A DNA stretch of 64,000 nucleotides from an uncultured Tateyamaria sp. (GTDB lineage: Bacteria > Pseudomonadota > Alphaproteobacteria > Rhodobacterales > Rhodobacteraceae): positions 1 through 64,000 of the forward strand of contig NZ_CANMBJ010000008.1 in NCBI RefSeq assembly GCF_947496075.1, in the 5' to 3' direction. Numbering within the stretch: the stretch's first letter is position 1; each line of letters starts with the position of its first letter. The translations under genes were made by a program, and so were the position numbers. This document shows, piece after piece, positions 1 to 64,000 of the stretch. Under the pieces are notes generated by a model. It saw nothing but the letters and a program-made list of their open reading frames with translations. It had not been told where the DNA came from and did not search any database.

Positions 1-858
1 GTTTTAACCACCCTCTTCGGGTTCTTGATTGGAACTGCGCGAGACGCATCCAACCTCGCCGTCAAGACTGCTGCGACGGTATATGTTCAGATCTTTCGGA
101 ACATACCTCTGATCCTGCAGCTTGTGTTTCTTTATGCTGTTCTGATCAACTTGCCGGGACCGCGGCAGGCAATGTCATTGGCAGACACTGTTTTTATGTC
201 AAACCGCGGCATGATGCTGCCGGGCCTGAGCGTCTCTCCCGGCATCGCAGTGGCACTTTTACTAGCTTCGCTGGCGATGGGCGTACTGTTGATCTGGACC
301 AAGCTGCCATTCTTTCGTGGTCTGGCGGTCTGGATCGGTGGATCCATCGTTCTGTGCCTCGCCGTTACCGCTGCCTTTAGACCCGAGGGCGCCGGAATGT
401 TCTCTGTCCCGGAACTTAAGGGCCTGCGGTTTCGGGGTGGGATAACCATTCCCATTGAGCTGTTCGGGATGATTATCGCGATCACTCTCTACGGCAGCGC
501 CTATATTGCCGAGGTGGTCAGGGGTGGTTTGGCACAGGTGCCAAAAGGATTGACTGAGGCAGGCCAGGCTCTTGGGTTGACCAAAGCGGCAATCTGGTCG
601 CGCATCAAGATGCCTATGGCTCTTCGCTCCATCATCCCGCCGCTTGGCAACCAGTGGATCTTTATGATGAAGGCGACAACGATCGGGGTCGCGATCGGGT
701 TCAGCGACCTATTCTACATTGTATCGATCTCCATCACTCAATCCGGGCAGACCCTGGAATTAATCGCAATCCTCATGGGGGCATTCCTGTTGGTGAATGG
801 CGGGCTGGCTGTTTTCACCAACTGGCTCAACGCCCGTATGAAGCTGAAGGCGCACTGA
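1..858 (+). CDS. aapQ: Amino-acid ABC transporter permease, AapQ-like (5' end cut off)
   Basis: This is an inner-membrane permease of a polar amino-acid ABC importer (HisM/GlnP family). The reading frame is open from base 1, so the true start lies before the window. An internal TTG at 25 falls within the coding part and is not a credible start. Visible are hydrophobic segments, the FRNIPLILQL stretch typical of this family's first part, and a C-terminal EAA-type loop (GLTEAGQALGLTKAAIWSRI) that contacts the ATPase. The second permease follows after 1 bp and the matching ATPase sits at 14575-15312. The substrate-binding gene should lie just upstream, outside the window. The family is clear; the exact substrate is not. 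Confidence 0.88.
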   Translation, partial: VLTTLFGFLIGTARDASNLAVKTAATVYVQIFRNIPLILQLVFLYAVLINLPGPRQAMSLADTVFMSNRGMMLPGLSVSPGIAVALLLASLAMGVLLIWTKLPFFRGLAVWIGGSIVLCLAVTAAFRPEGAGMFSVPELKGLRFRGGITIPIELFGMIIAITLYGSAYIAEVVRGGLAQVPKGLTEAGQALGLTKAAIWSRIKMPMALRSIIPPLGNQWIFMMKATTIGVAIGFSDLFYIVSISITQSGQTLELIAILMGAFLLVNGGLAVFTNWLNARMKLKAH

Positions 859-859
859 C

Positions 860-1948
860 ATGGCGGATCTTTCGATTTCTCCACCAAACCGGACACAGTC
901 AGCGCTACAGGCATTGCGGAAACGAGCGTTTTCGTCGCCCAGCGATGCAGCTTTGTCGATTGTCGTCTTTGGTCTTCTGGCTTGGCTGGCCTGGACCCTG
1001 TTTGACTGGGCCGTCATCCGCGCGGTCTGGTTTGAAGAGAATGTCAGCCAATGCGGAAAAGGCACCGGGGCAGGGGCGTGCTGGGCCGTCATTGATGCCC
1101 GCCACAGGCTGATCCTGTTCGGCCTGTACCCGTTTGACCAACACTGGCGGTCAACCTTAGCCTGTGCCGCCATCATAGCAACCGTCGTCTTGTCCTGCTT
1201 TCCCATCATGTGGAGCACCAAGCGGTTGGCGACACTTTGGATGGCTGGCTTTGCCACCTACTACCTTCTGATGGAAGGCAGCCTGCTGGGTCTGCAACAG
1301 GTCACAACTGATGGATGGGGTGGCTTGTCACTCACACTGTTTTTGTTCTCGTCAGTCGTTCTGTTGGGTATGCCCATGGGCCTGGGCCTCGCGCTGATGC
1401 GGCGTTCGGAAATGCCATTGGTCCGTGGTTTCGCCGTGGTGCTGATCGATTTCGTTCGATCTCTGCCACTTTTGACCACGCTATTCACCGCCGCCGTTGT
1501 GCTGCCAATCATCCTGCCAAGCTGGTTGGAGGGGGACAAAATCTGGCGCGTAGTCATCGCCTTCGCGTTGTTCTTTGCGTGCTATCAAGCTGAAGTATTC
1601 CGTGGCGGTTTTCAGGCCATCCCGAAAGGCCAGTTCGAAGCAGGCAAGGCGCTCGGATTGACCTATTGGCAGATTCTGGGTCGGATCGTACTGCCGCAAG
1701 TGTTCCGCCATGCCCTCCCCTCGACCATCAACATGGTAGTGATCACCTTCAAGGAAACGGCAATCGTTATCATCATCGGCTTCTTTGATGTGATGGCGTC
1801 GGCCAAGGCTGCGTTCGGTACGGGTGAATGGGCACCATACTATTTGGAAGTCTACGTTTTTGTGGCTGCTATCTACTGGATTTTCATCTTTTCCCTCGGT
1901 CAATACGGCGAGTATCTGAAGGGTCGGATGGCGATTTCAGAGCGTTAA
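860..1948 (+). CDS. aapM: Amino-acid ABC transporter permease, AapM-like
   Basis: This is the second permease of the same importer, 362 residues and thus longer than GlnP-type permeases, as is usual for AapM, which has an N-terminal extension with extra membrane segments. About eight hydrophobic segments are visible. The EAA loop is KGQFEAGKALGLTYWQILGR near residue 255. The gene starts 1 bp after the stop of the first permease, which implies translational coupling. A hairpin followed by a T-run lies 22 bp downstream, so this permease transcript appears to end before the catabolic genes although the cognate ATPase is 12.6 kb away. Confidence 0.88.
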   Translation: MADLSISPPNRTQSALQALRKRAFSSPSDAALSIVVFGLLAWLAWTLFDWAVIRAVWFEENVSQCGKGTGAGACWAVIDARHRLILFGLYPFDQHWRSTLACAAIIATVVLSCFPIMWSTKRLATLWMAGFATYYLLMEGSLLGLQQVTTDGWGGLSLTLFLFSSVVLLGMPMGLGLALMRRSEMPLVRGFAVVLIDFVRSLPLLTTLFTAAVVLPIILPSWLEGDKIWRVVIAFALFFACYQAEVFRGGFQAIPKGQFEAGKALGLTYWQILGRIVLPQVFRHALPSTINMVVITFKETAIVIIIGFFDVMASAKAAFGTGEWAPYYLEVYVFVAAIYWIFIFSLGQYGEYLKGRMAISER

Positions 1949-1970
1949 AACAACCTCTCTGCAACTTAAA

Positions 1971-1997
1971 AAGCCGCCCAAGCGGCAGCTCTTTTTT
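1971..1997 (+). terminator. Intrinsic terminator after aapM
   Basis: A short GC hairpin (GCCGC, loop CCAA, GCGGC) is followed by AGCTC and a run of six T. It lies 22 bp after the aapM stop and before the converging VOC gene. Confidence 0.75.
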
Positions 1998-2065
1998 GCT
2001 TTCTGGATTGGTCACCACGCCTTTGCCGATGACTTTTTAGGCGTGGTTCTTAGATATCTCTGGTG

Positions 2066-2707
2066 TCAGTCCAAGGTGACGGAGCCATTCGGCGTGTTCA
2101 GTTCAAACGACATGGCCATATCCCCTTCATGCACCTGCGCAAGATGATCAACGCCAAGCGCAACCAGCGTTGCAGACAGCGTTGCAGGATCAGGGTGGTT
2201 CAGGTGCACAGCCTCCAGGGTCACACCCAAATCCTGTTGACCAGTTGAGGGGTGCGGGCCCGGGGACCATTCGATAAAAGCTGGCAAAAGGCCCTGCATC
2301 GGCAGGCTACCATCCTTTGGCACGGTCAAGCGCCACGACCGGTCACCGCGGGTAAACAGCACGACCTCCCCCAACTCGATTGGTGACGCGGCTATGACAG
2401 CATCCAGATCATCTGTGCCAACCACCCAGCACAGCGCGCGAGGCCGTTCCAGCAACCGCGTCTGAGTTTTTGGATCGTCCAGTGTGAACCAACGCGCCCG
2501 GCCGGGATCGGCGGGCGCATCTGGATCAATGGCGATCAACTCAAAAAAGCTGTCGTTGCCAGATTGCATAACACAGTTGTGGGTGCTCATCGCGTCATGC
2601 TTGCCGCCGCGCGGCACATCAACACCAAGCGTAGTCTTTAGTGTTGAAATGCCCTGTTCGAGCGTATCTGCTCCTATGGCGAAATGGTCGATCTTGTTGT
2701 TAGGCAT
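2066..2707 (-). CDS. VOC-superfamily (glyoxalase-like) protein
   Basis: This 213-residue protein begins with NKIDHFAIGADTLEQGI, the usual first beta-alpha-beta unit of the Glyoxalase_3-like VOC fold. A second half contains LEAVHLNHPDPATLSATL. Proteins of this group are often metal-dependent isomerases, dioxygenases or lyases, and many are uncharacterised. It is transcribed away from the molybdoenzyme gene at 2911 and shares the 203-bp promoter region with it, which suggests a joint role in the surrounding catabolic island. The substrate cannot be told from sequence. A start at the ATG with His/Glu metal candidates in the first strand looks sound. Confidence 0.75.
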   Translation of the reverse strand: MPNNKIDHFAIGADTLEQGISTLKTTLGVDVPRGGKHDAMSTHNCVMQSGNDSFFELIAIDPDAPADPGRARWFTLDDPKTQTRLLERPRALCWVVGTDDLDAVIAASPIELGEVVLFTRGDRSWRLTVPKDGSLPMQGLLPAFIEWSPGPHPSTGQQDLGVTLEAVHLNHPDPATLSATLVALGVDHLAQVHEGDMAMSFELNTPNGSVTLD

Positions 2708-2846
2708 GGTGCGGGTCCGTTTGTGATTTCAATCCACCCGCCTTTGCGAGCCGCCCGTATTGAACAAAATGGTTAGAAATAGTCATGCGGCTTGATGAAT
2801 TGGGTATTGAGTGATCCCATATTGAATTCACCCTGACAGAGCTGCA

Positions 2847-2861
2847 ATATTGTGTCAATAT
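2847..2861. promoter_or_regulatory. Palindrome in the VOC / molybdoenzyme promoter region
   Basis: ATATTG and CAATAT face each other across TGT. The right-hand 11 bases (TGTGTCAATAT, read on the minus strand as ATATTGACACA) recur exactly in the rhodanese/oxidase intergenic region at 6440-6450. A binding site for the island's IclR regulator is the natural guess but is not proven. Confidence 0.45.
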
Positions 2862-2910
2862 CAAGCATTACTGTTCAACATAGCAGCACAATTACATCGA
2901 GGCATACCGG

Positions 2911-5214
2911 GTGACGACATCAAGGCTCACGGCAAATCATTGGGGTGTTGGGCGCGCCCAGATCGTCAACGGACGTATTGCAAAAGTGACCGGCCACCTG
3001 GACGATCCGGACCCCTCTCCCATCAATGACAATATTGCGAGCAGTTTGAACGGTCGTGCACGCATTCTACGGCCAGCCATCCGCAAAAGCTGGCTGGAGG
3101 GGAACCGAACGGCGAAGCCACGCGGCAGAGATGCGTTCGTCGAAGTGTCATGGGGTCACGCACTGGACCTGATTGCCGACGAGGTTCAGCGTGTGCGCCG
3201 CGACCATGGTAACGAAAGCATCTTTGCCGGATCATATGGCTGGTCAAGCGCCGGCCGCTTCCACCATGCGCAAAGTCAACTGAAACGGTTTCTAAACACG
3301 GTCGGCGGCTTTTCGTTCTCGGAAGGCAACTACAGCTACAATGCTGCGCTCGTCATGATGCCTTACATTGTCGGTCCGTTTCGCCAGCATGTGGCGCAGG
3401 CAACGCGATGGACTGTCATTGCGGATCACAGTGATCTGGTGGTCATGTTTGGCGGTATGGCAAAGCGCAACACGCAAGTGAGCGACGGCGGAATTGCGAC
3501 ACACCGAATGCAAGACAACATACGCAAATGTGCTCAAAACGGCGTTGAGTTCGTGAACATCAGCCCTTTGCGTTCGGATACCGACCCGGTCCTGAAGGCG
3601 GAATGGATGCCGGCGAATCCCGGATCAGATACGGGCTTGATGCTTGGACTGGCATTCGTTCTGTGGTCCGAAGATCTTTTGGACCATGCCTTCCTCGAAC
3701 GCTACTGCGTAGGTTTCGATCACTTCGAAGCATACCTGTCAGGCAAGGCCGACGGCATACCCAAAACACCCGAATGGGCGGCGGGTTATACGGGATGCAG
3801 CGCCAATGGTATCCGAACACTCGCCCGCCGTATGGCCAAAAGCCGCTGCATGATTTCCGTTGCCGCCGGAGTACAGCGCGCGGACTATGGGGAACAACCG
3901 CTTTGGATGGCGGTTACGTTGGCCGCAATGCTGGGACAAATCGGATTGCCCGGTGGTGGCTATGTGATCGGTTACGGGGTGAACGGCAACGTCGGCAATA
4001 TGGAGAGGTTGTTTCGATGGGGAAGCCTGCCGCAAGGCAAGAACCCGGTCGGTAACTACATCCCCGTTGCAATGATTGCCGAGATGCTGCTGAACCCTCG
4101 TGGCACTTATCCATATCGTGGTGAAACCCGTACCTTCCCTGATGCGCGCCTTGTTTGGTGGGCGGGCGGCAATCCGTTTCACCATCATCAGGACTTGGGC
4201 CGCCTCCACGACGCGTTTCAGCGCCCGGAAACTGTGATCGTCAATGATTTGAACTGGACAACGATGGCGCGACACGCGGACATCGTTCTGCCTGTTGCGG
4301 CTGCGCAGGAACGGGAGGATTTCGGAGCCGGGAAATCAGACAACGCGCTTGTCCCAATGCATAAACTTGCAGATGCTCCAGGTGAAGCGCGCGTTGAATA
4401 TGACATCTATTGTGATCTTGCGGCCAGGTTGGGCACAAAGAATGCCTTCAGCGAACAGCGCAGCAGCCTCGACTGGATGAAACACATTTGGAACCAGACG
4501 CAAGAGACCGGTGCAAACCATGGCGTTGATCTACCCGATTGGGACGCTTTCCAAGCTGGCGACGTTATTAAGATCCCAGATCCATCGCCAAATCAGGTCT
4601 TTCTGGCCGAATTTAGATCAGACCCTGTTGCCAATCCGCTGCCAACTCCAAGCGGACGGATCGAAATCTATTCTGAAACACTGGCGTCCTTTGACCTACC
4701 GGATTGCAAAGGTCACGCCAGTTTCTTCCCGCCTCGCGATTTGGAGACGGGTCAAGGTGACCTGTATCTCTTGTCCGGCCAACCCAAAACGCGGCTGCAC
4801 AGCCAGCTGGACAACGGAGACTATAGCCTCAGCCACAAGATCAAGGGGCGTGAACCAGTTTTGATCCATCCAAAGGACGCCACCCGACGAGGGGTGTCGG
4901 ACGGGGATATCGTAGAAATATTCAACGCGCGTGGCCGTTGTATGGCCGGCGCCCGGGTCACTGACGAAATCCTGGAAGGGTCTATCTTCCTTTGGACAGG
5001 CGCGTGGTGGGATCCGGACTTTAGCGCCCCTCAGTCCCGCGATCGGCATGGGAACCCGAATGTCCTGACGCACGATTTGCGGACGTCGAATCTGTCGCAG
5101 TCACCAGCGTCGCATTCGGCCAGAGTTTCGTTGCATCGTTTTGAAGGTGACCTACCGGACATCACTGTACATGACGCGCCCACTCTATACAGTGAGCCGG
5201 GGCGCGGTTCATAG
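2911..5214 (+). CDS. Cytoplasmic molybdopterin oxidoreductase, DMSO/TMAO/biotin-sulfoxide reductase type
   Basis: This 767-residue protein belongs to the bis-MGD DMSO-reductase family. The N-terminus (VTTSRLTANHWGVGRAQI) carries no Tat signal and no Cys motif for an Fe-S cluster, as in cytoplasmic BisC. The stretch FAGSYGWSSAGR near residue 108 places a Ser where DMSO/TMAO/BisC reductases have their Mo ligand. The C-terminal molybdopterin-dinucleotide domain shows LLSGQPKTRLHSQLDNG. The likely chemistry is reduction of an S- or N-oxide, or hydroxylation of a small substrate. The start is GTG. The IclR regulator follows after 23 bp, probably in the same transcript. Confidence 0.85.
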   Translation: MTTSRLTANHWGVGRAQIVNGRIAKVTGHLDDPDPSPINDNIASSLNGRARILRPAIRKSWLEGNRTAKPRGRDAFVEVSWGHALDLIADEVQRVRRDHGNESIFAGSYGWSSAGRFHHAQSQLKRFLNTVGGFSFSEGNYSYNAALVMMPYIVGPFRQHVAQATRWTVIADHSDLVVMFGGMAKRNTQVSDGGIATHRMQDNIRKCAQNGVEFVNISPLRSDTDPVLKAEWMPANPGSDTGLMLGLAFVLWSEDLLDHAFLERYCVGFDHFEAYLSGKADGIPKTPEWAAGYTGCSANGIRTLARRMAKSRCMISVAAGVQRADYGEQPLWMAVTLAAMLGQIGLPGGGYVIGYGVNGNVGNMERLFRWGSLPQGKNPVGNYIPVAMIAEMLLNPRGTYPYRGETRTFPDARLVWWAGGNPFHHHQDLGRLHDAFQRPETVIVNDLNWTTMARHADIVLPVAAAQEREDFGAGKSDNALVPMHKLADAPGEARVEYDIYCDLAARLGTKNAFSEQRSSLDWMKHIWNQTQETGANHGVDLPDWDAFQAGDVIKIPDPSPNQVFLAEFRSDPVANPLPTPSGRIEIYSETLASFDLPDCKGHASFFPPRDLETGQGDLYLLSGQPKTRLHSQLDNGDYSLSHKIKGREPVLIHPKDATRRGVSDGDIVEIFNARGRCMAGARVTDEILEGSIFLWTGAWWDPDFSAPQSRDRHGNPNVLTHDLRTSNLSQSPASHSARVSLHRFEGDLPDITVHDAPTLYSEPGRGS

Positions 5215-5237
5215 CGACCAGAGCGGAGGACGACACA

Positions 5238-6002
5238 ATCACTGAGACGAAGGAACCCAAGGTCGACTCGACCCTGTCAAAGGGCCTGTCCATTCTTGAA
5301 ACGTTGGCGTCCTCACCCTCAAGCATGGGTGTGACCGAGCTTTCCAAAGCGTTGGACTTGACCAAGTCCAATACGTTCCGGTTGCTGCAATCCCTGACCG
5401 TGCTCGGATACGTCCGCCAAAGCCCGGACAAAACTTATGCAGCCACACTGAAAACATGGCAGGTGGGCCGAATCCTTCTGGATAATCTCAACCTGCGCGA
5501 ACTCGCTGCACCCGAAATGAAATACCTTTCGAGCGAAACGGGCGAAGCTATCTATCTGGCAGTGCCTGAAGATCTTTCAGTGATCTATATCGACAAGCGC
5601 GAGAGCTCAAAACCGATCAGGTCGTGGAATCCCGTAGGTGGATCAGCGCCCATACATTGCGTGGGCACGGGCAAAGCCATTCTTGCACAGAACTATGACG
5701 CATTGCGGGCTCAGGTTAGCGGACGACTGACCCGGCACACAGACCTGACAATCACCAACCTGACTGACCTTGACGCTGACGTCGATGAAACACGCCGCCA
5801 AGGCTATGCCTATGACAAGGGCGAGTTCCGGGATAGGATTCTGAGTGTGGGTGCCGCAATCAGCCTCCCGAATGGCCAAGCGATTGCAGCCTTGGGCATT
5901 TCCTTGCCCAACATAAACATGCCGGACAAAGGAATCGATTGGCTGGGATCATTGGTGGCACACGCCGCAGCCAGCGTTTCTGGCAAGGTCGCCAAAACCT
6001 AG
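5238..6002 (+). CDS. IclR-family transcriptional regulator, probable ATC start
   Basis: This has an N-terminal winged helix (VDSTLSKGLSILETLA, then GVTELSKALDLTKSNTFRLL) followed by the IclR effector domain (IRSWNPVGGSAPIHCVGTGKA and later RQGYAYDKGEF). IclR proteins are about 250 residues. No ATG, GTG or TTG exists in frame until a TTG at 5304, which would remove the first helix. In frame at 5238 lies ATC, seven bases after a good GGAGGA ribosome site at 5225-5230, giving 254 residues. I therefore place the start there. It probably controls the surrounding catabolic genes. Confidence 0.85.
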   Translation: MTETKEPKVDSTLSKGLSILETLASSPSSMGVTELSKALDLTKSNTFRLLQSLTVLGYVRQSPDKTYAATLKTWQVGRILLDNLNLRELAAPEMKYLSSETGEAIYLAVPEDLSVIYIDKRESSKPIRSWNPVGGSAPIHCVGTGKAILAQNYDALRAQVSGRLTRHTDLTITNLTDLDADVDETRRQGYAYDKGEFRDRILSVGAAISLPNGQAIAALGISLPNINMPDKGIDWLGSLVAHAAASVSGKVAKT

Positions 6003-6003
6003 G

Positions 6004-6405
6004 CTACTTCTTTTCTATCATCTCAACCGGACCACCCTTGTCTGCCCAGGTCGAGAAACCTTCTTTCAAATGCGCCGCCTGAAAACCCATGTCCTGCAAC
6101 GTGGCAACGGTCAAAGCGGACCTCCATCCTGACGCACAGTGGAAGACATACTTCTTGTCCTCCTGGCCAAACACATCCTTGTAGTAAGGGCTGTCGGGGT
6201 CGACCCAGAATTCGATCATGCCACGCGGTGCGTGAACCGATCCGGGGATTGCGCCTGTGCGCTGCCGCTCGCGAATGTCACGAATGTCCACGATGACAAC
6301 GTCCGGGTCATCCACCATACCGATCAGATCCGCCGTTTCAATCTCTTCGATCCGGTCGCGGGCCGCCTTGACCATGTCTGCTGCTGTTGTCTTGAGTTTG
6401 CTCAT
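6004..6405 (-). CDS. Single-domain rhodanese-like sulfurtransferase
   Basis: This 133-residue protein has a single rhodanese domain. It shows VVIVDIRDIRERQRTGAIPG and an active-site loop CASGWRSA whose Cys lies near residue 90. Rhodaneses move sulfane sulfur to thiol acceptors. The gene converges on the IclR gene with one base between stops and diverges from the FAD oxidase at 6523. A sulfurtransferase here hints that sulfur may be released from the island's substrate, but single-domain rhodaneses are widespread and the link is an inference. Confidence 0.85.
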   Translation of the reverse strand: MSKLKTTAADMVKAARDRIEEIETADLIGMVDDPDVVIVDIRDIRERQRTGAIPGSVHAPRGMIEFWVDPDSPYYKDVFGQEDKKYVFHCASGWRSALTVATLQDMGFQAAHLKEGFSTWADKGGPVEMIEKK

Positions 6406-6439
6406 CTGAGTGTGCCGTTATTTAGAATATGTATTTCAT

Positions 6440-6450
6440 ATATTGACACA
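6440..6450 (+). promoter_or_regulatory. Second copy of the ATATTGACACA motif
   Basis: This lies in the 117-bp divergent region between the rhodanese and the FAD oxidase. The 11-mer matches the minus strand of 2851-2861 exactly. It contains TTGACA, so it could be a -35 element or a regulator site. Confidence 0.4.
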
Positions 6451-6522
6451 CAATCTTGCGTGTTGCAACCTTGAGGGTAACGCATGTGACCGCTGGTCTG
6501 AACCTTGAAAGAGGTCGCTATC

Positions 6523-7797
6523 ATGACAAAAGATACCGCCGTTTCTCTTTGGGACACGTCAGCCGCAGAGGCGGATTATGAAAACGAAACTCTGGGCGAT
6601 GTTACGGTTGACGTTGCCATCGTAGGTGGCGGCTTCACTGGACTTTCAACGGCACTGCATTGCGCCGAAAAGGGCCTGTCGGCGCATGTTCTGGAAGCCA
6701 AGCAGATCGGATATGGAGGGTCGGGCCGCAATTGCGGGTTGGTGAACGCCGCCCTGTGGCTGCAACCTCAGAAAGTGCGCGAAAAGCTGGGCACTCTATA
6801 TGGCCCACGCTTTATCAAGAAGTTCGGCAGTGGCCCAAAGTACGTTTTCTCACTGATCGAAAAGCACCAGATCAGATGCGAGGTCACACGCACCGGGACA
6901 ATCCACGCGGCGCACGGCCCCAGTGGCTACATTGATCTCAAAGAACGCCACGAAGAATGGCAACGGCTTGGTGAACCGGTGGACCTGCTTTCGCGCGAAC
7001 AGGTCTCGGACATGATTGGGACCAACCACTTTCATGGCGGTTTGCTTGACCATCGCTGTGGCACCATCAATCCAATGGGCTATTGCCGTGGTCTGGCCCG
7101 TGCCGCGATGGGGGCAGGTGCCGCGATCAGTACCGGGGTGAGAGCAACCAAGTTGGAACGGGATGGCAGTCTTTGGAAAGTGGAAACTGACAAAGGTACG
7201 GTGACGGCCAAAGCGGTCATCCTGGGCACAAATGCTTATACGGATGATCTATGGCCCAATCTGAGCCGCATTTTCACGATGATCCATTATTTCCAGCTGG
7301 CGACAAAACCCCTGGGACCAGAAGCTGATCACATCTTGCCCGGCAAGCAGGGACTTTGGGACACGGGACAGATCATGTTCAACATCCGCCGTGATGCGTT
7401 CAATCGTTTACTGGTCGGCTCCATGGGCAAGGTTATAGGGTCCAAGGACCAAGGCCTGTCACATCGCTGGGCCAAAAAGCAGATTGCCCGCATCTTCCCC
7501 AACTTGGGACAGTTTGAGTTTGACGAAGCATGGCATGGACAGATCGCCATGACCCCCGATCACTTGCCGCGGATCTACGAATTGGACGTCAATCTGTTCA
7601 CACCCATCGGGTACAACGGGCGCGGGATTACAACCGGTACTATGTTCGGCGAAACGATGGCGGGTTTGTTGACAGGTATGGATCGCGCCGATCTGCCATT
7701 GCCAATGACAGCCCTACAAACCGTCCCGACCGCACCAATCGTTTCACGCATCTATCAGTCTGCATTCACCGCCAACCAAGTGCTCAAGGCAATATAG
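6523..7797 (+). CDS. FAD-dependent amine/amino-acid oxidase (DAO family)
   Basis: The N-terminal Rossmann motif VAIVGGGFTGLSTALH binds FAD, and the C-terminal YNGRGITTGTMFG is typical of the D-amino-acid-oxidase/sarcosine-oxidase/gamma-glutamylputrescine-oxidase group. The predicted reaction is oxidation of an amine to an imine, reducing O2 or a carrier. I start at the ATG at 6523, which follows AGAGGT, rather than the TTG at 6505. The hydantoinase A gene begins 3 bp after the stop. RidA at the end of the cluster could hydrolyse the imine formed here. Confidence 0.85.
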   Translation: MTKDTAVSLWDTSAAEADYENETLGDVTVDVAIVGGGFTGLSTALHCAEKGLSAHVLEAKQIGYGGSGRNCGLVNAALWLQPQKVREKLGTLYGPRFIKKFGSGPKYVFSLIEKHQIRCEVTRTGTIHAAHGPSGYIDLKERHEEWQRLGEPVDLLSREQVSDMIGTNHFHGGLLDHRCGTINPMGYCRGLARAAMGAGAAISTGVRATKLERDGSLWKVETDKGTVTAKAVILGTNAYTDDLWPNLSRIFTMIHYFQLATKPLGPEADHILPGKQGLWDTGQIMFNIRRDAFNRLLVGSMGKVIGSKDQGLSHRWAKKQIARIFPNLGQFEFDEAWHGQIAMTPDHLPRIYELDVNLFTPIGYNGRGITTGTMFGETMAGLLTGMDRADLPLPMTALQTVPTAPIVSRIYQSAFTANQVLKAI

Positions 7798-7800
7798 AAC

Positions 7801-9888
7801 ATGACGAATTTCAAGACCCGCGTCGGCGTTGATATTGGCGGGACCTTTACGGATGTTGCACTTGCGCACGCGGGCGGTCTCTCGACATGCAAGGTTCTGA
7901 CCAACTACGCGCAGCCGGAACAGGCGATTCTGGACGGCATTCAGCTTGCTGCCGATCAGGCAGGGATTGATCTGGGTGCGATTGAACAGGTCATTCACGG
8001 CACCACGCTGGTCACCAACGCCCTGATTGAGCGTCGGGGCGCAAAGCTGGCCTTTATCACAACCGAAGGGTTCAGGGACGTGATCGAAATGCGGTCCGAG
8101 AACCGGTTTGAACAATATGACCTCAACCTGACACTTCCTATACCATTGGTGGCGCGACAACACCGGCTCACCTTGAACGAACGGATGGGCCCATCCGGTG
8201 AAGTGCTGCTTCCTTTGGACCGAGACGAAGTTGAGCAGATGGTTCAGACGATCACGGCAGGTGACTATGACGCTGTCGCCATTGGTTTGATACATTCCTA
8301 TGCCAACGACGCGCACGAAGTGCAGATGGCAGAGGCGCTGCGCGCAGCAGAGCCCGACCTGTCGATTTCGATCTCGTCCGTGATTTCCCCGCAGATGCGA
8401 GAACTGCCGCGCTTCAACACCGTCATTGCAAATGCCTATGTGCAGCCACAGGTCGCAGACTATCTGGGCCGCCTTGTGCAGCGGCTCAAAGACGCAGGCG
8501 TCGGCGCGCCGGTCTTCATGCTGCACTCGGGCGGTGGCTTGATGTCGGTTGAAGATGCAGCAGAGCAGCCTGTGCGCCTACTGGAATCCGGACCAGCCGG
8601 TGGTGCCATCTTTGCCGCTGACTACGCCCGCGCGCATGGGCTGGGCAAGGTGCTGAGCTTCGACATGGGCGGCACGACAGCCAAGATGTGTTTGATCGAA
8701 GACGGGGCGCCCAAAACCGCCAACATGTTCGAGGTTGCGCGCACTTATCGCTTCAAAAAGGGGTCCGGCATGACCGTCTCGACCCCGGTGGTCGAGATGG
8801 TCGAGATTGGCGCAGGTGGCGGGTCCATCGCCTCCATCGATGCGATGGGCCGTATCCAGGTCGGCCCAAAATCGGCAGCCTCCGAACCCGGACCAGCGTG
8901 CTATGGGCGAGGTGGACAGGAACCGACAGTCACGGATTCCAACCTGCTGCTGGGTCGTCTGGACCCCGAGAATTTTGCCGGCGGTGCAATTCCATTGCAC
9001 CCCGATGCATCTGACAAGGCCGTTGCGTCGCGCCTGACCGAAACGACCGGGCTTAGCGTACAGGACGCGGCCTTCGGCGTGACCGAGATGGTCGATGAAA
9101 ACATGGCCAACGCAGCCCGCGTCCACACGGTTGAGAATGGCCGCGACATCGAACACTTCACTATGATCGGCTTTGGTGGGGGTGCCCCGCTGCACGCCTG
9201 CCGCCTGTGCGAAAAACTGGGCATCAAGGCGCTGCTGATCCCACCGGGGGCGGGTGTCGGTTCGGCCATCGGGTTCTTGAAGGCACCGTTCAGCTACGAA
9301 GCCTCGCGCGGGATGTTCCAGCGCCTGGCCGCATTGGATGCCAGTGCAGTCAACGCCATGCTGCAGGAATTGGAGGGCGAGGCACGCGCCTTTGTCGATG
9401 CCGGTGCCAAAGGTCAGGAGACCGAAACCAAGCTCACCGCCTTCATGCGGTATTCGGGGCAGGGATGGGAGATACCCGTACCGCTCCCGCACAAGGTGTT
9501 TGAAGAGTCCGACAGCACTTTGATCCTTGCTGCATTTGAGGACGCCTATCGCGCGCTCTTTGGTCGGACGATTGATGGGCTGGCCTGTGAAATAACAAAC
9601 TGGTCGTTGATTGTCTCAACCGTGTTGCCTGCGGTCGCCAGAGCAGAGCGCCACTCAAATGGCGCCGGGGCCAACGCGCTGCGCAGCAGGACATTCTATG
9701 ACGCCGCCAAACGAAAAACTGTCGAAGCACAGGAAGTCGCACGCGAGGCGCTCACCCCCGGAATGACCATCGACGGCCCCGCCATTGTTGTCGAGCGTGA
9801 AACCACCACCATCGTCACATCAGCCTACAAAGTGATAGGGCAGGGGGATGGCAGCCTGCTTCTTCTGCGCAAGGAGGACGCCCCATGA
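7801..9888 (+). CDS. hyuA: Hydantoinase/oxoprolinase subunit A
   Basis: This 695-residue ATP-dependent amidohydrolase subunit carries the actin-like ATPase signatures RVGVDIGGTFTDVAL at the N-terminus and FDMGGTTAKMCLIEDG near residue 290. With subunit B it would open a lactam or hydantoin ring at the cost of ATP (5-oxoprolinase, N-methylhydantoinase and acetone carboxylase share this architecture). It sits 3 bp after the oxidase and overlaps subunit B by 4 bp (ATGA), so the two are translationally coupled. The natural substrate is unknown. Confidence 0.88.
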   Translation: MTNFKTRVGVDIGGTFTDVALAHAGGLSTCKVLTNYAQPEQAILDGIQLAADQAGIDLGAIEQVIHGTTLVTNALIERRGAKLAFITTEGFRDVIEMRSENRFEQYDLNLTLPIPLVARQHRLTLNERMGPSGEVLLPLDRDEVEQMVQTITAGDYDAVAIGLIHSYANDAHEVQMAEALRAAEPDLSISISSVISPQMRELPRFNTVIANAYVQPQVADYLGRLVQRLKDAGVGAPVFMLHSGGGLMSVEDAAEQPVRLLESGPAGGAIFAADYARAHGLGKVLSFDMGGTTAKMCLIEDGAPKTANMFEVARTYRFKKGSGMTVSTPVVEMVEIGAGGGSIASIDAMGRIQVGPKSAASEPGPACYGRGGQEPTVTDSNLLLGRLDPENFAGGAIPLHPDASDKAVASRLTETTGLSVQDAAFGVTEMVDENMANAARVHTVENGRDIEHFTMIGFGGGAPLHACRLCEKLGIKALLIPPGAGVGSAIGFLKAPFSYEASRGMFQRLAALDASAVNAMLQELEGEARAFVDAGAKGQETETKLTAFMRYSGQGWEIPVPLPHKVFEESDSTLILAAFEDAYRALFGRTIDGLACEITNWSLIVSTVLPAVARAERHSNGAGANALRSRTFYDAAKRKTVEAQEVAREALTPGMTIDGPAIVVERETTTIVTSAYKVIGQGDGSLLLLRKEDAP

Positions 9889-11531
9889 GCACCCCCAGTA
9901 GCATCGACTTTCAGATCATGTGGAACCGTCTGATCGCAGTGGTCGAGGAACAGGCGACAACGCTGATCCGCACCGCCTTTTCCACCTCTGTCCGCGAGGC
10001 CGGCGACCTATCGGCTGGCCTGTTCGACCGACAGGGCCGAATGATCGCGCAAGCGGTCACAGGGACACCCGGACACGTGAACGCGATGGCCGAGAGTGTG
10101 ACCCACTTCGTGGCCGAGATCGGCGCGCAGGACATGTTCGAACGGGACGTACTGATCACCAACGACCCTTGGCTGGGGACGGGGCACCTGCACGACATTA
10201 CCATCGTTTCACCCGTGTTCCGCAAGGGGACGCACATTGGTTACTTCGCCTGCACGGCGCATGTCGTGGATATCGGCGGGCGTGGTTTTGGGCCGGACGG
10301 GAACGAGGTCTATGAAGAGGGTCTGCTGATCCCGATCATGAAGTTTGCCGAGCGTGGTCAGGTCTCCAAGGATCTGTTGCGCCTGATCCGGGCCAATGTC
10401 CGCACACCGGATCAGACGGTTGGCGATATCTACTCGCTGGCCGCCTGCAACGAGGCGGGCGACCGGCGCTTGCAGGCCATGCTGGACGAGTTCGGCATCG
10501 ACAATATCGACGACCTATCCGACTTCATCATCGACACAAGCCGCAAGGCCACGCACGAAGCGATTTCAAAAGTGGCCGATGGCAGCTTCACTCACACCAT
10601 GCAGGTCGATGGTTACGATGCACCTGTGCATATGGAAGTGCGGCTGGACATCAAGCGCGATACCCTGTTGGCCGACTTTGCAGGCACATCGGGCATGAGC
10701 AAGTTCGGCGTGAACTGCCCCGAGGTCTATACCCGCGCCTACGCCTGCTATGGCCTGAAATGCGCGATCGCCCCGCAGGTGCCCAATAACACCGGCTCTC
10801 TGGAACCCTTTCAGATCACCGCACCCGAAGGCTGTATTCTGGCCGCCAAGCGCCCAGCACCAGTCTCTGTGCGCCACGTGATGGGGCATCTGGTGCCGGA
10901 CGTCGTGTTAGGCGCACTGCACAAGGCCATGCCGGAAACCGTCCCGGCAGAAGGGTCATCAGCCCTTTGGAACATTCAAATCTCTGCCCGCGCCAGCGAT
11001 CCTGCCAGCGATCTGCCCAATCGTGAAGTGTTGATGTTCAATTCGGGGGGAACCGGCGCGAGGCCAGCGCATGACGGGCTGTCCGCCACAGCCTTTCCAT
11101 CTGGCGTTTCTACAATGAGCGTGGAAGCCACGGAACATGTCGGCCCTATCACCGTCTGGCGCAAAGACCTTCGCGCCGGATCGGGCGGGGCTGGAACACT
11201 GCGCGGTGGGTTAGGTCAGACGATAGAGATCGAGCCGCGCGAAGGGTATGATTTCTATTTCAACGCAATGTTTGACCGCGTGCACAACGCCGCGCGTGGC
11301 CGGGACGGCGGCAATCCTGGCGCTCTTGGGCGCGTTGAATTGTCGGATGGGACCGCGCTGCGCTCGAAAGGTCGTCAGTTAATCAAGAACGGTCAACGTC
11401 TGCGGTTGAGCCTTCCGGGGGGTGGCGGCTACGGTGCGCCATCCAACCGTGACAAGAGCCAGGTTGCAGCTGACATTGCGGCTGGTCTGATCACACCCGA
11501 ACAAGCCAAATCCGACTACGGATACGAATAG
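9885..11531 (+). CDS. hyuB: Hydantoinase/oxoprolinase subunit B
   Basis: This 548-residue partner of the preceding gene has the family's N-terminal signature (FSTSVREAGDLSAGLFD) and NDPWLGTGHLHDI, where metal-binding Asp/His residues lie. The C-terminus is Gly-rich (LSLPGGGGYGAPSNRD), as usual in HyuB. A four-base overlap with HyuA argues for a stoichiometric heteromer. The SDR gene follows after 17 bp. Confidence 0.88.
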   Translation: MSTPSSIDFQIMWNRLIAVVEEQATTLIRTAFSTSVREAGDLSAGLFDRQGRMIAQAVTGTPGHVNAMAESVTHFVAEIGAQDMFERDVLITNDPWLGTGHLHDITIVSPVFRKGTHIGYFACTAHVVDIGGRGFGPDGNEVYEEGLLIPIMKFAERGQVSKDLLRLIRANVRTPDQTVGDIYSLAACNEAGDRRLQAMLDEFGIDNIDDLSDFIIDTSRKATHEAISKVADGSFTHTMQVDGYDAPVHMEVRLDIKRDTLLADFAGTSGMSKFGVNCPEVYTRAYACYGLKCAIAPQVPNNTGSLEPFQITAPEGCILAAKRPAPVSVRHVMGHLVPDVVLGALHKAMPETVPAEGSSALWNIQISARASDPASDLPNREVLMFNSGGTGARPAHDGLSATAFPSGVSTMSVEATEHVGPITVWRKDLRAGSGGAGTLRGGLGQTIEIEPREGYDFYFNAMFDRVHNAARGRDGGNPGALGRVELSDGTALRSKGRQLIKNGQRLRLSLPGGGGYGAPSNRDKSQVAADIAAGLITPEQAKSDYGYE

Positions 11532-11548
11532 ACACAGGATCGTTGACC

Positions 11549-12292
11549 ATGACAGACACACCCATCGCTTTGATTTCCGGCGCCGCTCAAGGGATCGGAC
11601 TGGCCTGCGCCGAAGCGCTTGCTGAAGACGGCTACAAAGTCATCCTGGCTGACATCAAGGATACCGTGAAGGCCGAGGCTGAGCGACTGGGCGGAGCAGG
11701 GTACATCTGCGACTTCGGCAACGTGGATGCGATCAACGCCCTGTTTGACACCATCGAAGCCGAACATGGGCCGGTCAGCGCATTGGTGAACAACGCGGGC
11801 ATTGCTATGCCGGGTGACTTCCTCAGCTATGAACTCGACACGTTCGACACTGTTCTTGGCGTCAATCTGCGCGGCGTTTTCGTGGCAACCCAGCGGGCGG
11901 CACGGACCATGGTGGACAAGGGGATCGAGGGCGCAATCGTCAACATGTCGTCGATCAACGCGCAGGTCGCAATCCCGGCGATCCCAGCCTATTGCGCGTC
12001 CAAAGGGGGCGTCATGCAATTGACCAAGGTTGCAGCGCTGGCACTGGCCAAGAACAACATCCGCGTGAACGCCGTGGGCCCCGGCTCTATCGACACAGAG
12101 ATGATGGCAGGTGTGAACGCCAACCCCGAGGCCTTCAAAACAGCCATGTCTCGCACACCGCTGGGCCGCGCGGGCAGCGCCCGGGAAATCGGCGATGTGG
12201 TCGCGTTCCTGTGCTCTCCGAAATCCAGCTATGTCACGGGCGAGACCATCTATGTTGATGGTGGACGCCTTGGCCTGAACTACACGTGCTGA
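11549..12292 (+). CDS. Short-chain dehydrogenase/reductase
   Basis: This is a classical SDR of 247 residues. The cofactor motif is SGAAQGIGLA at the N-terminus, followed by NNAG, the catalytic Ser in SSINAQ and YCASK. It would interconvert an alcohol and a ketone or aldehyde with NAD(P)H. I start at the ATG at 11549 (MTDTPIALISGA) rather than the in-frame TTG six bases earlier. In the pathway it could process the carbonyl product left after amine oxidation and ring opening. Confidence 0.88.
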   Translation: MTDTPIALISGAAQGIGLACAEALAEDGYKVILADIKDTVKAEAERLGGAGYICDFGNVDAINALFDTIEAEHGPVSALVNNAGIAMPGDFLSYELDTFDTVLGVNLRGVFVATQRAARTMVDKGIEGAIVNMSSINAQVAIPAIPAYCASKGGVMQLTKVAALALAKNNIRVNAVGPGSIDTEMMAGVNANPEAFKTAMSRTPLGRAGSAREIGDVVAFLCSPKSSYVTGETIYVDGGRLGLNYTC

Positions 12293-12302
12293 GGCCCTGA
12301 CG

Positions 12303-14210
12303 ATGTCTTCCCGCTACGCTGAAACCTACGCCGCATGGCGGGATGATCCGGTTGCTTTCTGGGGCAAGGCGGCGGAGGGCATCGACTGGTTCGAACCAGC
12401 AACTTCAGTGTTTAACCCTCATCTTGGTGTCTATGGGCGCTGGTTTGAGGGGGCGATGTGCAACACCTGCTACAACTGCCTTGATCGGCACGTTGAGGCA
12501 GGACATGGGGATCGCCTTGCCCTCGTCCATGACAGCCCCGTAACAGATAGCGTATCGCGTTTCACGTTCAGCGAAATGACGGATCGCGTGAGTGCTTTGG
12601 CACATGTTCTACGCGGCATAGGTGTGACCAAGGGCGACCGGGTGATCATCTACATGCCAATGGTGCCCGAAGCGGTGTTTGCCATGCTGGCTTGCGCACG
12701 GTTGGGGGCCATCCACTCGGTTGTATTCGGCGGTTTTGCGGCCAGCGAACTCGCTACGCGGATCGACGATGCCGCGCCCAAGGTGATCGTCTCGGCCTCC
12801 TGCGGGATCGAGCCGGGGCGTGTCGTAGCCTACAAACCGCTGCTCGACGAAGCCATTGACATTGCAACCGCAAAGCCGGACGCGTGCCTTATCCTGCAAC
12901 GTCAGGTGCATCCCTGCGAACTGACACAAGGGCGCGATCTGGATTATGCCGAGCAGGTCGATGCGGCTTTGAACGCAGGGCAAGGCACCGAATGCATCCC
13001 GGTTGCAGCCACAGACCCGGCATACATCCTTTACACATCCGGCACGACCGGCCAACCCAAGGGCGTGGTCCGTGACACCGGCGGTCACATGGTCGCCCTG
13101 AAATGGACGATGGAACACCATTACGGCCTCACGCCGGGCGAGGTCTTCTGGGCCGCTTCGGACGTGGGTTGGGTCGTGGGTCATTCATATATCTGCTACG
13201 GACCACTGCTGCACAGCTGTGCCACGGTGATGTACGAGGGCAAGCCGGTAGGTACGCCCGATGCGGGTGCCTTCTGGCGCGTCATCCAGGATCACAAGGT
13301 GGCGGCCCTTTTCACCGCGCCGACGGCTTTCCGCGCCATCAAGAAGGAAGACCCGACCGGGGCGCTGATCGCTGACTACGACCTTAGCCATTTTCGGACA
13401 CTGTTTCTGGCCGGTGAGCGGTCGGATCCCGCGACCATCGAATGGGCGCAAGAGAAACTGGATCGGCCTGTGATTGACCACTGGTGGCAAACTGAAACCG
13501 GCTGGGCCATGTCCGGTAACCCGGTGGGGCTTGGCGCCTTTCCGATCAAGCTTGGCTCACCCGGAAAACCCATGCCAGGCTACGACATCCGGGTCTTGGA
13601 TGACGAAGGCAACCCGGTCCCCCCGGGCACGCTTGGCAACATCGTGTGCAAACTGCCGCTGCCGCCCTCTGGCTTCCCGACATTGTGGAATGCACCTGAA
13701 CGCTTCCTATCCTCCTACATGGATGAGTTCCCGGGCTTCTATGCCACCTCGGACGCAGGCATCATTGATGAAGACGGCTATGTCTTCATAATGGCGCGCA
13801 CCGATGACATCATCAATGTCGCGGGCCACCGCCTTTCTACAGGTGCGATGGAAGAGGTCATTGCCAGCCATCCCGATATTGCCGAATGCGCAGTTGTCGG
13901 CAAGGCCGATGCGCTCAAGGGGCAGATGCCACTTGGCTTCTACGTTACCAACGATGGCGTCAACCGCGACGTGGCAGAGCTTGAACAGGAACTGGTGAAA
14001 CTGGTGCGCGCCAGGATCGGTGCCGTGGCAGCGTTCAAGACAGCCGTGCCCGTGATCCGCCTGCCCAAAACACGGTCGGGCAAGGTGCTGCGCGGAACAA
14101 TGCAAAATATCGCGGATGCTGCGGACTACAAACAGCCTGCCGCAATCGATGACCCCGCGATCCTGACCGAAATCACCGACGCTTTGAACGCGCGCAACCT
14201 GATTGGATAG
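12303..14210 (+). CDS. AMP-forming acyl-CoA synthetase, propionyl-CoA-synthetase-like
   Basis: This 635-residue ANL-family ligase shows the P-loop [13 protein letters not shown], the DHWWQTETGW core and the KTRSGKVLRG motif with the catalytic Lys. It resembles PrpE/AcsA and is distinct from the acetyl-CoA synthetase at 28789-30762. It would activate a short carboxylic acid to its CoA thioester, the logical final step of the island's pathway. It lies 10 bp after the SDR and 3 bp before RidA, consistent with one operon. The acid substrate is unknown. Confidence 0.85.
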   Translation: MSSRYAETYAAWRDDPVAFWGKAAEGIDWFEPATSVFNPHLGVYGRWFEGAMCNTCYNCLDRHVEAGHGDRLALVHDSPVTDSVSRFTFSEMTDRVSALAHVLRGIGVTKGDRVIIYMPMVPEAVFAMLACARLGAIHSVVFGGFAASELATRIDDAAPKVIVSASCGIEPGRVVAYKPLLDEAIDIATAKPDACLILQRQVHPCELTQGRDLDYAEQVDAALNAGQGTECIPVAATDPAYILYTSGTTGQPKGVVRDTGGHMVALKWTMEHHYGLTPGEVFWAASDVGWVVGHSYICYGPLLHSCATVMYEGKPVGTPDAGAFWRVIQDHKVAALFTAPTAFRAIKKEDPTGALIADYDLSHFRTLFLAGERSDPATIEWAQEKLDRPVIDHWWQTETGWAMSGNPVGLGAFPIKLGSPGKPMPGYDIRVLDDEGNPVPPGTLGNIVCKLPLPPSGFPTLWNAPERFLSSYMDEFPGFYATSDAGIIDEDGYVFIMARTDDIINVAGHRLSTGAMEEVIASHPDIAECAVVGKADALKGQMPLGFYVTNDGVNRDVAELEQELVKLVRARIGAVAAFKTAVPVIRLPKTRSGKVLRGTMQNIADAADYKQPAAIDDPAILTEITDALNARNLIG

Positions 14211-14213
14211 ATC

Positions 14214-14558
14214 ATGATTGAACGGCTCCACACCTCTAACCGCATGAGCAAGATCGTCAAGCACAACGGTGTTGCCTATCTGTGCGGCCAAGTCGGGGCA
14301 GGGGACAGTGTTGCAGAACAAACTGCAGATTGTCTGTCGCGTGTCGATGAACTGCTGACAGAAGCAGGTTCGGATCGAGAACACATACTGCAGGCCGTGA
14401 TCTGGCTCGCCGATATGGCCGATTTTGTTGAGATGAACGCTGTCTGGGATGCATGGGTGCCGCAAGGACATGCGCCCGCACGCGCCTGCGGCGAAGCCAG
14501 GCTGGCCCGTGATGTTCTGAAAGTCGAAATCATCGTAACCGCAGCCATAAAAGACTGA
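14214..14558 (+). CDS. RidA-family protein (enamine/imine deaminase)
   Basis: This 114-residue member of the YjgF/YER057c/UK114 family hydrolyses reactive enamines or imines to keto acids. The conserved Arg-containing segment is [11 protein letters not shown] near residue 90, and VAYLCGQVG lies in the N-terminal strand. It sits between the ligase and the transporter ATPase in the same operon. Its natural partner here is the FAD oxidase, whose product is an imine. Confidence 0.88.
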
Positions 14559-14574
14559 CCCAAGGGAGATAGTC

Positions 14575-15312
14575 ATGCAGCCAGCTGTCGAAATGAAGCA
14601 AGTCAACAAGTGGTACGGCACCTATCACGCACTAAGGGACGTCGACCTGAGGGTGATGAAGGGCGAAAAAATCGTTGTGTGTGGACCATCCGGGTCCGGC
14701 AAATCCACAATGATCCGCACGATCAACCAGTTGGAAGAACACCAGTCCGGCCAAATCATGATCAACGGGGAAGAAATCAGCGCAGACGCACCGAACATTG
14801 AGGAAATGCGGCGCGAAGTCGGGATGTGCTTTCAGCATTTCAACCTGTTCCCGCATCTGAGCATCCTGGACAACTGCACGTTGGCACCAATGCTAGCGCG
14901 CAAAATCTCACGCGAAGAAGCCGAAGAGACAGCCATGGGTTATCTGTCAAAGGTTCAGATCGCCAATCAGGCCGAGAAGTTTCCCGGACAATTGTCAGGT
15001 GGCCAGCAGCAACGCGTCGCCATCGCCCGCGCGCTGTGCATGAAACCCGAAATCCTGTTGTTCGATGAACCAACATCGGCGCTTGATCCGGAGATGATCG
15101 GTGAAGTCCTGGATGTGATGGTTACGCTAGCCCAGGAAGGCATGACGATGATCTGCGTCACGCACGAAATGGGCTTTGCGCGCAAGGTCGCCGACCGTGT
15201 GATATTTATGGATGCAGGCGAAATCATCGAAGAGGGTGATCCCGAAAGCTTCTTCAGCGCCCCCAAAAGCGGTCGCACCAAGACGTTCCTTGATCAGGTT
15301 CTCAGTCACTAG
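14575..15312 (+). CDS. aapP: Amino-acid ABC transporter ATPase, AapP-like
   Basis: This 245-residue ATPase has Walker [10 protein letters not shown], signature [15 protein letters not shown] and Walker [13 protein letters not shown], with the H-loop in CVTHEMGF. Its similarity to GlnQ/AapP and the lack of an ATPase next to the AapQ/AapM permeases make it their likely partner. It is the last gene of the catabolic operon, 16 bp after RidA, so the ATPase is transcribed apart from its permeases. Confidence 0.88.
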
Positions 15313-15348
15313 ATCACAGCGCCGGTTCCAAGCCGCGTACGTGCTGCA

Positions 15349-15408
15349 CTGCTGCGAAAAGGCATCCGCAGCAGGCATCGCTCGCGCTTGAGTCTGCACT
15401 ATGCAGAC
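15349..15408. terminator. Two hairpins between converging aapP and the response regulator
   Basis: The first hairpin pairs CTGCTGCG with CGCAGCAG over a 10-base loop (15349-15374). The second pairs GTCTGCA with TGCAGAC over CTA (15392-15408). Neither has a T-run, so termination is plausible but not typical. Confidence 0.4.
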
Positions 15409-15426
15409 AAGCCTGACCCATACCGC

Positions 15427-16098
15427 TCAGTTCATTCGGTATCCGACATTGCGCAGGGTCACGATCCGCGCACCCTCGTCGCCAATCTTGCGACGAAGAC
15501 GCCCCACATACACATCAACCACGTTGGTTAGCGGGTCAGCGTTCAGCCCCCAGACCGCGTTTAAAATCCGCTCGCGCGACAGAACGCGACCTGGATTAGT
15601 CAAAAAAAGCAGGAGCAAATCACGTTCCTTCTTTGACATTTCGATCTCTTCGCCATTGATGCAGACCTGCAAGGATTCACGGTCAAAGGTGAGTGAGCCA
15701 CTTGTGACAACTGTATCGCTGGCATCTACCGCATAGTTGGTCGCGCGACGATGAAGCGCTTCAACACGGGCAATGAGCTCATCAAAGTCAAAGGGCTTGG
15801 GCAGATAATCATCGGCACCAATTTTCAAACCCTCGACTTTCTCTTCCGGACTATCGAGTGCCGTCAGCATCAAAATCGGGGTTTTTGACTTGCGTGCGCG
15901 CAATTTGCGACACACGTCCTGCCCCTGAATGCCCGGAAGCATCAGGTCAAGCAGGATGACATCATATGTGTTGGACGCTGCGTGTTCGAGCGCTTCTTCC
16001 CCGTCAGCGGCATGGTCAACGGACCAGCCTTCGGCGGATAATCCGCGCCGAATAAAGTCTGCAACGCGGTTTTCATCTTCGACAAGAAGGATGTTCAT
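15427..16098 (-). CDS. OmpR/PhoB-type response regulator
   Basis: The receiver domain (MNILLVEDE, phospho-acceptor in VILLDLMLPG, Lys in LPKPF) is followed by a winged-helix DNA-binding domain ending in DVYVGRLRRKIG and TLRNVGYRMN. I use the ATG at 16098, preceded by GGAG, not the GTG at 16110. It lies 99 bp downstream of the kinase gene on the same strand. Regulators of this type bind direct repeats spaced about 11 bp. Such repeats occur upstream of two genes of this module (20443-20482 and 21095-21134), so it is the likely regulator of both. Confidence 0.9.
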   Translation of the reverse strand: MNILLVEDENRVADFIRRGLSAEGWSVDHAADGEEALEHAASNTYDVILLDLMLPGIQGQDVCRKLRARKSKTPILMLTALDSPEEKVEGLKIGADDYLPKPFDFDELIARVEALHRRATNYAVDASDTVVTSGSLTFDRESLQVCINGEEIEMSKKERDLLLLFLTNPGRVLSRERILNAVWGLNADPLTNVVDVYVGRLRRKIGDEGARIVTLRNVGYRMN

Positions 16099-16197
16099 AA
16101 TTGGCTCCACCCAAATTCAATTCGTGTCAGGGACTGAAACCGGCCCATGACATCAGCTATCGTTCTGTGTTGAATAATCCAAATCTCCGCTTCGTGT

Positions 16198-17781
16198 TTA
16201 GGCGGAATTGCGCGAAGTTTGGGCAGTCACTTCGCGAGGTCGGGGCTGTTTTGGCAGCGCAATGACAACCCGCAACCCACCGCCTGACCGATCCGCAAGA
16301 TCCACCTTGCCGCCATGCGCTTCGACGATGGACTTGACGACTGGAAGGCCCAAGCCGCTGCCCTCAATCCCTTGACCGGATGCATTGGATCCACGGAAGA
16401 ACCGGTTGAAGGCCCGCTCTTTCTCGGCGGGATCAAGGCCTGGGCCATCATCCTCGACCGCTATCCTATAATTCTTTGTACCATCCTCCAGTGAAACGGA
16501 AATTGACGGTCCGCCGTACCGCCGGGCGTTCTGCAAAAGGGCAAGGATAGACTGGCGTAGCCGAACAGGATCGACAGATGCCGACACCGGTTGATCGCCT
16601 TCGTTGATCTGAACCGAACCGGGGAACATCAACACCGCATCATGAATAACTTTTCTCAGATCAGTCTCGGCAAGATCGAGACGCAACTGACCCGCCTCAT
16701 GGCGCGCAACGGTCAGCATATCGTCCACGATCTGGTTCGTGTGCTTTGCAGATTCCCGGATACGGGCAAGTGTATCAGACACGTCGTCACTCAGACCGCT
16801 GGATGTACGCAGTGTAACATCAGCCTCACCCAGAATAATGGCAAGCGGTGTGCGAAGTTCGTGGCTTATGTCAGCCATCAACCGTTTTCGGTTTTCTTCA
16901 CCCAACTCCAGCTTATCGATCATCTTCTGAAGTTCGGCCGTACGCGCGGCGACCAGTTCCTCGAGCTGTGCTTTCTGTTCCGCACGGCTGGCCTCCCGTT
17001 TCGCCACAGCCTCACCCATACTGTTCAGGATGACGCCCAGTTCACGAAATTCACGGCTGCCCCCCAGCTGGACAGATCCGGAATAATCCGCATTGCGCAG
17101 TCGATTGATACTCTGTTGCAAACGAATGAGTGGCAGCCGGATCTGACCATTGAATGAAACTGCACCGACGATCAGCAAACCAATCAGCACAAAGAGCAGA
17201 CCATATACAAACCGCTCATTCCACGTGCGGAAGGCATCGGCATCTGCCAGAACCTCCTGTACTTCCTCCAACTCTTCATCGACTGCGGCCTGTATCTTGC
17301 GGTCCAGTTCAATATCGATGTCGTCATCCAGCAAGGCCGCCAAACGTTCGATCTGTAGGAAGGTTTCAACTGGATCACCCGACTCCGTCAGAGTCGCGAT
17401 GGCCGCATTGATCGACTGTATTTCCTCTTCAATTTCATTCAGAAGATCGAGTTCCTCGATCTCCTCGTCTCCAATCAATTGGATTTCCCGCCCGATGGTT
17501 TTCCGAATCTCGACAAGAGTTTTGGCAATTTTCTCACGCAGTTCCGTTTCCAGTTCACCGCCATCGCGATTGCCAATCAGAAGCGCGTCGCCATGTTGTT
17601 TGAACAACCGATAGACATCGGCCTCAAGCCGCAGGTGAAGGGCTCGAGATTCCTGAGCCAATTGTGTGCGTGCATCCCACCAGCGCGCTTTTTCCACACT
17701 GTAAAGCGTCAGGCCGGCAAATGCGCCCAAGAGTAAAACAATAACGGCGGCGTATACGCCAAAAAGGGTGGTAGAGCGCAT
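16198..17781 (-). CDS. Sensor histidine kinase with acidic periplasmic domain
   Basis: This 527-residue kinase has two membrane segments (about residues 5-28 and 190-212). Between them lies a roughly 160-residue helical sensor region very rich in Glu/Asp (for example IGDEEIEELDLLNEIEEEI and LLDDDIDIELD). Then come a HAMP region, the H-box ISHELRTPLAIILG, N-box LLQNARRYGG, and G-boxes VEDDGPGLD and GSGLGLPVVKSI. The acidic domain could bind cations, which would fit the EF-hand gene in this module. It starts 12 bp after the ABC-like gene and precedes the response regulator. Confidence 0.88.
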   Translation of the reverse strand: MRSTTLFGVYAAVIVLLLGAFAGLTLYSVEKARWWDARTQLAQESRALHLRLEADVYRLFKQHGDALLIGNRDGGELETELREKIAKTLVEIRKTIGREIQLIGDEEIEELDLLNEIEEEIQSINAAIATLTESGDPVETFLQIERLAALLDDDIDIELDRKIQAAVDEELEEVQEVLADADAFRTWNERFVYGLLFVLIGLLIVGAVSFNGQIRLPLIRLQQSINRLRNADYSGSVQLGGSREFRELGVILNSMGEAVAKREASRAEQKAQLEELVAARTAELQKMIDKLELGEENRKRLMADISHELRTPLAIILGEADVTLRTSSGLSDDVSDTLARIRESAKHTNQIVDDMLTVARHEAGQLRLDLAETDLRKVIHDAVLMFPGSVQINEGDQPVSASVDPVRLRQSILALLQNARRYGGPSISVSLEDGTKNYRIAVEDDGPGLDPAEKERAFNRFFRGSNASGQGIEGSGLGLPVVKSIVEAHGGKVDLADRSGGGLRVVIALPKQPRPREVTAQTSRNSA

Positions 17782-17793
17782 CTGATAGTCCCT

Positions 17794-19308
17794 TCAGTAC
17801 GAAGTAGCAGTGCAAGTGTTTGTTGGCTCCGCGAGTATAACGGTTGCCCGGGTCAGGTGTCGCAGCGTGTCCAGAAGCATGTCCCGGTCCGGGTCTGCGG
17901 CCCAGCGTAGAGATGAAATGATGATGACATCAGCCTGCGCAAGGACCGCGCGCGCAAGGTCCAAGCGCAACGTTTGCGCAGCGGTCAGGTTCCTTCCATT
18001 CTCTGCAAGGCGTTGATCAAGGCCGTCGGGTGCACGCAACACCTCATTCAAGTCAAATGCAGCAAGGGCTTGTTGGATCACGCCGTCCGTTGGGCGCTTT
18101 GGTGCACCAAGGGTTACGGACCTTCTCAGGCTACCTTGCAGACCGACATGCTCGTCACCGATGTAGCTGATCTTTGGCGAACGTGTTTGACTGCCAAAAC
18201 GGAGATCGACCGCGCCGTGCGTATCCAGACCGGCGATCACGCGCGCGCACAGGCGGGCATACGAGCCTCTCAAATGAGTGATCTTTCCAGCACCAGCAGA
18301 GAAACTGACAGGCTGTCCGTCTACCTGGCCTTCCAAAGTGACTGAGATCGGCTCGCTCTTGGGTTTTGACCGCCGTTTGACTGTCGGTTCGTCCAACAAC
18401 CTTTGTGCCTTTTCCCGTGCGACACGCCACGCGCAATAGCGGTCCCAAGATGCGGCAAGGTCCTGCAGCGGCAGCGCAACAATGGCGAGGACCGACATGC
18501 ATGCCGCGGCAGTTGCGGGTGCAAGACCATTCTGACCGGCCAGCCAAAGCATGAGAAGCCCGGACAATGCCGTCCCGACCTTAAGCAAGGTTTGGAGACC
18601 AGCGGTCCGCCCACGGCGAGACACCGCATCACCTTTCAAAGCGGCACCCTTCTCATCAAGGGCGCGCAGCTCCTTGTTTGTGCGTCCCATAAGATCCAGT
18701 TCGGGGGCAATCGCAATGCGTTCGATCATCGAAATAGCAATATTGGCACGACGCTTTCTCAGCTTGCGGTGTCGCTGTTCCAGATGCCAGGCTGTGATGC
18801 ACATGATCGCCAACGCAACGCCAAGGGGGACAAGCCCTGTTCCGGCAAGGGTGGGATTGAGGCTGAACAAGATCCACATGGCACCGGGCAAGACAACTAT
18901 GGCAGACAATACATCAGGCAAACCGCGTCCGAACCAAAGGCGGGCAGCAGCCAGGTCACCAACAAAGCGAAGGGACAACGCGCCAACCCGACGCTCCTCG
19001 TGACGCGCTTTCGGAAGGCGGGCGATCTGGGAATAGAGTGTCCGGCGAAGCGCAATCGCATAGCTCTGCCCCAAAGCCTCAGCACGCCTGCGTGCAAACA
19101 AATGGCACAACGCTGCAACCAGTCCGGCGACCCCTAATTCAGCAACTGTTTGCATGGGCAATGACTGCTGTGAATGAAGCGCCATGAAAGCATCCCGTGT
19201 TGCAAAAGCACCCACGGCAAGCGCGATCGCCTGAACAATGGCGCACGATATGATCAGGACCGCATCGATGACGCGGTCCTGAGTGGCAATTGAGGGCAGG
19301 GGGGTCAT
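17794..19308 (-). CDS. ABC-exporter-like membrane protein with degenerate ATPase domain
   Basis: This 504-residue protein is built like a CydC/MsbA half-exporter, with an N-terminal six-helix membrane region (to about residue 300) and a C-terminal nucleotide-binding domain. All ATPase motifs are damaged. The Walker A position reads LRGSYARLCARVIAG without the GK[S/T], the signature reads LTAAQTLRLDLARAV instead of LSGGQ, and Walker B is VIIISSLRWAADPD without Asp-Glu. It is therefore unlikely to hydrolyse ATP and may be a regulatory or scaffold protein. It overlaps the NTPase gene by 4 bp (ATGA) and precedes the kinase by 12 bp. Confidence 0.8.
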   Translation of the reverse strand: MTPLPSIATQDRVIDAVLIISCAIVQAIALAVGAFATRDAFMALHSQQSLPMQTVAELGVAGLVAALCHLFARRRAEALGQSYAIALRRTLYSQIARLPKARHEERRVGALSLRFVGDLAAARLWFGRGLPDVLSAIVVLPGAMWILFSLNPTLAGTGLVPLGVALAIMCITAWHLEQRHRKLRKRRANIAISMIERIAIAPELDLMGRTNKELRALDEKGAALKGDAVSRRGRTAGLQTLLKVGTALSGLLMLWLAGQNGLAPATAAACMSVLAIVALPLQDLAASWDRYCAWRVAREKAQRLLDEPTVKRRSKPKSEPISVTLEGQVDGQPVSFSAGAGKITHLRGSYARLCARVIAGLDTHGAVDLRFGSQTRSPKISYIGDEHVGLQGSLRRSVTLGAPKRPTDGVIQQALAAFDLNEVLRAPDGLDQRLAENGRNLTAAQTLRLDLARAVLAQADVIIISSLRWAADPDRDMLLDTLRHLTRATVILAEPTNTCTATSY

Positions 19309-20369
19309 GCCGCCACACCTTGATGGTCCCGGCGCATCAATGGTGCGACATGCAGCGCAATCGCCTCAGGCGACCAAAGATCTTCGCGTGACAGAATGGG
19401 CAAGCCGGTTACCTCAGCCGCTTCTGCGGTTGCAAGCGGAGAGCAGCTCACCATTCCCGATATTGCAAATGGCGTAAGCTGCAGGCGTTCAAGTACCATC
19501 ACGCCACCCAGTGCACTCAGCGCATCGGGGGCAGCAAATAGGATACCATCCAGACGATCGCGGATATGCGAGGCCTTCAGGATGTCACGCGTTTCCTGCT
19601 GAAACACACCGTCCGCAATTTCGACAACAATCACTTCGGCACCGCGCGCGGCTGCCGTACTGACCAGCGTGTCAAAACCCTGTTCGATCTGCTCAAGCGG
19701 CCTACGGAAGGTGGTCGCCATGCCAACGTCGGTAAAGTCGAGCGCAGGGGCACCACCATCCTCAAAACTGTTGAAGTCACCAAAGGCACCCGTACCGGTG
19801 GCTTTGACACCTGCCACCGAATACCCGGACCGCATAAGCCCATGGGCGAGGCTTGAGGCGGCGGTGGTCTTACCCGAGTTCATCGAGGCACCGAAAACCC
19901 CAATCACCGTCACGCGGTCATTGGCTGGCAGAGGCGGCAGTGCATAGTCCGCGACATTCATCACACGACCGTGTTCGCCGGTTAAAAGACCCAAAGGCTT
20001 CAACCGGGTGGCATCGTCCATAAAGTCATGCGCTGCATCAATGCGCCCGGCAACACCGCCGCCCGCAACCAAGTCGATCAGATCGTCGTCGATGATGGCA
20101 CTCGCCAGGAACTGATCAGGCGCATAACGGTCACCCAGACACACGACGACCAGATCTCCGGGATAGCTTAGCGAAACACGTCGCTCTGCCAGTTGCATTT
20201 TTTTGTGTTGGCCGATTTCGACGATTTCGCACAGCATCAGATCACCGGCCTTGGCTGTCTGAAAACTGACGGACAGACCCCGGACGTCGCTGCGATCAAC
20301 GCGCCGTGTTGTGAACGCCCATTTCGCGATCTCGCAGAGGGCGGGGGTCAAAGGATAAATCTTGGTCAT
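19305..20369 (-). CDS. P-loop NTPase, DUF1611/MobB-like, first gene of the sensor operon
   Basis: This 354-residue protein contains a clear P-loop, GVFGASMNSGKTTAASSLA, near residue 160. It is followed by GVKATGTGAFGDF and VIVVEIADGVF, which resemble the SIMIBI-type P-loop enzymes (DUF1611, MobB and dethiobiotin-synthetase relatives). The first 140 residues look like a separate beta-rich domain. I cannot assign a substrate. It is the first gene of the four-gene operon NTPase, ABC-like, kinase, regulator. It follows a GGAG site and has a triple ATGAAC operator 74 bp upstream. Confidence 0.75.
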   Translation of the reverse strand: MTKIYPLTPALCEIAKWAFTTRRVDRSDVRGLSVSFQTAKAGDLMLCEIVEIGQHKKMQLAERRVSLSYPGDLVVVCLGDRYAPDQFLASAIIDDDLIDLVAGGGVAGRIDAAHDFMDDATRLKPLGLLTGEHGRVMNVADYALPPLPANDRVTVIGVFGASMNSGKTTAASSLAHGLMRSGYSVAGVKATGTGAFGDFNSFEDGGAPALDFTDVGMATTFRRPLEQIEQGFDTLVSTAAARGAEVIVVEIADGVFQQETRDILKASHIRDRLDGILFAAPDALSALGGVMVLERLQLTPFAISGMVSCSPLATAEAAEVTGLPILSREDLWSPEAIALHVAPLMRRDHQGVAA

Positions 20370-20442
20370 TGGTTTGCTCCGTAGTGTAGCGTTTGAATGA
20401 CCTTTGTTTCGCCGACCCGGATGATGGCTGTCCGGCAGACAA

Positions 20443-20482
20443 ATGAACCGCTGCCGGAAATGTGGATGAACGCAAGATGAAC
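20443..20482 (-). promoter_or_regulatory. Triple ATGAAC operator upstream of the NTPase operon
   Basis: ATGAAC occurs at 20443, 20466 and 20477 (GTTCAT on the coding strand), with spacings of 23 and 11 bp. The distal two form the tandem GATGAACG-N3-GATGAACG. The proximal site is 74 bp from the NTPase start. The same three-site arrangement is found upstream of the EF-hand gene. Confidence 0.65.
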
Positions 20483-20536
20483 GGTGGCGTTCACCGGATC
20501 AGCGTATCCGCAATCAATGGCTGGGGGATTCTCACC

Positions 20537-21025
20537 CTAGTCATCATTGTCACCATCGTCTCCACCTCCATCATCACCGCCGCCGTCTCCACCTCCTCCG
20601 TCGCTGCCGCTGCCATTGTCATCATTATCGTCTCTTTCATCCCGATCATCATCGTCGTCGTCATCATCGTTGTCGTCGGCATCCGAACCACGGCGGCTTG
20701 TTCCCTCTTCGGGTTCGTCGCGCGCGCCTCTGCGAATCTCACCAATGGTGATTCTGTTGTCACCGTTGTGGTCATTGGTTCGCATCAGCTGTCTGGCGCC
20801 GTCGCGCCCAAAGGCCGCCACCAATTCATCAAAGCTGAGCATTCCGTCGGAATTAGTGTCCACAGATCGGAAACTCGCTGATTGACAAAGTGCCGCCGAA
20901 GACGATGCGAAACTGACAACAAGCGCAAAGAGCAGGCTCTTTGGAAGCCTGCGCGGGCGAACCGATACGTCCGCCGCAGCAATGGCGTGACCGCCATCTG
21001 CGTGCTTGCTGGTTCTGTACACCAT
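20537..21025 (-). CDS. Secreted EF-hand protein with Asp/Gly-rich tail
   Basis: A signal-like hydrophobic segment (RRLPKSLLFALVVSFASSS) is followed by two EF-hand loops, DTNSDGMLSFDE and DHNGDNRITIGE, both with Asp/Asn at the calcium-ligand positions. The last 50 or so residues are almost only Asp, Gly, Asn, Glu and Ser. The protein is presumably exported and binds Ca2+. Upstream in-frame codons exist to 21139, but the operator repeats at 21095-21134 would lie inside them, so I prefer the ATG at 21025, with no strong ribosome site. It is transcribed towards the NTPase operon, with 167 bp between. Confidence 0.7.
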   Translation of the reverse strand: MVYRTSKHADGGHAIAAADVSVRPRRLPKSLLFALVVSFASSSAALCQSASFRSVDTNSDGMLSFDELVAAFGRDGARQLMRTNDHNGDNRITIGEIRRGARDEPEEGTSRRGSDADDNDDDDDDDDRDERDDNDDNGSGSDGGGGDGGGDDGGGDDGDNDD

Positions 21026-21094
21026 TCTATGCCCGATACTACCCGCGTTACATGCAGGGTATGCCCCAAAAGCAGTAGTAAGTTGCATGTGTGG

Positions 21095-21134
21095 ATGAAC
21101 GTTAGCCACTACCAAAGATGAACGCCAGATGAAC
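21095..21134 (-). promoter_or_regulatory. Triple ATGAAC operator upstream of the EF-hand gene
   Basis: ATGAAC occurs at 21095, 21118 and 21129, with spacings of 23 and 11 bp, identical to 20443-20482. The proximal site lies 70 bp from the chosen start. On the coding strand a possible -10 (TACTAC) begins about 14 bases after the proximal site. Confidence 0.65.
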
Positions 21135-21233
21135 AGCATCCGATGCCCTACATCCTGGATACAATCAGGCGATCTTCCGCAACTCTATGCGAAATCAAGG
21201 TGCTGACTGCTTATAAAATTAACATAATTAAGC

Positions 21234-21593
21234 TTACAGGCTGTTTTTCACAATCCGTTGCAGGATGTGCGACCGATGGTTCTGACCACCAAAAAAGATA
21301 CCCAGAACGCGCACCTCCATCCGTTCCGCGTCCGAAATAAAGTAGAAAACGGCGCTATCCTTGGTCACATGCCGCAGCCCATCCATGATCTGCGGCACCA
21401 GCGTGCCCTGGAACGGAACATCGCCCAGACCGGCTAGTGCATCCTCGACACCGCGCACGCGACTGGCCGCATGATTTAAAGCATCATCAATCGGCTCGCC
21501 AAGATCGCGGTATGATTGGAACAGATGATCAAAGATGACTTCGATATCCGCGTCACAAGCTGCGCTGCGGAGTACCTTAAACCCTGTGTGCAC
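21234..21593 (-). CDS. ParE/RelE-superfamily toxin
   Basis: This 119-residue protein begins with KVLRSAACDADIEVIFDHLF, the first helix of ParE-type toxins, and ends with the strand region VFYFISDAERMEVRVLGIFFGGQ, typical of the fold. ParE toxins poison gyrase and RelE toxins cut mRNA; the sequence alone does not decide which. It overlaps the antitoxin gene by 17 bp. Near the Rep module (12 kb away) such a pair could serve plasmid maintenance, though many are chromosomal. Confidence 0.8.
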   Translation of the reverse strand: MHTGFKVLRSAACDADIEVIFDHLFQSYRDLGEPIDDALNHAASRVRGVEDALAGLGDVPFQGTLVPQIMDGLRHVTKDSAVFYFISDAERMEVRVLGIFFGGQNHRSHILQRIVKNSL

Positions 21594-21846
21594 GAGTTTT
21601 GGCCGCGATCATACCTTCGGTTCGGGCGCGTCCCTCATCCGCCGCCACAAATGGGCCTGCCGCCCGCTCGGCGAAAAAGGCCTGTAGCGCGGCCAACTCT
21701 GCCGCTTCACGCTCTTTCTCGGACCGGACGAGTTCAAGACCGCGCTGCACAACCGCGCTAACGCTGGCATATTGCCCATCCGCAACCAATCGGCGGGTAA
21801 ACTCATCCTGTTGATCCGTGATCGATACAGAGGCTTTCACAGACAT
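21577..21846 (-). CDS. ParD-like antitoxin
   Basis: This 89-residue protein has an N-terminal ribbon-helix-helix (VSITDQQDEFTRRLVADGQY, then ASVSAVVQRGLELV) and a helical, charged C-terminus expected to wrap the toxin. Antitoxin-first order and overlap with the toxin are classical for type II systems. It probably represses its own promoter through the palindrome at 21863-21873. Confidence 0.85.
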   Translation of the reverse strand: MSVKASVSITDQQDEFTRRLVADGQYASVSAVVQRGLELVRSEKEREAAELAALQAFFAERAAGPFVAADEGRARTEGMIAAKTRAHRV

Positions 21847-21862
21847 GGCATGTCTCCCATTG

Positions 21863-21873
21863 CTACTCAGTAG
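21863..21873 (-). promoter_or_regulatory. Palindromic operator in the toxin-antitoxin promoter
   Basis: CTACTCAGTAG is a perfect inverted repeat 17 bases upstream of the antitoxin start. It overlaps a possible -10 (TATACT on the coding strand), which fits autorepression by the RHH antitoxin. Confidence 0.5.
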
Positions 21874-21909
21874 TATAAAGGGGCAAAATGGTCCGACGCA
21901 AGAGATGCA

Positions 21910-23319
21910 TCAGTTCAAATCCTGCAGCAGCCTTCCATGCTTTTTGCTTTCTGCAATCACATCCGAAAGCCTGCGCAGCCCTTTTCCTTCCAGAAGCGGG
22001 ATCAGCTTGACCAATGCTTCCGCAGTCACTTGCGCATCCCCCAAGGCTGTGTGCCGCTGTTCGGACGGTATGATGATCTCAAGGCGGTCACATAGCGCAT
22101 CCAGCGTGTGTTCTTCGGTCGTACCGAAGACAATCGCGGACAAAAGGACGGTGTCCAGAACGGGATGATCCCATGTCACACCCATCCCTCCCTCGGCACG
22201 GCGCAAAAACGCCAGATCAAATGGGGCGTTATGCGCGACCAGAACCGCATCATGGCAGAACCCATGCAACGCACGGCCCGCCGTGGCGAAATCTGGCGCC
22301 CCTACGACATGGGCATCCGACACACGGTGCACCGCCGTCGATGCAGGGGGTATCGGACGGCCAGGATCGACATAACTGTCAAGCACTTCGCCTTCGACAA
22401 TCCGTCCGTTCAAAACACGTACCGCCCCCAACTGCACCACGTCGTCCTTGTCAGTGGACAGACCCGTTGTTTCGGAATCAAACGCCACAAAACACAGCTC
22501 GGACAACGCCGTGCCCTGCATGTCTACGCCGTCACCGGCATTCAAGAGATCAAAGTCATAGACCAGCGGGCGCGCCGCCTCGGGCTTCAAGGGCACCTCG
22601 GGCATGTCGATCAGCAGCATGTACCCTGCCCCATCCAGCGGCTTCAGCTTCGCCATAAATGTCGTTGTTGCGTCCTTGTCCCGTAGGTCAAAGGCCACCT
22701 CGCCCCCCATCTGGTTCAGCGTGGACTTCGCCCGCCCCAGATCAGCCGCATAGAAGTAGTCAACCAAAGGTGCTTTGAGGCGCGGGGGCGCAATGCCAGA
22801 CAAGATGTCCGCTGCCTGCCCGTCGTACAGGACGATCCCCATACGCTCGTTCACCATGATCGTGGCAACCGGAATCTCGGTCAAGAGAGCGGTCAGACGT
22901 TCGGCCTCTGCCTGCAGTCGCGCAGTCTTGTGCGCCACGGCGGATGCTGTGTCCATGACGCTTGAGCTAAGCGTGTGCGATACGGCCTGCGCAGCCGGAG
23001 CAAGATCCCCAAGGTAACGAGCCGCATCCACATCCAACTCTCCCTCAACACCTGAATGTGCCCGCAGCCTCAAGTTGGCAGCAAGCGTGTTGATCGGCTT
23101 GGCAACATTCTCATCGAACAAAAGCCAGATCACGACAGCCAACCCGGTGTTGAGAAATGCGAAGACAACAAAGGCCGTCACGAATGGTCCGGTCGGCAAT
23201 GTGGGCTCGGCGCGCACCCATCCAAAGTACAGCGCCCCTGCCGCCAGCCCTGCCCCGCCTGCCGCCACAAGGCAGAAAAACAGGAAAATGCGCAAGCGCA
23301 GGGAAAGGCGCGTCAACAT
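21910..23319 (-). CDS. Membrane-anchored 3'-5' exonuclease (DnaQ-like) with PAS/HAMP-type N-terminus
   Basis: Two membrane helices (residues 8-30 and 44-66) lead into a HAMP-like linker and a PAS-like region (about 140-250). The C-terminal half is a DEDDh exonuclease: ExoI FDSETTGL, ExoII HNAPFDLAFL and ExoIII HTALGDAQVT. It resembles the PolC/epsilon-like proteins encoded next to ActP-type symporters and DUF294 proteins. What an exonuclease does in an acetate-uptake locus is not established. The next gene upstream on this strand ends 1 bp before its start. Confidence 0.85.
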   Translation of the reverse strand: MLTRLSLRLRIFLFFCLVAAGGAGLAAGALYFGWVRAEPTLPTGPFVTAFVVFAFLNTGLAVVIWLLFDENVAKPINTLAANLRLRAHSGVEGELDVDAARYLGDLAPAAQAVSHTLSSSVMDTASAVAHKTARLQAEAERLTALLTEIPVATIMVNERMGIVLYDGQAADILSGIAPPRLKAPLVDYFYAADLGRAKSTLNQMGGEVAFDLRDKDATTTFMAKLKPLDGAGYMLLIDMPEVPLKPEAARPLVYDFDLLNAGDGVDMQGTALSELCFVAFDSETTGLSTDKDDVVQLGAVRVLNGRIVEGEVLDSYVDPGRPIPPASTAVHRVSDAHVVGAPDFATAGRALHGFCHDAVLVAHNAPFDLAFLRRAEGGMGVTWDHPVLDTVLLSAIVFGTTEEHTLDALCDRLEIIIPSEQRHTALGDAQVTAEALVKLIPLLEGKGLRRLSDVIAESKKHGRLLQDLN

Positions 23320-23320
23320 G

Positions 23321-23839
23321 TCAGGTCTCGCACACCATCGTCAGGATTGGATCATCGCCGGGCATCGCCTGCCAGTCTGCATCGACAACCGCACCATCGG
23401 TCGAAAAATCTGCGCCGTCGATTAAAATGGCCGACTGCGCTTTGGCACAGTCGAGCAACATGGGTGTCTGGTTCACCGGCGACCAACGGCCAAAGAAATA
23501 CAAATCAACCAACCGCTGATCCGGCTGCGCATCGTTCCGGCGCAGGGTCGCCATGTCCACCGCCACAAACCGTTTTGTATACGGGTAGGCTTGCGTCCAG
23601 GGTCGCAGCCAGCTCTGCTCATCCACCGTCATCGCGATCTCTACACCTGCGGGCAGCCGCTCTGCCGTGCGTCCGAACCACGTGTATTCGTTGGAAATGG
23701 TCATACCGATCATCCCGGCACCCGCCGCGACAGGCATCAACCATTTGGGCAGGCGCTTGTTCAATGCGATGTTCAACACCATGACAATGCCTGCACAGCC
23801 GATCCCGGCAAAGATGGTGGCGATCAATTCAACAAACAT
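23321..23839 (-). CDS. Membrane protein of unknown function in the acetate locus
   Basis: This 172-residue protein has two hydrophobic segments in its first 50 residues (ELIATIFAGIGCAGIVMVL, then LMPVAAGAGMIGMTI) followed by a soluble domain with one late Cys pair (LLDCAKAQ and TMVCET). I do not recognise a family with certainty. It lies 1-3 bp from both neighbours, so it is tightly co-transcribed with the exonuclease and the DUF294 protein. Confidence 0.65.
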   Translation of the reverse strand: MFVELIATIFAGIGCAGIVMVLNIALNKRLPKWLMPVAAGAGMIGMTISNEYTWFGRTAERLPAGVEIAMTVDEQSWLRPWTQAYPYTKRFVAVDMATLRRNDAQPDQRLVDLYFFGRWSPVNQTPMLLDCAKAQSAILIDGADFSTDGAVVDADWQAMPGDDPILTMVCET

Positions 23840-23842
23840 GGC

Positions 23843-25666
23843 CTATCCCAACGCTCCCTTACCCGTACCGATGGCTGACTGCATGGTTTTGACCACCACG
23901 AACGCGTCCCGCAAGTGACTGCGCTCGAAATCCGAGAGGGTCGCAGGCGACAAGTAGTTGTCTGGCCCCTGCCCCGCCTTCACCTGTGCGGCCTGATGTT
24001 CCAGCCGCGCAGTGGCGATCAGATCATAGGCGTCCAGCAGGTCGGCGCCACCCGTGGCAGATAGCCCGCCTGCGGCCATTGCCGCTTCGATCCGCGCCCG
24101 GGTGTTCACTGCTGTTAGCTGCCCCTGCAAGGCGTAAACCCGGCCCAGATCAACGACCGGCACCACACCATTGTGCTTCAGGTCCAACCGATTGCGATGC
24201 TCTCCCGACCGGATGGTCGCCAGCCCACGCAGCATCCCCAAAGGTGGGTAATGCTTGAGCGAGTTGGCAATCAGGTGCGCCACAAAAATCGAGTTGCGCG
24301 ACGCCTTCGCCAACGTCTCGGCCTGCAGGTCGTCAAACAGGCTTTCGTCTCCGCCGATAGGCCGCAGATCGAACATGACCGAGGCCAGCATCTGCGCCTC
24401 GGGATTGGGTTTGGCGATCCAACCGGTAAAGTACGCGCGCCAGACAGACAACGGCTGACACCAACGCGGGTTGGTCGCCATCATGTCGCCGGGGCAATAA
24501 ACATAGCCACAGGTATTGAGCCCATCGCAAACAATCCGCGCCAGTTTCGCAAAATAGGGCAAGTCCGCATCCGTCGCGTCATCGGACAAGATCAGGCAAT
24601 TGTCCTGATCCGACACACCCGCCTGCTCCCGCCGCCCCTGCGATCCACAGGCCAGCCACAGATACGGCACAGGCGGGGCACCCAACTCTGCCTCAGCTAA
24701 AGACAGCAAGCGCCGGGTCACGGTATCGGCGATATCGGTGATCAGACGCGTGACAACATCGTGCCGAGTCCCCATGTTCACCAACTGTGCCAACAGCGCC
24801 GGGATCTCGGCCGTGACACGTGCCATGACAGACGCATCGTCCGCCTCGGCCACACGGCGCACCAGATCGGCAGAGGACAACGCTTGAAACCGTGTCAAGT
24901 CTGTCTGAGTGACAATGCCCAACAGCTGCCCATCTTCGACAATAGGCACGTGGCCAATGCACCGTTCCATCATCATGTGCAGCACATCCATGCCCAACGC
25001 ACTTGGCGGCAGGGTCAGGGGATCGGGCGTCATGATTGTGGACACAGCCTGACCAGAAGCCACACCACCGGCAACAACCTTGGCATTCATGTCGCGGACC
25101 GTGACGATCCCCTGAAAACACTCCGACCCCGCCACACAGATGGATGAGATATGGTGCTGTGCCATCTGCTGCGCCGCCGCACGGATCGTATCATCCGGCA
25201 GGCATGTGACCGGATCACGGGTCATCAACTGATCAACGGGTAAAACCGTCAAATCCTTTGCCGCCGCCTGCGCCGGACGACGACGATCAAAGAACCGTGC
25301 CACCTTGGGATGCTCACGGATCAATTCGTGCAACACCTGGGCCGGTACCAGGATCAGCGTTGTCTGACCAATCGCGACAGCCGTGCGCTGTGATGGGCCA
25401 CCTCGCAGCAAAGCGCGTTCACCAAATGAGTTGCGCGGGCCCAATAGGGACAATTGCACATCCGTCTCATCCGTGACCTCAACCTCGCCTGCAACGATGA
25501 CATAAAGATACCGGATCGCGTCCCCGACCTGAAACACGGGCACGCCGTCGGCAAATGTCTCGACCGTGCATCGACCAACCAGTTTCTTCAGATCATCCGC
25601 GCTCAGCGCGTCATAAGGATGGACCGAGGCCAGGAATTGCGCGTGTTCAGTCTCAAGAGGCATCAC
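23843..25666 (-). CDS. DUF294 protein: cNMP-binding domain, CBS pair, nucleotidyltransferase-like domain
   Basis: This is 607 residues long. Residues 1-140 form a cyclic-nucleotide-binding-like domain (LLGPRNSFGERALL). Residues 150-280 form a CBS pair (LMTRDPVTCLPDDTIRAAA and HVPIVEDGQLLGIVTQTDL). Residues 300-440 form a GlnD-like nucleotidyltransferase domain with GSQGRREQAGVSDQDN. Such proteins are encoded beside acetate symporters in many proteobacteria and may sense adenylate or cyclic nucleotides to adjust uptake. The target is unknown. It overlaps no neighbour but sits 3 bp from the small membrane protein. Confidence 0.88.
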   Translation of the reverse strand: MMPLETEHAQFLASVHPYDALSADDLKKLVGRCTVETFADGVPVFQVGDAIRYLYVIVAGEVEVTDETDVQLSLLGPRNSFGERALLRGGPSQRTAVAIGQTTLILVPAQVLHELIREHPKVARFFDRRRPAQAAAKDLTVLPVDQLMTRDPVTCLPDDTIRAAAQQMAQHHISSICVAGSECFQGIVTVRDMNAKVVAGGVASGQAVSTIMTPDPLTLPPSALGMDVLHMMMERCIGHVPIVEDGQLLGIVTQTDLTRFQALSSADLVRRVAEADDASVMARVTAEIPALLAQLVNMGTRHDVVTRLITDIADTVTRRLLSLAEAELGAPPVPYLWLACGSQGRREQAGVSDQDNCLILSDDATDADLPYFAKLARIVCDGLNTCGYVYCPGDMMATNPRWCQPLSVWRAYFTGWIAKPNPEAQMLASVMFDLRPIGGDESLFDDLQAETLAKASRNSIFVAHLIANSLKHYPPLGMLRGLATIRSGEHRNRLDLKHNGVVPVVDLGRVYALQGQLTAVNTRARIEAAMAAGGLSATGGADLLDAYDLIATARLEHQAAQVKAGQGPDNYLSPATLSDFERSHLRDAFVVVKTMQSAIGTGKGALG

Positions 25667-25726
25667 ATCACCCTGCGAAGGACAAAAACCTGCCCACGAG
25701 GATCGCGGACAGGTTCAGGATCAAAA

Positions 25727-25760
25727 GGCGCATCGCAGGGAAGAGAGACTGCGATGCGCC
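25727..25760 (-). terminator. Intrinsic terminator after the symporter gene
   Basis: A perfect 12-bp stem (GGCGCATCGCAG and CTGCGATGCGCC, 10-base loop) is followed on the minus strand by TTTTGAT. It lies directly after the symporter stop and separates that unit from the DUF294 gene. Confidence 0.75.
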
Positions 25761-25768
25761 CGAGGGCC

Positions 25769-27553
25769 TTAGTGGTCCGCGGCTGCGGTACCCGCCCCGC
25801 GGGGGATACGCACGCTTTCCACCAGGTCCTTGATCTCTTGCGGGGTTTCCTTGGTCATGCCGGACACCACGTACGCTGTGGCGAAGTTGACCATGGCCCC
25901 GATCGCGCCGAACGATGTCGACTTGATCGGCCCCAACAGTGGATTGTCATCCGTGAACATGTTGGTGTCCGGGATAAAGAACCAACCCTTGTGCAAGAAG
26001 ATATAGAGCAAGGTCACAACCAGACCGGCCAGCATGCCAGCCACAGCCCCCACATTGTTGATGCGGGTCGAGAAGATGCCCATCATCAGCGCAGGGAAGA
26101 TCGACGCCGCTGCCAGACCAAAGGCCAGCGCCACCGTCTGGGCCGCAAAGCCCGGCGGGTTCAAGCCCAGGATCACGGCCACCACAATCGCCGCCGCCAT
26201 TGAAATACGGGCCGCAAGCAGCTCGGACTTCTCTGACATGTTCGGCGTCAGCTGACCCTTCAACAGGTCGTGGGACACCGCGGAAGAGATCGCCAGAAGC
26301 AGACCTGCCGCCGTGGACAGAGCCGCCGCAAGGCCACCCGCGGCCACAAGGCCGATCACCCAACCCGGAAGGGACGCAATCTCTGGGTTCGCCAGCACCA
26401 GAATATCCCGGTTGAACTTAGTCAACTCGTTGCCCACCCATCCGTTCTCGGCCGCCTTGGCCTGCAGATCAGCGTTTTCGTCGTTGTAGTACTGGATCAG
26501 ACCGTCGCCGTTCTTGTCTTCCCAATCCAGAAGACCAGTCTGCTGCCATGTCTCCATCCAGGCATATTCCGGGTCACTGTCGATCTGCTCAACACTCACC
26601 GCAGCACTGTCAATCCCATTGGGCCACATCAGCTCAGAGATGTTCAGCCGTGCCATGGCACCCACGGCAGGAGCCGTCAGGTACAGCAGAGCAATGAACA
26701 CCAACGTCCAACCAGCGGACCAACGCGCATCCGACACCTTGGGCACCGTAAAGAAGCGCATGATCACGTGAGGCAGACCCGCCGTCCCGATCATCAGGGA
26801 CAAGGTGAAAAGCACCATGTTCAGAGTAGATCCATGGGCCGCCGTGTACTCGGCAAAGCCAAGATCAGTCACGATCTGGTCGAGCTTGGCCAGTAGCGGC
26901 TCACCACTTTCAGTCGATCCAAACAGACCCAACGCGGGGATTGGGTCGCCCGTCAGTTGCAGCGAGATGAAAACCGCCGGAATGGTATAGGCAGTGATCA
27001 GAACGCAGTACTGCGCCACCTGCGTGTACGTCACACCTTTCATGCCGCCAAACACGGCATAGGCAAACACCACGCAAGACCCGATCAGCAGCCCCCATGT
27101 CGCATCAATCTCAAGGAAGCGACCAAAGGCGATGCCGACGCCTTGCATCTGACCGATCACATAGGTGATCGACGCCACCAGCAGGCAGATCACGGCCACC
27201 ATGCGGGCCGATGAGCTATAGAAACGATCGCCGATGAACTCGGACACCGTGAACTTGCCAAACTTCCGCAGATAAGGCGCGAGAAGCAGTGCGAGCAGGA
27301 CATAACCGCCCGTCCAACCCATGAGGTAGGATGAATTATCGTAGCCGGTAAAGGCAATCAGACCCGCCATCGAGATGAACGACGCGGCCGACATCCAGTC
27401 GGCTGCAGTGGCCATCCCGTTGGTGACAGGATGCACGCCGCGACCGGCAGCGTAGAATTCGCTGGTCGAGCCCGCGCGGGCCCAGACAGCGATGCCGATG
27501 TAAAGCGCAAAGGACGCGCCCACAAACAGCAGGTTGAGTGTAAACTGGTCCAT
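25769..27553 (-). CDS. actP: Sodium:solute symporter, ActP/VC_2705-like acetate permease
   Basis: This 594-residue SSS-family protein has about 13 hydrophobic segments. It begins FTLNLLFVGASFALYIGIAV and has the conserved TAADWMSAASFISMAG. A roughly 60-residue hydrophilic insertion (about 345-400) is typical of the VC_2705 subgroup that works with a DUF4212 small subunit, encoded 5 bp upstream. The probable substrate is acetate or another short carboxylate, consistent with the acetyl-CoA synthetase nearby. Confidence 0.88.
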   Translation of the reverse strand: MDQFTLNLLFVGASFALYIGIAVWARAGSTSEFYAAGRGVHPVTNGMATAADWMSAASFISMAGLIAFTGYDNSSYLMGWTGGYVLLALLLAPYLRKFGKFTVSEFIGDRFYSSSARMVAVICLLVASITYVIGQMQGVGIAFGRFLEIDATWGLLIGSCVVFAYAVFGGMKGVTYTQVAQYCVLITAYTIPAVFISLQLTGDPIPALGLFGSTESGEPLLAKLDQIVTDLGFAEYTAAHGSTLNMVLFTLSLMIGTAGLPHVIMRFFTVPKVSDARWSAGWTLVFIALLYLTAPAVGAMARLNISELMWPNGIDSAAVSVEQIDSDPEYAWMETWQQTGLLDWEDKNGDGLIQYYNDENADLQAKAAENGWVGNELTKFNRDILVLANPEIASLPGWVIGLVAAGGLAAALSTAAGLLLAISSAVSHDLLKGQLTPNMSEKSELLAARISMAAAIVVAVILGLNPPGFAAQTVALAFGLAAASIFPALMMGIFSTRINNVGAVAGMLAGLVVTLLYIFLHKGWFFIPDTNMFTDDNPLLGPIKSTSFGAIGAMVNFATAYVVSGMTKETPQEIKDLVESVRIPRGAGTAAADH

Positions 27554-27558
27554 CGTTC

Positions 27559-27843
27559 TTACTCCTCGTCCACGCCGTATTGCTTATCGAGCCTGTTCAT
27601 CCGCCAAGCGTAGAAAAAGATCAGCACCAGAAAGACGATGATCGAACCCTGCTGCGCAAACCAAAAGCCCAGGTCCGTGCCACCCACGGAAATTCCGCTC
27701 AGGACTGGCCTGAGGACGATGCCAAAGCCAAAGGACACAAGGGCCCAGATCACCAGCGAAATTAAGATCATCCGGACATTGGCCGCCCAATAGCCTTTGT
27801 CCCTCTCCGTGACTTGAGCAATGTTTGTCGTTTCCTCCGACAT
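27559..27843 (-). CDS. Symporter small subunit, DUF4212
   Basis: This 94-residue protein has two membrane helices (MILISLVIWALVSFGFGIV and IIVFLVLIFFYAWRM) and the conserved GYWAAN segment near the N-terminus. The start at 27843 follows an AGGAGGAG site; a longer frame to 27906 has no such site. It pairs with the following symporter gene, as in VC_2705/VC_2704-type systems. Confidence 0.88.
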   Translation of the reverse strand: MSEETTNIAQVTERDKGYWAANVRMILISLVIWALVSFGFGIVLRPVLSGISVGGTDLGFWFAQQGSIIVFLVLIFFYAWRMNRLDKQYGVDEE

Positions 27844-28028
27844 CGTAGCTCCTCCTATCGTTTCCGTTGCGGGGCGCGCGTGGCCCCTTTGGTCTATGGC
27901 ACCCAAATGATGTTGCGGGTTGCCTTCGAAATTTCAGTCACTGTGCTGCACCTTGGGGCCGTCAGCGATGACCCAGATCAAGGCAGGCACAGCGATCTTT
28001 CCCGGCACCCAAGCACACGGGGACCCAT

Positions 28029-28049
28029 CTGCGCCCTCGCGGGGCGCAG
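28029..28049. terminator. GC-rich hairpin after the adenylate kinase gene
   Basis: CTGCGCCC and GGGCGCAG pair over a TCGCG loop in the gap between adk and DUF4212. No T-run follows on either strand, so its role is uncertain. I see nothing else in the gap. Confidence 0.3.
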
Positions 28050-28102
28050 CCACGGCCACACACACAGCCGCGTTTTGCAGTTTCGTCAGGCGGGTTTGGG
28101 CG

Positions 28103-28789
28103 TCAGCCCTCAGCCTCCCGCACCATCCCCGAAAGGGTCGCCGCGATTGCGTCGATCTCTCCCATCGCATCCAGGGATTGCAGCACGCCCTTGCCCTCGT
28201 AATAGGCAATCAGCGGCGCTGTCTGTTTGTGATACTCGGTCAGCCGTTGGGCGACCGTTTCGGCATTGTCATCGGCCCGGCGTTTCATATGGGTACTCCC
28301 GCATTTGTCACAGGTGCCCAACACAGCCGTAGGCTTGTGCACGTCATGATAGCCTTCACCACAGTTGCCACAGGTGAAACGGCCCGAGATACGGGCGACC
28401 ATCGCTGCATCGTCAACCTCAAGGCTGATGGCCGCATTGATGTGCTGCCCAGCTTCGGCCAGCAATTCGTCCAGCGCTTCAGCCTGCCCGGTCGTGCGGG
28501 GAAACCCGTCAAGGATCACGCCGTGGGCACAGTCCTCATCGCCCAAGCGGTCTTTGAGAATGGCAATGACGATTTCGTCGCTCACCAGCCCGCCCGCTTC
28601 CATCACAGCTTTCGCCGCCTCGCCAGCGTCCGTGCCCGCAGCCGCAGCGGCCCGCAGCAGATCGCCGGTGGAAAGCTGCACAAAGCCATGGGCGTCTTGC
28701 AGCATACGCGCTTGGGTCCCCTTCCCTGCTCCGGGCGGTCCAAGCAGGATGAAAACAGGCGCTGTGGCCGTTACCTGAGCACCATCCAT
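28103..28789 (-). CDS. adk: Adenylate kinase with zinc-type lid
   Basis: The P-loop GPPGAGKGTQA is followed by the AMP-site segment LSTGDLLRAA and the lid domain. The lid holds four Cys in CGNCG and CDKCG, the zinc-binding form found in many Gram-positives and some proteobacteria. At 228 residues it is normal length. Its ATG overlaps the stop of acs (ATGA). Acs releases AMP and pyrophosphate, so a coupled adenylate kinase would recycle AMP to ADP. The housekeeping adk usually lies in the ribosomal-protein operon, so this may be a second copy. Confidence 0.9.
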   Translation of the reverse strand: MDGAQVTATAPVFILLGPPGAGKGTQARMLQDAHGFVQLSTGDLLRAAAAAGTDAGEAAKAVMEAGGLVSDEIVIAILKDRLGDEDCAHGVILDGFPRTTGQAEALDELLAEAGQHINAAISLEVDDAAMVARISGRFTCGNCGEGYHDVHKPTAVLGTCDKCGSTHMKRRADDNAETVAQRLTEYHKQTAPLIAYYEGKGVLQSLDAMGEIDAIAATLSGMVREAEG

Positions 28790-30762
28790 CAGACATCACT
28801 CCGGTTCATACGGTTTTCGATCAGATCTTCGACGACCGACGGATCAGCAAGGGTCGAGGTATCGCCCAACGCCCCAAAGTCATCCTCGGCAATCTTGCGC
28901 AGAATGCGGCGCATGATCTTGCCTGATCGTGTCTTGGGCAAGCCCGGCGCCCATTGGATCAGGTCGGGCTTGGCAATTGGACCAATCTCGGTCCGGACCC
29001 AGACCTCCAGCTCCTTGCGCAGCGCGTCGCTGGGTTCTTCGCCGTTCATCAGGGTGACGTAGGCATAGATGCCCTGCCCCTTCACCTCATGTGGATACCC
29101 AACGACGGCACTTTCCGCGACCTTGGCATGGGCCACCAGCGCGCTTTCAACTTCGGCCGTGCCCATCCGGTGACCGGACACGTTGATCACGTCATCCACA
29201 CGACCCGTAATCCAATAGTCACCATCGTCATCCCGACGACAGCCATCGCCCGAGAAATAGTACCCTTTGTAGTCCCCGAAGTAGGTCTTCTCGAACCGCT
29301 CATGATCACCCCAAACGGTGCGCATCTGACCGGGCCAGCTGTCCTTGATGCACAAGACCCCTTCGATGCCGTTGCCATCCAGTTCCACCCCGCTTTGCGG
29401 GTCCAACACAACCGGCTGCACGCCAAAGAACGGTTGCTGGGCAGAACCAGGTTTCAGGTCCGTGGCGCCGGGCAGCGGTGTCAGCATGTGACCACCGGTT
29501 TCGGTCTGCCAGAACGTATCGACGATAGGACAATTCCCCTTGCCGACCACCTCGTGATACCAGTTCCACGCCTCGGGGTTGATCGGCTCACCGACCGAGC
29601 CCAAAAGGCGCAGCGACGACAAATCGTATTTCTCGACCCATTCATTGCCAGCGCCCATCAGGGCACGAATGGCCGTGGGAGCGGTATAGAACTGCGTGAC
29701 CTTATGCCGTTCACACACGTCCCAGAACCGGCCCGCATCGGGGAAGGTCGGCACACCCTCAAACATGATGGTGGTCGCACCGTTGGCGAGCGGGCCATAG
29801 ACGATATAGCTGTGGCCGGTGACCCAACCGACATCCGCCGTGCACCAGAACACGTCGCCTTCGTGATAATCGAATGTGTATTGATGGGTCATCGCGGCAT
29901 AAGTCAGATAGCCGCCCGAAGTGTGCACAACACCCTTCGGCTGACCGGTCGAGCCGGAGGTGTAGAGGATGAACAACGGATCTTCGGCATTCATCTCGGC
30001 TGGCGCGGCGTAGTCCGACGCCTCCAGCGCCATCTCGTTGTAATCATAGTCGCGATCGGTCCAGGTCGTCTGACCCCCTGTCCGCTTCACCACCAGACAC
30101 TTCACGCTGTCCTTGCAATGCAGAAGCGCCGCATCGGTGTTCGACTTCAGCGGCGTCTCTCGTCCGCCTCGGGGCGCGTAATCGGCGGTAATGACGACCT
30201 TCGCGTCACAACCGTTGATACGCGCCCCAAGCGCGTCCGGGGAGAAACCGGCAAAGACAATGGAATGGATGGCGCCGATGCGGGCACAGGCCAGCATCGC
30301 ATAAGCGGCTTCCGGGATCATGGGGAGGTAAATGACAACCCGGTCGCCTTTGCGAACCCCAAGCTCTTCGAGGATGTTTGCCATCTTGCAAACAGAGCTG
30401 TGCAGGTCGCGATACGTAATATGTTTCGGCTCTACCTTGGACGTATCATCCGGTTCCCAGATGATCGCCGTCTGATCGCCGCGTGTTTCAAGATGCCGAT
30501 CGATACAATTGGCCGCCACATTCAGCGTGCCATCTTCGAACCAGCGGATGTCGATGTTGCCGGGTTCGAATGACGTATTCTTGACTGATGTATAAGGCTT
30601 GATCCAATCCAGCCGTTTGCCATGCTCCCCCCAGAACGCTTCCGCATCATCCACCGACGCAGCATACATCTTGGCATAGCCCTCCGCGTCCAAATGGGCG
30701 CGTGCCTTAGTCTCTTCCGATGGGGGGAAGGTCGCCGAATTCGGCGTGCTTTGAATATTCAT
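28789..30762 (-). CDS. acsA: Acetyl-CoA synthetase
   Basis: This 657-residue AMP-forming enzyme has the full AcsA architecture: N-terminal [21 protein letters not shown]-loop [29 protein letters not shown], and the acetylatable Lys motif [10 protein letters not shown] at the C-terminus. It converts acetate, ATP and CoA to acetyl-CoA. Together with the ActP-like symporter and adenylate kinase downstream it forms an acetate-assimilation unit. The long upstream region contains three TTTGTAAA elements, which are likely control sites. Confidence 0.95.
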
Positions 30763-30855
30763 GTGTCTCCTCCGGTTTGGGATCAGATCCGCTTTTCATC
30801 GGCTTCATCACCCGGGGCGTGCATCACTCGCCTGTCGAATTTGACCATACACGGT

Positions 30856-30936
30856 TTTGTAAAATCATGCGTTGGGCACTGGTCTTGAACAGTTTTTTTG
30901 TAAATTTCTGTTCTGAGACACTACCCGATTTGTAAA
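30856..30936 (-). promoter_or_regulatory. Three TTTGTAAA elements upstream of acsA
   Basis: Exact copies lie at 30856-30863, 30897-30904 and 30929-30936. A GAACAG/CTGTTC inverted repeat (30887-30892 and 30908-30913) brackets the middle copy. The motif differs by one base from the TTTGCAAA sites reported for ScfR-type short-chain acyl-CoA regulators (PccR, RamB), which control acetate and propionate genes. Binding by such a regulator is an inference. Confidence 0.5.
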
Positions 30937-31130
30937 CTCTTTTAAATCAGAACAGATTTTTCCATGTTTTTCTGCGGCATAGCATTTTCTCGCAAAAATA
31001 GAACGGTATCCGTTTGTATACTGTTAGCGTAAGACAAGTTGACAGTGCTGACTGTGACAAATTGTCAGCCGACGGTGACGTATGAGGCACATACCCAGAA
31101 TCACGTAGCCGGTGCACACCTGACTCGGCG
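30937..31130. other. Non-coding remainder of the acsA upstream gap
   Basis: The 368-bp gap between acsA and the kinase stop holds the acsA control region and, at 31055-31067, the perfect palindrome TGACAAATTGTCA. I see no reading frame with coding character in it. The palindrome could be an operator, but no adjacent regulator gene is evident. Confidence 0.4.
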
Positions 31131-33092
31131 CTACGCACTGAACGACAAAGCGTCGGTTTCCTGTTCCGCGGCGGGCAACCAAATCTCGAAACAAGCACCG
31201 CCTCCCGTGCGGTTGCGCGCACTGATCAATCCGCCTGCCCGTTGGATCAAGGTCTGCGAGATCGACAGGCCCAGCCCGGTCCCTTCGGCCTGCTTGGTGG
31301 TGTAGAACGGCGCAAAGACATCATCGACTTGATCGGGCGCAATCCCCGGCCCGGTATCCGACACGATCACACACACACCCGCTACACCATCACGCGCAAC
31401 ATCCTCCGTCTGCAATTTCAGCAGCCCCTCCGATCCCATTGCCTGCACCGCGTTCATGATCAGGTTGATCAACACCTGCTGCAGTTCACCGGGATCAATA
31501 CGGACGTCCTGCACAGCATCAAACTGCGTCTCGACCTTGATATCCGACTGCGAGATCACGTGATTGACCAACACAAGACAATCCGTGATCACCGGCTCCA
31601 GCGGCACAGTCTGCTCCAGATCTGCAAACTCCCCCGGCCGTGCGAATTGCAGCAACTTGCCCACGATGGTCTGAATGCGTGCAATCTGGCGATCGACCAG
31701 CCCCAACTCGGTCCGGATGGCGAAACCGTTTTCCCCAAGGCTCTCTCGGATCACGTCCATGTTGCCCTGAATGACGGCCACCGGGTTGTTGATCTCGTGC
31801 GCAACACCTGCGGTGATCTCACCAATCGAGGCGAGCTTCTCACTCATCACCAGTTGGCGAAACGTCTCTTCCAGCTTTTCATTGGCGCTTTGTAGCTGGG
31901 CCGTGCGCCTTTCAACGCGCACGTTCAACTCTTCGTTCAAGGTACGCAGGTCCTGGTCCCGCTCCTGTACTTGGTCCAGCAGGTCATCAAGGTGGCCGGC
32001 AACCTCTCCAATCTCACCCGTGCCCCCCTCTTCACCATTGCGCGCTGACAGGTTGCCCCGCTGCACCAGAAACATGGTGTGGGTCATACGTTCAAGCGGG
32101 GCAAAGATGCCCTTTGCCAACCGCAAGAACACCGGCGCAGACAACAGCAGCACGGCAACAAAGGCGCCAAGGATGGCCAGGAAGGCGTTGCGCTTGGCTA
32201 TGGTGAACGGCTCTTCCAGAAATCCGACATAGAGCATACCAACATAGTCACCGAAACTGTCCGTCAGCGGCAGATAGCCCGAGATATACCAGTCGTTGAC
32301 GACAAATGCGCGGTCCAGCCACGTCTGCCCCTCACCCAGCACCTTGCCCCGCACGGCCGCCGACACGCGGGTGCCGAGCGCGCGCACATCCTCGAACAGG
32401 CGGACGTTGGTAGACACGCGCACGTCCTCCAGAAACAGCGTCGCCGTCCCCTGCCGTGATCCACCGCCTGTAGCGTCCTGATACACCAGTGCATTGATCG
32501 TATCGATAAAGCCAAGGTTGCGGTTCAACAGGATACCGCCCACCAGCACGCCATCGCGCCCCGGCAGGGTCACGGGAATCGCGGAATGGATGACCATGCC
32601 ACGATCCTCGACCGTGCGATCTGTCGGCACGGCGGCTTCTGTATCAATCAGCGGGAGACGCGCACGTTCAGCAAGGTCGGGCGAGATTGCGGCCAACATC
32701 TCTCCGCTGAAAATGTCGATCTCGGTGCGGCCCTGCCCTTGCGCCGCACTTTGGATGACAGGCCAGACATCCGTCATGTCCGCGCGCGGCAAGAAGTACA
32801 GGAAATCCAAACCAAGCGCCGCGCGCTTATCATCAAAGAATGCATCGCGTCCCGATGGGGCCGTTTGTGCAAACTCGACCGACCCGGCGACGGCCTGCAA
32901 CTCGTCCCCTGTCTGGACCATCAAGCGTGACAGGTACTGTTCGGCAATCCGCAGATCGCTTTCGACATTGGCGATCAGCACCTCGTCATAATCCGCCGTC
33001 CACCGCGTCATGCCCAAAAACAAGAGCAGCGGCATCAGCACGACCATCGGCGCAAGGGCCAGGATCAACAGACGGAAACGAACGGAGTTCAT
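31131..33092 (-). CDS. Sensor histidine kinase, NtrB/DctB-like, without an adjacent regulator
   Basis: This 653-residue kinase has two membrane helices (about 8-28 and 315-335) around a roughly 280-residue extracytoplasmic Cache-like sensor. A HAMP region, a coiled coil (ERDQDLRTLNEELNVRVER) and the H-box VAHEINNPVAVIQGN follow. The N-box is NLIMNAVQAMG and the G-boxes are VSDTGPGIA and EGTGLGLSISQTL. H-boxes of this form usually pair with NtrC-type regulators. None is adjacent, but an NtrC-like one without a kinase lies at 53368. The gene starts 9 bp after rep on the same strand. Confidence 0.88.
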   Translation of the reverse strand: MNSVRFRLLILALAPMVVLMPLLLFLGMTRWTADYDEVLIANVESDLRIAEQYLSRLMVQTGDELQAVAGSVEFAQTAPSGRDAFFDDKRAALGLDFLYFLPRADMTDVWPVIQSAAQGQGRTEIDIFSGEMLAAISPDLAERARLPLIDTEAAVPTDRTVEDRGMVIHSAIPVTLPGRDGVLVGGILLNRNLGFIDTINALVYQDATGGGSRQGTATLFLEDVRVSTNVRLFEDVRALGTRVSAAVRGKVLGEGQTWLDRAFVVNDWYISGYLPLTDSFGDYVGMLYVGFLEEPFTIAKRNAFLAILGAFVAVLLLSAPVFLRLAKGIFAPLERMTHTMFLVQRGNLSARNGEEGGTGEIGEVAGHLDDLLDQVQERDQDLRTLNEELNVRVERRTAQLQSANEKLEETFRQLVMSEKLASIGEITAGVAHEINNPVAVIQGNMDVIRESLGENGFAIRTELGLVDRQIARIQTIVGKLLQFARPGEFADLEQTVPLEPVITDCLVLVNHVISQSDIKVETQFDAVQDVRIDPGELQQVLINLIMNAVQAMGSEGLLKLQTEDVARDGVAGVCVIVSDTGPGIAPDQVDDVFAPFYTTKQAEGTGLGLSISQTLIQRAGGLISARNRTGGGACFEIWLPAAEQETDALSFSA

Positions 33093-33101
33093 GGGTCCAC
33101 G

Positions 33102-34118
33102 CTAGCGCAGCGGGTTGTTTTCCGCAAAGCTCCGGAAAAAGGCGAGGTAAGCGCGGTCCGCGTCACGCGGCGGCTCTTTCCCCGCAGACCAGGACCGCCA
33201 CTCCTTTTCCACGTGGTAGATGTCATAGCCCGGATAGCGCAGGCGCGCTGTTTCATAGGTTTCGGTGCGCAGCGCCGGACCCGCGGCCTCAAGCCACGCA
33301 GGCCGGGGCTTCAGGTCCTCGGCCGTATTGGTCATCCGGGCCTTGCGCCCAATCTTGGAAAAGGACAGCTCACGCTCCGTCTCGGCCGTCCCTGCCCCAT
33401 CCTTGCGCCACCACTTGAGCTCGATATGTGTGACCCGTCGCCCGGTCTTCACCGGCTCAATCTCGACCACGTAGTCCGAAAGCATGTTCACCTCGGCCAC
33501 CGCCGGTTCAATCGCCCGAAGCTTGAGGTTCGACCAAGAGGTCAGTTTGCCCTTGGGCACGCCCAGCACCCCGCGCAGGTCATCAAGCGCAAATTTTTCA
33601 GACGACCGATAACGCAGATTCCCGCGCTTCTGGATCATCTCATAAAGGGTCAGCGCATATTTGGAGCTGAGGGCAAACATCACTTCGCGCTGGAGCCGTG
33701 CAAAGACAGTCGAGTCCTTAATGATCTTCCGCAGCCGCTGCGGGATCTCGTATTCTAGCACACCATCCCGGCGCGTCGTTTCGATGTTGCCGCCCAGAAG
33801 CTGCACCCGCTCGATAGCATCTTCGCCCTCATGCGTGACCTTCACCTTGACGATGGCCGACATCAGCCGCTCGACCGACTCCCCCACCCTGTCATTGGAA
33901 TTGTGCGACCCACGCAGATCGGACTTGGCAATTACATGGGTCACCGGCTTTTCGATGGCATCCCACGCGTTTTCCAAAAGCTGGTTATAGATGCGCCGGT
34001 CGGCCAGCGTCAGCGGCGTGACCTCGACCAGGTCCACCAGCTCGCCCGGCTTCACCAGACTTTGCGCATTTGGCCGGGCGTCAATCGTCCGGTATGTTTG
34101 AGATGGGCGATCCGCCAT
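33102..34118 (-). CDS. rep: Plasmid replication initiator, Rep_3-like
   Basis: This 338-residue protein has the tandem winged-helix layout of Rep_3 initiators. In particular SSKYALTLYEMIQKRG is followed by FALDDLRGVLGVPKG and KLRAIEPAVAEVNMLSDYVV, the core helices and strand of the first winged helix. Such proteins bind iterons, and a set of iterons lies just upstream of its start. With parA and parB in divergent orientation beyond the iterons, this is a complete plasmid replication and partition cassette of the kind seen on Rhodobacterales extrachromosomal replicons. Confidence 0.85.
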   Translation of the reverse strand: MADRPSQTYRTIDARPNAQSLVKPGELVDLVEVTPLTLADRRIYNQLLENAWDAIEKPVTHVIAKSDLRGSHNSNDRVGESVERLMSAIVKVKVTHEGEDAIERVQLLGGNIETTRRDGVLEYEIPQRLRKIIKDSTVFARLQREVMFALSSKYALTLYEMIQKRGNLRYRSSEKFALDDLRGVLGVPKGKLTSWSNLKLRAIEPAVAEVNMLSDYVVEIEPVKTGRRVTHIELKWWRKDGAGTAETERELSFSKIGRKARMTNTAEDLKPRPAWLEAAGPALRTETYETARLRYPGYDIYHVEKEWRSWSAGKEPPRDADRAYLAFFRSFAENNPLR

Positions 34119-34199
34119 GCTGCTCTTCTCTTACCTCTGACGGGCAGTGTGACGTAAGAATAACAGCAGGCGCGGGACGCGTCCACGAAAACGAAGGCA

Positions 34200-34404
34200 C
34201 CCAATTTGTAAGGTTAAACGGGCATAAGGGAATCAGCAGTCCCGCCAAGTGATTCGAATAACGCCCAAAAATCAAAGGGCTGAGTCGCTGCTGAGACTCA
34301 CCCAAAACGTAAGGATTGGAGGCCACCCGATACGTAAGCTTTGCCTCCCCCAGATGTAGGAGTTATCGTCCCAAGACGTAAGCAGAACCGCCCCGGAATG
34401 TAAG
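34200..34404. repeat. Iterons of a plasmid replication origin
   Basis: Thirteen-base repeats of the form CCCNNNNYGTARG begin at 34200, 34301, 34326, 34348, 34370 and 34392. Clear copies are CCCAAAACGTAAG (34301), CCCGATACGTAAG (34326) and CCCAAGACGTAAG (34370). Starts 34301 to 34392 are 25, 22, 22 and 22 bp apart, two helical turns. They lie between rep and parA, where an iteron origin is expected, and rep is read away from them. Confidence 0.75.
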
Positions 34405-34736
34405 TCCCAGCGCCTCTTTTCCTATGAAATTCAGCGCTTTGAGCTGCGGGAACACTGAACACTATGAAATTAGAATAAAGGGGTGTTTTCTGTTTGAGGT
34501 TTTGATTGTGTTTTGTGGCAAACGGCGGCTCACCGAAGCCAACCACATACATAGTGGGTTCTGTCGCGCTTAAGATGCGCTAAACTTCCGAACAGAACGC
34601 AATGATCCCTCAATTTCTGACCATTGGGCGCCTATCATCCAATTTCCGCTTTTTTCGCCCCTATCCTCCAAAGTTTGCACTTGAGGCAAACGCCTGCACC
34701 CGTCATGATTCGGACCAACGCCCCCATAAGAGGTCC
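34405..34736. other. AT-rich spacer between iterons and parA with repeats
   Basis: This follows the iterons and includes an AT-rich part at about 34420-34520, a candidate unwinding region. The 10-mer CTATGAAATT occurs at 34422 and 34462, 40 bp apart. An inverted repeat GTTCTGTCG (34558-34566) and CGAACAGAAC (34589-34598) lies upstream of parA and may be its operator or a partition site. No convincing gene is seen here. Confidence 0.45.
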
Positions 34737-35942
34737 ATGATGGAGCAGTCCGCCCTTCCCACCGTCTCCCTTGAGGAGTTGGACAAACTTGCCACTCGCG
34801 CCTCGACGGTGATCGATCGGCTACGCGATAGGCTCTATGCGCCCGGTGCACAAAAAACGCTCGATCTGCGTTTCAACGTCAAACGCGCCGCAGACATGGT
34901 GGGACGTAGTGACAAGCTGATCCGTGATGCCGAAGCAGATGGCCGTCTCCCAATGCCGGAAAAAGACCCTAACACAGGGCGCCGCACGGGATACTCCCTC
35001 GCAGACGTCAACCGGATGCGGCAGGTGTTCGGTACCCTGCCCCACCGCGCCGACAGCGATCCAGCGATGGTCCTTGCCATCCAGAACTTCAAGGGCGGCG
35101 TCGGCAAATCCACGATGGTCTGCCACTTCGCCCAGCACCTTGCCCTGCGCGGTTACCGCGTCTGCGTCGTTGATTGTGACAGCCAGGCCAGTACCACCTC
35201 TGTCTTTGGCCTGAACCCCGATGTGGACGTGGATGAAGAAGAGGACACGCTCTACCCCTTCTTCCGCCACGGCGGACCGCAAGACCTGTCCTATGCTCTG
35301 CGCGCCACCTACTGGCCCAACATCGCGCTGATCCCTGCAAATCTCGGTCTCTATGACGCGGAATACGAATTTGCCGCCCGCATGGCCCGCGAACAGGTGT
35401 TCGTGCTCGACCGCCTGCGCAACGGGTTGGAGACGATCAAGGACCGGTTCGATGTCATACTGCTGGACCCACCCCCTGCCCTCGGGATGCTGTCACTTTC
35501 GGTGTTGCGCGCAGCGGATGCATTGGTGATCCCTGCCCCGCCCAACAACATCGATTTTGGCTCTACCGCGCACTTTTTGAAAATGCTGGGTGCCACGCTC
35601 AACGAGCTCGCCCGCCATGGGGGTACGCGCGATTATGCCTTCGTTAAGATCCTCGCAACCAAGATGAATGACTCGAAATCAGCGCATATGGCGATCAAAC
35701 GGATGATGGACGCGGTCTTCCCCCTCGACATGTTGCAATCGGTGCTCAAGGACAGCGCCGAGATCGACAATGCCGCGGCGAACCTGTCCACCGTCTACGA
35801 GCTGACCGGCCCGGCCACCCGGACCGAGACGCACAAACGCTGCCGCGCCTATCTGGACGCTGTGAACCGCGAGATCGAAGTGCTGATCCGCAAGACATGG
35901 CCAAGCCATCACGCAGGGCTGCGCAAGGAGGGACTGCTATGA
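34737..35942 (+). CDS. parA: ParA-family partition ATPase
   Basis: This ATPase has an N-terminal MerR-like helix-turn-helix (VKRAADMVGRSDKLIRDAE) and then the deviant Walker A FKGGVGKSTMVCHFA near residue 115. VILLDPPPALGML is the Walker B equivalent. Size and domain order fit plasmid type Ia ParA proteins, which also repress their own promoter through the N-terminal domain. I start at the ATG pair at 34737, after AGAGG, instead of 34602, which would add 45 unconvincing residues. It overlaps parB by 4 bp. Confidence 0.88.
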   Translation: MMEQSALPTVSLEELDKLATRASTVIDRLRDRLYAPGAQKTLDLRFNVKRAADMVGRSDKLIRDAEADGRLPMPEKDPNTGRRTGYSLADVNRMRQVFGTLPHRADSDPAMVLAIQNFKGGVGKSTMVCHFAQHLALRGYRVCVVDCDSQASTTSVFGLNPDVDVDEEEDTLYPFFRHGGPQDLSYALRATYWPNIALIPANLGLYDAEYEFAARMAREQVFVLDRLRNGLETIKDRFDVILLDPPPALGMLSLSVLRAADALVIPAPPNNIDFGSTAHFLKMLGATLNELARHGGTRDYAFVKILATKMNDSKSAHMAIKRMMDAVFPLDMLQSVLKDSAEIDNAAANLSTVYELTGPATRTETHKRCRAYLDAVNREIEVLIRKTWPSHHAGLRKEGLL

Positions 35943-36928
35943 CCCGCAAACATGATGCTATTTTTGACGATGTTCTCAGCGATTTGGAGGCCGTGCCCGA
36001 TGCGTCCGACCGCGCCGGTGCCCGTTTTCTCAAACGCACCACGGCGATCAGCGACAGGTTGGCTGGAGAGGTCGAGGAAAAGACACTGCGCTGGATCGAC
36101 CCGGCCCGGTGCCGCATGTGGGAGCGGCATAACCGAGATTATGCTCTGCTGACCGAAGACAATTGCCGCGACTTGATCGACGGTATCCGTTCTCAGGGGC
36201 AGCAGGAGTTTCCTGCCATAGTGCGGCCCGTCGATGACGAGGATTATGATTTCGAAGTGATCTGCGGCGCGCGTCGGCACTTCGCTGTAAGCTGGTTGCG
36301 TGCCAACAACTACACGCAGTTCAAATACCTGGTGGAAGCGCGGCAGCTGTCGGACGAAGAGGCTTTCCGGCTGGCGGATATCGAGAACCGCGACCGCGAA
36401 GACATCTCAGACTACGAACGCGCGTTGGACTATGCGGATGCGGTTGCGCGCTACTATGGCGGCAAGCAAAAGGCGATGGCCGAGCGGCTTGAGGTCAGCC
36501 AGCCGTGGCTGTCGCGCTACCTGCAATTGGCGAAGCTGCCGCAAGCCATTGTCGACGCCTTTCCGAACATCCGAGAGATCCGTGAGCGCAATGCACGCGA
36601 ATTGAAGCCGCTTCTGGCACAGCCGGATACAGCGCGCGCGGTGTTGGAAGAAGCGGGCGCCATTGGTCGCGAACAGGCGCGAGCCCGCACCGGGCGTGGA
36701 TCCTTTGTGGATGCAGCCACAGTCATGCGGCGTTTGTCACGGGCAGGCAAACCTGCACAGCCCAAGGCAGAACCCGAGGGAAAGGTGTTCCGCCGGAGTG
36801 TCCATGACAAGGGCATTGCCGTCGTTCAGAAAGGCCGTAAGGTGCGGATCGAATTTGAAGCGGGTATGAGCCGTATGCAATTGCAGGGAGCGTTCGACGC
36901 CTACCTCAAGGCCGAGTTCGACAGCTAG
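35939..36928 (+). CDS. parB: ParB-family partition protein
   Basis: The ParB/Spo0J N-terminal domain shows PAIVRPVDDEDYDFEVICG followed by ARRHFAVSWL, the Arg-rich CTPase box. A helix-turn-helix follows, with KQKAMAERLEVSQPWLSRYL. I start at 35939 (MTRKHDAIFDD), right after an AAGGAGG site and overlapping the parA stop, which gives 329 residues. It would load on a parS centromere. The paired palindromes just after the gene are one candidate for that site, though a terminator is equally possible. Confidence 0.88.
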   Translation: MTRKHDAIFDDVLSDLEAVPDASDRAGARFLKRTTAISDRLAGEVEEKTLRWIDPARCRMWERHNRDYALLTEDNCRDLIDGIRSQGQQEFPAIVRPVDDEDYDFEVICGARRHFAVSWLRANNYTQFKYLVEARQLSDEEAFRLADIENRDREDISDYERALDYADAVARYYGGKQKAMAERLEVSQPWLSRYLQLAKLPQAIVDAFPNIREIRERNARELKPLLAQPDTARAVLEEAGAIGREQARARTGRGSFVDAATVMRRLSRAGKPAQPKAEPEGKVFRRSVHDKGIAVVQKGRKVRIEFEAGMSRMQLQGAFDAYLKAEFDS

Positions 36929-36935
36929 TTCGGAG

Positions 36936-36993
36936 AATTGCCCATGGGCAATTCTTATCCTGCCCGCGGAAATTGCCCGCGGGCAATTTTTTT
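36936..36993 (+). terminator. Two tandem palindromes after parB, second with T-run
   Basis: GAATTGCCCATGGGCAATTC (36936-36955) and AAATTGCCCGCGGGCAATTT (36970-36989) share the arms ATTGCCC and GGGCAAT and differ only in the centre and ends. The second is followed by more T, as in a terminator. Their near identity also allows a partition-site reading. Confidence 0.6.
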
Positions 36994-37131
36994 GCCTGGC
37001 GGACAAACTGACCCCTAACTGTACTCGTCACGGCTCTGCCAGAGACAACCTGACAGGCTGGCATAACAGGGCTGGTATCCACGCGCAAAACCGTCCAATT
37101 TCAGGAAAAAGAAACAACGGGAGGATCGGCC

Positions 37132-37836
37132 ATCGTCGATCTATGGGAGGGTTTGCGACACGCCTTTTGGCTGGTCGTCACGTTTGATGCAGAGCTGGCA
37201 GAGATTGCGCTGCGCTCGCTCCGCGTCACCCTCACCGCATTGGTGATTGCTTGTCTGATCGCCCTGCCCTTGGCGGCCATGCTGGCTGTGCGGCGTTTTC
37301 GCTGGCGGCGGGCGACCATTGCCTTGCTCAACGCGCTGATGGGCCTGCCGCCGGTCGTTGTCGGGCTGATCGTTTACATCTTTCTGTCCCGGTCAGGTCC
37401 ATTTGGCGCGCTCGGCCTGCTGTTCACACCTACAGCCATGATTGTGGCGCAGGTGATCATCATTGTTCCGTTGATAGCGTCCATTGCGCACCAGTCCTTG
37501 CGCGAGCTGTGGGCCGAGTACCACGATTTGCTGATCTCGATGAATGTCACGCAGGTGCAGAAAATGCGCACGCTGATCTGGGATGCCCGGCGGGCGCTGC
37601 TGACGGCAGCGCTGGCCGGGTTTGGGCGCGGGATCGGAGAGGTGGGCGCTATCATGATTGTGGGTGGCAATATCGACAATGCGACGCGCGTTCTGACCAC
37701 GGCCATAGCACTTGAGACGGGCAAGGGTGAGTTCGCTCTGGCGCTCGCTCTTGGGTTCGTCCTCATCGCCCTGGCCCTGGGGGTCAACCTTGCCATCCAC
37801 TGGATCGGTCAGACAGAGCGGGACAGCCGATGGTGA
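37132..37836 (+). CDS. tupB: Tungstate ABC transporter permease, probable ATC start
   Basis: This inner-membrane permease of a TupABC-type tungstate importer has five or so hydrophobic segments and an EAA loop (ISMNVTQVQKMRTLIWDARR, then GFGRGIGEVGAIMIVGGN). The first usable standard start is TTG at 37153, but the frame upstream reads IVDLWEGLRHAFWL, matching the family's usual N-terminus. An ATC at 37132 lies eight bases after GGGAGG, so I start there (234 residues). It overlaps tupC by 7 bp. It probably supplies tungsten for the formate dehydrogenase encoded 10 kb away. Confidence 0.85.
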   Translation: MVDLWEGLRHAFWLVVTFDAELAEIALRSLRVTLTALVIACLIALPLAAMLAVRRFRWRRATIALLNALMGLPPVVVGLIVYIFLSRSGPFGALGLLFTPTAMIVAQVIIIVPLIASIAHQSLRELWAEYHDLLISMNVTQVQKMRTLIWDARRALLTAALAGFGRGIGEVGAIMIVGGNIDNATRVLTTAIALETGKGEFALALALGFVLIALALGVNLAIHWIGQTERDSRW

Positions 37837-38546
37837 CCGAGCTTTTTCCCGTAACGCTCACGGGGGCCGAAACCTCGCGTCGTGGCAAGCGGCTGGTGGG
37901 CCCGGTGGACCTGACCTTGGATGGGCAGGGGCTGTGTGTGGTTCTGGGTCCAAACGGGTCCGGCAAGACAACGCTTTTGCGCCTTATGCACGGAACGGCG
38001 CGTCTGACGGGGGGCACAGTGCAATGGGCCTGCGATACCGAAACGGCCCGCCATCATCAGGCGTTTGTCTTTCAGCAACCGGTCGTTCTGCGACGCACGG
38101 TCGAAGAGAACCTGACGTACCCATTGCGCCTACGAGGCGCGGATCGAAGGACTGCGCGGACGGCGGCGCGTACATGGGCCGAGCGGGTCGGATTGGGCGC
38201 GCACCTGACCCGCCGCGCCATGGTTCTGTCCGGGGGTGAACAGCAAAAACTGGCCATCGCCCGCGCTCTGATCACCGATCCGGCACTTGTGTTTCTGGAC
38301 GAACCCACGGCATCGCTGGACGGACGCGCCATGCGCGAGATCGAGGCGATTCTGCTGCAAGCTAAGGCTGACGGCACGCGTCTTATTTTGTCGACACATG
38401 ACATGGGTCAAGCCAGACGGATTGCGGATCGGGTAATCTTCATTCTAGGCGGCAAGGTTCACGAAACCGGCCCTGCGCAGGGGTTCTTTGACGCGCCGCA
38501 AACGCCCGAAGCACGGGCCTTTTTGAATGGAGACATCGTGGAATGA
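37830..38546 (+). CDS. tupC: Tungstate ABC transporter ATPase
   Basis: This 238-residue ATPase has Walker A GPNGSGKTTLLRL, signature LSGGEQQKLAIARAL and Walker B LVFLDEPTASLDG. Its position between the permease and a TupA-type binding protein, with overlaps of 7 and 4 bp, sets its role. The order here is B-C-A rather than the usual A-B-C. Confidence 0.88.
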   Translation: MVTELFPVTLTGAETSRRGKRLVGPVDLTLDGQGLCVVLGPNGSGKTTLLRLMHGTARLTGGTVQWACDTETARHHQAFVFQQPVVLRRTVEENLTYPLRLRGADRRTARTAARTWAERVGLGAHLTRRAMVLSGGEQQKLAIARALITDPALVFLDEPTASLDGRAMREIEAILLQAKADGTRLILSTHDMGQARRIADRVIFILGGKVHETGPAQGFFDAPQTPEARAFLNGDIVE

Positions 38547-39346
38547 AAAAGACCCTGATACTCACGTTTTTGGCAGTTTTTGCCGCCGGGATCGCGCAGG
38601 CGGCTGATCAGATGCGTATGGCAGTGACAACGTCGTTCCACAATTCAGGGCTGGCCGATGTATTGCTGCCAGAGATTACAAAGGACCTCGATCTTGAGGT
38701 TCAGCTGCTGGTGGTCGGCACGGGGCAGGCCATCAAGCTAGGAGAGGCGGGCGATGTGGATGCGATCCTCGTGCATTCCCGCACGGCTGAAGATGCATTT
38801 GTGGACGGTGGCTATGGCACACATCGGCGTGAAATCATGTATAACGATTTTGTCTTCATTGGCCCGGCGGACGATCCGGCTGCGATTGCCGAGGCCGAAA
38901 CGGCCGCTGATGCCCTGCAAAAGATCTGGTCCGCCAGTGCTGCTTTTGTAAGTCGTGGTGATGACAGCGGCACCCACAAGAAAGAACTGAGCTTGTGGGT
39001 GGATGCGGGGTTGGACGCTGACACATTCGACGCATGGTACAATGCTGTCGGTGCGGGCATGGGGGCAGCACTGAACACGGCATCGGGCCTGAACGCCTAT
39101 GTGCTTTCAGACCGAGCAAGCTGGCTGAACTTCGGAAACAAGGGTGATCTGGCGCTGCTGTTTGCTGGCGATCCGGTGCTGTTCAACCAATACGCTTACC
39201 TGCCGGTCAATCCTGCGCGGCATGATCATGTCAAAACTGATCTTACGGCCAAGTTGGAAGAGTGGCTAACATCCGAGCGCGCGCAATCACTGATTGACGG
39301 GTACATGATTGACGGTGAAACGCTGTTCGTATTCAATGCAAAATAG
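38543..39346 (+). CDS. tupA: Tungstate-binding periplasmic protein
   Basis: This 267-residue protein has a signal peptide (MKKTLILTFLAVFAAGIAQA) and the TupA landmarks VTTSFHNSGL near the N-terminus, AILVHSRTAEDAFVDGGYG, MYNDFVFIGPADDP and SRGDDSGTHKKE, which form the oxyanion pocket. It delivers tungstate (possibly molybdate) to TupBC. It is the last gene of the transporter operon and a strong hairpin follows. Confidence 0.92.
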   Translation: MKKTLILTFLAVFAAGIAQAADQMRMAVTTSFHNSGLADVLLPEITKDLDLEVQLLVVGTGQAIKLGEAGDVDAILVHSRTAEDAFVDGGYGTHRREIMYNDFVFIGPADDPAAIAEAETAADALQKIWSASAAFVSRGDDSGTHKKELSLWVDAGLDADTFDAWYNAVGAGMGAALNTASGLNAYVLSDRASWLNFGNKGDLALLFAGDPVLFNQYAYLPVNPARHDHVKTDLTAKLEEWLTSERAQSLIDGYMIDGETLFVFNAK

Positions 39347-39429
39347 GCTCTGACAAGGCTCTTTTGCTTCTTCTGACCGGAAATTCGGTGGGGAGCGCAC
39401 GGGACGGATAACAACCCTCTCGTATCAGT

Positions 39430-39450
39430 CGAATTGGCAAAGCCAATTCG
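39430..39450. terminator. Hairpin between converging tupA and the DUF6505 gene
   Basis: CGAATTGGC and GCCAATTCG pair perfectly over AAA. GTATCAGT flanks the hairpin on both sides as a direct repeat (39422-39429 and 39457-39464). It probably terminates both transcripts. Confidence 0.6.
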
Positions 39451-39459
39451 AAACAAGTA

Positions 39460-39945
39460 TCAGTGACCGTGATCCGTATCCCCGTGGACCGCGAATTGAT
39501 CCAGCCCGGCGTCTTGCGGTTGAATTGTCCGGAACGCTTCGCGCACACCCGCTTCCGTCAGCTCACGTGCGACCGTCAGCAGCGTGTTGGGGTCATGGTC
39601 CTCGCAGAGATCAATCATCTGCGCCAGTTCCTCGGTCGCGACGGGTTGCGCCGCCTCAACGGATGGGGCACCGTAATATGTCACGAAGTGTTGGGCAAGC
39701 AGGGCGGTCAGCGTTTCCAGCTCTGCCTGTTCCAGCTGGGTGACGGCAACAAAGGTCACACGCCCCCCGGTTTCCAGCCCGAACCACCCGTTGGCAAAAG
39801 CCTGGCGCGCCTTGCCGGTCAGGTCGCTCTCGCCCCAGTTCGAAAACTCGAACCCACCCGAGATGCACCATTCGCCCGTGCGGGCAGGGGAGGCGAAAAC
39901 GTTCATATCGCTTTCGTCGAAATGGATCGCGCGGGCGAGTTTCAT
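39460..39945 (-). CDS. DUF6505-like protein of the formate dehydrogenase locus
   Basis: This 161-residue soluble protein begins MKLARAIHFDESDMNVFASP and has GEWCISGGFEFSNW, features I associate with the DUF6505 proteins found in alphaproteobacterial formate-dehydrogenase clusters. No catalytic motif is apparent. It is the last of four minus-strand genes linked by 3-4 bp overlaps or gaps (DUF6494, ApbC, ligase-like, DUF6505). Its function is unknown; a role in enzyme assembly is inferred from context only. Confidence 0.65.
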   Translation of the reverse strand: MKLARAIHFDESDMNVFASPARTGEWCISGGFEFSNWGESDLTGKARQAFANGWFGLETGGRVTFVAVTQLEQAELETLTALLAQHFVTYYGAPSVEAAQPVATEELAQMIDLCEDHDPNTLLTVARELTEAGVREAFRTIQPQDAGLDQFAVHGDTDHGH

Positions 39946-40652
39946 GACGGGTCCTCCAACACAGTTGTGAGCGGGATCAAGTGCGTTGTCTCTGTGTCCC
40001 GCAGAAGCATTCCGAACTCTTCGTCCACACCCAGAAATGTACCGGTTAGAGACTGATTTTCAGTCTCTTCCCCGATACCTTCAGCCAGTCCACGCCATTC
40101 CGAGTGCAGAGAGGCAGAGCCTTCATCTTCCCATCGGTTCAGCCAGTTCAACGTGTGTCTCGACCAGGATTCGAGCAGGGTCGGGGGCGACACCTCGGCA
40201 CAGCCTTCGGCAAACAGGGCGGTTTCGTCCGGGGTCAGGCCTGTGTCCTCGGACGCCGGGATCAGGGGGAGGGTGAAGCCCACAACGAGCCAGTCCGGCA
40301 CCGTCGTGGGCTCGGTTCCCGAAGCCATGGCGCGGAACTTGCCACAGCGCGCACCATTGACGCGAATGCCGCCCCACCAATCCAGATGCACCGCCACCTC
40401 GGGGGGTGCCAATGCACCAAGGGCATTTTGGAAACCCACACCGCAGAGCGGCAACATGGCAATCGCCTTGGACAATGGCACTTCGGGTGCAAAGACCAGC
40501 GCGGCCTCCATCTCGGCTGCACCCAATTTGTAAGAGATAAGGCCGGCATCACAGCCCAGCGTTGCTCGCATAACCGCATGGTCAAAGGCGCCGTCCGGTG
40601 CTTCTTCTCCCCACATCAGTGGAGGGAAGGTGACCTGCGATCCGTCGCTCAT
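39942..40652 (-). CDS. Biotin/lipoate-ligase-like protein with DUF4444-type tail
   Basis: This 236-residue protein resembles the biotin/lipoate protein ligase fold (AEMEAALVFAPEVPLSKAI and VHLDWWGGIRVNGARCGKFR). The C-terminal part, with TGTFLGVDEEFGMLLRD, looks like DUF4444. The ligase motifs are not fully conserved, so transfer of biotin or lipoate is doubtful. It overlaps both neighbours by 4 bp, implying tight coupling with the ApbC-type carrier and the DUF6505 protein. Its role in formate dehydrogenase biogenesis is inferred from position. Confidence 0.7.
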   Translation of the reverse strand: MSDGSQVTFPPLMWGEEAPDGAFDHAVMRATLGCDAGLISYKLGAAEMEAALVFAPEVPLSKAIAMLPLCGVGFQNALGALAPPEVAVHLDWWGGIRVNGARCGKFRAMASGTEPTTVPDWLVVGFTLPLIPASEDTGLTPDETALFAEGCAEVSPPTLLESWSRHTLNWLNRWEDEGSASLHSEWRGLAEGIGEETENQSLTGTFLGVDEEFGMLLRDTETTHLIPLTTVLEDPS

Positions 40653-41710
40653 GCCGCCCCCGCTGTGACAAGGCCCGCGGCCACGTCCTGAAACGCCTTG
40701 GCTTGCGGGCTGTCAGGTTGGCTGACCGTAACGGGTGCGCCGCCATCTGCGGCCAACCTGATCTGCAGATCCAGCGGCACTTCGGCCAGCAGCGGCACGT
40801 CCAGTTTCTGGGCTTCCGCCTTGACCCCACCGTGCCCAAACACGTGTTCCTCGTGCCCGCAATTGGAACAGATATGCGTGCTCATATTCTCGATCATCCC
40901 GACGATCGGCACATGCAATTGCTGGAACATGTCCACACCTTTGCGCGCGTCCAAAAGGGCCACATCCTGCGGTGTAGAGACAATAATCGCGCCATCCACG
41001 ACAAACTTTTGGGCCAATGTCATTTGCACGTCGCCGGTGCCTGGGGGCAGGTCCACCAGCAGCACGTCAAGCGCACCCCACTGCACCTGGCTCATCATCT
41101 GTTGCAATGCACCCATCAGCATGGGTCCGCGCCAGACAACCGCCTGATCCTCGTTCATCATCAGGCCGATGGACATCATTGTGACGCCATGGTTGCGCAT
41201 CGGCAGGATTGTCTTGCCATCGGGGGAGGCGGGGCGACCAGACACGCCCAACATCCGGGGCTGAGAGGGGCCGTAGACATCCGCATCGAGCAGACCCACG
41301 CGCCGTCCTTGTTGTGCCAGCGCACAGGCGAGGTTGGCCGACACGGTGGACTTACCAACGCCGCCTTTCCCCGAGGCGATCGCGAGAATGCGGTCAATGC
41401 CCGGGACCTTCTGTGGCCCTTTCGGGTCGGCAGGGCGCTGCGGTTTCAAATCGGGGGGCGGGGTCTTTTCCGTATGGCCCGTCAGCACAATCGACACGCT
41501 TTCGATGCCATCGAGCGCGCCCACGGCGGCTTCGGCCTCAGCTTTCACGCCTTCATAGGTGGCGGCCTGCGCCGGGTTGATCTCCATCACGAAGCGCACG
41601 GTGCCGCCATCGACATTCAACGCTCGCATGACGCCGGATGACACGATGTCGCCCCCCGGCGCGTCGAGGCCCTTGAGGACCTCGAGAACCTGTTCTCTGC
41701 TCGTGCTCAC
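40649..41710 (-). CDS. apbC: Mrp/ApbC-type Fe-S cluster carrier ATPase
   Basis: The protein has a DUF59/MIP18-like N-terminus (residues 1-90), then Walker A IASGKGGVGKSTVSANLA and VLLVDLPPGTGDVQ. The CxxC bridge motif near the C-terminus is ICSNCGHEEHVFGHGG. It binds and delivers Fe-S clusters. Neighbouring genes encode many 4Fe-4S proteins of the formate dehydrogenase, so delivery to them is a reasonable guess, although it may also be the cell's general ApbC. Confidence 0.9.
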   Translation of the reverse strand: MSTSREQVLEVLKGLDAPGGDIVSSGVMRALNVDGGTVRFVMEINPAQAATYEGVKAEAEAAVGALDGIESVSIVLTGHTEKTPPPDLKPQRPADPKGPQKVPGIDRILAIASGKGGVGKSTVSANLACALAQQGRRVGLLDADVYGPSQPRMLGVSGRPASPDGKTILPMRNHGVTMMSIGLMMNEDQAVVWRGPMLMGALQQMMSQVQWGALDVLLVDLPPGTGDVQMTLAQKFVVDGAIIVSTPQDVALLDARKGVDMFQQLHVPIVGMIENMSTHICSNCGHEEHVFGHGGVKAEAQKLDVPLLAEVPLDLQIRLAADGGAPVTVSQPDSPQAKAFQDVAAGLVTAGAA

Positions 41711-41713
41711 GCG

Positions 41714-41905
41714 TCAGTCCTGTCCCTTGATCTCGCCTGTGACCTCGTGGGTCATGTCAAGCTCTTCGATGGTGACCACCGCTTTGACGGCATAGGTCTT
41801 ACCGCTGCCACCCGCATTGCGCATCGCCTCTTCGATCGCCTGTTGCGAGGTCACGCCGACCTGCTTCAGGAACTTGCGCATGGACATGTTGAAATCGTCG
41901 CTCAT
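41714..41905 (-). CDS. Small DUF6494-like protein
   Basis: This 63-residue soluble protein contains SMRKFLKQVGVTSQQAIEEA, followed by a beta-rich end (AVKAVVTIEELDMTHEVTGEI). It is the first gene of the minus-strand accessory operon, 3 bp before apbC. Its function is unknown. Confidence 0.7.
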   Translation of the reverse strand: MSDDFNMSMRKFLKQVGVTSQQAIEEAMRNAGGSGKTYAVKAVVTIEELDMTHEVTGEIKGQD

Positions 41906-41962
41906 GGGGCTTTCCCCTCCCTAACGTTGACGGATCGCGCCGGTGGGCCGTAGGCTGCCGTA

Positions 41963-42694
41963 ATGCGCATCTTGGTTCTGATCTTGGCCTTGTTGCCGGG
42001 TTTGGCAATGGCCGATGACAAGCGGGTGGTGTTCTATGCCCCGCCTGCGTTGGTCGAGAGTGGGCTTATCAAGCATATTGCCCCGCGTTTTTCGCTGAAG
42101 ACCCAGGTTAGGGTCGAAACTGTGGACGATCCAGCGGTCGCCGATCTTGTTTTGGGATCGGATGGCAGGGCGCTGTTTTCCGGTTTGGGCCAGACGTGGC
42201 ACATGGATCTGCGCGGCGATGGCAAGGGGGCGCAACGGTTTGCGGATTGGCTGACGTCCGATGTCGGCCGCCGTACGGTACAGGGTTTTGCACCCGATGG
42301 TGAGGTGCTTTTCACCGAGCCGCAGGTGCAGGAACGCGTCGTGGCCAAGGTCGAGATGACGGGTGATGCCATCGCGGGGCAGGGGGTGTCCTGGGCCAAG
42401 TGTGGGCGTTGTCACGTGACCGAGCGGGGCAAGGATGGTTTTGGTATTGGCTCCACGCCGAGTTTCTTCGTGATGCGGGGATTTGAGGATTGGCAGTCGC
42501 GGTTCGCGGGCTTCTATGCGCTGAAACCCCACGCGGCCTTTACCCAGCTTGAAGGCGTGACCGACCCGTTCCCCATCGACCGTCCGTCGCCCATCGCGCC
42601 CATCGAGCTGACGCTTGATGATCTTGAAGCGATCCTGGCCTACGTGGCTGTGCTGGACCCTGCCGATCTGGGCAAACCCCTCGAACATCAGTGA
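41963..42694 (+). CDS. Exported mono-heme cytochrome c fused to a TupA-like fragment
   Basis: The 243-residue protein opens with a signal peptide (MRILVLILALLPGLAMA). Residues 20-115 look like a shortened periplasmic binding protein. In particular FADWLTSDVGRRTV, followed by DGEVLF, matches the C-terminal segment of TupA in this window (LEEWLTSERAQSL, DGETLF). A heme site AKCGRCHV follows near residue 148, and a C-terminal helix resembles cytochrome c. It could couple electron transfer to oxyanion binding or simply be a redox partner of the formate dehydrogenase. It overlaps the converging ferredoxin gene by 7 bp. Confidence 0.8.
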   Translation: MRILVLILALLPGLAMADDKRVVFYAPPALVESGLIKHIAPRFSLKTQVRVETVDDPAVADLVLGSDGRALFSGLGQTWHMDLRGDGKGAQRFADWLTSDVGRRTVQGFAPDGEVLFTEPQVQERVVAKVEMTGDAIAGQGVSWAKCGRCHVTERGKDGFGIGSTPSFFVMRGFEDWQSRFAGFYALKPHAAFTQLEGVTDPFPIDRPSPIAPIELTLDDLEAILAYVAVLDPADLGKPLEHQ

Positions 42695-44634
42695 TCGCGC
42701 CGCTTTGACAGGTAGTCGTCCGTGGTGCGCACGCGGGGGCGTTCGCCGCCTTGAAACGGGTTGTCGGTCGAATGGAACTGGGTCGTGACCCGGCAATTGT
42801 CGCACATCTGGATCATGCGCAGCTTGTCGCCCGAGAACATGGCGTGATCCTTGAGCTTGTCGGTGATCCGGTCGATGGCCGACTTTGAGCCAAAGAGCGC
42901 GCCGCATTCGATGCAGGGGAAGGGCTCTTCCTCGTTCAACACCTCTTGGCGCAAGGCTGCGTCGGTGAGGTCCAGTCGCGGTTCATAGGTGATCGCGTCC
43001 TCGGGACAGATATTGGCGCAGAGGCCACATTGCAGACAGGCGTCTTCCTGGAACCTGAGCTGTGGTTTGTCCGAGTTGTCGCCAAGCGCGCCGGAGGGGC
43101 AGAGCGACACGCAGGACAGGCAGAGGGTGCAGGAATCCGTATCGACCAGTACCGCCCCGTAAGGCGCGCCATCCTGCAGTGCGATGCTGTCGGTGTCGGG
43201 GTGCAAAGCCTTGGCTGCTTGCCGTGTGATCTGCCGCCGTGTGCCCATGGGCCGCACGGGCGTGGCGACGGGGGCAGGAGCCTCGGCCCCATGAAGTGCG
43301 TCGCTCATCGCATCGGGGTCGGGGGTGTCGAGCAGCGCGGCCTTTCCTTCGCCGGCGATGGCATTGGTCAGGGCAATTTGTGTCTCCAATGCGGGGATAT
43401 CCGCCTTGGGGCCTGGCAAGAGCGTGACGCTGGCAAAACCGGCAGCTAGGGCCGCAACAGCTTCGGCATGGCCAAACGCACCAATAGCCGCCATCTCAAG
43501 CGGAACCACGTCGGCTGGCAATCCACGGCCATGGCGGGCAGAGAGGCGGACCATTTCGGCGCCGTGGTCATCGTGGACCAGCAGGCGCGGGGCGGTGCCG
43601 CCAGCGTCGAGGAACGCCTTGGCCATGGTCTGCACGCGCCGCATGGTCCGATCGACGGCTGGCGCGTCGTAGGTGATCGCCCCGGACGGGCAGGCGGCGG
43701 AACACGCCCCGCAGCCCGCGCAGATCATCGGGTCGATGGCGACATGTTCGCCCGCAGACGTAATCGCTCCGGTCGGGCAGAGGTCGAGACAGTTGGTGCA
43801 CCCCGTCTGCTCGGCGCGGGAATGGGCGCAGAGCAGCGGGGTTGTCTTGACGTAGAGCGTCTTTTCGAACGTGCCGGTGAGATGCGAGGCGGCCATGATG
43901 GCTGCGGCCACGCCGGGGGCGTGGGTCGGTTCGGCCCGCAAGTACCCATCACGTTTTTCATGGGCCGGAAACAGGGGGGTGTCGGCGCGCAAATCCAGGA
44001 TGACATCGCATTGCGACACGGCGCCGTCGCGCGGATCGGTCAGGGTGAAGGCTCCGCGCCCGCCCGGTTCGATCTGCTGCAGGGCGTCGATCACCACTTC
44101 GAACTGGGCAAAGGCCCCTGAGGCGCGGCGCAGCTTGCCCACCACCACGTCATAGGCGCGGGTGTCGGGAATATCGGCCGAGTCGGACAGCAGAACGGTG
44201 ACGCCCAGATGGTCCTTGAGTTGCTCAGCGGCATCCAGCGCGACGGCGGATGGCCCAAGGATCAGGCACAGCCCCTCGCTGACCACATCCAGCGTTTTTT
44301 CCGGCTCGGCGGGCAGCATGGCGTCGGCGATGAGTGCGGACATTTTGGGCAGTTTCGGGGCGGTATCGTCGCTCCATCCGGCACGGTCACGTAGATCCAG
44401 AACGGGCGGGGCAGGGCGGTCCAACCCCTCTGCCAGCTCCTCGAAAACACGGGCTTCCTGGGTACAACAAAAAACTACATCCGGGTCCGAAAGGGCGGCT
44501 TCGGCCTGGGCCAACTGGGTGGTGCAGAGGGCCGAACACGGTGGGCGCACGTCCAAACCCGTGGCATCGGACAGCCCCTTGGTATCGATGGTCTGGGTGC
44601 CCAAACAATCGCATGTTATCAAAGATTTGACCAC
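42688..44634 (-). CDS. Multi-cluster 4Fe-4S protein of the formate dehydrogenase locus
   Basis: This 648-residue cytoplasmic protein carries at least four ferredoxin-type motifs: CTNCLDLCP, CAGCGACSAACP, CTLCLSCVSLCP and CLQCGLCANICP. Near the C-terminus are CIECGALFG and QMCDNCR. The N-terminus (VKSLITCDCLGTQTID) starts at GTG 44634, eight bases after a GGGAGG site. A longer frame to 44721 has no support. Related proteins occur beside formate dehydrogenase genes in alphaproteobacteria, and a role in electron transfer or cluster and cofactor delivery during assembly is likely but unproven. Confidence 0.85.
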   Translation of the reverse strand: MVKSLITCDCLGTQTIDTKGLSDATGLDVRPPCSALCTTQLAQAEAALSDPDVVFCCTQEARVFEELAEGLDRPAPPVLDLRDRAGWSDDTAPKLPKMSALIADAMLPAEPEKTLDVVSEGLCLILGPSAVALDAAEQLKDHLGVTVLLSDSADIPDTRAYDVVVGKLRRASGAFAQFEVVIDALQQIEPGGRGAFTLTDPRDGAVSQCDVILDLRADTPLFPAHEKRDGYLRAEPTHAPGVAAAIMAASHLTGTFEKTLYVKTTPLLCAHSRAEQTGCTNCLDLCPTGAITSAGEHVAIDPMICAGCGACSAACPSGAITYDAPAVDRTMRRVQTMAKAFLDAGGTAPRLLVHDDHGAEMVRLSARHGRGLPADVVPLEMAAIGAFGHAEAVAALAAGFASVTLLPGPKADIPALETQIALTNAIAGEGKAALLDTPDPDAMSDALHGAEAPAPVATPVRPMGTRRQITRQAAKALHPDTDSIALQDGAPYGAVLVDTDSCTLCLSCVSLCPSGALGDNSDKPQLRFQEDACLQCGLCANICPEDAITYEPRLDLTDAALRQEVLNEEEPFPCIECGALFGSKSAIDRITDKLKDHAMFSGDKLRMIQMCDNCRVTTQFHSTDNPFQGGERPRVRTTDDYLSKRRDH

Positions 44635-44965
44635 GTATTCCTCCCTTGCGGCAGGGCTGATTTTCGGCCCCTGTCCACATGCGTCCCGGCGCCAGCCTAG
44701 ACTTGATTCGTGGTGCTTCACAAACCGTTTTCAAGCAATCGCACCATGCGGAAGGGCATGGAAAACGGCGAAGTGATTCGCGTTTCGGTACACCATCGTA
44801 TTCCCGAGCGAAACGCTCGAATTAGACATTTAGTCCCTTTGACGCGGCATCCCTTGGACAGGCTGGCCAAACTGCCTTTGCGTCAATGCGATACGGGAAA
44901 TCCTGCATAAGACACTTCTCGGATGAATTTTTTGGCAGTTTGATGATGGCAAGGGAGGACATAGG
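44635..44965. promoter_or_regulatory. Divergent promoter region of the formate dehydrogenase genes
   Basis: These 331 bp lie between the oppositely read poly-ferredoxin and DUF3305 genes. A hairpin CGAGCG-AAA-CGCTCG sits at 44805-44819, close in style to the AAA-loop hairpin at 39430. I see no convincing reading frame and could not define promoter hexamers. Confidence 0.45.
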
Positions 44966-45529
44966 GTGATCCGAAACCCCGACCAGTACCGAACCATGCC
45001 TTTGGGCGTCGTTTTGCGACGGCTGCCGGGTGTGACACGCTGGGCCTCTTACAGCTGGAAAGCCGTAGCCGTTTTGCCGGGCGCCGGATCCGCCGATTGG
45101 CAGGAGTTGCGCCGAGAAGGGGAAGCGGTTGAGTACCATGCCGCCACGCTGCTGTTGGAGTTGCACGGTGCAGAGACCGAGGCGTATCTGCATGGACTGT
45201 CGGCAGCGGAGCCTGCCATTTATGTGGTGATGCGGGAGTGTCCGGGGGATCAGCCGCTTGAAGTCGTGCTTGTCACCGCGTCGCCTTATGAGGCGCAGGA
45301 TTACACCGACAGCGGCGAAGAGATTGTCGAGAAGGTACCAATGCCCGCGGGTCTGATGGCGTGGGTGCAGGGCTTTGTCACCGACTTCCACCAGGACGAA
45401 GCGTTCGTCAAACGCAAGCGTGACAAGACGCGCACGGACCTGACGCAGGACGGTATTGGCGATCCGCGCATTGCAACCGCGGCGGACATCTATGCCTCGC
45501 CCGCGCGGCAGCGGAGGCGGGTGCATTGA
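44966..45529 (+). CDS. DUF3305 protein, formate dehydrogenase accessory
   Basis: The 187-residue protein starts at GTG after GGGAGG. MPLGVVLRRLPGVTRWASY, PGAGSADW and LVTASPYEAQDYTDSGEEIV match the DUF3305 family, which nearly always sits beside DUF3306 and formate dehydrogenase genes. There is no signal peptide. It overlaps DUF3306 by 4 bp. The molecular role is unknown; assembly or quality control of the enzyme is a fair guess. Confidence 0.85.
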   Translation: MIRNPDQYRTMPLGVVLRRLPGVTRWASYSWKAVAVLPGAGSADWQELRREGEAVEYHAATLLLELHGAETEAYLHGLSAAEPAIYVVMRECPGDQPLEVVLVTASPYEAQDYTDSGEEIVEKVPMPAGLMAWVQGFVTDFHQDEAFVKRKRDKTRTDLTQDGIGDPRIATAADIYASPARQRRRVH

Positions 45530-46089
45530 GTTCGGGTCGTGATTTCTGGTCCCGGCGGCGTGCCGAGGTTGAGGCCGAAGAGCAGGCGCTTGAAGCGCAT
45601 GTTGTTGAGGCCGAAGTTGCCAAGCTGGAAGAACGGCCGGACGAGGAGATCTTGGCAGAGCTGAACCTGCCAGGGCCAGAGGCGTTAGAGAGCGCGGATG
45701 CGGTGCGTGACTTCCTCAAGGCCGAGTTGCCTCAGCGCCTCAAGACCCGCGCCTTGCGCAGATTGTGGCGGTTGAACCCGCTGCTCGCCAATCTGGATGG
45801 GTTGGTGGACTACGGTGAGGATTACACCGACGCCGCAACGGTCATCGAGAACATGCAGACCGTCTATCAGGTGGGCAAGGGCATGGTGACCGCGTTCATT
45901 GAGGACGAGGAAGACGGGGCGGAGACCGTGGACGAGGTACCTGCCGAAGAAGAGGTCGAAGAGATTGAGGCCGAGGAAGAGGAGGTGCCGCTGATCGCGT
46001 CGGCTCATCCTGTTCCGCTGCCAGATCCGGAACCCGAACCAACCGCAATGCCGCAGCGCCGGATGCGCTTCGCCTTTGATACAGCATAA
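45526..46089 (+). CDS. DUF3306 protein, formate dehydrogenase accessory
   Basis: This 187-residue protein opens with FWSRRRAEVEAEEQALEA and has RLKTRALRRLWRLNPLLANL and GLVDYGEDYTDA, the core of DUF3306. The C-terminal third is very acidic (EEEVEEIEAEEEEV) and probably disordered. It overlaps DUF3305 by 4 bp and TorD by 1 bp, so the three accessory genes are co-translated. The biochemical function is unknown. Confidence 0.85.
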   Translation: MSSGRDFWSRRRAEVEAEEQALEAHVVEAEVAKLEERPDEEILAELNLPGPEALESADAVRDFLKAELPQRLKTRALRRLWRLNPLLANLDGLVDYGEDYTDAATVIENMQTVYQVGKGMVTAFIEDEEDGAETVDEVPAEEEVEEIEAEEEEVPLIASAHPVPLPDPEPEPTAMPQRRMRFAFDTA

Positions 46090-46712
46090 TGGAAGACAAG
46101 ACCGTGACAGCCGCTGAAGACATTCAAATCGCCGACATGGACCGCGCCCGTGCGGACCTTTACAACTTCCTCGGCGCATTGCTGGCCGGACCGCCAGACG
46201 AGATGCTGCTCGCGCAGACGGCTGGGCTGACTGGCGACGATACTGATCTGGGTCAGGCCATCGGCACCTTGTCCAAGCTGGCGCGGGTTACCAAGCCCAA
46301 GGCGGCTGAATCCGAATTCAACAAGCTGTTCATCGGCTTGGGCCGGGGCGAGTTGCTGCCCTTTGCCAGCTACTATCTGACCGGCTTTCTCAATGAAAAG
46401 CCGCTGGCGCTGTTGCGTCAGGACATGGCCACCAAAGGTATGCAGCGGTCTGAGACCGTGTTCGAACCCGAAGACAGCATTGCCAGCCTGATGGAGATGA
46501 TGGCCGCCATGATCGTGGGTCGTTTTGGCACACCTGCGGACATCAATGCGCAAAAGCAGTTCTTCAACAAACATATTGGCCCATGGGCCGGACATTTCTT
46601 TACCGACCTGGAAGAGGCGAAGACATCGGTCTTCTACACACCTGTGGGCACAGTGGGTCGGATTTTCATGTCTGTGGAGGCGGAAGCCTTCCGGATGAGC
46701 GGCGCCGAGTGA
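46089..46712 (+). CDS. TorD-family chaperone for the molybdo/tungsto-enzyme
   Basis: This 207-residue, all-helical protein shows RADLYNFLGALLAGPPDEML and EFNKLFIGLGRGELLPFASYY, hallmarks of TorD/DmsD chaperones. Such proteins bind the Tat leader of the catalytic subunit until the Mo/W cofactor is inserted. The likely client is FdhA, encoded downstream. Confidence 0.88.
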   Translation: MEDKTVTAAEDIQIADMDRARADLYNFLGALLAGPPDEMLLAQTAGLTGDDTDLGQAIGTLSKLARVTKPKAAESEFNKLFIGLGRGELLPFASYYLTGFLNEKPLALLRQDMATKGMQRSETVFEPEDSIASLMEMMAAMIVGRFGTPADINAQKQFFNKHIGPWAGHFFTDLEEAKTSVFYTPVGTVGRIFMSVEAEAFRMSGAE

Positions 46713-46767
46713 TCGGCGTCAGAAGGGGGCGGGCAACTGCCCCACAACATCGAGAGGAGACTTGTCG

Positions 46768-46953
46768 ATGAGCAAGAAAGAAGACGGTGCATCGCGCCGC
46801 GACTTTCTAAAGCTGGCCTCGACCACAGCGCCGATTGCGGCGGTGGCGGTTGCGACCGGTGCGCAGGCAGAGGCGGCGGAGCCGGATCTGACCTCTGAGA
46901 AGATGCAGGATACCGCGCACACGCGCGCGTATTTTGACAGCGCCCGCTTCTGA
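46768..46953 (+). CDS. Small Tat-leader protein of the formate dehydrogenase cluster
   Basis: This 61-residue peptide consists of a twin-arginine signal (ASRRDFLKLASTTAPIAAV) and a short tail with HTRAYFDSARF. It matches the 'formate dehydrogenase region TAT target' type. I start at the ATG at 46768, after GAGAGGA, not the TTG six bases upstream. It may be a small exported subunit or a chaperone decoy. It lies between TorD and fdhA. Confidence 0.85.
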   Translation: MSKKEDGASRRDFLKLASTTAPIAAVAVATGAQAEAAEPDLTSEKMQDTAHTRAYFDSARF

Positions 46954-47129
46954 GCGGCGTGACTTTGCGCGCGCGGTACAGCGCGCGACGGGAGGGAAGG
47001 CCGCGCCCGGGAATAAGCCCGGACGAGGCAGGAGATCAGCGACTGGTTGCGTGACGCCCGACTGCTGAGACCCAAAGGAAGCCAAGCGAGTGACCCGCGC
47101 AGGCGGGAAGCAAGCAAGGGAGATGCAAC
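46954..47129 (+). other. Leader region of fdhA with GC hairpin
   Basis: This 176-bp gap contains a hairpin CGCGCGC/GCGCGCG (46968-46987) and then a purine-rich stretch ending in the fdhA ribosome site (AAGGGAGA). No gene is seen here. Confidence 0.35.
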
Positions 47130-50027
47130 ATGCTTAGGAAAAAGACCAACGGGGTTGCGCGACGCCCCCAGCGGACAAGTATCCTGACTGAAGCGGCGAA
47201 TGCTTCGGTAGACCGGCGTGCGTTCTTACGCGGGTCGGGACTGGTGATCGGGGGCTTGTCGGCAATTGCTGCGACAGGCGGGACTGTCACCCAGGCCAGC
47301 GCTGCCACGGCGGCAGCGGGCAAAGTGGATTTGAAGAAATCGGTGTGCACGCACTGTTCGGTCGGATGTACGGTCGTGGCGGAAGTGCAGGACGGTGTCT
47401 GGACGGGGCAGGAGCCCGGCTGGGACAGCCCGTTCAACCTGGGTGCTCACTGCGCCAAGGGCGCATCGGTCCGCGAGCACGCCCACGGCGAGCGCCGCCT
47501 CAAGTACCCGATGAAGAAAGAAAACGGGGAATGGAAGCGAATCAGCTGGGAGCAGGCGATCGACGAGATCGGCGGCGGCATGATGAACATCCGGGAAGAA
47601 AGCGGCCCGGACAGTGTGTACTGGCTGGGGTCAGCCAAGCACAACAACGAACAGGCGTACCTGTTCCGCAAGTTCGCGGCCTACTGGGGCACGAACAACG
47701 TGGATCACCAGGCGCGTATCTGTCACTCGACCACCGTTGCGGGTGTTGCGAACACATGGGGCTACGGCGCCATGACCAACAGCTACAACGACATCCATAA
47801 CTCCAAGGCGATCTTTATCATCGGCGGCAACCCGGCTGAGGCACACCCCGTGTCCCTGCTGCACCTGCTGCGCGCCAAGGAGCAGAACAACGCCCCTGTC
47901 ATCGTGTGTGACCCGCGCTTTACCCGCACCGCAGCCCATGCGGACGAGTATGTGCGCTTCCGTCCAGGCACTGACGTGGCGCTGGTCTGGGGGATCCTCT
48001 GGCACATCTTCGACAACGGTTGGGAGGATCAGGAATTCATCCGCACCCGCGTCTGGGGCATGGACCAGATCAAGGAAGAAGTGGCCAAGTGGACGCCCGA
48101 GGAAGTTGAGCGTGTCACCGGTGCCCCCGGTTCGCAGCTCAAGCGCGTTGCGCGGACCATGGCCAACAATCGCCCCGGCACAGTGATCTGGTGTATGGGT
48201 GGCACGCAGCACACCAACGGCAACAACAACACCCGTGCTTACTGTGTGCTTCAGCTGGCCCTTGGCAACATGGGCACCAGCGGTGGCGGCACCAACATCT
48301 TCCGCGGCCACGACAACGTGCAGGGTGCCACGGACCTTGGTGTTCTGTCCCACACGCTGCCCGGCTACTACGGCCTGTCGGCAGGTGCATGGGGCCACTG
48401 GGCCCGCGTTTGGGGTGAAGACCCTGAATGGCTGGCTGACCAGTTTGCGACGACCACCGGTGTGGATGGCAAGGAAAAGGCGCTGCAGAACCTCAGCGGT
48501 ATTCCTGTCTCGCGCTGGATCGATGGTGTTCTTGAAGACCCGGACAACATGGACAACCCGAACAAGGTGCGTGCCATGGTTCTTTGGGGCCACGCCCCGA
48601 ACTCGCAGACCCGCATGGTCGAGATGAAGAAGGCGATGGAACAGCTGGATATGCTGGTTGTCATCGACCCCTTCCCGACCGTGTCTGCCGTGCTGCATGA
48701 TCGGACCGACGGGGTGTACCTGTTGCCGGCCACGACGCAGTTCGAAACCCGTGGCTCTGTCACGGCATCGAACCGGTCGCTGCAGTGGCGGGAAAAGATC
48801 ATAGACCCGCTGTTCGAGTCCAAGCCCGATCACGAGATCATCGCGCTGTTCGCACAGAAGTTCGGTTTCCACGACCGCATCTTCCGCAACATCAAGTTGG
48901 AAGAGGACGGCCTGACGCCTGAGCCAGAAGACACGCTGCGCGAGATCAATCGCGGCATGTGGACCATTGGCTATACTGGTCAGTCACCTGAGCGGCTCAA
49001 GAAGCACATGGCAAACCAGCACACGTTCGATCGGACGACGCTGCAGGCCATTGGTGGTCCGGCAGATGGCGACTATTATGGTCTGCCATGGCCCAGCTGG
49101 GGCACGGCTGAGATGAACCACCCGGGTACGCCGAACCTGTATGATATGTCCAAGCCTGTGGCTGAAGGTGGTCTGACCTTCCGCGCGCGCTTTGGCGTCG
49201 AACGGGACGGTGACAACCTGCTGGCCGAAGGGGTCTATAGCGTCGGGTCGGAGATTCAGGATGGTTATCCTGAGTTCACGATGCAGATGCTTATGGACCT
49301 TGGCTGGGACGGTGATCTGACGGACGATGAACGCGCTGCGATTGATGCGGTCGCGGGTCCCGAAACCAACTGGAAGACCGATCTTTCGGGCGGCATCCAG
49401 CGGGTGGCGATCAAGCATGGCTGTGCGCCCTTCGGGAACGCCAAGGCCCGCGCGGTCGTCTGGACCTTCCCCGATCCGATCCCGGTGCACCGCGAGCCGC
49501 TGTATACCAACCGCAGGGATCTTGTTGCGGATTATCCGACATACGAGGACCGTCACGCCTACCGGCTGCCGACCTTGTATGCCTCGATCCAGAAACAGGA
49601 CTTTTCGAAGGACTACCCGATCATCCTCACATCCGGCCGACTGGTCGAATACGAGGGCGGCGGGGACGAGACCCGTTCGAACCCGTGGCTGGCCGAGTTG
49701 CAGCAGGACATGTTTGTCGAGATCAACCCGCGCGACGCCAACAATCTGGGCGTGCGGGACGGCAGTCAGGTCTGGGTCGAAGGACCCGAAGGCGGCAAGG
49801 TCAAGGTTATGGCGATGGTCACCAACCGGGTGGGCGAAGGCGTGGCCTTCATGCCCTTCCACTTTGGCGGTCATTTCCAGGGTGAGGATCAACGCTCGAA
49901 ATATCCCGAGGGCGCCGATCCATACGTGTTGGGCGAAAGCACCAACACCGCCCAGACCTATGGCTATGATTCAGTAACCCAGATGCAGGAGACCAAAGCG
50001 ACTCTCTGCAAAATCTGGACAGCGTAA
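47130..50027 (+). CDS. fdhA: Periplasmic formate dehydrogenase, catalytic subunit
   Basis: This 965-residue bis-MGD enzyme oxidises formate to CO2. It has a long N-terminus with a Tat signal (DRRAFLRGSGLVIGG). A 4Fe-4S site VCTHCSVGCTVV is completed by AHCAKG. ARICHSTTVAGVANT places Cys, rather than selenocysteine, at the metal-ligand position. Domains continue to the C-terminal dinucleotide-binding region (ILTSGRLVEYEGGGDETRSN). With FdhB and FdhC it forms a membrane-linked periplasmic complex passing electrons towards the respiratory chain. The nearby tungstate transporter suggests it can use W. Confidence 0.95.
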   Translation: MLRKKTNGVARRPQRTSILTEAANASVDRRAFLRGSGLVIGGLSAIAATGGTVTQASAATAAAGKVDLKKSVCTHCSVGCTVVAEVQDGVWTGQEPGWDSPFNLGAHCAKGASVREHAHGERRLKYPMKKENGEWKRISWEQAIDEIGGGMMNIREESGPDSVYWLGSAKHNNEQAYLFRKFAAYWGTNNVDHQARICHSTTVAGVANTWGYGAMTNSYNDIHNSKAIFIIGGNPAEAHPVSLLHLLRAKEQNNAPVIVCDPRFTRTAAHADEYVRFRPGTDVALVWGILWHIFDNGWEDQEFIRTRVWGMDQIKEEVAKWTPEEVERVTGAPGSQLKRVARTMANNRPGTVIWCMGGTQHTNGNNNTRAYCVLQLALGNMGTSGGGTNIFRGHDNVQGATDLGVLSHTLPGYYGLSAGAWGHWARVWGEDPEWLADQFATTTGVDGKEKALQNLSGIPVSRWIDGVLEDPDNMDNPNKVRAMVLWGHAPNSQTRMVEMKKAMEQLDMLVVIDPFPTVSAVLHDRTDGVYLLPATTQFETRGSVTASNRSLQWREKIIDPLFESKPDHEIIALFAQKFGFHDRIFRNIKLEEDGLTPEPEDTLREINRGMWTIGYTGQSPERLKKHMANQHTFDRTTLQAIGGPADGDYYGLPWPSWGTAEMNHPGTPNLYDMSKPVAEGGLTFRARFGVERDGDNLLAEGVYSVGSEIQDGYPEFTMQMLMDLGWDGDLTDDERAAIDAVAGPETNWKTDLSGGIQRVAIKHGCAPFGNAKARAVVWTFPDPIPVHREPLYTNRRDLVADYPTYEDRHAYRLPTLYASIQKQDFSKDYPIILTSGRLVEYEGGGDETRSNPWLAELQQDMFVEINPRDANNLGVRDGSQVWVEGPEGGKVKVMAMVTNRVGEGVAFMPFHFGGHFQGEDQRSKYPEGADPYVLGESTNTAQTYGYDSVTQMQETKATLCKIWTA

Positions 50028-50039
50028 GGAGGAAACGAC

Positions 50040-50648
50040 ATGGCATTAGGAGGACAGGCGAGAGCCAAGTTCCTATGCGACGCCGAGCGCTGCATTGAAT
50101 GCAACGCCTGCGTCACGGCTTGTAAGAACGAGCATGAAGTGCCCTGGGGCATCAACCGCCGCCGCGTGGTGACCATCAACGATGGTGATCCCGGTGAACG
50201 GTCGATTTCCGTGGCCTGCATGCACTGTTCCGATGCACCTTGTATGGCGGTCTGCCCTGTGGACTGCTTTTACCAGAACGAGGAAGGTGTGGTTCTGCAC
50301 TCCAAGGACCTCTGCATCGGGTGTGGCTATTGCTTCTACGCGTGCCCCTTCGGCGCGCCGCAATTCCCGCAGGCTGGCAACTTTGGCTCACGCGGAAAGA
50401 TGGACAAATGTACATTCTGCGCCGGTGGGCCCGAGGAAACCCACTCGACCGCGGAGTTCGCCAAGTACGGCCGCAACCGGATCGCAGAGGGCAAGCTGCC
50501 CATCTGCGCCGAGATGTGTTCTACCAAGGCGCTCTTGGCCGGGGATGGCGACGTGGTGTCGGCCATCTACCGCGAACGCGTCGTGGCGCGCGGTTTCGGC
50601 TCAGGTGCTTGGGGTTGGGGTTCAGCCTACGGTCGTCAGGACGGCTGA
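50040..50648 (+). CDS. fdhB: Formate dehydrogenase iron-sulfur subunit
   Basis: This 202-residue protein has four ferredoxin-like Cys groups: RCIECNACVTACKNEH, CMHCSDAPCMAVCP, CIGCGYCFYACPFG, and a split CTFC with CAEMC. They are expected to hold four 4Fe-4S clusters in a wire from FdhA to FdhC. It has no C-terminal membrane helix, unlike FdnH. It lies 12 bp after fdhA. Confidence 0.93.
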   Translation: MALGGQARAKFLCDAERCIECNACVTACKNEHEVPWGINRRRVVTINDGDPGERSISVACMHCSDAPCMAVCPVDCFYQNEEGVVLHSKDLCIGCGYCFYACPFGAPQFPQAGNFGSRGKMDKCTFCAGGPEETHSTAEFAKYGRNRIAEGKLPICAEMCSTKALLAGDGDVVSAIYRERVVARGFGSGAWGWGSAYGRQDG

Positions 50649-50665
50649 TCCACATCGACAAGACG

Positions 50666-50692
50666 GAAGGCGCGATACGCAATCGCGCCTTC
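50666..50692 (+). terminator. Strong hairpin between fdhB and fdhC
   Basis: GAAGGCGCGAT and ATCGCGCCTTC pair over ACGCA in an 11-bp perfect stem. No T-run follows. It may shield the fdhAB message or reduce read-through into fdhC, giving unequal subunit expression. Confidence 0.5.
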
Positions 50693-50791
50693 TGATTCCG
50701 GGTGCGGATTTCTAAAATCTGCCCTGAAACTTACAAAGTTTCCGTTCCGTTTTCTTTCGAGGAAGACGGTTCCTTGCACCAATCGAGGACG

Positions 50792-51979
50792 ATGATGCGA
50801 ACCCTTCTGATTGCGATTACAGCATTGTTTTTGGCTCTGCCCGCCATGGCACAGGACACGGCCCCAACGCCGGACCGGTCCGCCACGGGTGGGGCGCAGA
50901 CGCTTGAAGACATCATGGCCCGTCAGCGCGGAGAAGAGGTTGCACCCAAGACCGGGGATGCTGCCGGAAACGCGCGCGACCTGACGGGCCAGCTTGGCAC
51001 ATTGGGTGGCGCGTCTGATCCTGACCTGTGGCGTGCGCTACGCTATGGATCGGCAGACATTACGGTGTCTGCAGGGGGGGAGGTTGCAACCGTCCTTGTG
51101 CAGGATGGTGGCATGGCGTGGCTGGAGTTCCGCAAGGGACCGCTGGCCAAATACGGTGGCTATCTGCTTTTGGGCACCATCGCGCTGTTGATCGTGTTCT
51201 TTGTCCTGCGGGGTCGCATCAGGCTGGACTATGAAAAGACTGGGCACACCGTCACCCGCTTTAAGACCTTCGAGCGTGCGGCTCACTGGCTTTTGGCCGG
51301 ATCGTTCATCCTGCTGGGCATCACCGGTTTGCTGACCCTGTTTGGTCGGATGTTCATCGCGCCGTATATCTCGAAAGAGTTCAATGCGACCCTGCTGATG
51401 GCGTCCAAATACATTCACAACAATGTCGCGTGGGCCTTTATCGTGGCGCTGGTGGCGGTATTCGTCATGTGGGTCTGGCACAACATTCCGAACCGCACCG
51501 ACATCACGTGGTTTGCACAAGCGGGCGGTATCGTGGGGTCCAAGCACCCGCCGGCCAAGAAGTTCAACGGCGGTCAAAAAATCATCTTCTGGTCTGTGAT
51601 CCTGTTGGGCGGCTCAATCTCGCTGTCGGGGGTTTCGCTGCTATTCCCCTTTGACTTCCCGATGTTCATGAAGACCTTTGACCTGATGCGCAGTGTCGGG
51701 ATCGAGAGCTTGCCCATCTATGGTCCGTTGCCCACGGCAATGGCCCCGCATGAAGAGATGCAATACGCCCAAGCCTGGCACGCCATCGTTGCTTTTGTTC
51801 TGATGGCGATCATCATTGCCCACATCTATATCGGCTCGGTGGGTATGGAGGGCGCTTATGACGCGATGGGATCGGGCGAAGTGGACGAAGCGTGGGCCCG
51901 GCAGCACCATTCGCTGTGGCTGGAGGAGCTGGAGGCAAAAGGCAAGGCGGCCCCCAAAGATGCGACGCCTGCTGAGTAG
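50792..51979 (+). CDS. fdhC: Formate dehydrogenase cytochrome b subunit
   Basis: A signal peptide (MMRTLLIAITALFLALPAMAQ) precedes an unusually long exported N-terminal domain (to about residue 115). Four to five membrane helices follow with heme-ligand His candidates (RAAHWLLAGSFILLG, YIHNNVAWAF, QAWHAIVAFVLM, IIIAHIYIGSVG). It anchors the dehydrogenase and passes electrons to quinone. The start at 50792 follows GAGGA, and a longer frame to 50702 would hide the signal. It overlaps the WD40-cytochrome gene by 20 bp. Confidence 0.9.
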   Translation: MMRTLLIAITALFLALPAMAQDTAPTPDRSATGGAQTLEDIMARQRGEEVAPKTGDAAGNARDLTGQLGTLGGASDPDLWRALRYGSADITVSAGGEVATVLVQDGGMAWLEFRKGPLAKYGGYLLLGTIALLIVFFVLRGRIRLDYEKTGHTVTRFKTFERAAHWLLAGSFILLGITGLLTLFGRMFIAPYISKEFNATLLMASKYIHNNVAWAFIVALVAVFVMWVWHNIPNRTDITWFAQAGGIVGSKHPPAKKFNGGQKIIFWSVILLGGSISLSGVSLLFPFDFPMFMKTFDLMRSVGIESLPIYGPLPTAMAPHEEMQYAQAWHAIVAFVLMAIIIAHIYIGSVGMEGAYDAMGSGEVDEAWARQHHSLWLEELEAKGKAAPKDATPAE

Positions 51980-53234
51980 CCTGTTCCTGTGCATCGCGCT
52001 GCCCGCCGGGGCGCAAGAGTTCACCACATATAAAGGGCATGGTGGGCCGGTCATGGGGCTTGTCGTGACCGAAGATGGCACGCTTGCTTCAGCCAGTTTC
52101 GACAACTCCGTCGGGGTTTGGAACGGCCAAGCGCCGGAATGGTTGGAAGGGCATGATGCCGCCGTGACGGCGATTGCCGAAGATACGACCGGTGCACTGG
52201 TGACGGGCGGCGATGATTTCGCCGTATGGCACTGGGGCGACAGCCCGCGCAAGATCGGGCAGCACAAGGGCAAGGTGACATCGCTTGCGGCGTCCCCCGA
52301 TGGGTTGGTGATCGCTGCCGGGTCGTGGGATGGTGATATCGTGCTGTGGCCTCTGGGGGCAGGAGAGGCGGAGACGCTGCCCTATCCCGGTGCCGGGGTG
52401 AATGCGGTGGCGTATTCGGCCGATGGTGCGTTCCTGTATGCCGCGACGTCCAAGGGCGATGTGTTGCGCTATGACATGGCGACCCGAGACACGCCGCGCC
52501 CTTTGGTACGCCATGGATTTGGCGTGAACCGCCTTGTTGTGGGTGACAGCTGGCTCGCCTATGGCGCGGTCGATGGCGGTACGCGCGTCATTGATGCCGA
52601 AACGGGCGAAGCGCGGCATGACTTCACCCTCGACCGCCGTCCGATCCTGTCGATGGAACTTCACGCATCGACCGGACAACTGGCCATCGGCGATGGTGAG
52701 GGCCACATTATGGTGGTCGACACCAACGACTGGCAGATCACGCGCGATTTTCGCGCGATGCGGCAGGGGCCGGTTTGGGCACTGGCTTTTTCGGAGGATG
52801 GCACCGTGATCCATGCCGGTGGGATCGACGACGTGATCTATGCTTGGCCCGTGGCGCTGCTGGATACCTATGATCCGGCGGGCGGGGACACGCGCAGCTT
52901 CCTGCGCAATGCCGACACGATGAGCAATGGCGAACGGCAGTTCATGCGCAAATGTTCGATCTGCCATAGTCTTGAGAACGGGCCGTCGCGCAAGGCGGGA
53001 CCAACCCTGCATGGGGTGTTCGGGCGCAGGGCAGGGGTCGTGCCCGGCTATCGGTACTCGCCAACGCTCGACGGGTCTGCGATTGTCTGGGACGACACGA
53101 CCATCGATGCCCTCTTTGACGAGGGTCCCGATCATTATATCCCCGGCTCCAAGATGCCGATGCAGGTGATCGCCGGGGCGCAGGATCGGGCGGACCTGAT
53201 CGCCTTTCTGCGGACGGCCACACAAAAGGAGTGA
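51960..53234 (+). CDS. Exported WD40 beta-propeller fused to cytochrome c
   Basis: The 424-residue protein begins with a signal peptide (MRRLLSSLFLCIALPAGAQ). About seven WD40-type repeats follow (for instance GHGGPVMGLVVTEDGTLASA, GHDAAVTAIAEDTTGALVTG, GKVTSLAASPDGLVIAAGSW). The C-terminus is a class I cytochrome c with MRKCSICHS and a Met ligand in PGSKMPMQ. The start overlaps the end of fdhC, so it is probably made with the dehydrogenase. It could carry electrons away from the complex, or use the propeller as a docking surface. Confidence 0.85.
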   Translation: MRRLLSSLFLCIALPAGAQEFTTYKGHGGPVMGLVVTEDGTLASASFDNSVGVWNGQAPEWLEGHDAAVTAIAEDTTGALVTGGDDFAVWHWGDSPRKIGQHKGKVTSLAASPDGLVIAAGSWDGDIVLWPLGAGEAETLPYPGAGVNAVAYSADGAFLYAATSKGDVLRYDMATRDTPRPLVRHGFGVNRLVVGDSWLAYGAVDGGTRVIDAETGEARHDFTLDRRPILSMELHASTGQLAIGDGEGHIMVVDTNDWQITRDFRAMRQGPVWALAFSEDGTVIHAGGIDDVIYAWPVALLDTYDPAGGDTRSFLRNADTMSNGERQFMRKCSICHSLENGPSRKAGPTLHGVFGRRAGVVPGYRYSPTLDGSAIVWDDTTIDALFDEGPDHYIPGSKMPMQVIAGAQDRADLIAFLRTATQKE

Positions 53235-53237
53235 ACC

Positions 53238-53363
53238 ATGAAAGCCATGATGCTGGGCTTTGCCGCATTGATCGTGATTTCCGTGGGCTCGTATTTCGCG
53301 CTGCAAGAATTGGGTTTTTCATCCGAGACCCGTGGTTCAGGCGATGCCGTGAGGTTGGACTGA
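53238..53363 (+). CDS. 41-residue single-helix membrane protein
   Basis: A short gene lies 3 bp after the WD40-cytochrome gene. It begins at ATG 53238 after AAAGGAGTG and encodes one hydrophobic helix (MLGFAALIVISVGSYFAL) and a short polar tail (SSETRGSGDAVRLD). The good ribosome site and tight spacing to both neighbours support a real gene. The function is unknown; a small subunit or stabiliser of the membrane complex is possible. Confidence 0.65.
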   Translation: MKAMMLGFAALIVISVGSYFALQELGFSSETRGSGDAVRLD

Positions 53364-53367
53364 TCCC

Positions 53368-54717
53368 ATGAACGCCCCGCACAAATCCACGCCGGACATC
53401 TATGGCACGTCTTTGGCCGGTGCCTCGGTCCTGGTGATCGATGATGAACCGGGGATGCGCCATTTCCTGACCAAGACGCTTGAAACGCGGGTAAAGCGTG
53501 TGGACGCTGTGGGGTCGCCTGCGCAGGCAACCATGGCACTGGACGAGGCGCAATATGATCTGGTGATCATCGACAACCTGATGCCGGGCGGCACCGGGCT
53601 GGATTGGATGACCGAACAAAAGCGCAAGGGCTTGTTTGCTGACGCGATCCTGATCACGGCCTATGCCGATCTTGAGACTGCCATCGCGGCGTTGCGTGCG
53701 GGCGTCAGCGACTTCGTGTTGAAACCCTTCCGCGCCAACCAGATCCTGAGCGCCGTGGCCCGCACGCTGGATCGCAAGTATCTGCAGCGCGACAACACCC
53801 TGCTGCGCCGCGAGCTTTCCAGCGGCAACGGGCATGGCAAGTTGCTGGGCAACTCCGAACCGATGGAAGACGTGCGCGCGATACTGTCGCGGCTGGCACC
53901 CTTGCCGACACCTGTGCTGTTCACCGGGGCCAGTGGCACGGGCAAGGAAATGGCTGCCCGCCATTTGCACGACCTGTCGGATCGGGCGGATGCGCCCTTT
54001 GTCCCTGTGAACTGCGCAACGATCCAGCCTGATCGTTTTGCAGAGGAGCTGTTCGGTGTGGTTGAGGCGGAGGACCGTTTGAAACCAGGGCTGCTGCTGC
54101 TCGCCGATGGTGGCACGCTGTTGCTCGATGAGATCGCGCAGATGCCGGAAACAGTGCAGGCCGCGCTGTTGCGTGTACTGGAAGATAAGAAGGTGCGCCC
54201 CGTTGGAGCCGAACGCGAGATACGCCTGAACGTGCGGTTCCTCTTTGCCACCAACGATGACATCGAGGCTGCTGTAGAGGCGGGCCGGTTCCGGGCGGAC
54301 CTTTATCATCGCATCCACGTGGTCAAGATCCACATGCCGCCGCTCAAGGATCGGATGGAGGATATTGTGGAACTGGCAGCCCATTTCATGGAGCAGTTTT
54401 CTGCGTCCCTGGCCATGCCCTCGCTGGATCTGGATGAGGAAACGCTGCTTAAGCTGCGCCGCTATAGCTGGCCGGGCAATGTGCGGGAATTGCGCAATCT
54501 TATCGAACGCTCGGTCATTTTGGGTGCGCTCCCCGAGGAGTTTTCGGGTGGGGGCAGTGTCACCGGCGCGCAGGCCATCGAGAATCTGGACCTTGTGGTG
54601 CAGCGCCACATCCTGCGGATGCTGGACCTGTGTGGCGGCAACCGGGCAGAGGCCGCGCGCCGTCTTGGCGTGTCGCGTAAGACGATCGACCGAAAGATGG
54701 CTGCTTGGTCGGGCTGA
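53368..54717 (+). CDS. NtrC-like response regulator lacking the GAFTGA motif
   Basis: The receiver domain (VLVIDDEPGMRHFLTKTLE, phospho-acceptor in LVIIDNLMPGG) is followed by an AAA+ domain with Walker A GASGTGKEMAARHL and Walker B LLLDEIAQMP. A Fis-type helix-turn-helix ends in NRAEAARRLGVSRKTIDRKM. Between EELFG and GGTLLLDE, where sigma-54 activators have GAFTGA, the sequence is VVEAEDRLKPGLLLLAD. It therefore probably does not open sigma-54 promoters and may act with sigma-70. No kinase is adjacent. It sits between fdh and pqq genes and could control either. Confidence 0.88.
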   Translation: MNAPHKSTPDIYGTSLAGASVLVIDDEPGMRHFLTKTLETRVKRVDAVGSPAQATMALDEAQYDLVIIDNLMPGGTGLDWMTEQKRKGLFADAILITAYADLETAIAALRAGVSDFVLKPFRANQILSAVARTLDRKYLQRDNTLLRRELSSGNGHGKLLGNSEPMEDVRAILSRLAPLPTPVLFTGASGTGKEMAARHLHDLSDRADAPFVPVNCATIQPDRFAEELFGVVEAEDRLKPGLLLLADGGTLLLDEIAQMPETVQAALLRVLEDKKVRPVGAEREIRLNVRFLFATNDDIEAAVEAGRFRADLYHRIHVVKIHMPPLKDRMEDIVELAAHFMEQFSASLAMPSLDLDEETLLKLRRYSWPGNVRELRNLIERSVILGALPEEFSGGGSVTGAQAIENLDLVVQRHILRMLDLCGGNRAEAARRLGVSRKTIDRKMAAWSG

Positions 54718-54825
54718 CCGATTGCGCAATCGTGATCCGTGCCGACCGCGACGTAGGGCTAAAGTCGCATATATAGCTAGTTAGCAGGACGCTATCGTAT
54801 CCAGGCAATAGAGGAGGAATGCGCA

Positions 54826-54933
54826 ATGGCATGGACAAAACCCAAGGCACGCGAAGTGAAGTGCGGCATGGAAATCAACATGTATGGCCCGGGCGAAGAC
54901 GATGATCGCGGCGCTGAGCGCGACGTAATCTAA
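54826..54933 (+). CDS. pqqA: PQQ precursor peptide
   Basis: This 35-residue peptide has the crosslinked Glu and Tyr in MEINMYGPG (Glu16 and Tyr20), the substrate of PqqE from which PQQ is built. The gene starts 9 bp after an AGGAGG site at 54812 and is the first gene of the pqq operon. PqqB starts 14 bp after its stop. Confidence 0.93.
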   Translation: MAWTKPKAREVKCGMEINMYGPGEDDDRGAERDVI

Positions 54934-54947
54934 GCCAACCTTATTAC

Positions 54948-55835
54948 ATGAGACTGATTGTTCTTGGGGCAGCCGCCGGAGGGGGGCTGCCCCAATGGAA
55001 TTGTGGCTGCCGCAATTGCACGGATGCCCGTGCGGGGGCGATCCCGCGCATGACCCAATCTTCTGTCGCTGTGTCGCTGGACGGGCAGGCATGGGTGGTG
55101 TTGAATGCGTCGCCGGATATCCGTGCGCAGGTAGACGCTTGCCCACAAATGCACCCGTCGACGTTGCGCGGGTCACCGATTTCCTCGGTGGTGCTGACGA
55201 ATGGCGATATCGACCATATCGCCGGGCTTTTGACCCTGCGGGAGAAGACGGCATTTGATGTCTACGCGACCTCTTCAGGGCTCGACATCCTGCGCAGCAA
55301 TTCGGTCTTTGGCGTCTTGGACCCGGACCTTGTGGCGCAGCACGCTGTGTCGCTTGAGGCGCCCTTTGAACCCTTGCCCGGATTGACAGTGACGCCCTTT
55401 GCGGTGCCGGGGAAGGTGGCGTTGTTCCTCGAAGGTGACACGCTCAACCTTGAGGAAGTGGGCGAGCAGACCGTTGGCCTTTTGCTGGAGAGCGCGTCGG
55501 CGCGTGTCGCTTACATCCCCGGATGCGCGGCGATCCCTGATTGGCTGATCGATCGTCTTGGCGGGGTGGACCTGCTGCTGTTTGACGGCACTGTATGGAA
55601 CAATGACGACATGCAACGGACCGGAACTGGAGAAAAGACGGGGGCCCGGATGGGCCACGTGCCGTTGAACGGTGAGCTGGGCAGTCTCACCCGCCTGTCA
55701 GATGTGGGCGGGCGCAAAGTGTTCATTCACGTCAACAACACGAACCCCATCCTGCAACCTGACAGCCCCGAGCGGGCTGAGGTCTTGGGCAAGGGATGGG
55801 AGATTGCCTTTGACGGGATGGAGATCACCTTATGA
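54948..55835 (+). CDS. pqqB: PqqB
   Basis: This 295-residue metallo-beta-lactamase-fold protein has the N-terminal WNCGCRNC zinc site and LTNGDIDHIAGLL. PqqB is thought to oxidise or hydroxylate a PQQ intermediate. It overlaps pqqC by 4 bp (ATGA). Confidence 0.95.
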   Translation: MRLIVLGAAAGGGLPQWNCGCRNCTDARAGAIPRMTQSSVAVSLDGQAWVVLNASPDIRAQVDACPQMHPSTLRGSPISSVVLTNGDIDHIAGLLTLREKTAFDVYATSSGLDILRSNSVFGVLDPDLVAQHAVSLEAPFEPLPGLTVTPFAVPGKVALFLEGDTLNLEEVGEQTVGLLLESASARVAYIPGCAAIPDWLIDRLGGVDLLLFDGTVWNNDDMQRTGTGEKTGARMGHVPLNGELGSLTRLSDVGGRKVFIHVNNTNPILQPDSPERAEVLGKGWEIAFDGMEITL

Positions 55836-56578
55836 CCGATCAACCTGACAGCTCGGAGGTGTTCGAGGCGCGGCTGCGTGCTGTTGGCGATGCGCAGTAT
55901 CACGACAAGCATCCGTTTCACCACTTGCTGCATTCCGGCGGATGCACGCCGGATCAGGTGCGGGCATGGGTCATCAATCGTTACTATTATCAAACGCGCA
56001 TCCCGATGAAGGATGCAGCATTCATGTCGCGTGTGTCCGATCCCAACCTGCGCCGTGCGTGGCGGTCACGGATTGAGGACCATGATGGTTCTGCGCCCGG
56101 TGAAGGGGGAATTGCGCGGTGGCTGAAGTTGGCCGAGGGCGTGGGGTTGGACCCCGACTATGTCGCGTCAGAGGTGGGGATATTGCCTGCCACCCGCTTT
56201 GCCGTGGATGCCTATGTGCGCTTTGTGCGGGACGAACCGCTGCTTCCCGCCGTGGCCTCATCGCTGACCGAACTGTTCGCGCCAGCCATCCACAAGAACC
56301 GGATTTCTGGGCTGTTGGAGCACTATGATTTCGCGAACAGTGAGACGCTGTCCTATTTCCAGAACCGGCTGACCGAAGCGCCGAAGGACGTCGCCTTTGG
56401 TCTGCAATGGGTGATGGACCACGCGGTAACGAAAGCGGATCAGGATGCCGCTGTTCGCGCGCTGACCTTCAAGACCGAGGTGCTGTGGGCGCAGTTGGAT
56501 GCGCTTTGGTCCGCCTATGTTGAGCCGGGGCGCGTCCCGCCTGGCGGGTGGCAGCCGGGAGAGGGACTGGCGTCATGA
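55832..56578 (+). CDS. pqqC: PqqC, final oxidase of PQQ synthesis
   Basis: This 248-residue TENA/THI-4-like protein has HPFHHLLHSGGCTPDQVRA and RYYYQTRIPMKDAAFMSR. PqqC closes the ring and carries out the last oxidation to PQQ using O2. It overlaps both pqqB and pqqD by 4 bp. Confidence 0.95.
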   Translation: MTDQPDSSEVFEARLRAVGDAQYHDKHPFHHLLHSGGCTPDQVRAWVINRYYYQTRIPMKDAAFMSRVSDPNLRRAWRSRIEDHDGSAPGEGGIARWLKLAEGVGLDPDYVASEVGILPATRFAVDAYVRFVRDEPLLPAVASSLTELFAPAIHKNRISGLLEHYDFANSETLSYFQNRLTEAPKDVAFGLQWVMDHAVTKADQDAAVRALTFKTEVLWAQLDALWSAYVEPGRVPPGGWQPGEGLAS

Positions 56579-56853
56579 CGGGGGCCGACGTGCCCTTCCT
56601 GCCGCGTGGCGTGCGTACGCAATTTGATGCGGTGCGCAAGGTTGATGTGCTCTTGGGACCCGAGCGGGTTCTGGTGCTGGATCAGGTGGGTACGGCGGTG
56701 CTGGGTCGTCTGGATGGGGTGGCGAGCCTTGATCAGATCTCGGCCGATTTGTCGTCTGTGTATGACGCACCAGTGGATGTGATCGCGCCCGATGTGATCG
56801 CGTTTGTCGAGGATTTGCGGGACAAGGGGATGGTGCATGTCCATCCGCGTTGA
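56575..56853 (+). CDS. pqqD: PqqD, peptide chaperone
   Basis: This 92-residue winged-helix-like protein binds PqqA and presents it to PqqE. It has VLVLDQVGTAVLGRLDG and a C-terminal helix. I use the ATG at 56575, overlapping the pqqC stop, rather than the frame from 56548. It overlaps pqqE by 17 bp. Confidence 0.92.
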   Translation: MTGADVPFLPRGVRTQFDAVRKVDVLLGPERVLVLDQVGTAVLGRLDGVASLDQISADLSSVYDAPVDVIAPDVIAFVEDLRDKGMVHVHPR

Positions 56854-57922
56854 TCCCCCCATGGCGATGCTGGCCGAGTTGACGCACCGCTGCCCGCTGG
56901 CCTGTCCCTATTGTTCGAACCCGACCGAGTTGCTTGCTAAGGAAACGGAGCTCAGTACCGAGGCATGGGCGGACACCTTCAAGCAGGCGGCAAAGCTGGG
57001 TGTCTTGCAACTGCACCTGTCGGGGGGTGAACCCGCGTCGCGGCGCGATCTGGTTGAACTGGTTGCCGCCGCGCGTGAGGCGGGGCTGTACACCAACCTC
57101 ATCACCTCGGGCATCGGTTTGACCGAGCGTCGTTTGCATGCGCTGGACGAGGCTGGCTTGGATCATGTGCAGCTGTCGCTGCAGGGTGTGACGGCAGCGA
57201 TGGCCGACCGGATCGGCGGGTACAAGGGTGGGTTTGACCGCAAGATGCATGTGGCCGAGATCATCTCGAACATTGGCTTTCCCCTGACCCTGAACGCGGT
57301 GATGCACCGCGAGAACCTGGATGACTTGCCTGCTACCATCGACATGGCCTTGCGGCTGGGCGCGCGTCGGATCGAGATTGCCTGCGTTCAGTTTCAGGGT
57401 TGGGCTTTGGTCAACCGGGCCGCCTTGCAGCCGAGCCGGGCGCAGGTGGACGCTGCCAAGAAGACCGTTGCGCGGGCGGTGGAGGCATTGCGGGGCCGAT
57501 TGGTGATCGACTTTGTGCCGCCCGATTACTATTCGGATTTCCCAAAGGCGTGCATGAATGGCTGGGGTTCGACTGGGTTGAACGTCACCCCAAATGGAAC
57601 CGTTTTGCCCTGCCACGCGGCAGAAACGATACCGCATTTACAGTTCGACACTGTGACTGAACGGAAGCTGTATGACATCTGGTACGATGGCGCAGCCTTC
57701 AATGCCTATCGCGGGACGGACTGGTTGCCTGAGCTGTGTCAGGGATGTGAGCGGCGCGACATTGATTTTGGCGGGTGCCGCTGTCAGGCGATGGCAGTTC
57801 TGGGGGATGCGTCTGCGCCTGACCCGGTGTGTCGAAAATCGCCTGGACGCAAGGCGTTGAACGCGCTGTTGGCTGAAGAGGTGCAAGAGGTTGAAGCGCC
57901 GGAGTTCGTGTTTCGTCGGTAG
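56837..57922 (+). CDS. pqqE: PqqE, radical SAM crosslinking enzyme
   Basis: This 361-residue radical-SAM enzyme has the CPLACPYC cluster site near the N-terminus and a SPASM region at the C-terminus (LPCHAAETIP, then LCQGCERRD and GGCRCQAMA). It links Glu and Tyr of PqqA. The ATG at 56837 has AAGGGGA upstream; an earlier frame to 56804 lies deep in pqqD. Confidence 0.95.
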   Translation: MSIRVDPPMAMLAELTHRCPLACPYCSNPTELLAKETELSTEAWADTFKQAAKLGVLQLHLSGGEPASRRDLVELVAAAREAGLYTNLITSGIGLTERRLHALDEAGLDHVQLSLQGVTAAMADRIGGYKGGFDRKMHVAEIISNIGFPLTLNAVMHRENLDDLPATIDMALRLGARRIEIACVQFQGWALVNRAALQPSRAQVDAAKKTVARAVEALRGRLVIDFVPPDYYSDFPKACMNGWGSTGLNVTPNGTVLPCHAAETIPHLQFDTVTERKLYDIWYDGAAFNAYRGTDWLPELCQGCERRDIDFGGCRCQAMAVLGDASAPDPVCRKSPGRKALNALLAEEVQEVEAPEFVFRR

Positions 57923-57931
57923 GAGGGGGCC

Positions 57932-58633
57932 ATGCGACGGAGAGGTCAGAGAACTGTTGCAGCTGCTGCTATTGCGGCGGTTCTGATGTCCACCGCCGCA
58001 TGGGCTAATTGCACCGAAGATGCGATGATTGTCTTTGATGGGTCCGGCTCCATGGCCGAGATGGGCTTTAACCAGATCAACGAGCCACGCATTTTTGAGG
58101 CCCGTCGCGCGGTGCGCACGGCTATGCCGCAGGTGGCGCCGTTTCGGCGGATTGGGCTGATTATATACGGTCCCGGTGGGGCGGGTGGTGCCGGTGAGTG
58201 TTCCGGCGTCGACTTGCGCTTTGGTCCGCGCGTGGACGCTGCCGACGCCGTGATTGCCGCAGTAGACACTCTGGAACCCGAAGGCAGGACGGCGCTGACC
58301 GAAGCGGTGACTTTGGCGGTCGAAACGCTTGGGTCGTCGACCCAGCCGGGCACCGTGGTGCTTGTCACCGATGGTCGCGAAACCTGCGGTGGGCAGACCT
58401 GTGCGCTGGCCAATCAGCTGATGGGCACGGGCCTGACTGTCCATGTGATCGGCTTTAAGGTCAGGGGTGAGCATTTTGGTTGGGAAAGTCAGGGGCAGAC
58501 GGATTACCAGACGTCCGTCAGCGGGGCCAAGTGCCTCGCCACGCAGACCGGTGGGGAGTATGTGAACACCGAAACCGTGGATGAACTGGTTGCAGCTATG
58601 ACCCGTACTCTTGGTTGCAAGCTGCTGTTCTAG
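57932..58633 (+). CDS. Exported von Willebrand factor A domain protein
   Basis: A signal peptide (VAAAAIAAVLMSTAAWA) precedes a VWA domain with the MIDAS start FDGSGSMAEMG and later VVLVTDGRETCGG. At 233 residues it is only the VWA domain, with Cys residues suited to disulfides in the periplasm. It lies 9 bp after pqqE and may share its transcript. VWA proteins often help assemble PQQ-dependent dehydrogenases (MxaC/MxaL-type), but the role here is inferred. Its stop overlaps that of the converging permease by 4 bp. Confidence 0.82.
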   Translation: MRRRGQRTVAAAAIAAVLMSTAAWANCTEDAMIVFDGSGSMAEMGFNQINEPRIFEARRAVRTAMPQVAPFRRIGLIIYGPGGAGGAGECSGVDLRFGPRVDAADAVIAAVDTLEPEGRTALTEAVTLAVETLGSSTQPGTVVLVTDGRETCGGQTCALANQLMGTGLTVHVIGFKVRGEHFGWESQGQTDYQTSVSGAKCLATQTGGEYVNTETVDELVAAMTRTLGCKLLF

Positions 58634-59397
58634 CCGGGTGCCGATTGTCGCCACCGCGTTGCGCGCTCCTCCATCATGCGGAGCAGGGTGAATTCCAAAA
58701 GCAGCATGAAGGCCACGAAGCTGAGCGCGTAAGCCAGCACGTAGCCGGTTTCGAACAGTTGGAAATAGAGGTGGATCTGGAAGCCGATCCCGTTGCTACG
58801 TCCCAGAAACTCGACCACCAGCACGATCTTCCAGATAATGGCGAGGCCGTTGCGGATGGAACTGGCAATATAGGGCCAAAGCTGCGGGACAATGACGTGC
58901 CGCAGTTGGGCGCCGCGGCTCATGCGGAACACGCGCGCCATGTCGCGCAGCTTGGGGTCCAGTGCTTGTACCCCTTCGCGGATTGATACGGCCACCATGG
59001 CCGTTTTGTTCAAGGCAACGGCGGTGATTGCGGCCACCTCGTTCAGGCCGATCCAAAGGTAGCACAGTACAATGACCACCAGAGCAGGGACATTGAGAAG
59101 TACGACCAGCCATGGGGAAAACCAGCGATTGATGGTGGTGTTCACGCCCATGAAAAAGCCGATGGCGCAGCCGAACCCCATGGCGAGCGAGAAGGCTGCT
59201 GCAACACGCAAAAGCGTTGCGGTGAAGTGGACCTGCAACTCTCCTCGGGCCAATTCGTCCGTGAAGATGCCCCATACCTGGTTGGGTGCGGGCAGAACGC
59301 TGGGGTCACTTCCAACCCATGCCGCTGCCCACCACAGGGCCAGCATGGCCAGCAGCGATAGCACGAGCGTTTTGGCGTCGAAGCGGGTGTCGGTCAT
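58630..59397 (-). CDS. ABC transporter permease, SsuC/TauC-type, without partner genes
   Basis: This 255-residue permease with six hydrophobic segments has an EAA loop (VFRMSRGAQLRHVIVPQL) characteristic of nitrate/sulfonate/taurine importers. No ATPase or binding protein lies beside it. It sits between the VWA gene and the NosR-like gene, and in many PQQ-linked loci a similar permease is found. The substrate is unknown. Confidence 0.82.
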   Translation of the reverse strand: MTDTRFDAKTLVLSLLAMLALWWAAAWVGSDPSVLPAPNQVWGIFTDELARGELQVHFTATLLRVAAAFSLAMGFGCAIGFFMGVNTTINRWFSPWLVVLLNVPALVVIVLCYLWIGLNEVAAITAVALNKTAMVAVSIREGVQALDPKLRDMARVFRMSRGAQLRHVIVPQLWPYIASSIRNGLAIIWKIVLVVEFLGRSNGIGFQIHLYFQLFETGYVLAYALSFVAFMLLLEFTLLRMMEERATRWRQSAPG

Positions 59398-59500
59398 GGG
59401 CCGAGCCTGTCACAAATATGATCGTGCCCAAAGCTATTTGGGCTGCGGTCATACCTTAGTCGCATAGGGTCGCGGCATCAGCCGTCATAGGCTGCGCGGG

Positions 59501-61609
59501 ATGTCAGTGATCAAGCCCATAACCTCTTTGCTGCTGTCTGCCATTCTGTGGTGTATGGCCACGATTCTGACTGTTGCCGAACCGCTGAGCCGCGACGTGA
59601 TCGCCCCCTATATCGTGCCGCCCATGTCCTTGGGTGATCAGATCAATGACCAGGGGGTTTGGCAGCTTTTGAATTCGGGTGGGGCCGAAGCTGGTTACGT
59701 GTTCGAGACGGAGCCGATGGCACCTTTGCCGGGCTTCTCCGGGGCTGCGATCAACCTGCTTGTCGTGCTTGATCTGGACGGTCGCTTTCTGGATGTGCAG
59801 TTGATTTCGCACAACGAGCCGATCTTTGTTTCTGGCCTGCCGGAAAAGCTGTTTTATGACTTCTTCAAGCAGTACCGGGGGCATTCGATTTCGGACACGC
59901 TGGTGGTCGGATCGCCATACGGTGCGGGCAGCGAGGGGTCGGCGCTGGTCTATCTGGATGGTGTGACCAAAGGGACCGCATCGGTTCGTATTGCGCACGA
60001 GAGCATCCTGGCGGCTGCCTTGCAGGTGGCACGTGAAAAGATGGGCGGGATTTCGACGGGGCCGCCGGCTTACCCGAACACCGAATACAGCGAAGATCTG
60101 ACGTGGGAAGACTTGATCACCGAAGGAATAGTGACCCGTAAGGTGGTCACAAACGCCGAGATGGATGTCGCCTTCGAAGGCACGCTTTGGGAGGATGATG
60201 ACCCAGAGGCCAAGGATGATCCTGATGGCGCTTACTTGGACCTTTGGGTTGTCGACATTGGTGCGCCGTCGATTGCCGAAGCAGTCTTGAGCAATAGCAG
60301 CTTTGAAGAATTGCAGGGCTTCATGGAGATTGCCGACACGGACGAGCCTGTGCTGGTGATCGAGGCCGCGCGGCACGGGTTGGTAACCGACGAGTTTGTG
60401 CGCAACACTGCCCCCAATCTGATAAGTGCGGAGCAGGGCGGCTTTCCCATCGCTTTTCGTGACAGTGACATCTACGTGGAGCTGAATGATGCGCTGCCCA
60501 ATGACTTGCACAATGCCGTCTATGACGGGGCCGCTTTGATCCTGCGCACGGACCGGCGTTTGGGCTTTGACCCAACCTCTGATTGGGTGCTGAAGGTCAA
60601 GGCATTGCGCGAGCACGGGTCGTTCCAACCCGAGATCGGGTCAGTGACGCTGGACGTGCCGCACGTGACGCCCGAGCGGTTCTATGCCCGGCCTGTGATC
60701 GTGAAACCCGCGCCGCCTTGGGTCGATGCGCTGCGCAATCGGGCGGTTGATCTGATCGTGCTTGGGGTGTTTCTGGCGGGCCTCGTCGTTTTGCTCCTTT
60801 TGGGGACGAACTGGCTGGCTGCACATCCATGGTTCACGCCGCTTCGGCTGGCCATTCTGGTCTTTGTCACCGGTTTCATCGGCTGGTGGGGGCAGGGCCA
60901 GCTTTCCATTGCCACGCCCTTGGCCGTTGCCCGGACCGCGCTGGACGGGGGAAGCTATGCGTTTCTTCTGTATGATCCGTTTTCCCTTGTGATCTGGGGG
61001 GTGACCATTGTTGGCTTTGTGCTGTGGGGCAGGGGTTTGTTCTGTGGCTGGCTCTGTCCCTTTGGCGCGCTGCAAGAGTTCGCGCACCATCTGGGGCGGT
61101 TCTTGCGTTTGCCACAGATTGAGCCGAATGCGTACTGGGATAACCAGTTGAAGAATCTGAAATACGTTGTGCTTGCGTCACTCGTGGCGTTGTTGTTCAC
61201 CGCACCGGCGGCATTGGACAAGGCCATCGAAGTGGAGCCGTTCAAGACAGCCATCACCACGTTTTTTGTGCGTGAGTGGTACTATGTCGCCTATGCGGTT
61301 GGCCTTCTGGTTCTTTCCATGGTGCTGTTCAAGGGGTTTTGCCGGTATCTGTGCCCGCTGGGGGCTGTCATGGCGATTGGTGGTTTGGTGCGGGGACGCG
61401 ACTGGATTGCGCGGCGGGCCGAATGCGGGTCGCCATGCCAGCTTTGCAAGGTCAAGTGCAGCTACGGCGCGATCAAGAAGACGGGCGAAATCCAGTACTC
61501 CGAATGCTTCCAGTGTCTGGACTGCGTGACGATCCATGATGATGAGAGCCAGTGTGTGCCGCTGATCCTGGCGGCGAAGGGACGCAAATTGCAGGTGGCC
61601 GCAGAATGA
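59501..61609 (+). CDS. NosR/NirI-like membrane flavo-iron-sulfur protein
   Basis: This 702-residue protein has a signal anchor and a periplasmic FMN-binding domain with the candidate flavinylation site in DGVTKGTASV near residue 165. Then come about six membrane helices with CGWLCPFGALQE and CRYLCPLGAVMA. At the cytoplasmic end are the 4Fe-4S sites CGSPCQLCKVKCSYG and CFQCLDC. It probably moves electrons across the membrane between quinol and a periplasmic partner. No nosZ is nearby, so it is not clearly a denitrification NosR. ApbE downstream would attach its FMN. Confidence 0.87.
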   Translation: MSVIKPITSLLLSAILWCMATILTVAEPLSRDVIAPYIVPPMSLGDQINDQGVWQLLNSGGAEAGYVFETEPMAPLPGFSGAAINLLVVLDLDGRFLDVQLISHNEPIFVSGLPEKLFYDFFKQYRGHSISDTLVVGSPYGAGSEGSALVYLDGVTKGTASVRIAHESILAAALQVAREKMGGISTGPPAYPNTEYSEDLTWEDLITEGIVTRKVVTNAEMDVAFEGTLWEDDDPEAKDDPDGAYLDLWVVDIGAPSIAEAVLSNSSFEELQGFMEIADTDEPVLVIEAARHGLVTDEFVRNTAPNLISAEQGGFPIAFRDSDIYVELNDALPNDLHNAVYDGAALILRTDRRLGFDPTSDWVLKVKALREHGSFQPEIGSVTLDVPHVTPERFYARPVIVKPAPPWVDALRNRAVDLIVLGVFLAGLVVLLLLGTNWLAAHPWFTPLRLAILVFVTGFIGWWGQGQLSIATPLAVARTALDGGSYAFLLYDPFSLVIWGVTIVGFVLWGRGLFCGWLCPFGALQEFAHHLGRFLRLPQIEPNAYWDNQLKNLKYVVLASLVALLFTAPAALDKAIEVEPFKTAITTFFVREWYYVAYAVGLLVLSMVLFKGFCRYLCPLGAVMAIGGLVRGRDWIARRAECGSPCQLCKVKCSYGAIKKTGEIQYSECFQCLDCVTIHDDESQCVPLILAAKGRKLQVAAE

Positions 61610-62475
61610 TGAAGCGTCGTCGTTTTCTAGCTATTGCGGCCAGTTTCGCTGCCACGCCAGCGATTGCGCAGCGCACCGATTGGACAGGACACGCCTTTGG
61701 CGCAGAGGTGTCGATTGAACTGCGGGGACCCTCCAATGAGTCTGGCCCGGCCCTGCGGCACGTACAGGCGTTGATAGCGGAGGTTGAGGGGCTGTTCTCG
61801 CTCTATGATCCCGGGTCAGACCTTGTGTTGCTGAACGGGAAGGGTATGCGGAATGTGCCGGCGCGTTTCGAAACCCTGATGCGGATCGCGGATCAGGCGC
61901 ACCACCTGACCGACGGGTTGTTCGATCCGACCGTTCAGCCGCTTTGGCAGGCTCTGGCAGAGGGTGGGGACGTTGCGGGTGCGCGTCGTTTTGTCGGTTG
62001 GGATCGTGTGACGATGCGCGGCAACAGGGTGCAGCTTGGGGCCGGGCAGGCGCTGACTTTCAACGGCATTGCGCAAGGGTTCGCGACGGATTTGGTGTCG
62101 GACATGCTGCGCGATCGCGGCTTTGAGCGGACGTTGGTCAACATTGGGGAACATCGTGGGTCGGGCGGCCCTTGGCGGCTGGGGCTTACCGACCCTGTCC
62201 ATGGTCGGCTGGCGATGCGAACAATCGAAAACATGGCCGTTGCAACATCAAGCCCCATGGCGACGCCGGTGGGACTGAGCGGCCACATCGTACACGCCGT
62301 ACAGACCCCACGTTGGTCAACTGTGTCGGTCGAGGCTGAGACGGCAACCATGGCCGACGCGCTGTCGACCGGTTTGGCGTTGGGTGATCTGGAATTGGCG
62401 GAACGGGTGCGTGGGGCGAAGGGGGTTCACAGGATCACCTTGATTGATCCGGGGGGAGACTTGATCACACTTTGA
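61606..62475 (+). CDS. apbE: ApbE, FAD:protein FMN transferase
   Basis: This 289-residue protein has a Tat-like signal (MMKRRRFLAIAASFAATPA) and the ApbE signatures LFDPTVQPLWQAL and NGIAQGFATDLVSDML. It transfers FMN from FAD to Thr/Ser of target proteins in the periplasm. The start overlaps the stop of the NosR-like gene, so that protein is its obvious target. Confidence 0.92.
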   Translation: MMKRRRFLAIAASFAATPAIAQRTDWTGHAFGAEVSIELRGPSNESGPALRHVQALIAEVEGLFSLYDPGSDLVLLNGKGMRNVPARFETLMRIADQAHHLTDGLFDPTVQPLWQALAEGGDVAGARRFVGWDRVTMRGNRVQLGAGQALTFNGIAQGFATDLVSDMLRDRGFERTLVNIGEHRGSGGPWRLGLTDPVHGRLAMRTIENMAVATSSPMATPVGLSGHIVHAVQTPRWSTVSVEAETATMADALSTGLALGDLELAERVRGAKGVHRITLIDPGGDLITL

Positions 62476-62488
62476 CGACACAAACGAA

Positions 62489-62513
62489 AAGGGCGGGGAT
62501 GATCCCCGCCCTT
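62489..62513. terminator. Bidirectional terminator between apbE and coxM
   Basis: AAGGGCGGGG and CCCCGCCCTT pair over ATGAT, with A-rich and T-rich flanks on both sides, well placed between converging genes. Confidence 0.8.
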
Positions 62514-62534
62514 CGTCTTTTGAATAGCTGTGGA

Positions 62535-63317
62535 TCAGCTTGCGGCGGTCACCGCGCGGCCGGTCATCACCTTGACCAGATGCGCCCGATAGGTCGCCGA
62601 GCCGTGCAGATCGGTGATCATGTTGTCAGGTGACACGCTCAGACCGTCGAGCGCAGATGCAGAGAAGTCGGTGCTCAATGCGCCTTCGGCTTCGGTCCAA
62701 CGGAACACGCCCTCGTTTGAAGCACCCGTCACCGCCACGCGCACCCCGTCTGCCAATTTGGCGACAAACACACCGACCAAGGCAAAGCGCGACGCGGGCT
62801 GGACGAACTTCTGGTAGTTGGCTGCTTGGGGGATTGGGAACTTGACGGCGGTGATGATTTCACCTTCGTCCAAGGCTGTGTCGAACATGCCCTGGAAGTA
62901 GTCATCTGCCGCGATCTCGCGCGTGTTGGTGATGATGGTCGCCCCTGACGCCAGTGCAGCCGCAGGATAGCAGGCCGCCGGGTCGTTGTTGGCCAGCGAT
63001 CCAGCAATGGTGCCGCGGTTGCGGACGGCAGGATCGCCGATATTCGAGGCCAGCGCCGACAGGGCAGGGTAGCTGCCATCGGCTGCGACTGCGGCGTGGG
63101 TGGTCGCCCCACCAATGCGCAGCGTATCACCCTCTTTAGTTATGCCCTGCATCTCGGCCACGCTGGATAGGGATACCAGCTTGGATGGGCTGGCGAGGCG
63201 CTGTTTCAGCGTGGGGATCAGTGTCTGCCCCCCGCCCAGTGCTTGCGCATCCTCGACCCCCATCGCTGTGGCGGCTTCGGCAATCGTGCCCGGTTTTTCA
63301 ACGTCGAAATCATACAT
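62535..63317 (-). CDS. coxM: CO-dehydrogenase-type FAD subunit
   Basis: This 260-residue FAD-binding medium subunit of the xanthine-oxidase family has ALGGGQTLIPTLKQRL, RIGGATTHAAVA and RNRGTIAGSLANNDP, the two FAD contacts. It lies 12 bp after a large-subunit gene on the same strand. Whether the complex oxidises CO depends on the large subunit's active site, which is outside the window. Confidence 0.9.
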   Translation of the reverse strand: MYDFDVEKPGTIAEAATAMGVEDAQALGGGQTLIPTLKQRLASPSKLVSLSSVAEMQGITKEGDTLRIGGATTHAAVAADGSYPALSALASNIGDPAVRNRGTIAGSLANNDPAACYPAAALASGATIITNTREIAADDYFQGMFDTALDEGEIITAVKFPIPQAANYQKFVQPASRFALVGVFVAKLADGVRVAVTGASNEGVFRWTEAEGALSTDFSASALDGLSVSPDNMITDLHGSATYRAHLVKVMTGRAVTAAS

Positions 63318-63329
63318 CTGAAGCCTCCT

Positions 63330-64000
63330 TTACTCAGCGTTCTGCATGGCGTCCCACACGCGGGCGGGCGAGACGGGCATGTCGATATGGGTGACGTTCT
63401 TGCCGCCTGATTGCAGGGCGTCGATCACTGCGTTCACGACCGTCGGGGGCGAGCCGATGGCCCCGGCCTCGCCGCACCCTTTGACGCCTAGCGGGTTGTG
63501 GGTACAGGGTGTGCCCTGGTTGTGGTCAACGGCGAACATCGGCATGTCGTCGGCGCGGGGCATGGTGTAATCCATGTAAGATGCGCTGAGCAGCTGGCCG
63601 TTTTCGTCGTAGGTTGTGTTTTCGACCAGTGCCTGACCGATCCCTTGCGCCAGACCGCCATGGACCTGACCGGTCACGATCATCGGGTTGATGATGTTGC
63701 CGAAATCGTCAACGGCGGTCATCCGGTCCACGCGCACCTTGCCCGTTTCGGGGTCCACCTCAACCTCACAGGCATAGGCGCCCGAAGGGTAGGTGAAGTT
63801 CGCAGGGTCGTAGAAGGCCGTTTCCTCCAGGCCCGGTTCGATGTCTTCGAGCGGGTATTCGTGGGGGATATACGCCTTCAGCGCGACCTCGCCAAAGGTC
63901 ACCGACTTGTCCGTGCCAGAGACTGAGAACACGCCGTCAGACAACGTGATGTCGTGCTCGGATGCTTCCAGCATGTGGCCGGCGATCTTCTTGGCCTTGT
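63330..64000 (-). CDS. coxL: Molybdenum hydroxylase large subunit, CoxL-like (C-terminal part only)
   Basis: The frame is open to the edge, so only the last 222 or so residues are present. The part seen has [37 protein letters not shown], and [20 protein letters not shown] with the catalytic Glu near the C-terminus. Form I (CO-oxidising) and form II enzymes differ at a loop not in this window, so the substrate cannot be decided here. Confidence 0.88.

Follow-up and report, generated by a model that had tools for sequence, protein, structure and literature searches.

In a 64,000-nt stretch of the genome of an uncultured Tateyamaria sp. (Rhodobacteraceae), referred to here as the window, the hexamer GTTCAT stands three times before each of two neighbouring genes, which raises the question of whether these repeats are regulatory sites and, if so, which protein reads them. 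Judging from sequence comparison, we consider it very probable that both arrays are operators of the OmpR/PhoB-family response regulator (RR) encoded in the same module, and that the phosphorylated RR would activate through them its own operon and the gene of an EF-hand protein.

The two arrays and the genes behind them

All features lie on the minus strand (Table 1), where the EF-hand gene is followed by an operon-like run encoding the P-loop protein, the ABC-exporter-like protein, the sensor histidine kinase (HK) and the RR. The EF-hand gene is probably a transcription unit of its own; the other four, of which the P-loop and ABC-exporter-like genes overlap by 4 bp, we infer to form one operon.

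Table 1. Positions in the window of the two arrays and the genes of the module.
Feature	Position	Strand	Remarks
Putative operator of the EF-hand gene	21095..21134	-	GTTCAT at 21134-21129, 21123-21118 and 21100-21095
EF-hand protein	20537..21025	-	Hydrophobic N-terminal stretch, Asp-rich tail
Putative operator of the P-loop/ABC/HK/RR operon	20443..20482	-	GTTCAT at 20482-20477, 20471-20466 and 20448-20443
Weaker fourth half-site, CATCAT, in the operon promoter	20421..20426	-	22 bp past the third; nTCA kept in relatives
P-loop protein, first gene of the putative operon	19305..20369	-	No Pfam family at gathering score
ABC-exporter-like protein	17794..19308	-	Walker A motif lost
Sensor histidine kinase	16198..17781	-	HisKA and HATPase score above cut-off, HAMP slightly under it
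OmpR/PhoB-family RR, proposed ligand of both operators	15427..16110	-	

Both arrays read GTTCAT-N5-GTTCAT-N17-GTTCAT, with unit spacings of 11 and then 23 bp. GTTCAT is co-directional with both target genes, ATGAAC being the same element on the opposite strand, and the arrays begin 109 bp (EF-hand gene) and 113 bp (P-loop gene) 5' of the start codon. The first-pass annotation had listed six ATGAAC sites in two sets, each spaced by 23 and 11 bp, at 74 and 70 bp from the following starts; all six lie where they had been placed, both spacings recur in either set, and the distances agree with starts at 20369 and 21025.

As a single hexamer, ATGAAC is not over-represented in the window (39 observed, 33 expected); with up to three mismatches allowed, the three-site pattern is found there at 2 places, against 0.02 expected. 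Far from being common outside promoters, the full array GTTCAT-11-GTTCAT-23-GTTCAT has just two exact copies in the 4.94-Mb genome, both of them here. A slightly looser pattern, with the first base of the third site free and up to three mismatches allowed, gave eight places in the genome (the two operators with no mismatch, one place with two and five with three), and its reversed control gave none. The place with two mismatches (C4:940706) overlaps the start of a minus-strand ORF and was dropped.

The RR matches PF00072 at 106.4 bits (cut-off 30.2) and PF00486 at 87.3 bits (cut-off 26.2), the domain composition of the OmpR/PhoB family, and the direct repeats of 11-bp period upstream of the targets are of the kind expected at operators of that family. 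The RR falls under the cut-off of all 25 NCBIfam models listed, out of 106 matched: the best of them, CopR/CzcR/SilR (TIGR01387), scores 202.7 bits (cut-off 279.2), and the PhoB equivalog (TIGR02154) scores 188.3 bits (cut-off 296.2).

In its partners the module is less ordinary. Walker A is absent also from 25 of the 27 other compared ABC copies that stand with the P-loop gene and/or HK/RR, the two exceptions (L087 and L091) retaining a GSGKS-like stretch. The motif GK[S] is retained in ten Roseobacter-type copies (L093, L095-L099, L101, L102, L104 and L105) and, among the copies at loci without an RR, in L028-L031, with L027 lacking it. The N-terminal half of the kinase has acidic stretches. 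Upstream of the EF-hand operator, at 21234-21846, lie two overlapping genes, one for a ParD-like antitoxin, which scores slightly over the PF03693 cut-off, and its partner; among the compared loci, only those of G000, G012 and G002 match the pair clearly.

Conservation, spacing and phasing

Of 121 genomes, seven show this array plan in front of both genes. In both promoters of the seven, half-sites 1 and 2 are closely kept, the third is somewhat variable and the intervening sequence varies. Because seven genomes carry the same plan before the same two genes, the array, as judged by this conservation, is a real cis-element. Without mismatches, NTTCAT-N5-GTTCAT-N18-TTCAT occurs in 7 of the 121 genomes, at 12 places, every one at this locus; allowing one mismatch adds a place at the locus in G010 and three places away from it (G075, G033 and G016), the reversed pattern giving two. 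As an explanation, chance recurrence or recent duplication of one promoter is practically nil: GTTCAT is also the complement of ATG-AAC start codons, but the expected number in the window is the small one given above and the array is conserved across genera, in line with the earlier view that chance recurrence is improbable. By eye, moreover, little similarity is seen between the two regions outside the half-sites and adjoining bases, which speaks against duplication.

Spacing was assessed without prior assumptions by counting pairs of identical 5-mers in the 200-bp regions 5' of the P-loop gene (35 non-redundant regions of 37). The direct repeat ranked first is TTCAT at 11 bp, present in 30 of the 35, followed by TTCAT at 34, 23, 33 and 22 bp in 19, 18, 11 and 11 regions; in 100 mononucleotide shuffles, the largest count for any 5-mer pair was 2. 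As measured on the best match, the second and third half-sites are 22 or 23 bp apart in 35 of 36 operon promoters, and the same holds for 18 of 18 EF-hand-gene promoters taken to have the site, where some sites keep 4 of 6 bases only. The geometry that had been called identical is therefore so in the two window arrays and not as a rule, the second spacing being 22 or 23 bp across genera. Likewise, the three-site description fits the EF-hand promoter, and the operon promoter adds a weaker fourth half-site 22 bp past the third, with 95% conservation at each TCA column across the 20 operon promoters whose spacing is 23 bp; the EF-hand promoter is without this conserved fourth site. Arrays with 22 or 23 bp and with three or four half-sites form a natural series for how such regulators read spacing.

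The phasing also bears on whether the repeats could be sigma-factor elements, with ATGAAC approximating an ECF -35 box and the transcripts running the other way. TGAAC does resemble ECF -35 elements, but a two-box promoter is a poor fit because the three or four copies are phased, the GTTCAT orientation is kept and the distance to the downstream operon gene is nearly fixed; we regard such a promoter as extremely improbable. Core promoter elements were looked for by eye and could not be fixed.

Association of the element with the regulator

With up to 24 candidates per genome scored, the RR (E ≤ 1e-70) is found in 6 of the 7 array genomes and in 0 of the 114 others; with every candidate scored, it is present in 5 of the 20 genomes of the genus. 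In G002, both arrays and the EF-hand gene are kept, the P-loop gene breaks after about residue 208 and is followed by unrelated sequence for 950 bp to the contig end (L026:5673-6622), and no RR was found in the assembly; the operon may have been lost or the assembly may be at fault.

To follow the element further, an 18-base matrix was built from 14 sites (seven genomes, two promoters each) and scanned on both strands of the loci around the best 80 of 92 RR relatives. In the real sequence, 79 positions reach at least 16 bits, training loci included; in the reversed control, 0 of 2,281,402 positions do. With four loci of the training genomes (L065, L071, L073 and L075) omitted, a match of at least 16 bits is present at 14/16 loci with an RR identity of at least 80%, 7/8 at 65-79%, 14/24 at 55-64% and 5/28 below 55%, and matches before a module gene number 14, 7, 11 and 1 in the same bands. 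Where a match was assigned to the P-loop gene, it always begins 110-119 bp 5' of that gene. Each of the three misses at 65% or above (L066, L070 and L089) starts within the kinase or ABC gene and includes no promoter region. Among the 10 of 24 loci without such a match in the 55-64% band, L094 and L097 have weaker sites, L103, L108 and L112 stop at contig ends, and L106, L107, L110, L111 and L115 have upstream sequence and a similar helix region with no match of at least 16 bits. Three more loci of this band (L109, L113 and L114) do have matches, none of them before a module gene.

The scan also gave matches that stand apart. Three loci below 55% identity (L117, L120 and L131) have matrix matches, that of L131 lying 62 bp 5' of its RR gene. 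Extra matches occur at L067:2758 (-), with 20.1 bits before a citrate/sulphate-symporter-like gene, and at L072:9168 (-), with 25.5 bits and no clear target, and the window has a further single match at 39901 (+), with 17.1 bits.

Loci that lack the regulator give a different picture. Those with P-loop/ABC relatives (43-48% identity) and no HK/RR in 12 kb (L027-L031) have no comparable site, at most 13.5 bits, and those with only a P-loop relative (L032 and L033) have no match above 13.5 bits. G001 has both kinds of locus, and its operators occur only at the one with the regulator. Across the compared loci, the array thus tends to go with the RR rather than with the target gene. At the Celeribacter locus L116, where tblastn over 16.7 kb detected neither the EF-hand nor the P-loop gene, the element lies 100 bp 5' of the kinase gene of an HK-RR pair; in Loktanella (L094), where the kinase/regulator genes stand apart from the P-loop/ABC genes, each unit has a weak copy in front of it (10.1 and 15.7 bits). 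In Hydrogenophaga (L118, RR 51%), a betaproteobacterium, and Paracoccus (L124, RR 47%), the element stands before a neighbouring carbonic-anhydrase-like gene (L118:5660-6325 and L124:8717-9364; 305 and 250 bits against the NCBI model of metal-independent carbonic anhydrase, cut-off 350). L072 has a further copy (16.3 bits) before a DUF4956-VTC pair, weaker in L069 and L074 (12.0).

Two arrangements were seen alongside. The DUF4956 and VTC-domain pair (L072:1391-2793, L069 and L074) is divergent beside the EF-hand gene. TTCAT-like 11-bp repeats occur at several Roseobacter-type loci (near 12015 in L093; near 12030-12365 in L095-L099, L101, L102, L104 and L105), where they lie near an aspartyl/asparaginyl-hydroxylase-like gene, the gene having been identified in L102.

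The recognition-helix region DP[LM]TN[VI]VDVY is common to the RRs that have an operator in front of a module gene (L131 unaligned) and to those of L118 and L124; it is also present in some RRs without an operator (L110 and L115) and absent from the RRs of L117 and L120, whose matches lie elsewhere. The proposal of the first-pass annotation that the module's own OmpR-type regulator reads the 11-bp direct repeat thus has good support from comparative genomics, both from this shared helix region and from the presence of the element beside this RR family across genera, before different genes. Since the repeats recur beside RR relatives in many bacteria, they are most likely the binding places of this RR.

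A different OmpR-family regulator might instead bind the arrays, above all CenR, which would place the module under envelope-stress control. CenR reads the core TGA-N8-TGA (PMC9275681), whose complement, TCA-N8-TCA, is contained in GTTCAT-N5-GTTCAT, and G002 has the arrays with no module RR found. The core is, however, read against the genes in these arrays, with TTCAT co-directional, whereas CenR sites run in the direction of the gene in 28 of 31 cases and have varied units (PMC9275681). Furthermore, every genome with a mismatch-free array has the module at least in part, and in Hydrogenophaga, too, the element stands beside an RR relative. We consider control by CenR or another such regulator very unlikely and retain the module RR as the proposed ligand.

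Further targets of the RR were sought among the six exact GTTCAT-N5-GTTCAT pairs of the genome, two of which are the operators; the reversed pair has 0 occurrences, and the looser pair with one mismatch has 38 places in six genomes. A subtilase gene (G000 C5:392547) is preceded, 136 bp upstream, by a 0/11/22 array (GTTCAT, GTTCAT, CTTCAG), and its relative in G001 (79% identical) by ATTCAT, ATTCAC and CGTCAT 137 bp upstream (15.8 bits), which makes it a candidate third member of the regulon in this genome. The candidate rests on two promoters because the subtilase was matched in just 3 of 10 genomes, G041 giving only partial, more distant matches. A pair also lies 100 bp upstream of gltA (L002 1501-1517; G000 C2:965685). 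Among six genomes with the module region, it is strong in G000, G012 and G002 (20.4 bits), weaker in G010 (15.1) and G001 (12.6), and decayed in G013 (10.1 bits); among four genomes without the RR, G003 has it (18.0 bits) and G005, G008 and G011 do not. This pattern is confounded by relatedness and gltA was not counted as a target; because the pair is strong in G003 without the module, a GTTCAT pair is not necessarily a site of this regulator. Of the remaining pairs, that on C1 overlaps a probable gene start and was treated as chance, and that on C6 has no clear target. The VTC gene is not seen as a target here because it has no match in G000 and is matched in 1 of 10 genomes (G010), where no site exceeds 11.3 bits on that strand.

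Proposed mode of action and known systems

Based on these observations, we infer binding by the RR, a tandem mode of binding and an activating effect. In the proposed scheme, the kinase would sense a signal and the RR would become phosphorylated; phosphorylated RR would then bind head-to-tail on the two GTTCAT half-sites 11 bp apart, where a dimer is expected because the OmpR/PhoB family uses 11-nt direct units and tandem binding (PMC4415409, PMC4832192). Further RR subunits would sit on the half-sites 22-23 bp away, about two helical turns, and the weaker fourth site of the operon promoter would be occupied as well. Activation of the P-loop/ABC-like/kinase/regulator operon would amount to positive autoregulation, because the operon behind one array apparently includes the RR gene, and the same RR would activate the EF-hand gene.

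The RR might also repress through the arrays, or activate one promoter and repress the other, since the sign of regulation is unreadable from sequence; the missing fourth site of the EF-hand promoter fits a mixed or repressing role. On the other side, the half-sites start about 57-113 bp 5' of the start codon of the first operon gene, a position compatible with one upstream of the core promoter, as at activated CenR targets (PMC9275681). Repression at one or both promoters appears somewhat unlikely, and activation the likelier sign.

Our guess at the signal is a divalent cation, because the kinase has acidic stretches in its N-terminal half and a proposed target is an EF-hand, Asp-rich protein. 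The Rhodobacteraceae are largely marine. A broader reading, which is speculative and which we regard as quite unlikely, is that an unnamed two-component system, spread over many Rhodobacteraceae with relatives outside them, senses a condition at the cell surface, either a divalent cation or carbonate chemistry, and that its targets include acidic proteins of the calcium-binding type, with the ABC-like protein without an ATP site as the sensory partner of the kinase. Under the same doubtful reading, the controlled proteins would be the EF-hand/poly-Asp protein and the subtilase and, in relatives, the VTC/DUF4956 pair and the carbonic-anhydrase-like protein.

The element is a conserved operator of an ordinary kind with unusual partner genes, most likely belonging to a two-component system hitherto uncharacterised; no description of the system was found in the literature searched, most subscription papers lying outside that search. 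An RR family for which no description was found is thereby assigned a defined, testable predicted DNA site, together with a few target promoters. Knowledge of that site makes the regulon predictable genome by genome, and the candidate targets (the EF-hand protein, the subtilase and, in relatives, the carbonic-anhydrase-like protein) hint at the signal.

Several characterised systems invite comparison. The heavy-metal regulators CopR/CzcR/SilR provide the best NCBIfam model for the RR, yet it lies below their cut-off and no metal gene was recognised in the module. Among solved structures, RegX3 (2oqr) is the best match, but the helix region reads TKTLDVHVKRLRSKI, not TNVVDVYVGRLRRKI. CenR of Rhodobacter sphaeroides is an OmpR-family RR, reported to be conserved among alphaproteobacteria, with a TGA-N8-TGA direct repeat, its units being mostly T[GC][AG]C and TGA and some sites having the other orientation; it shares with the present case the family, the TGA/TCA direct-repeat core and an alphaproteobacterial host, and differs in that its core lies mostly in the opposite orientation relative to the gene and in its other targets (PMC9275681). 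PhoP of M. tuberculosis, a solved relative, binds 7-bp motifs with a 4-bp spacer as a tandem dimer with strict spacing, and its affinity is higher for three or four motifs; the repeat plan is alike, whereas its motif, TCACAGC, and its helix region differ (PMC4832192).

Finally, the PHO box read by PhoB-PhoP regulators has seven well conserved bases per 11-nt unit, tandem head-to-tail binding, and simple as well as complex arrays, with units such as CTGTCAT in E. coli and GTTCACC in S. coelicolor (PMC4415409). Unlike PhoB-PhoP, the RR described here falls under the PhoB model cut-off and its module has no recognised phosphate gene; like the PHO box, its proposed operators are direct repeats of 11-nt units, in which GTTCATC comes close to GTTCACC (PMC4415409).
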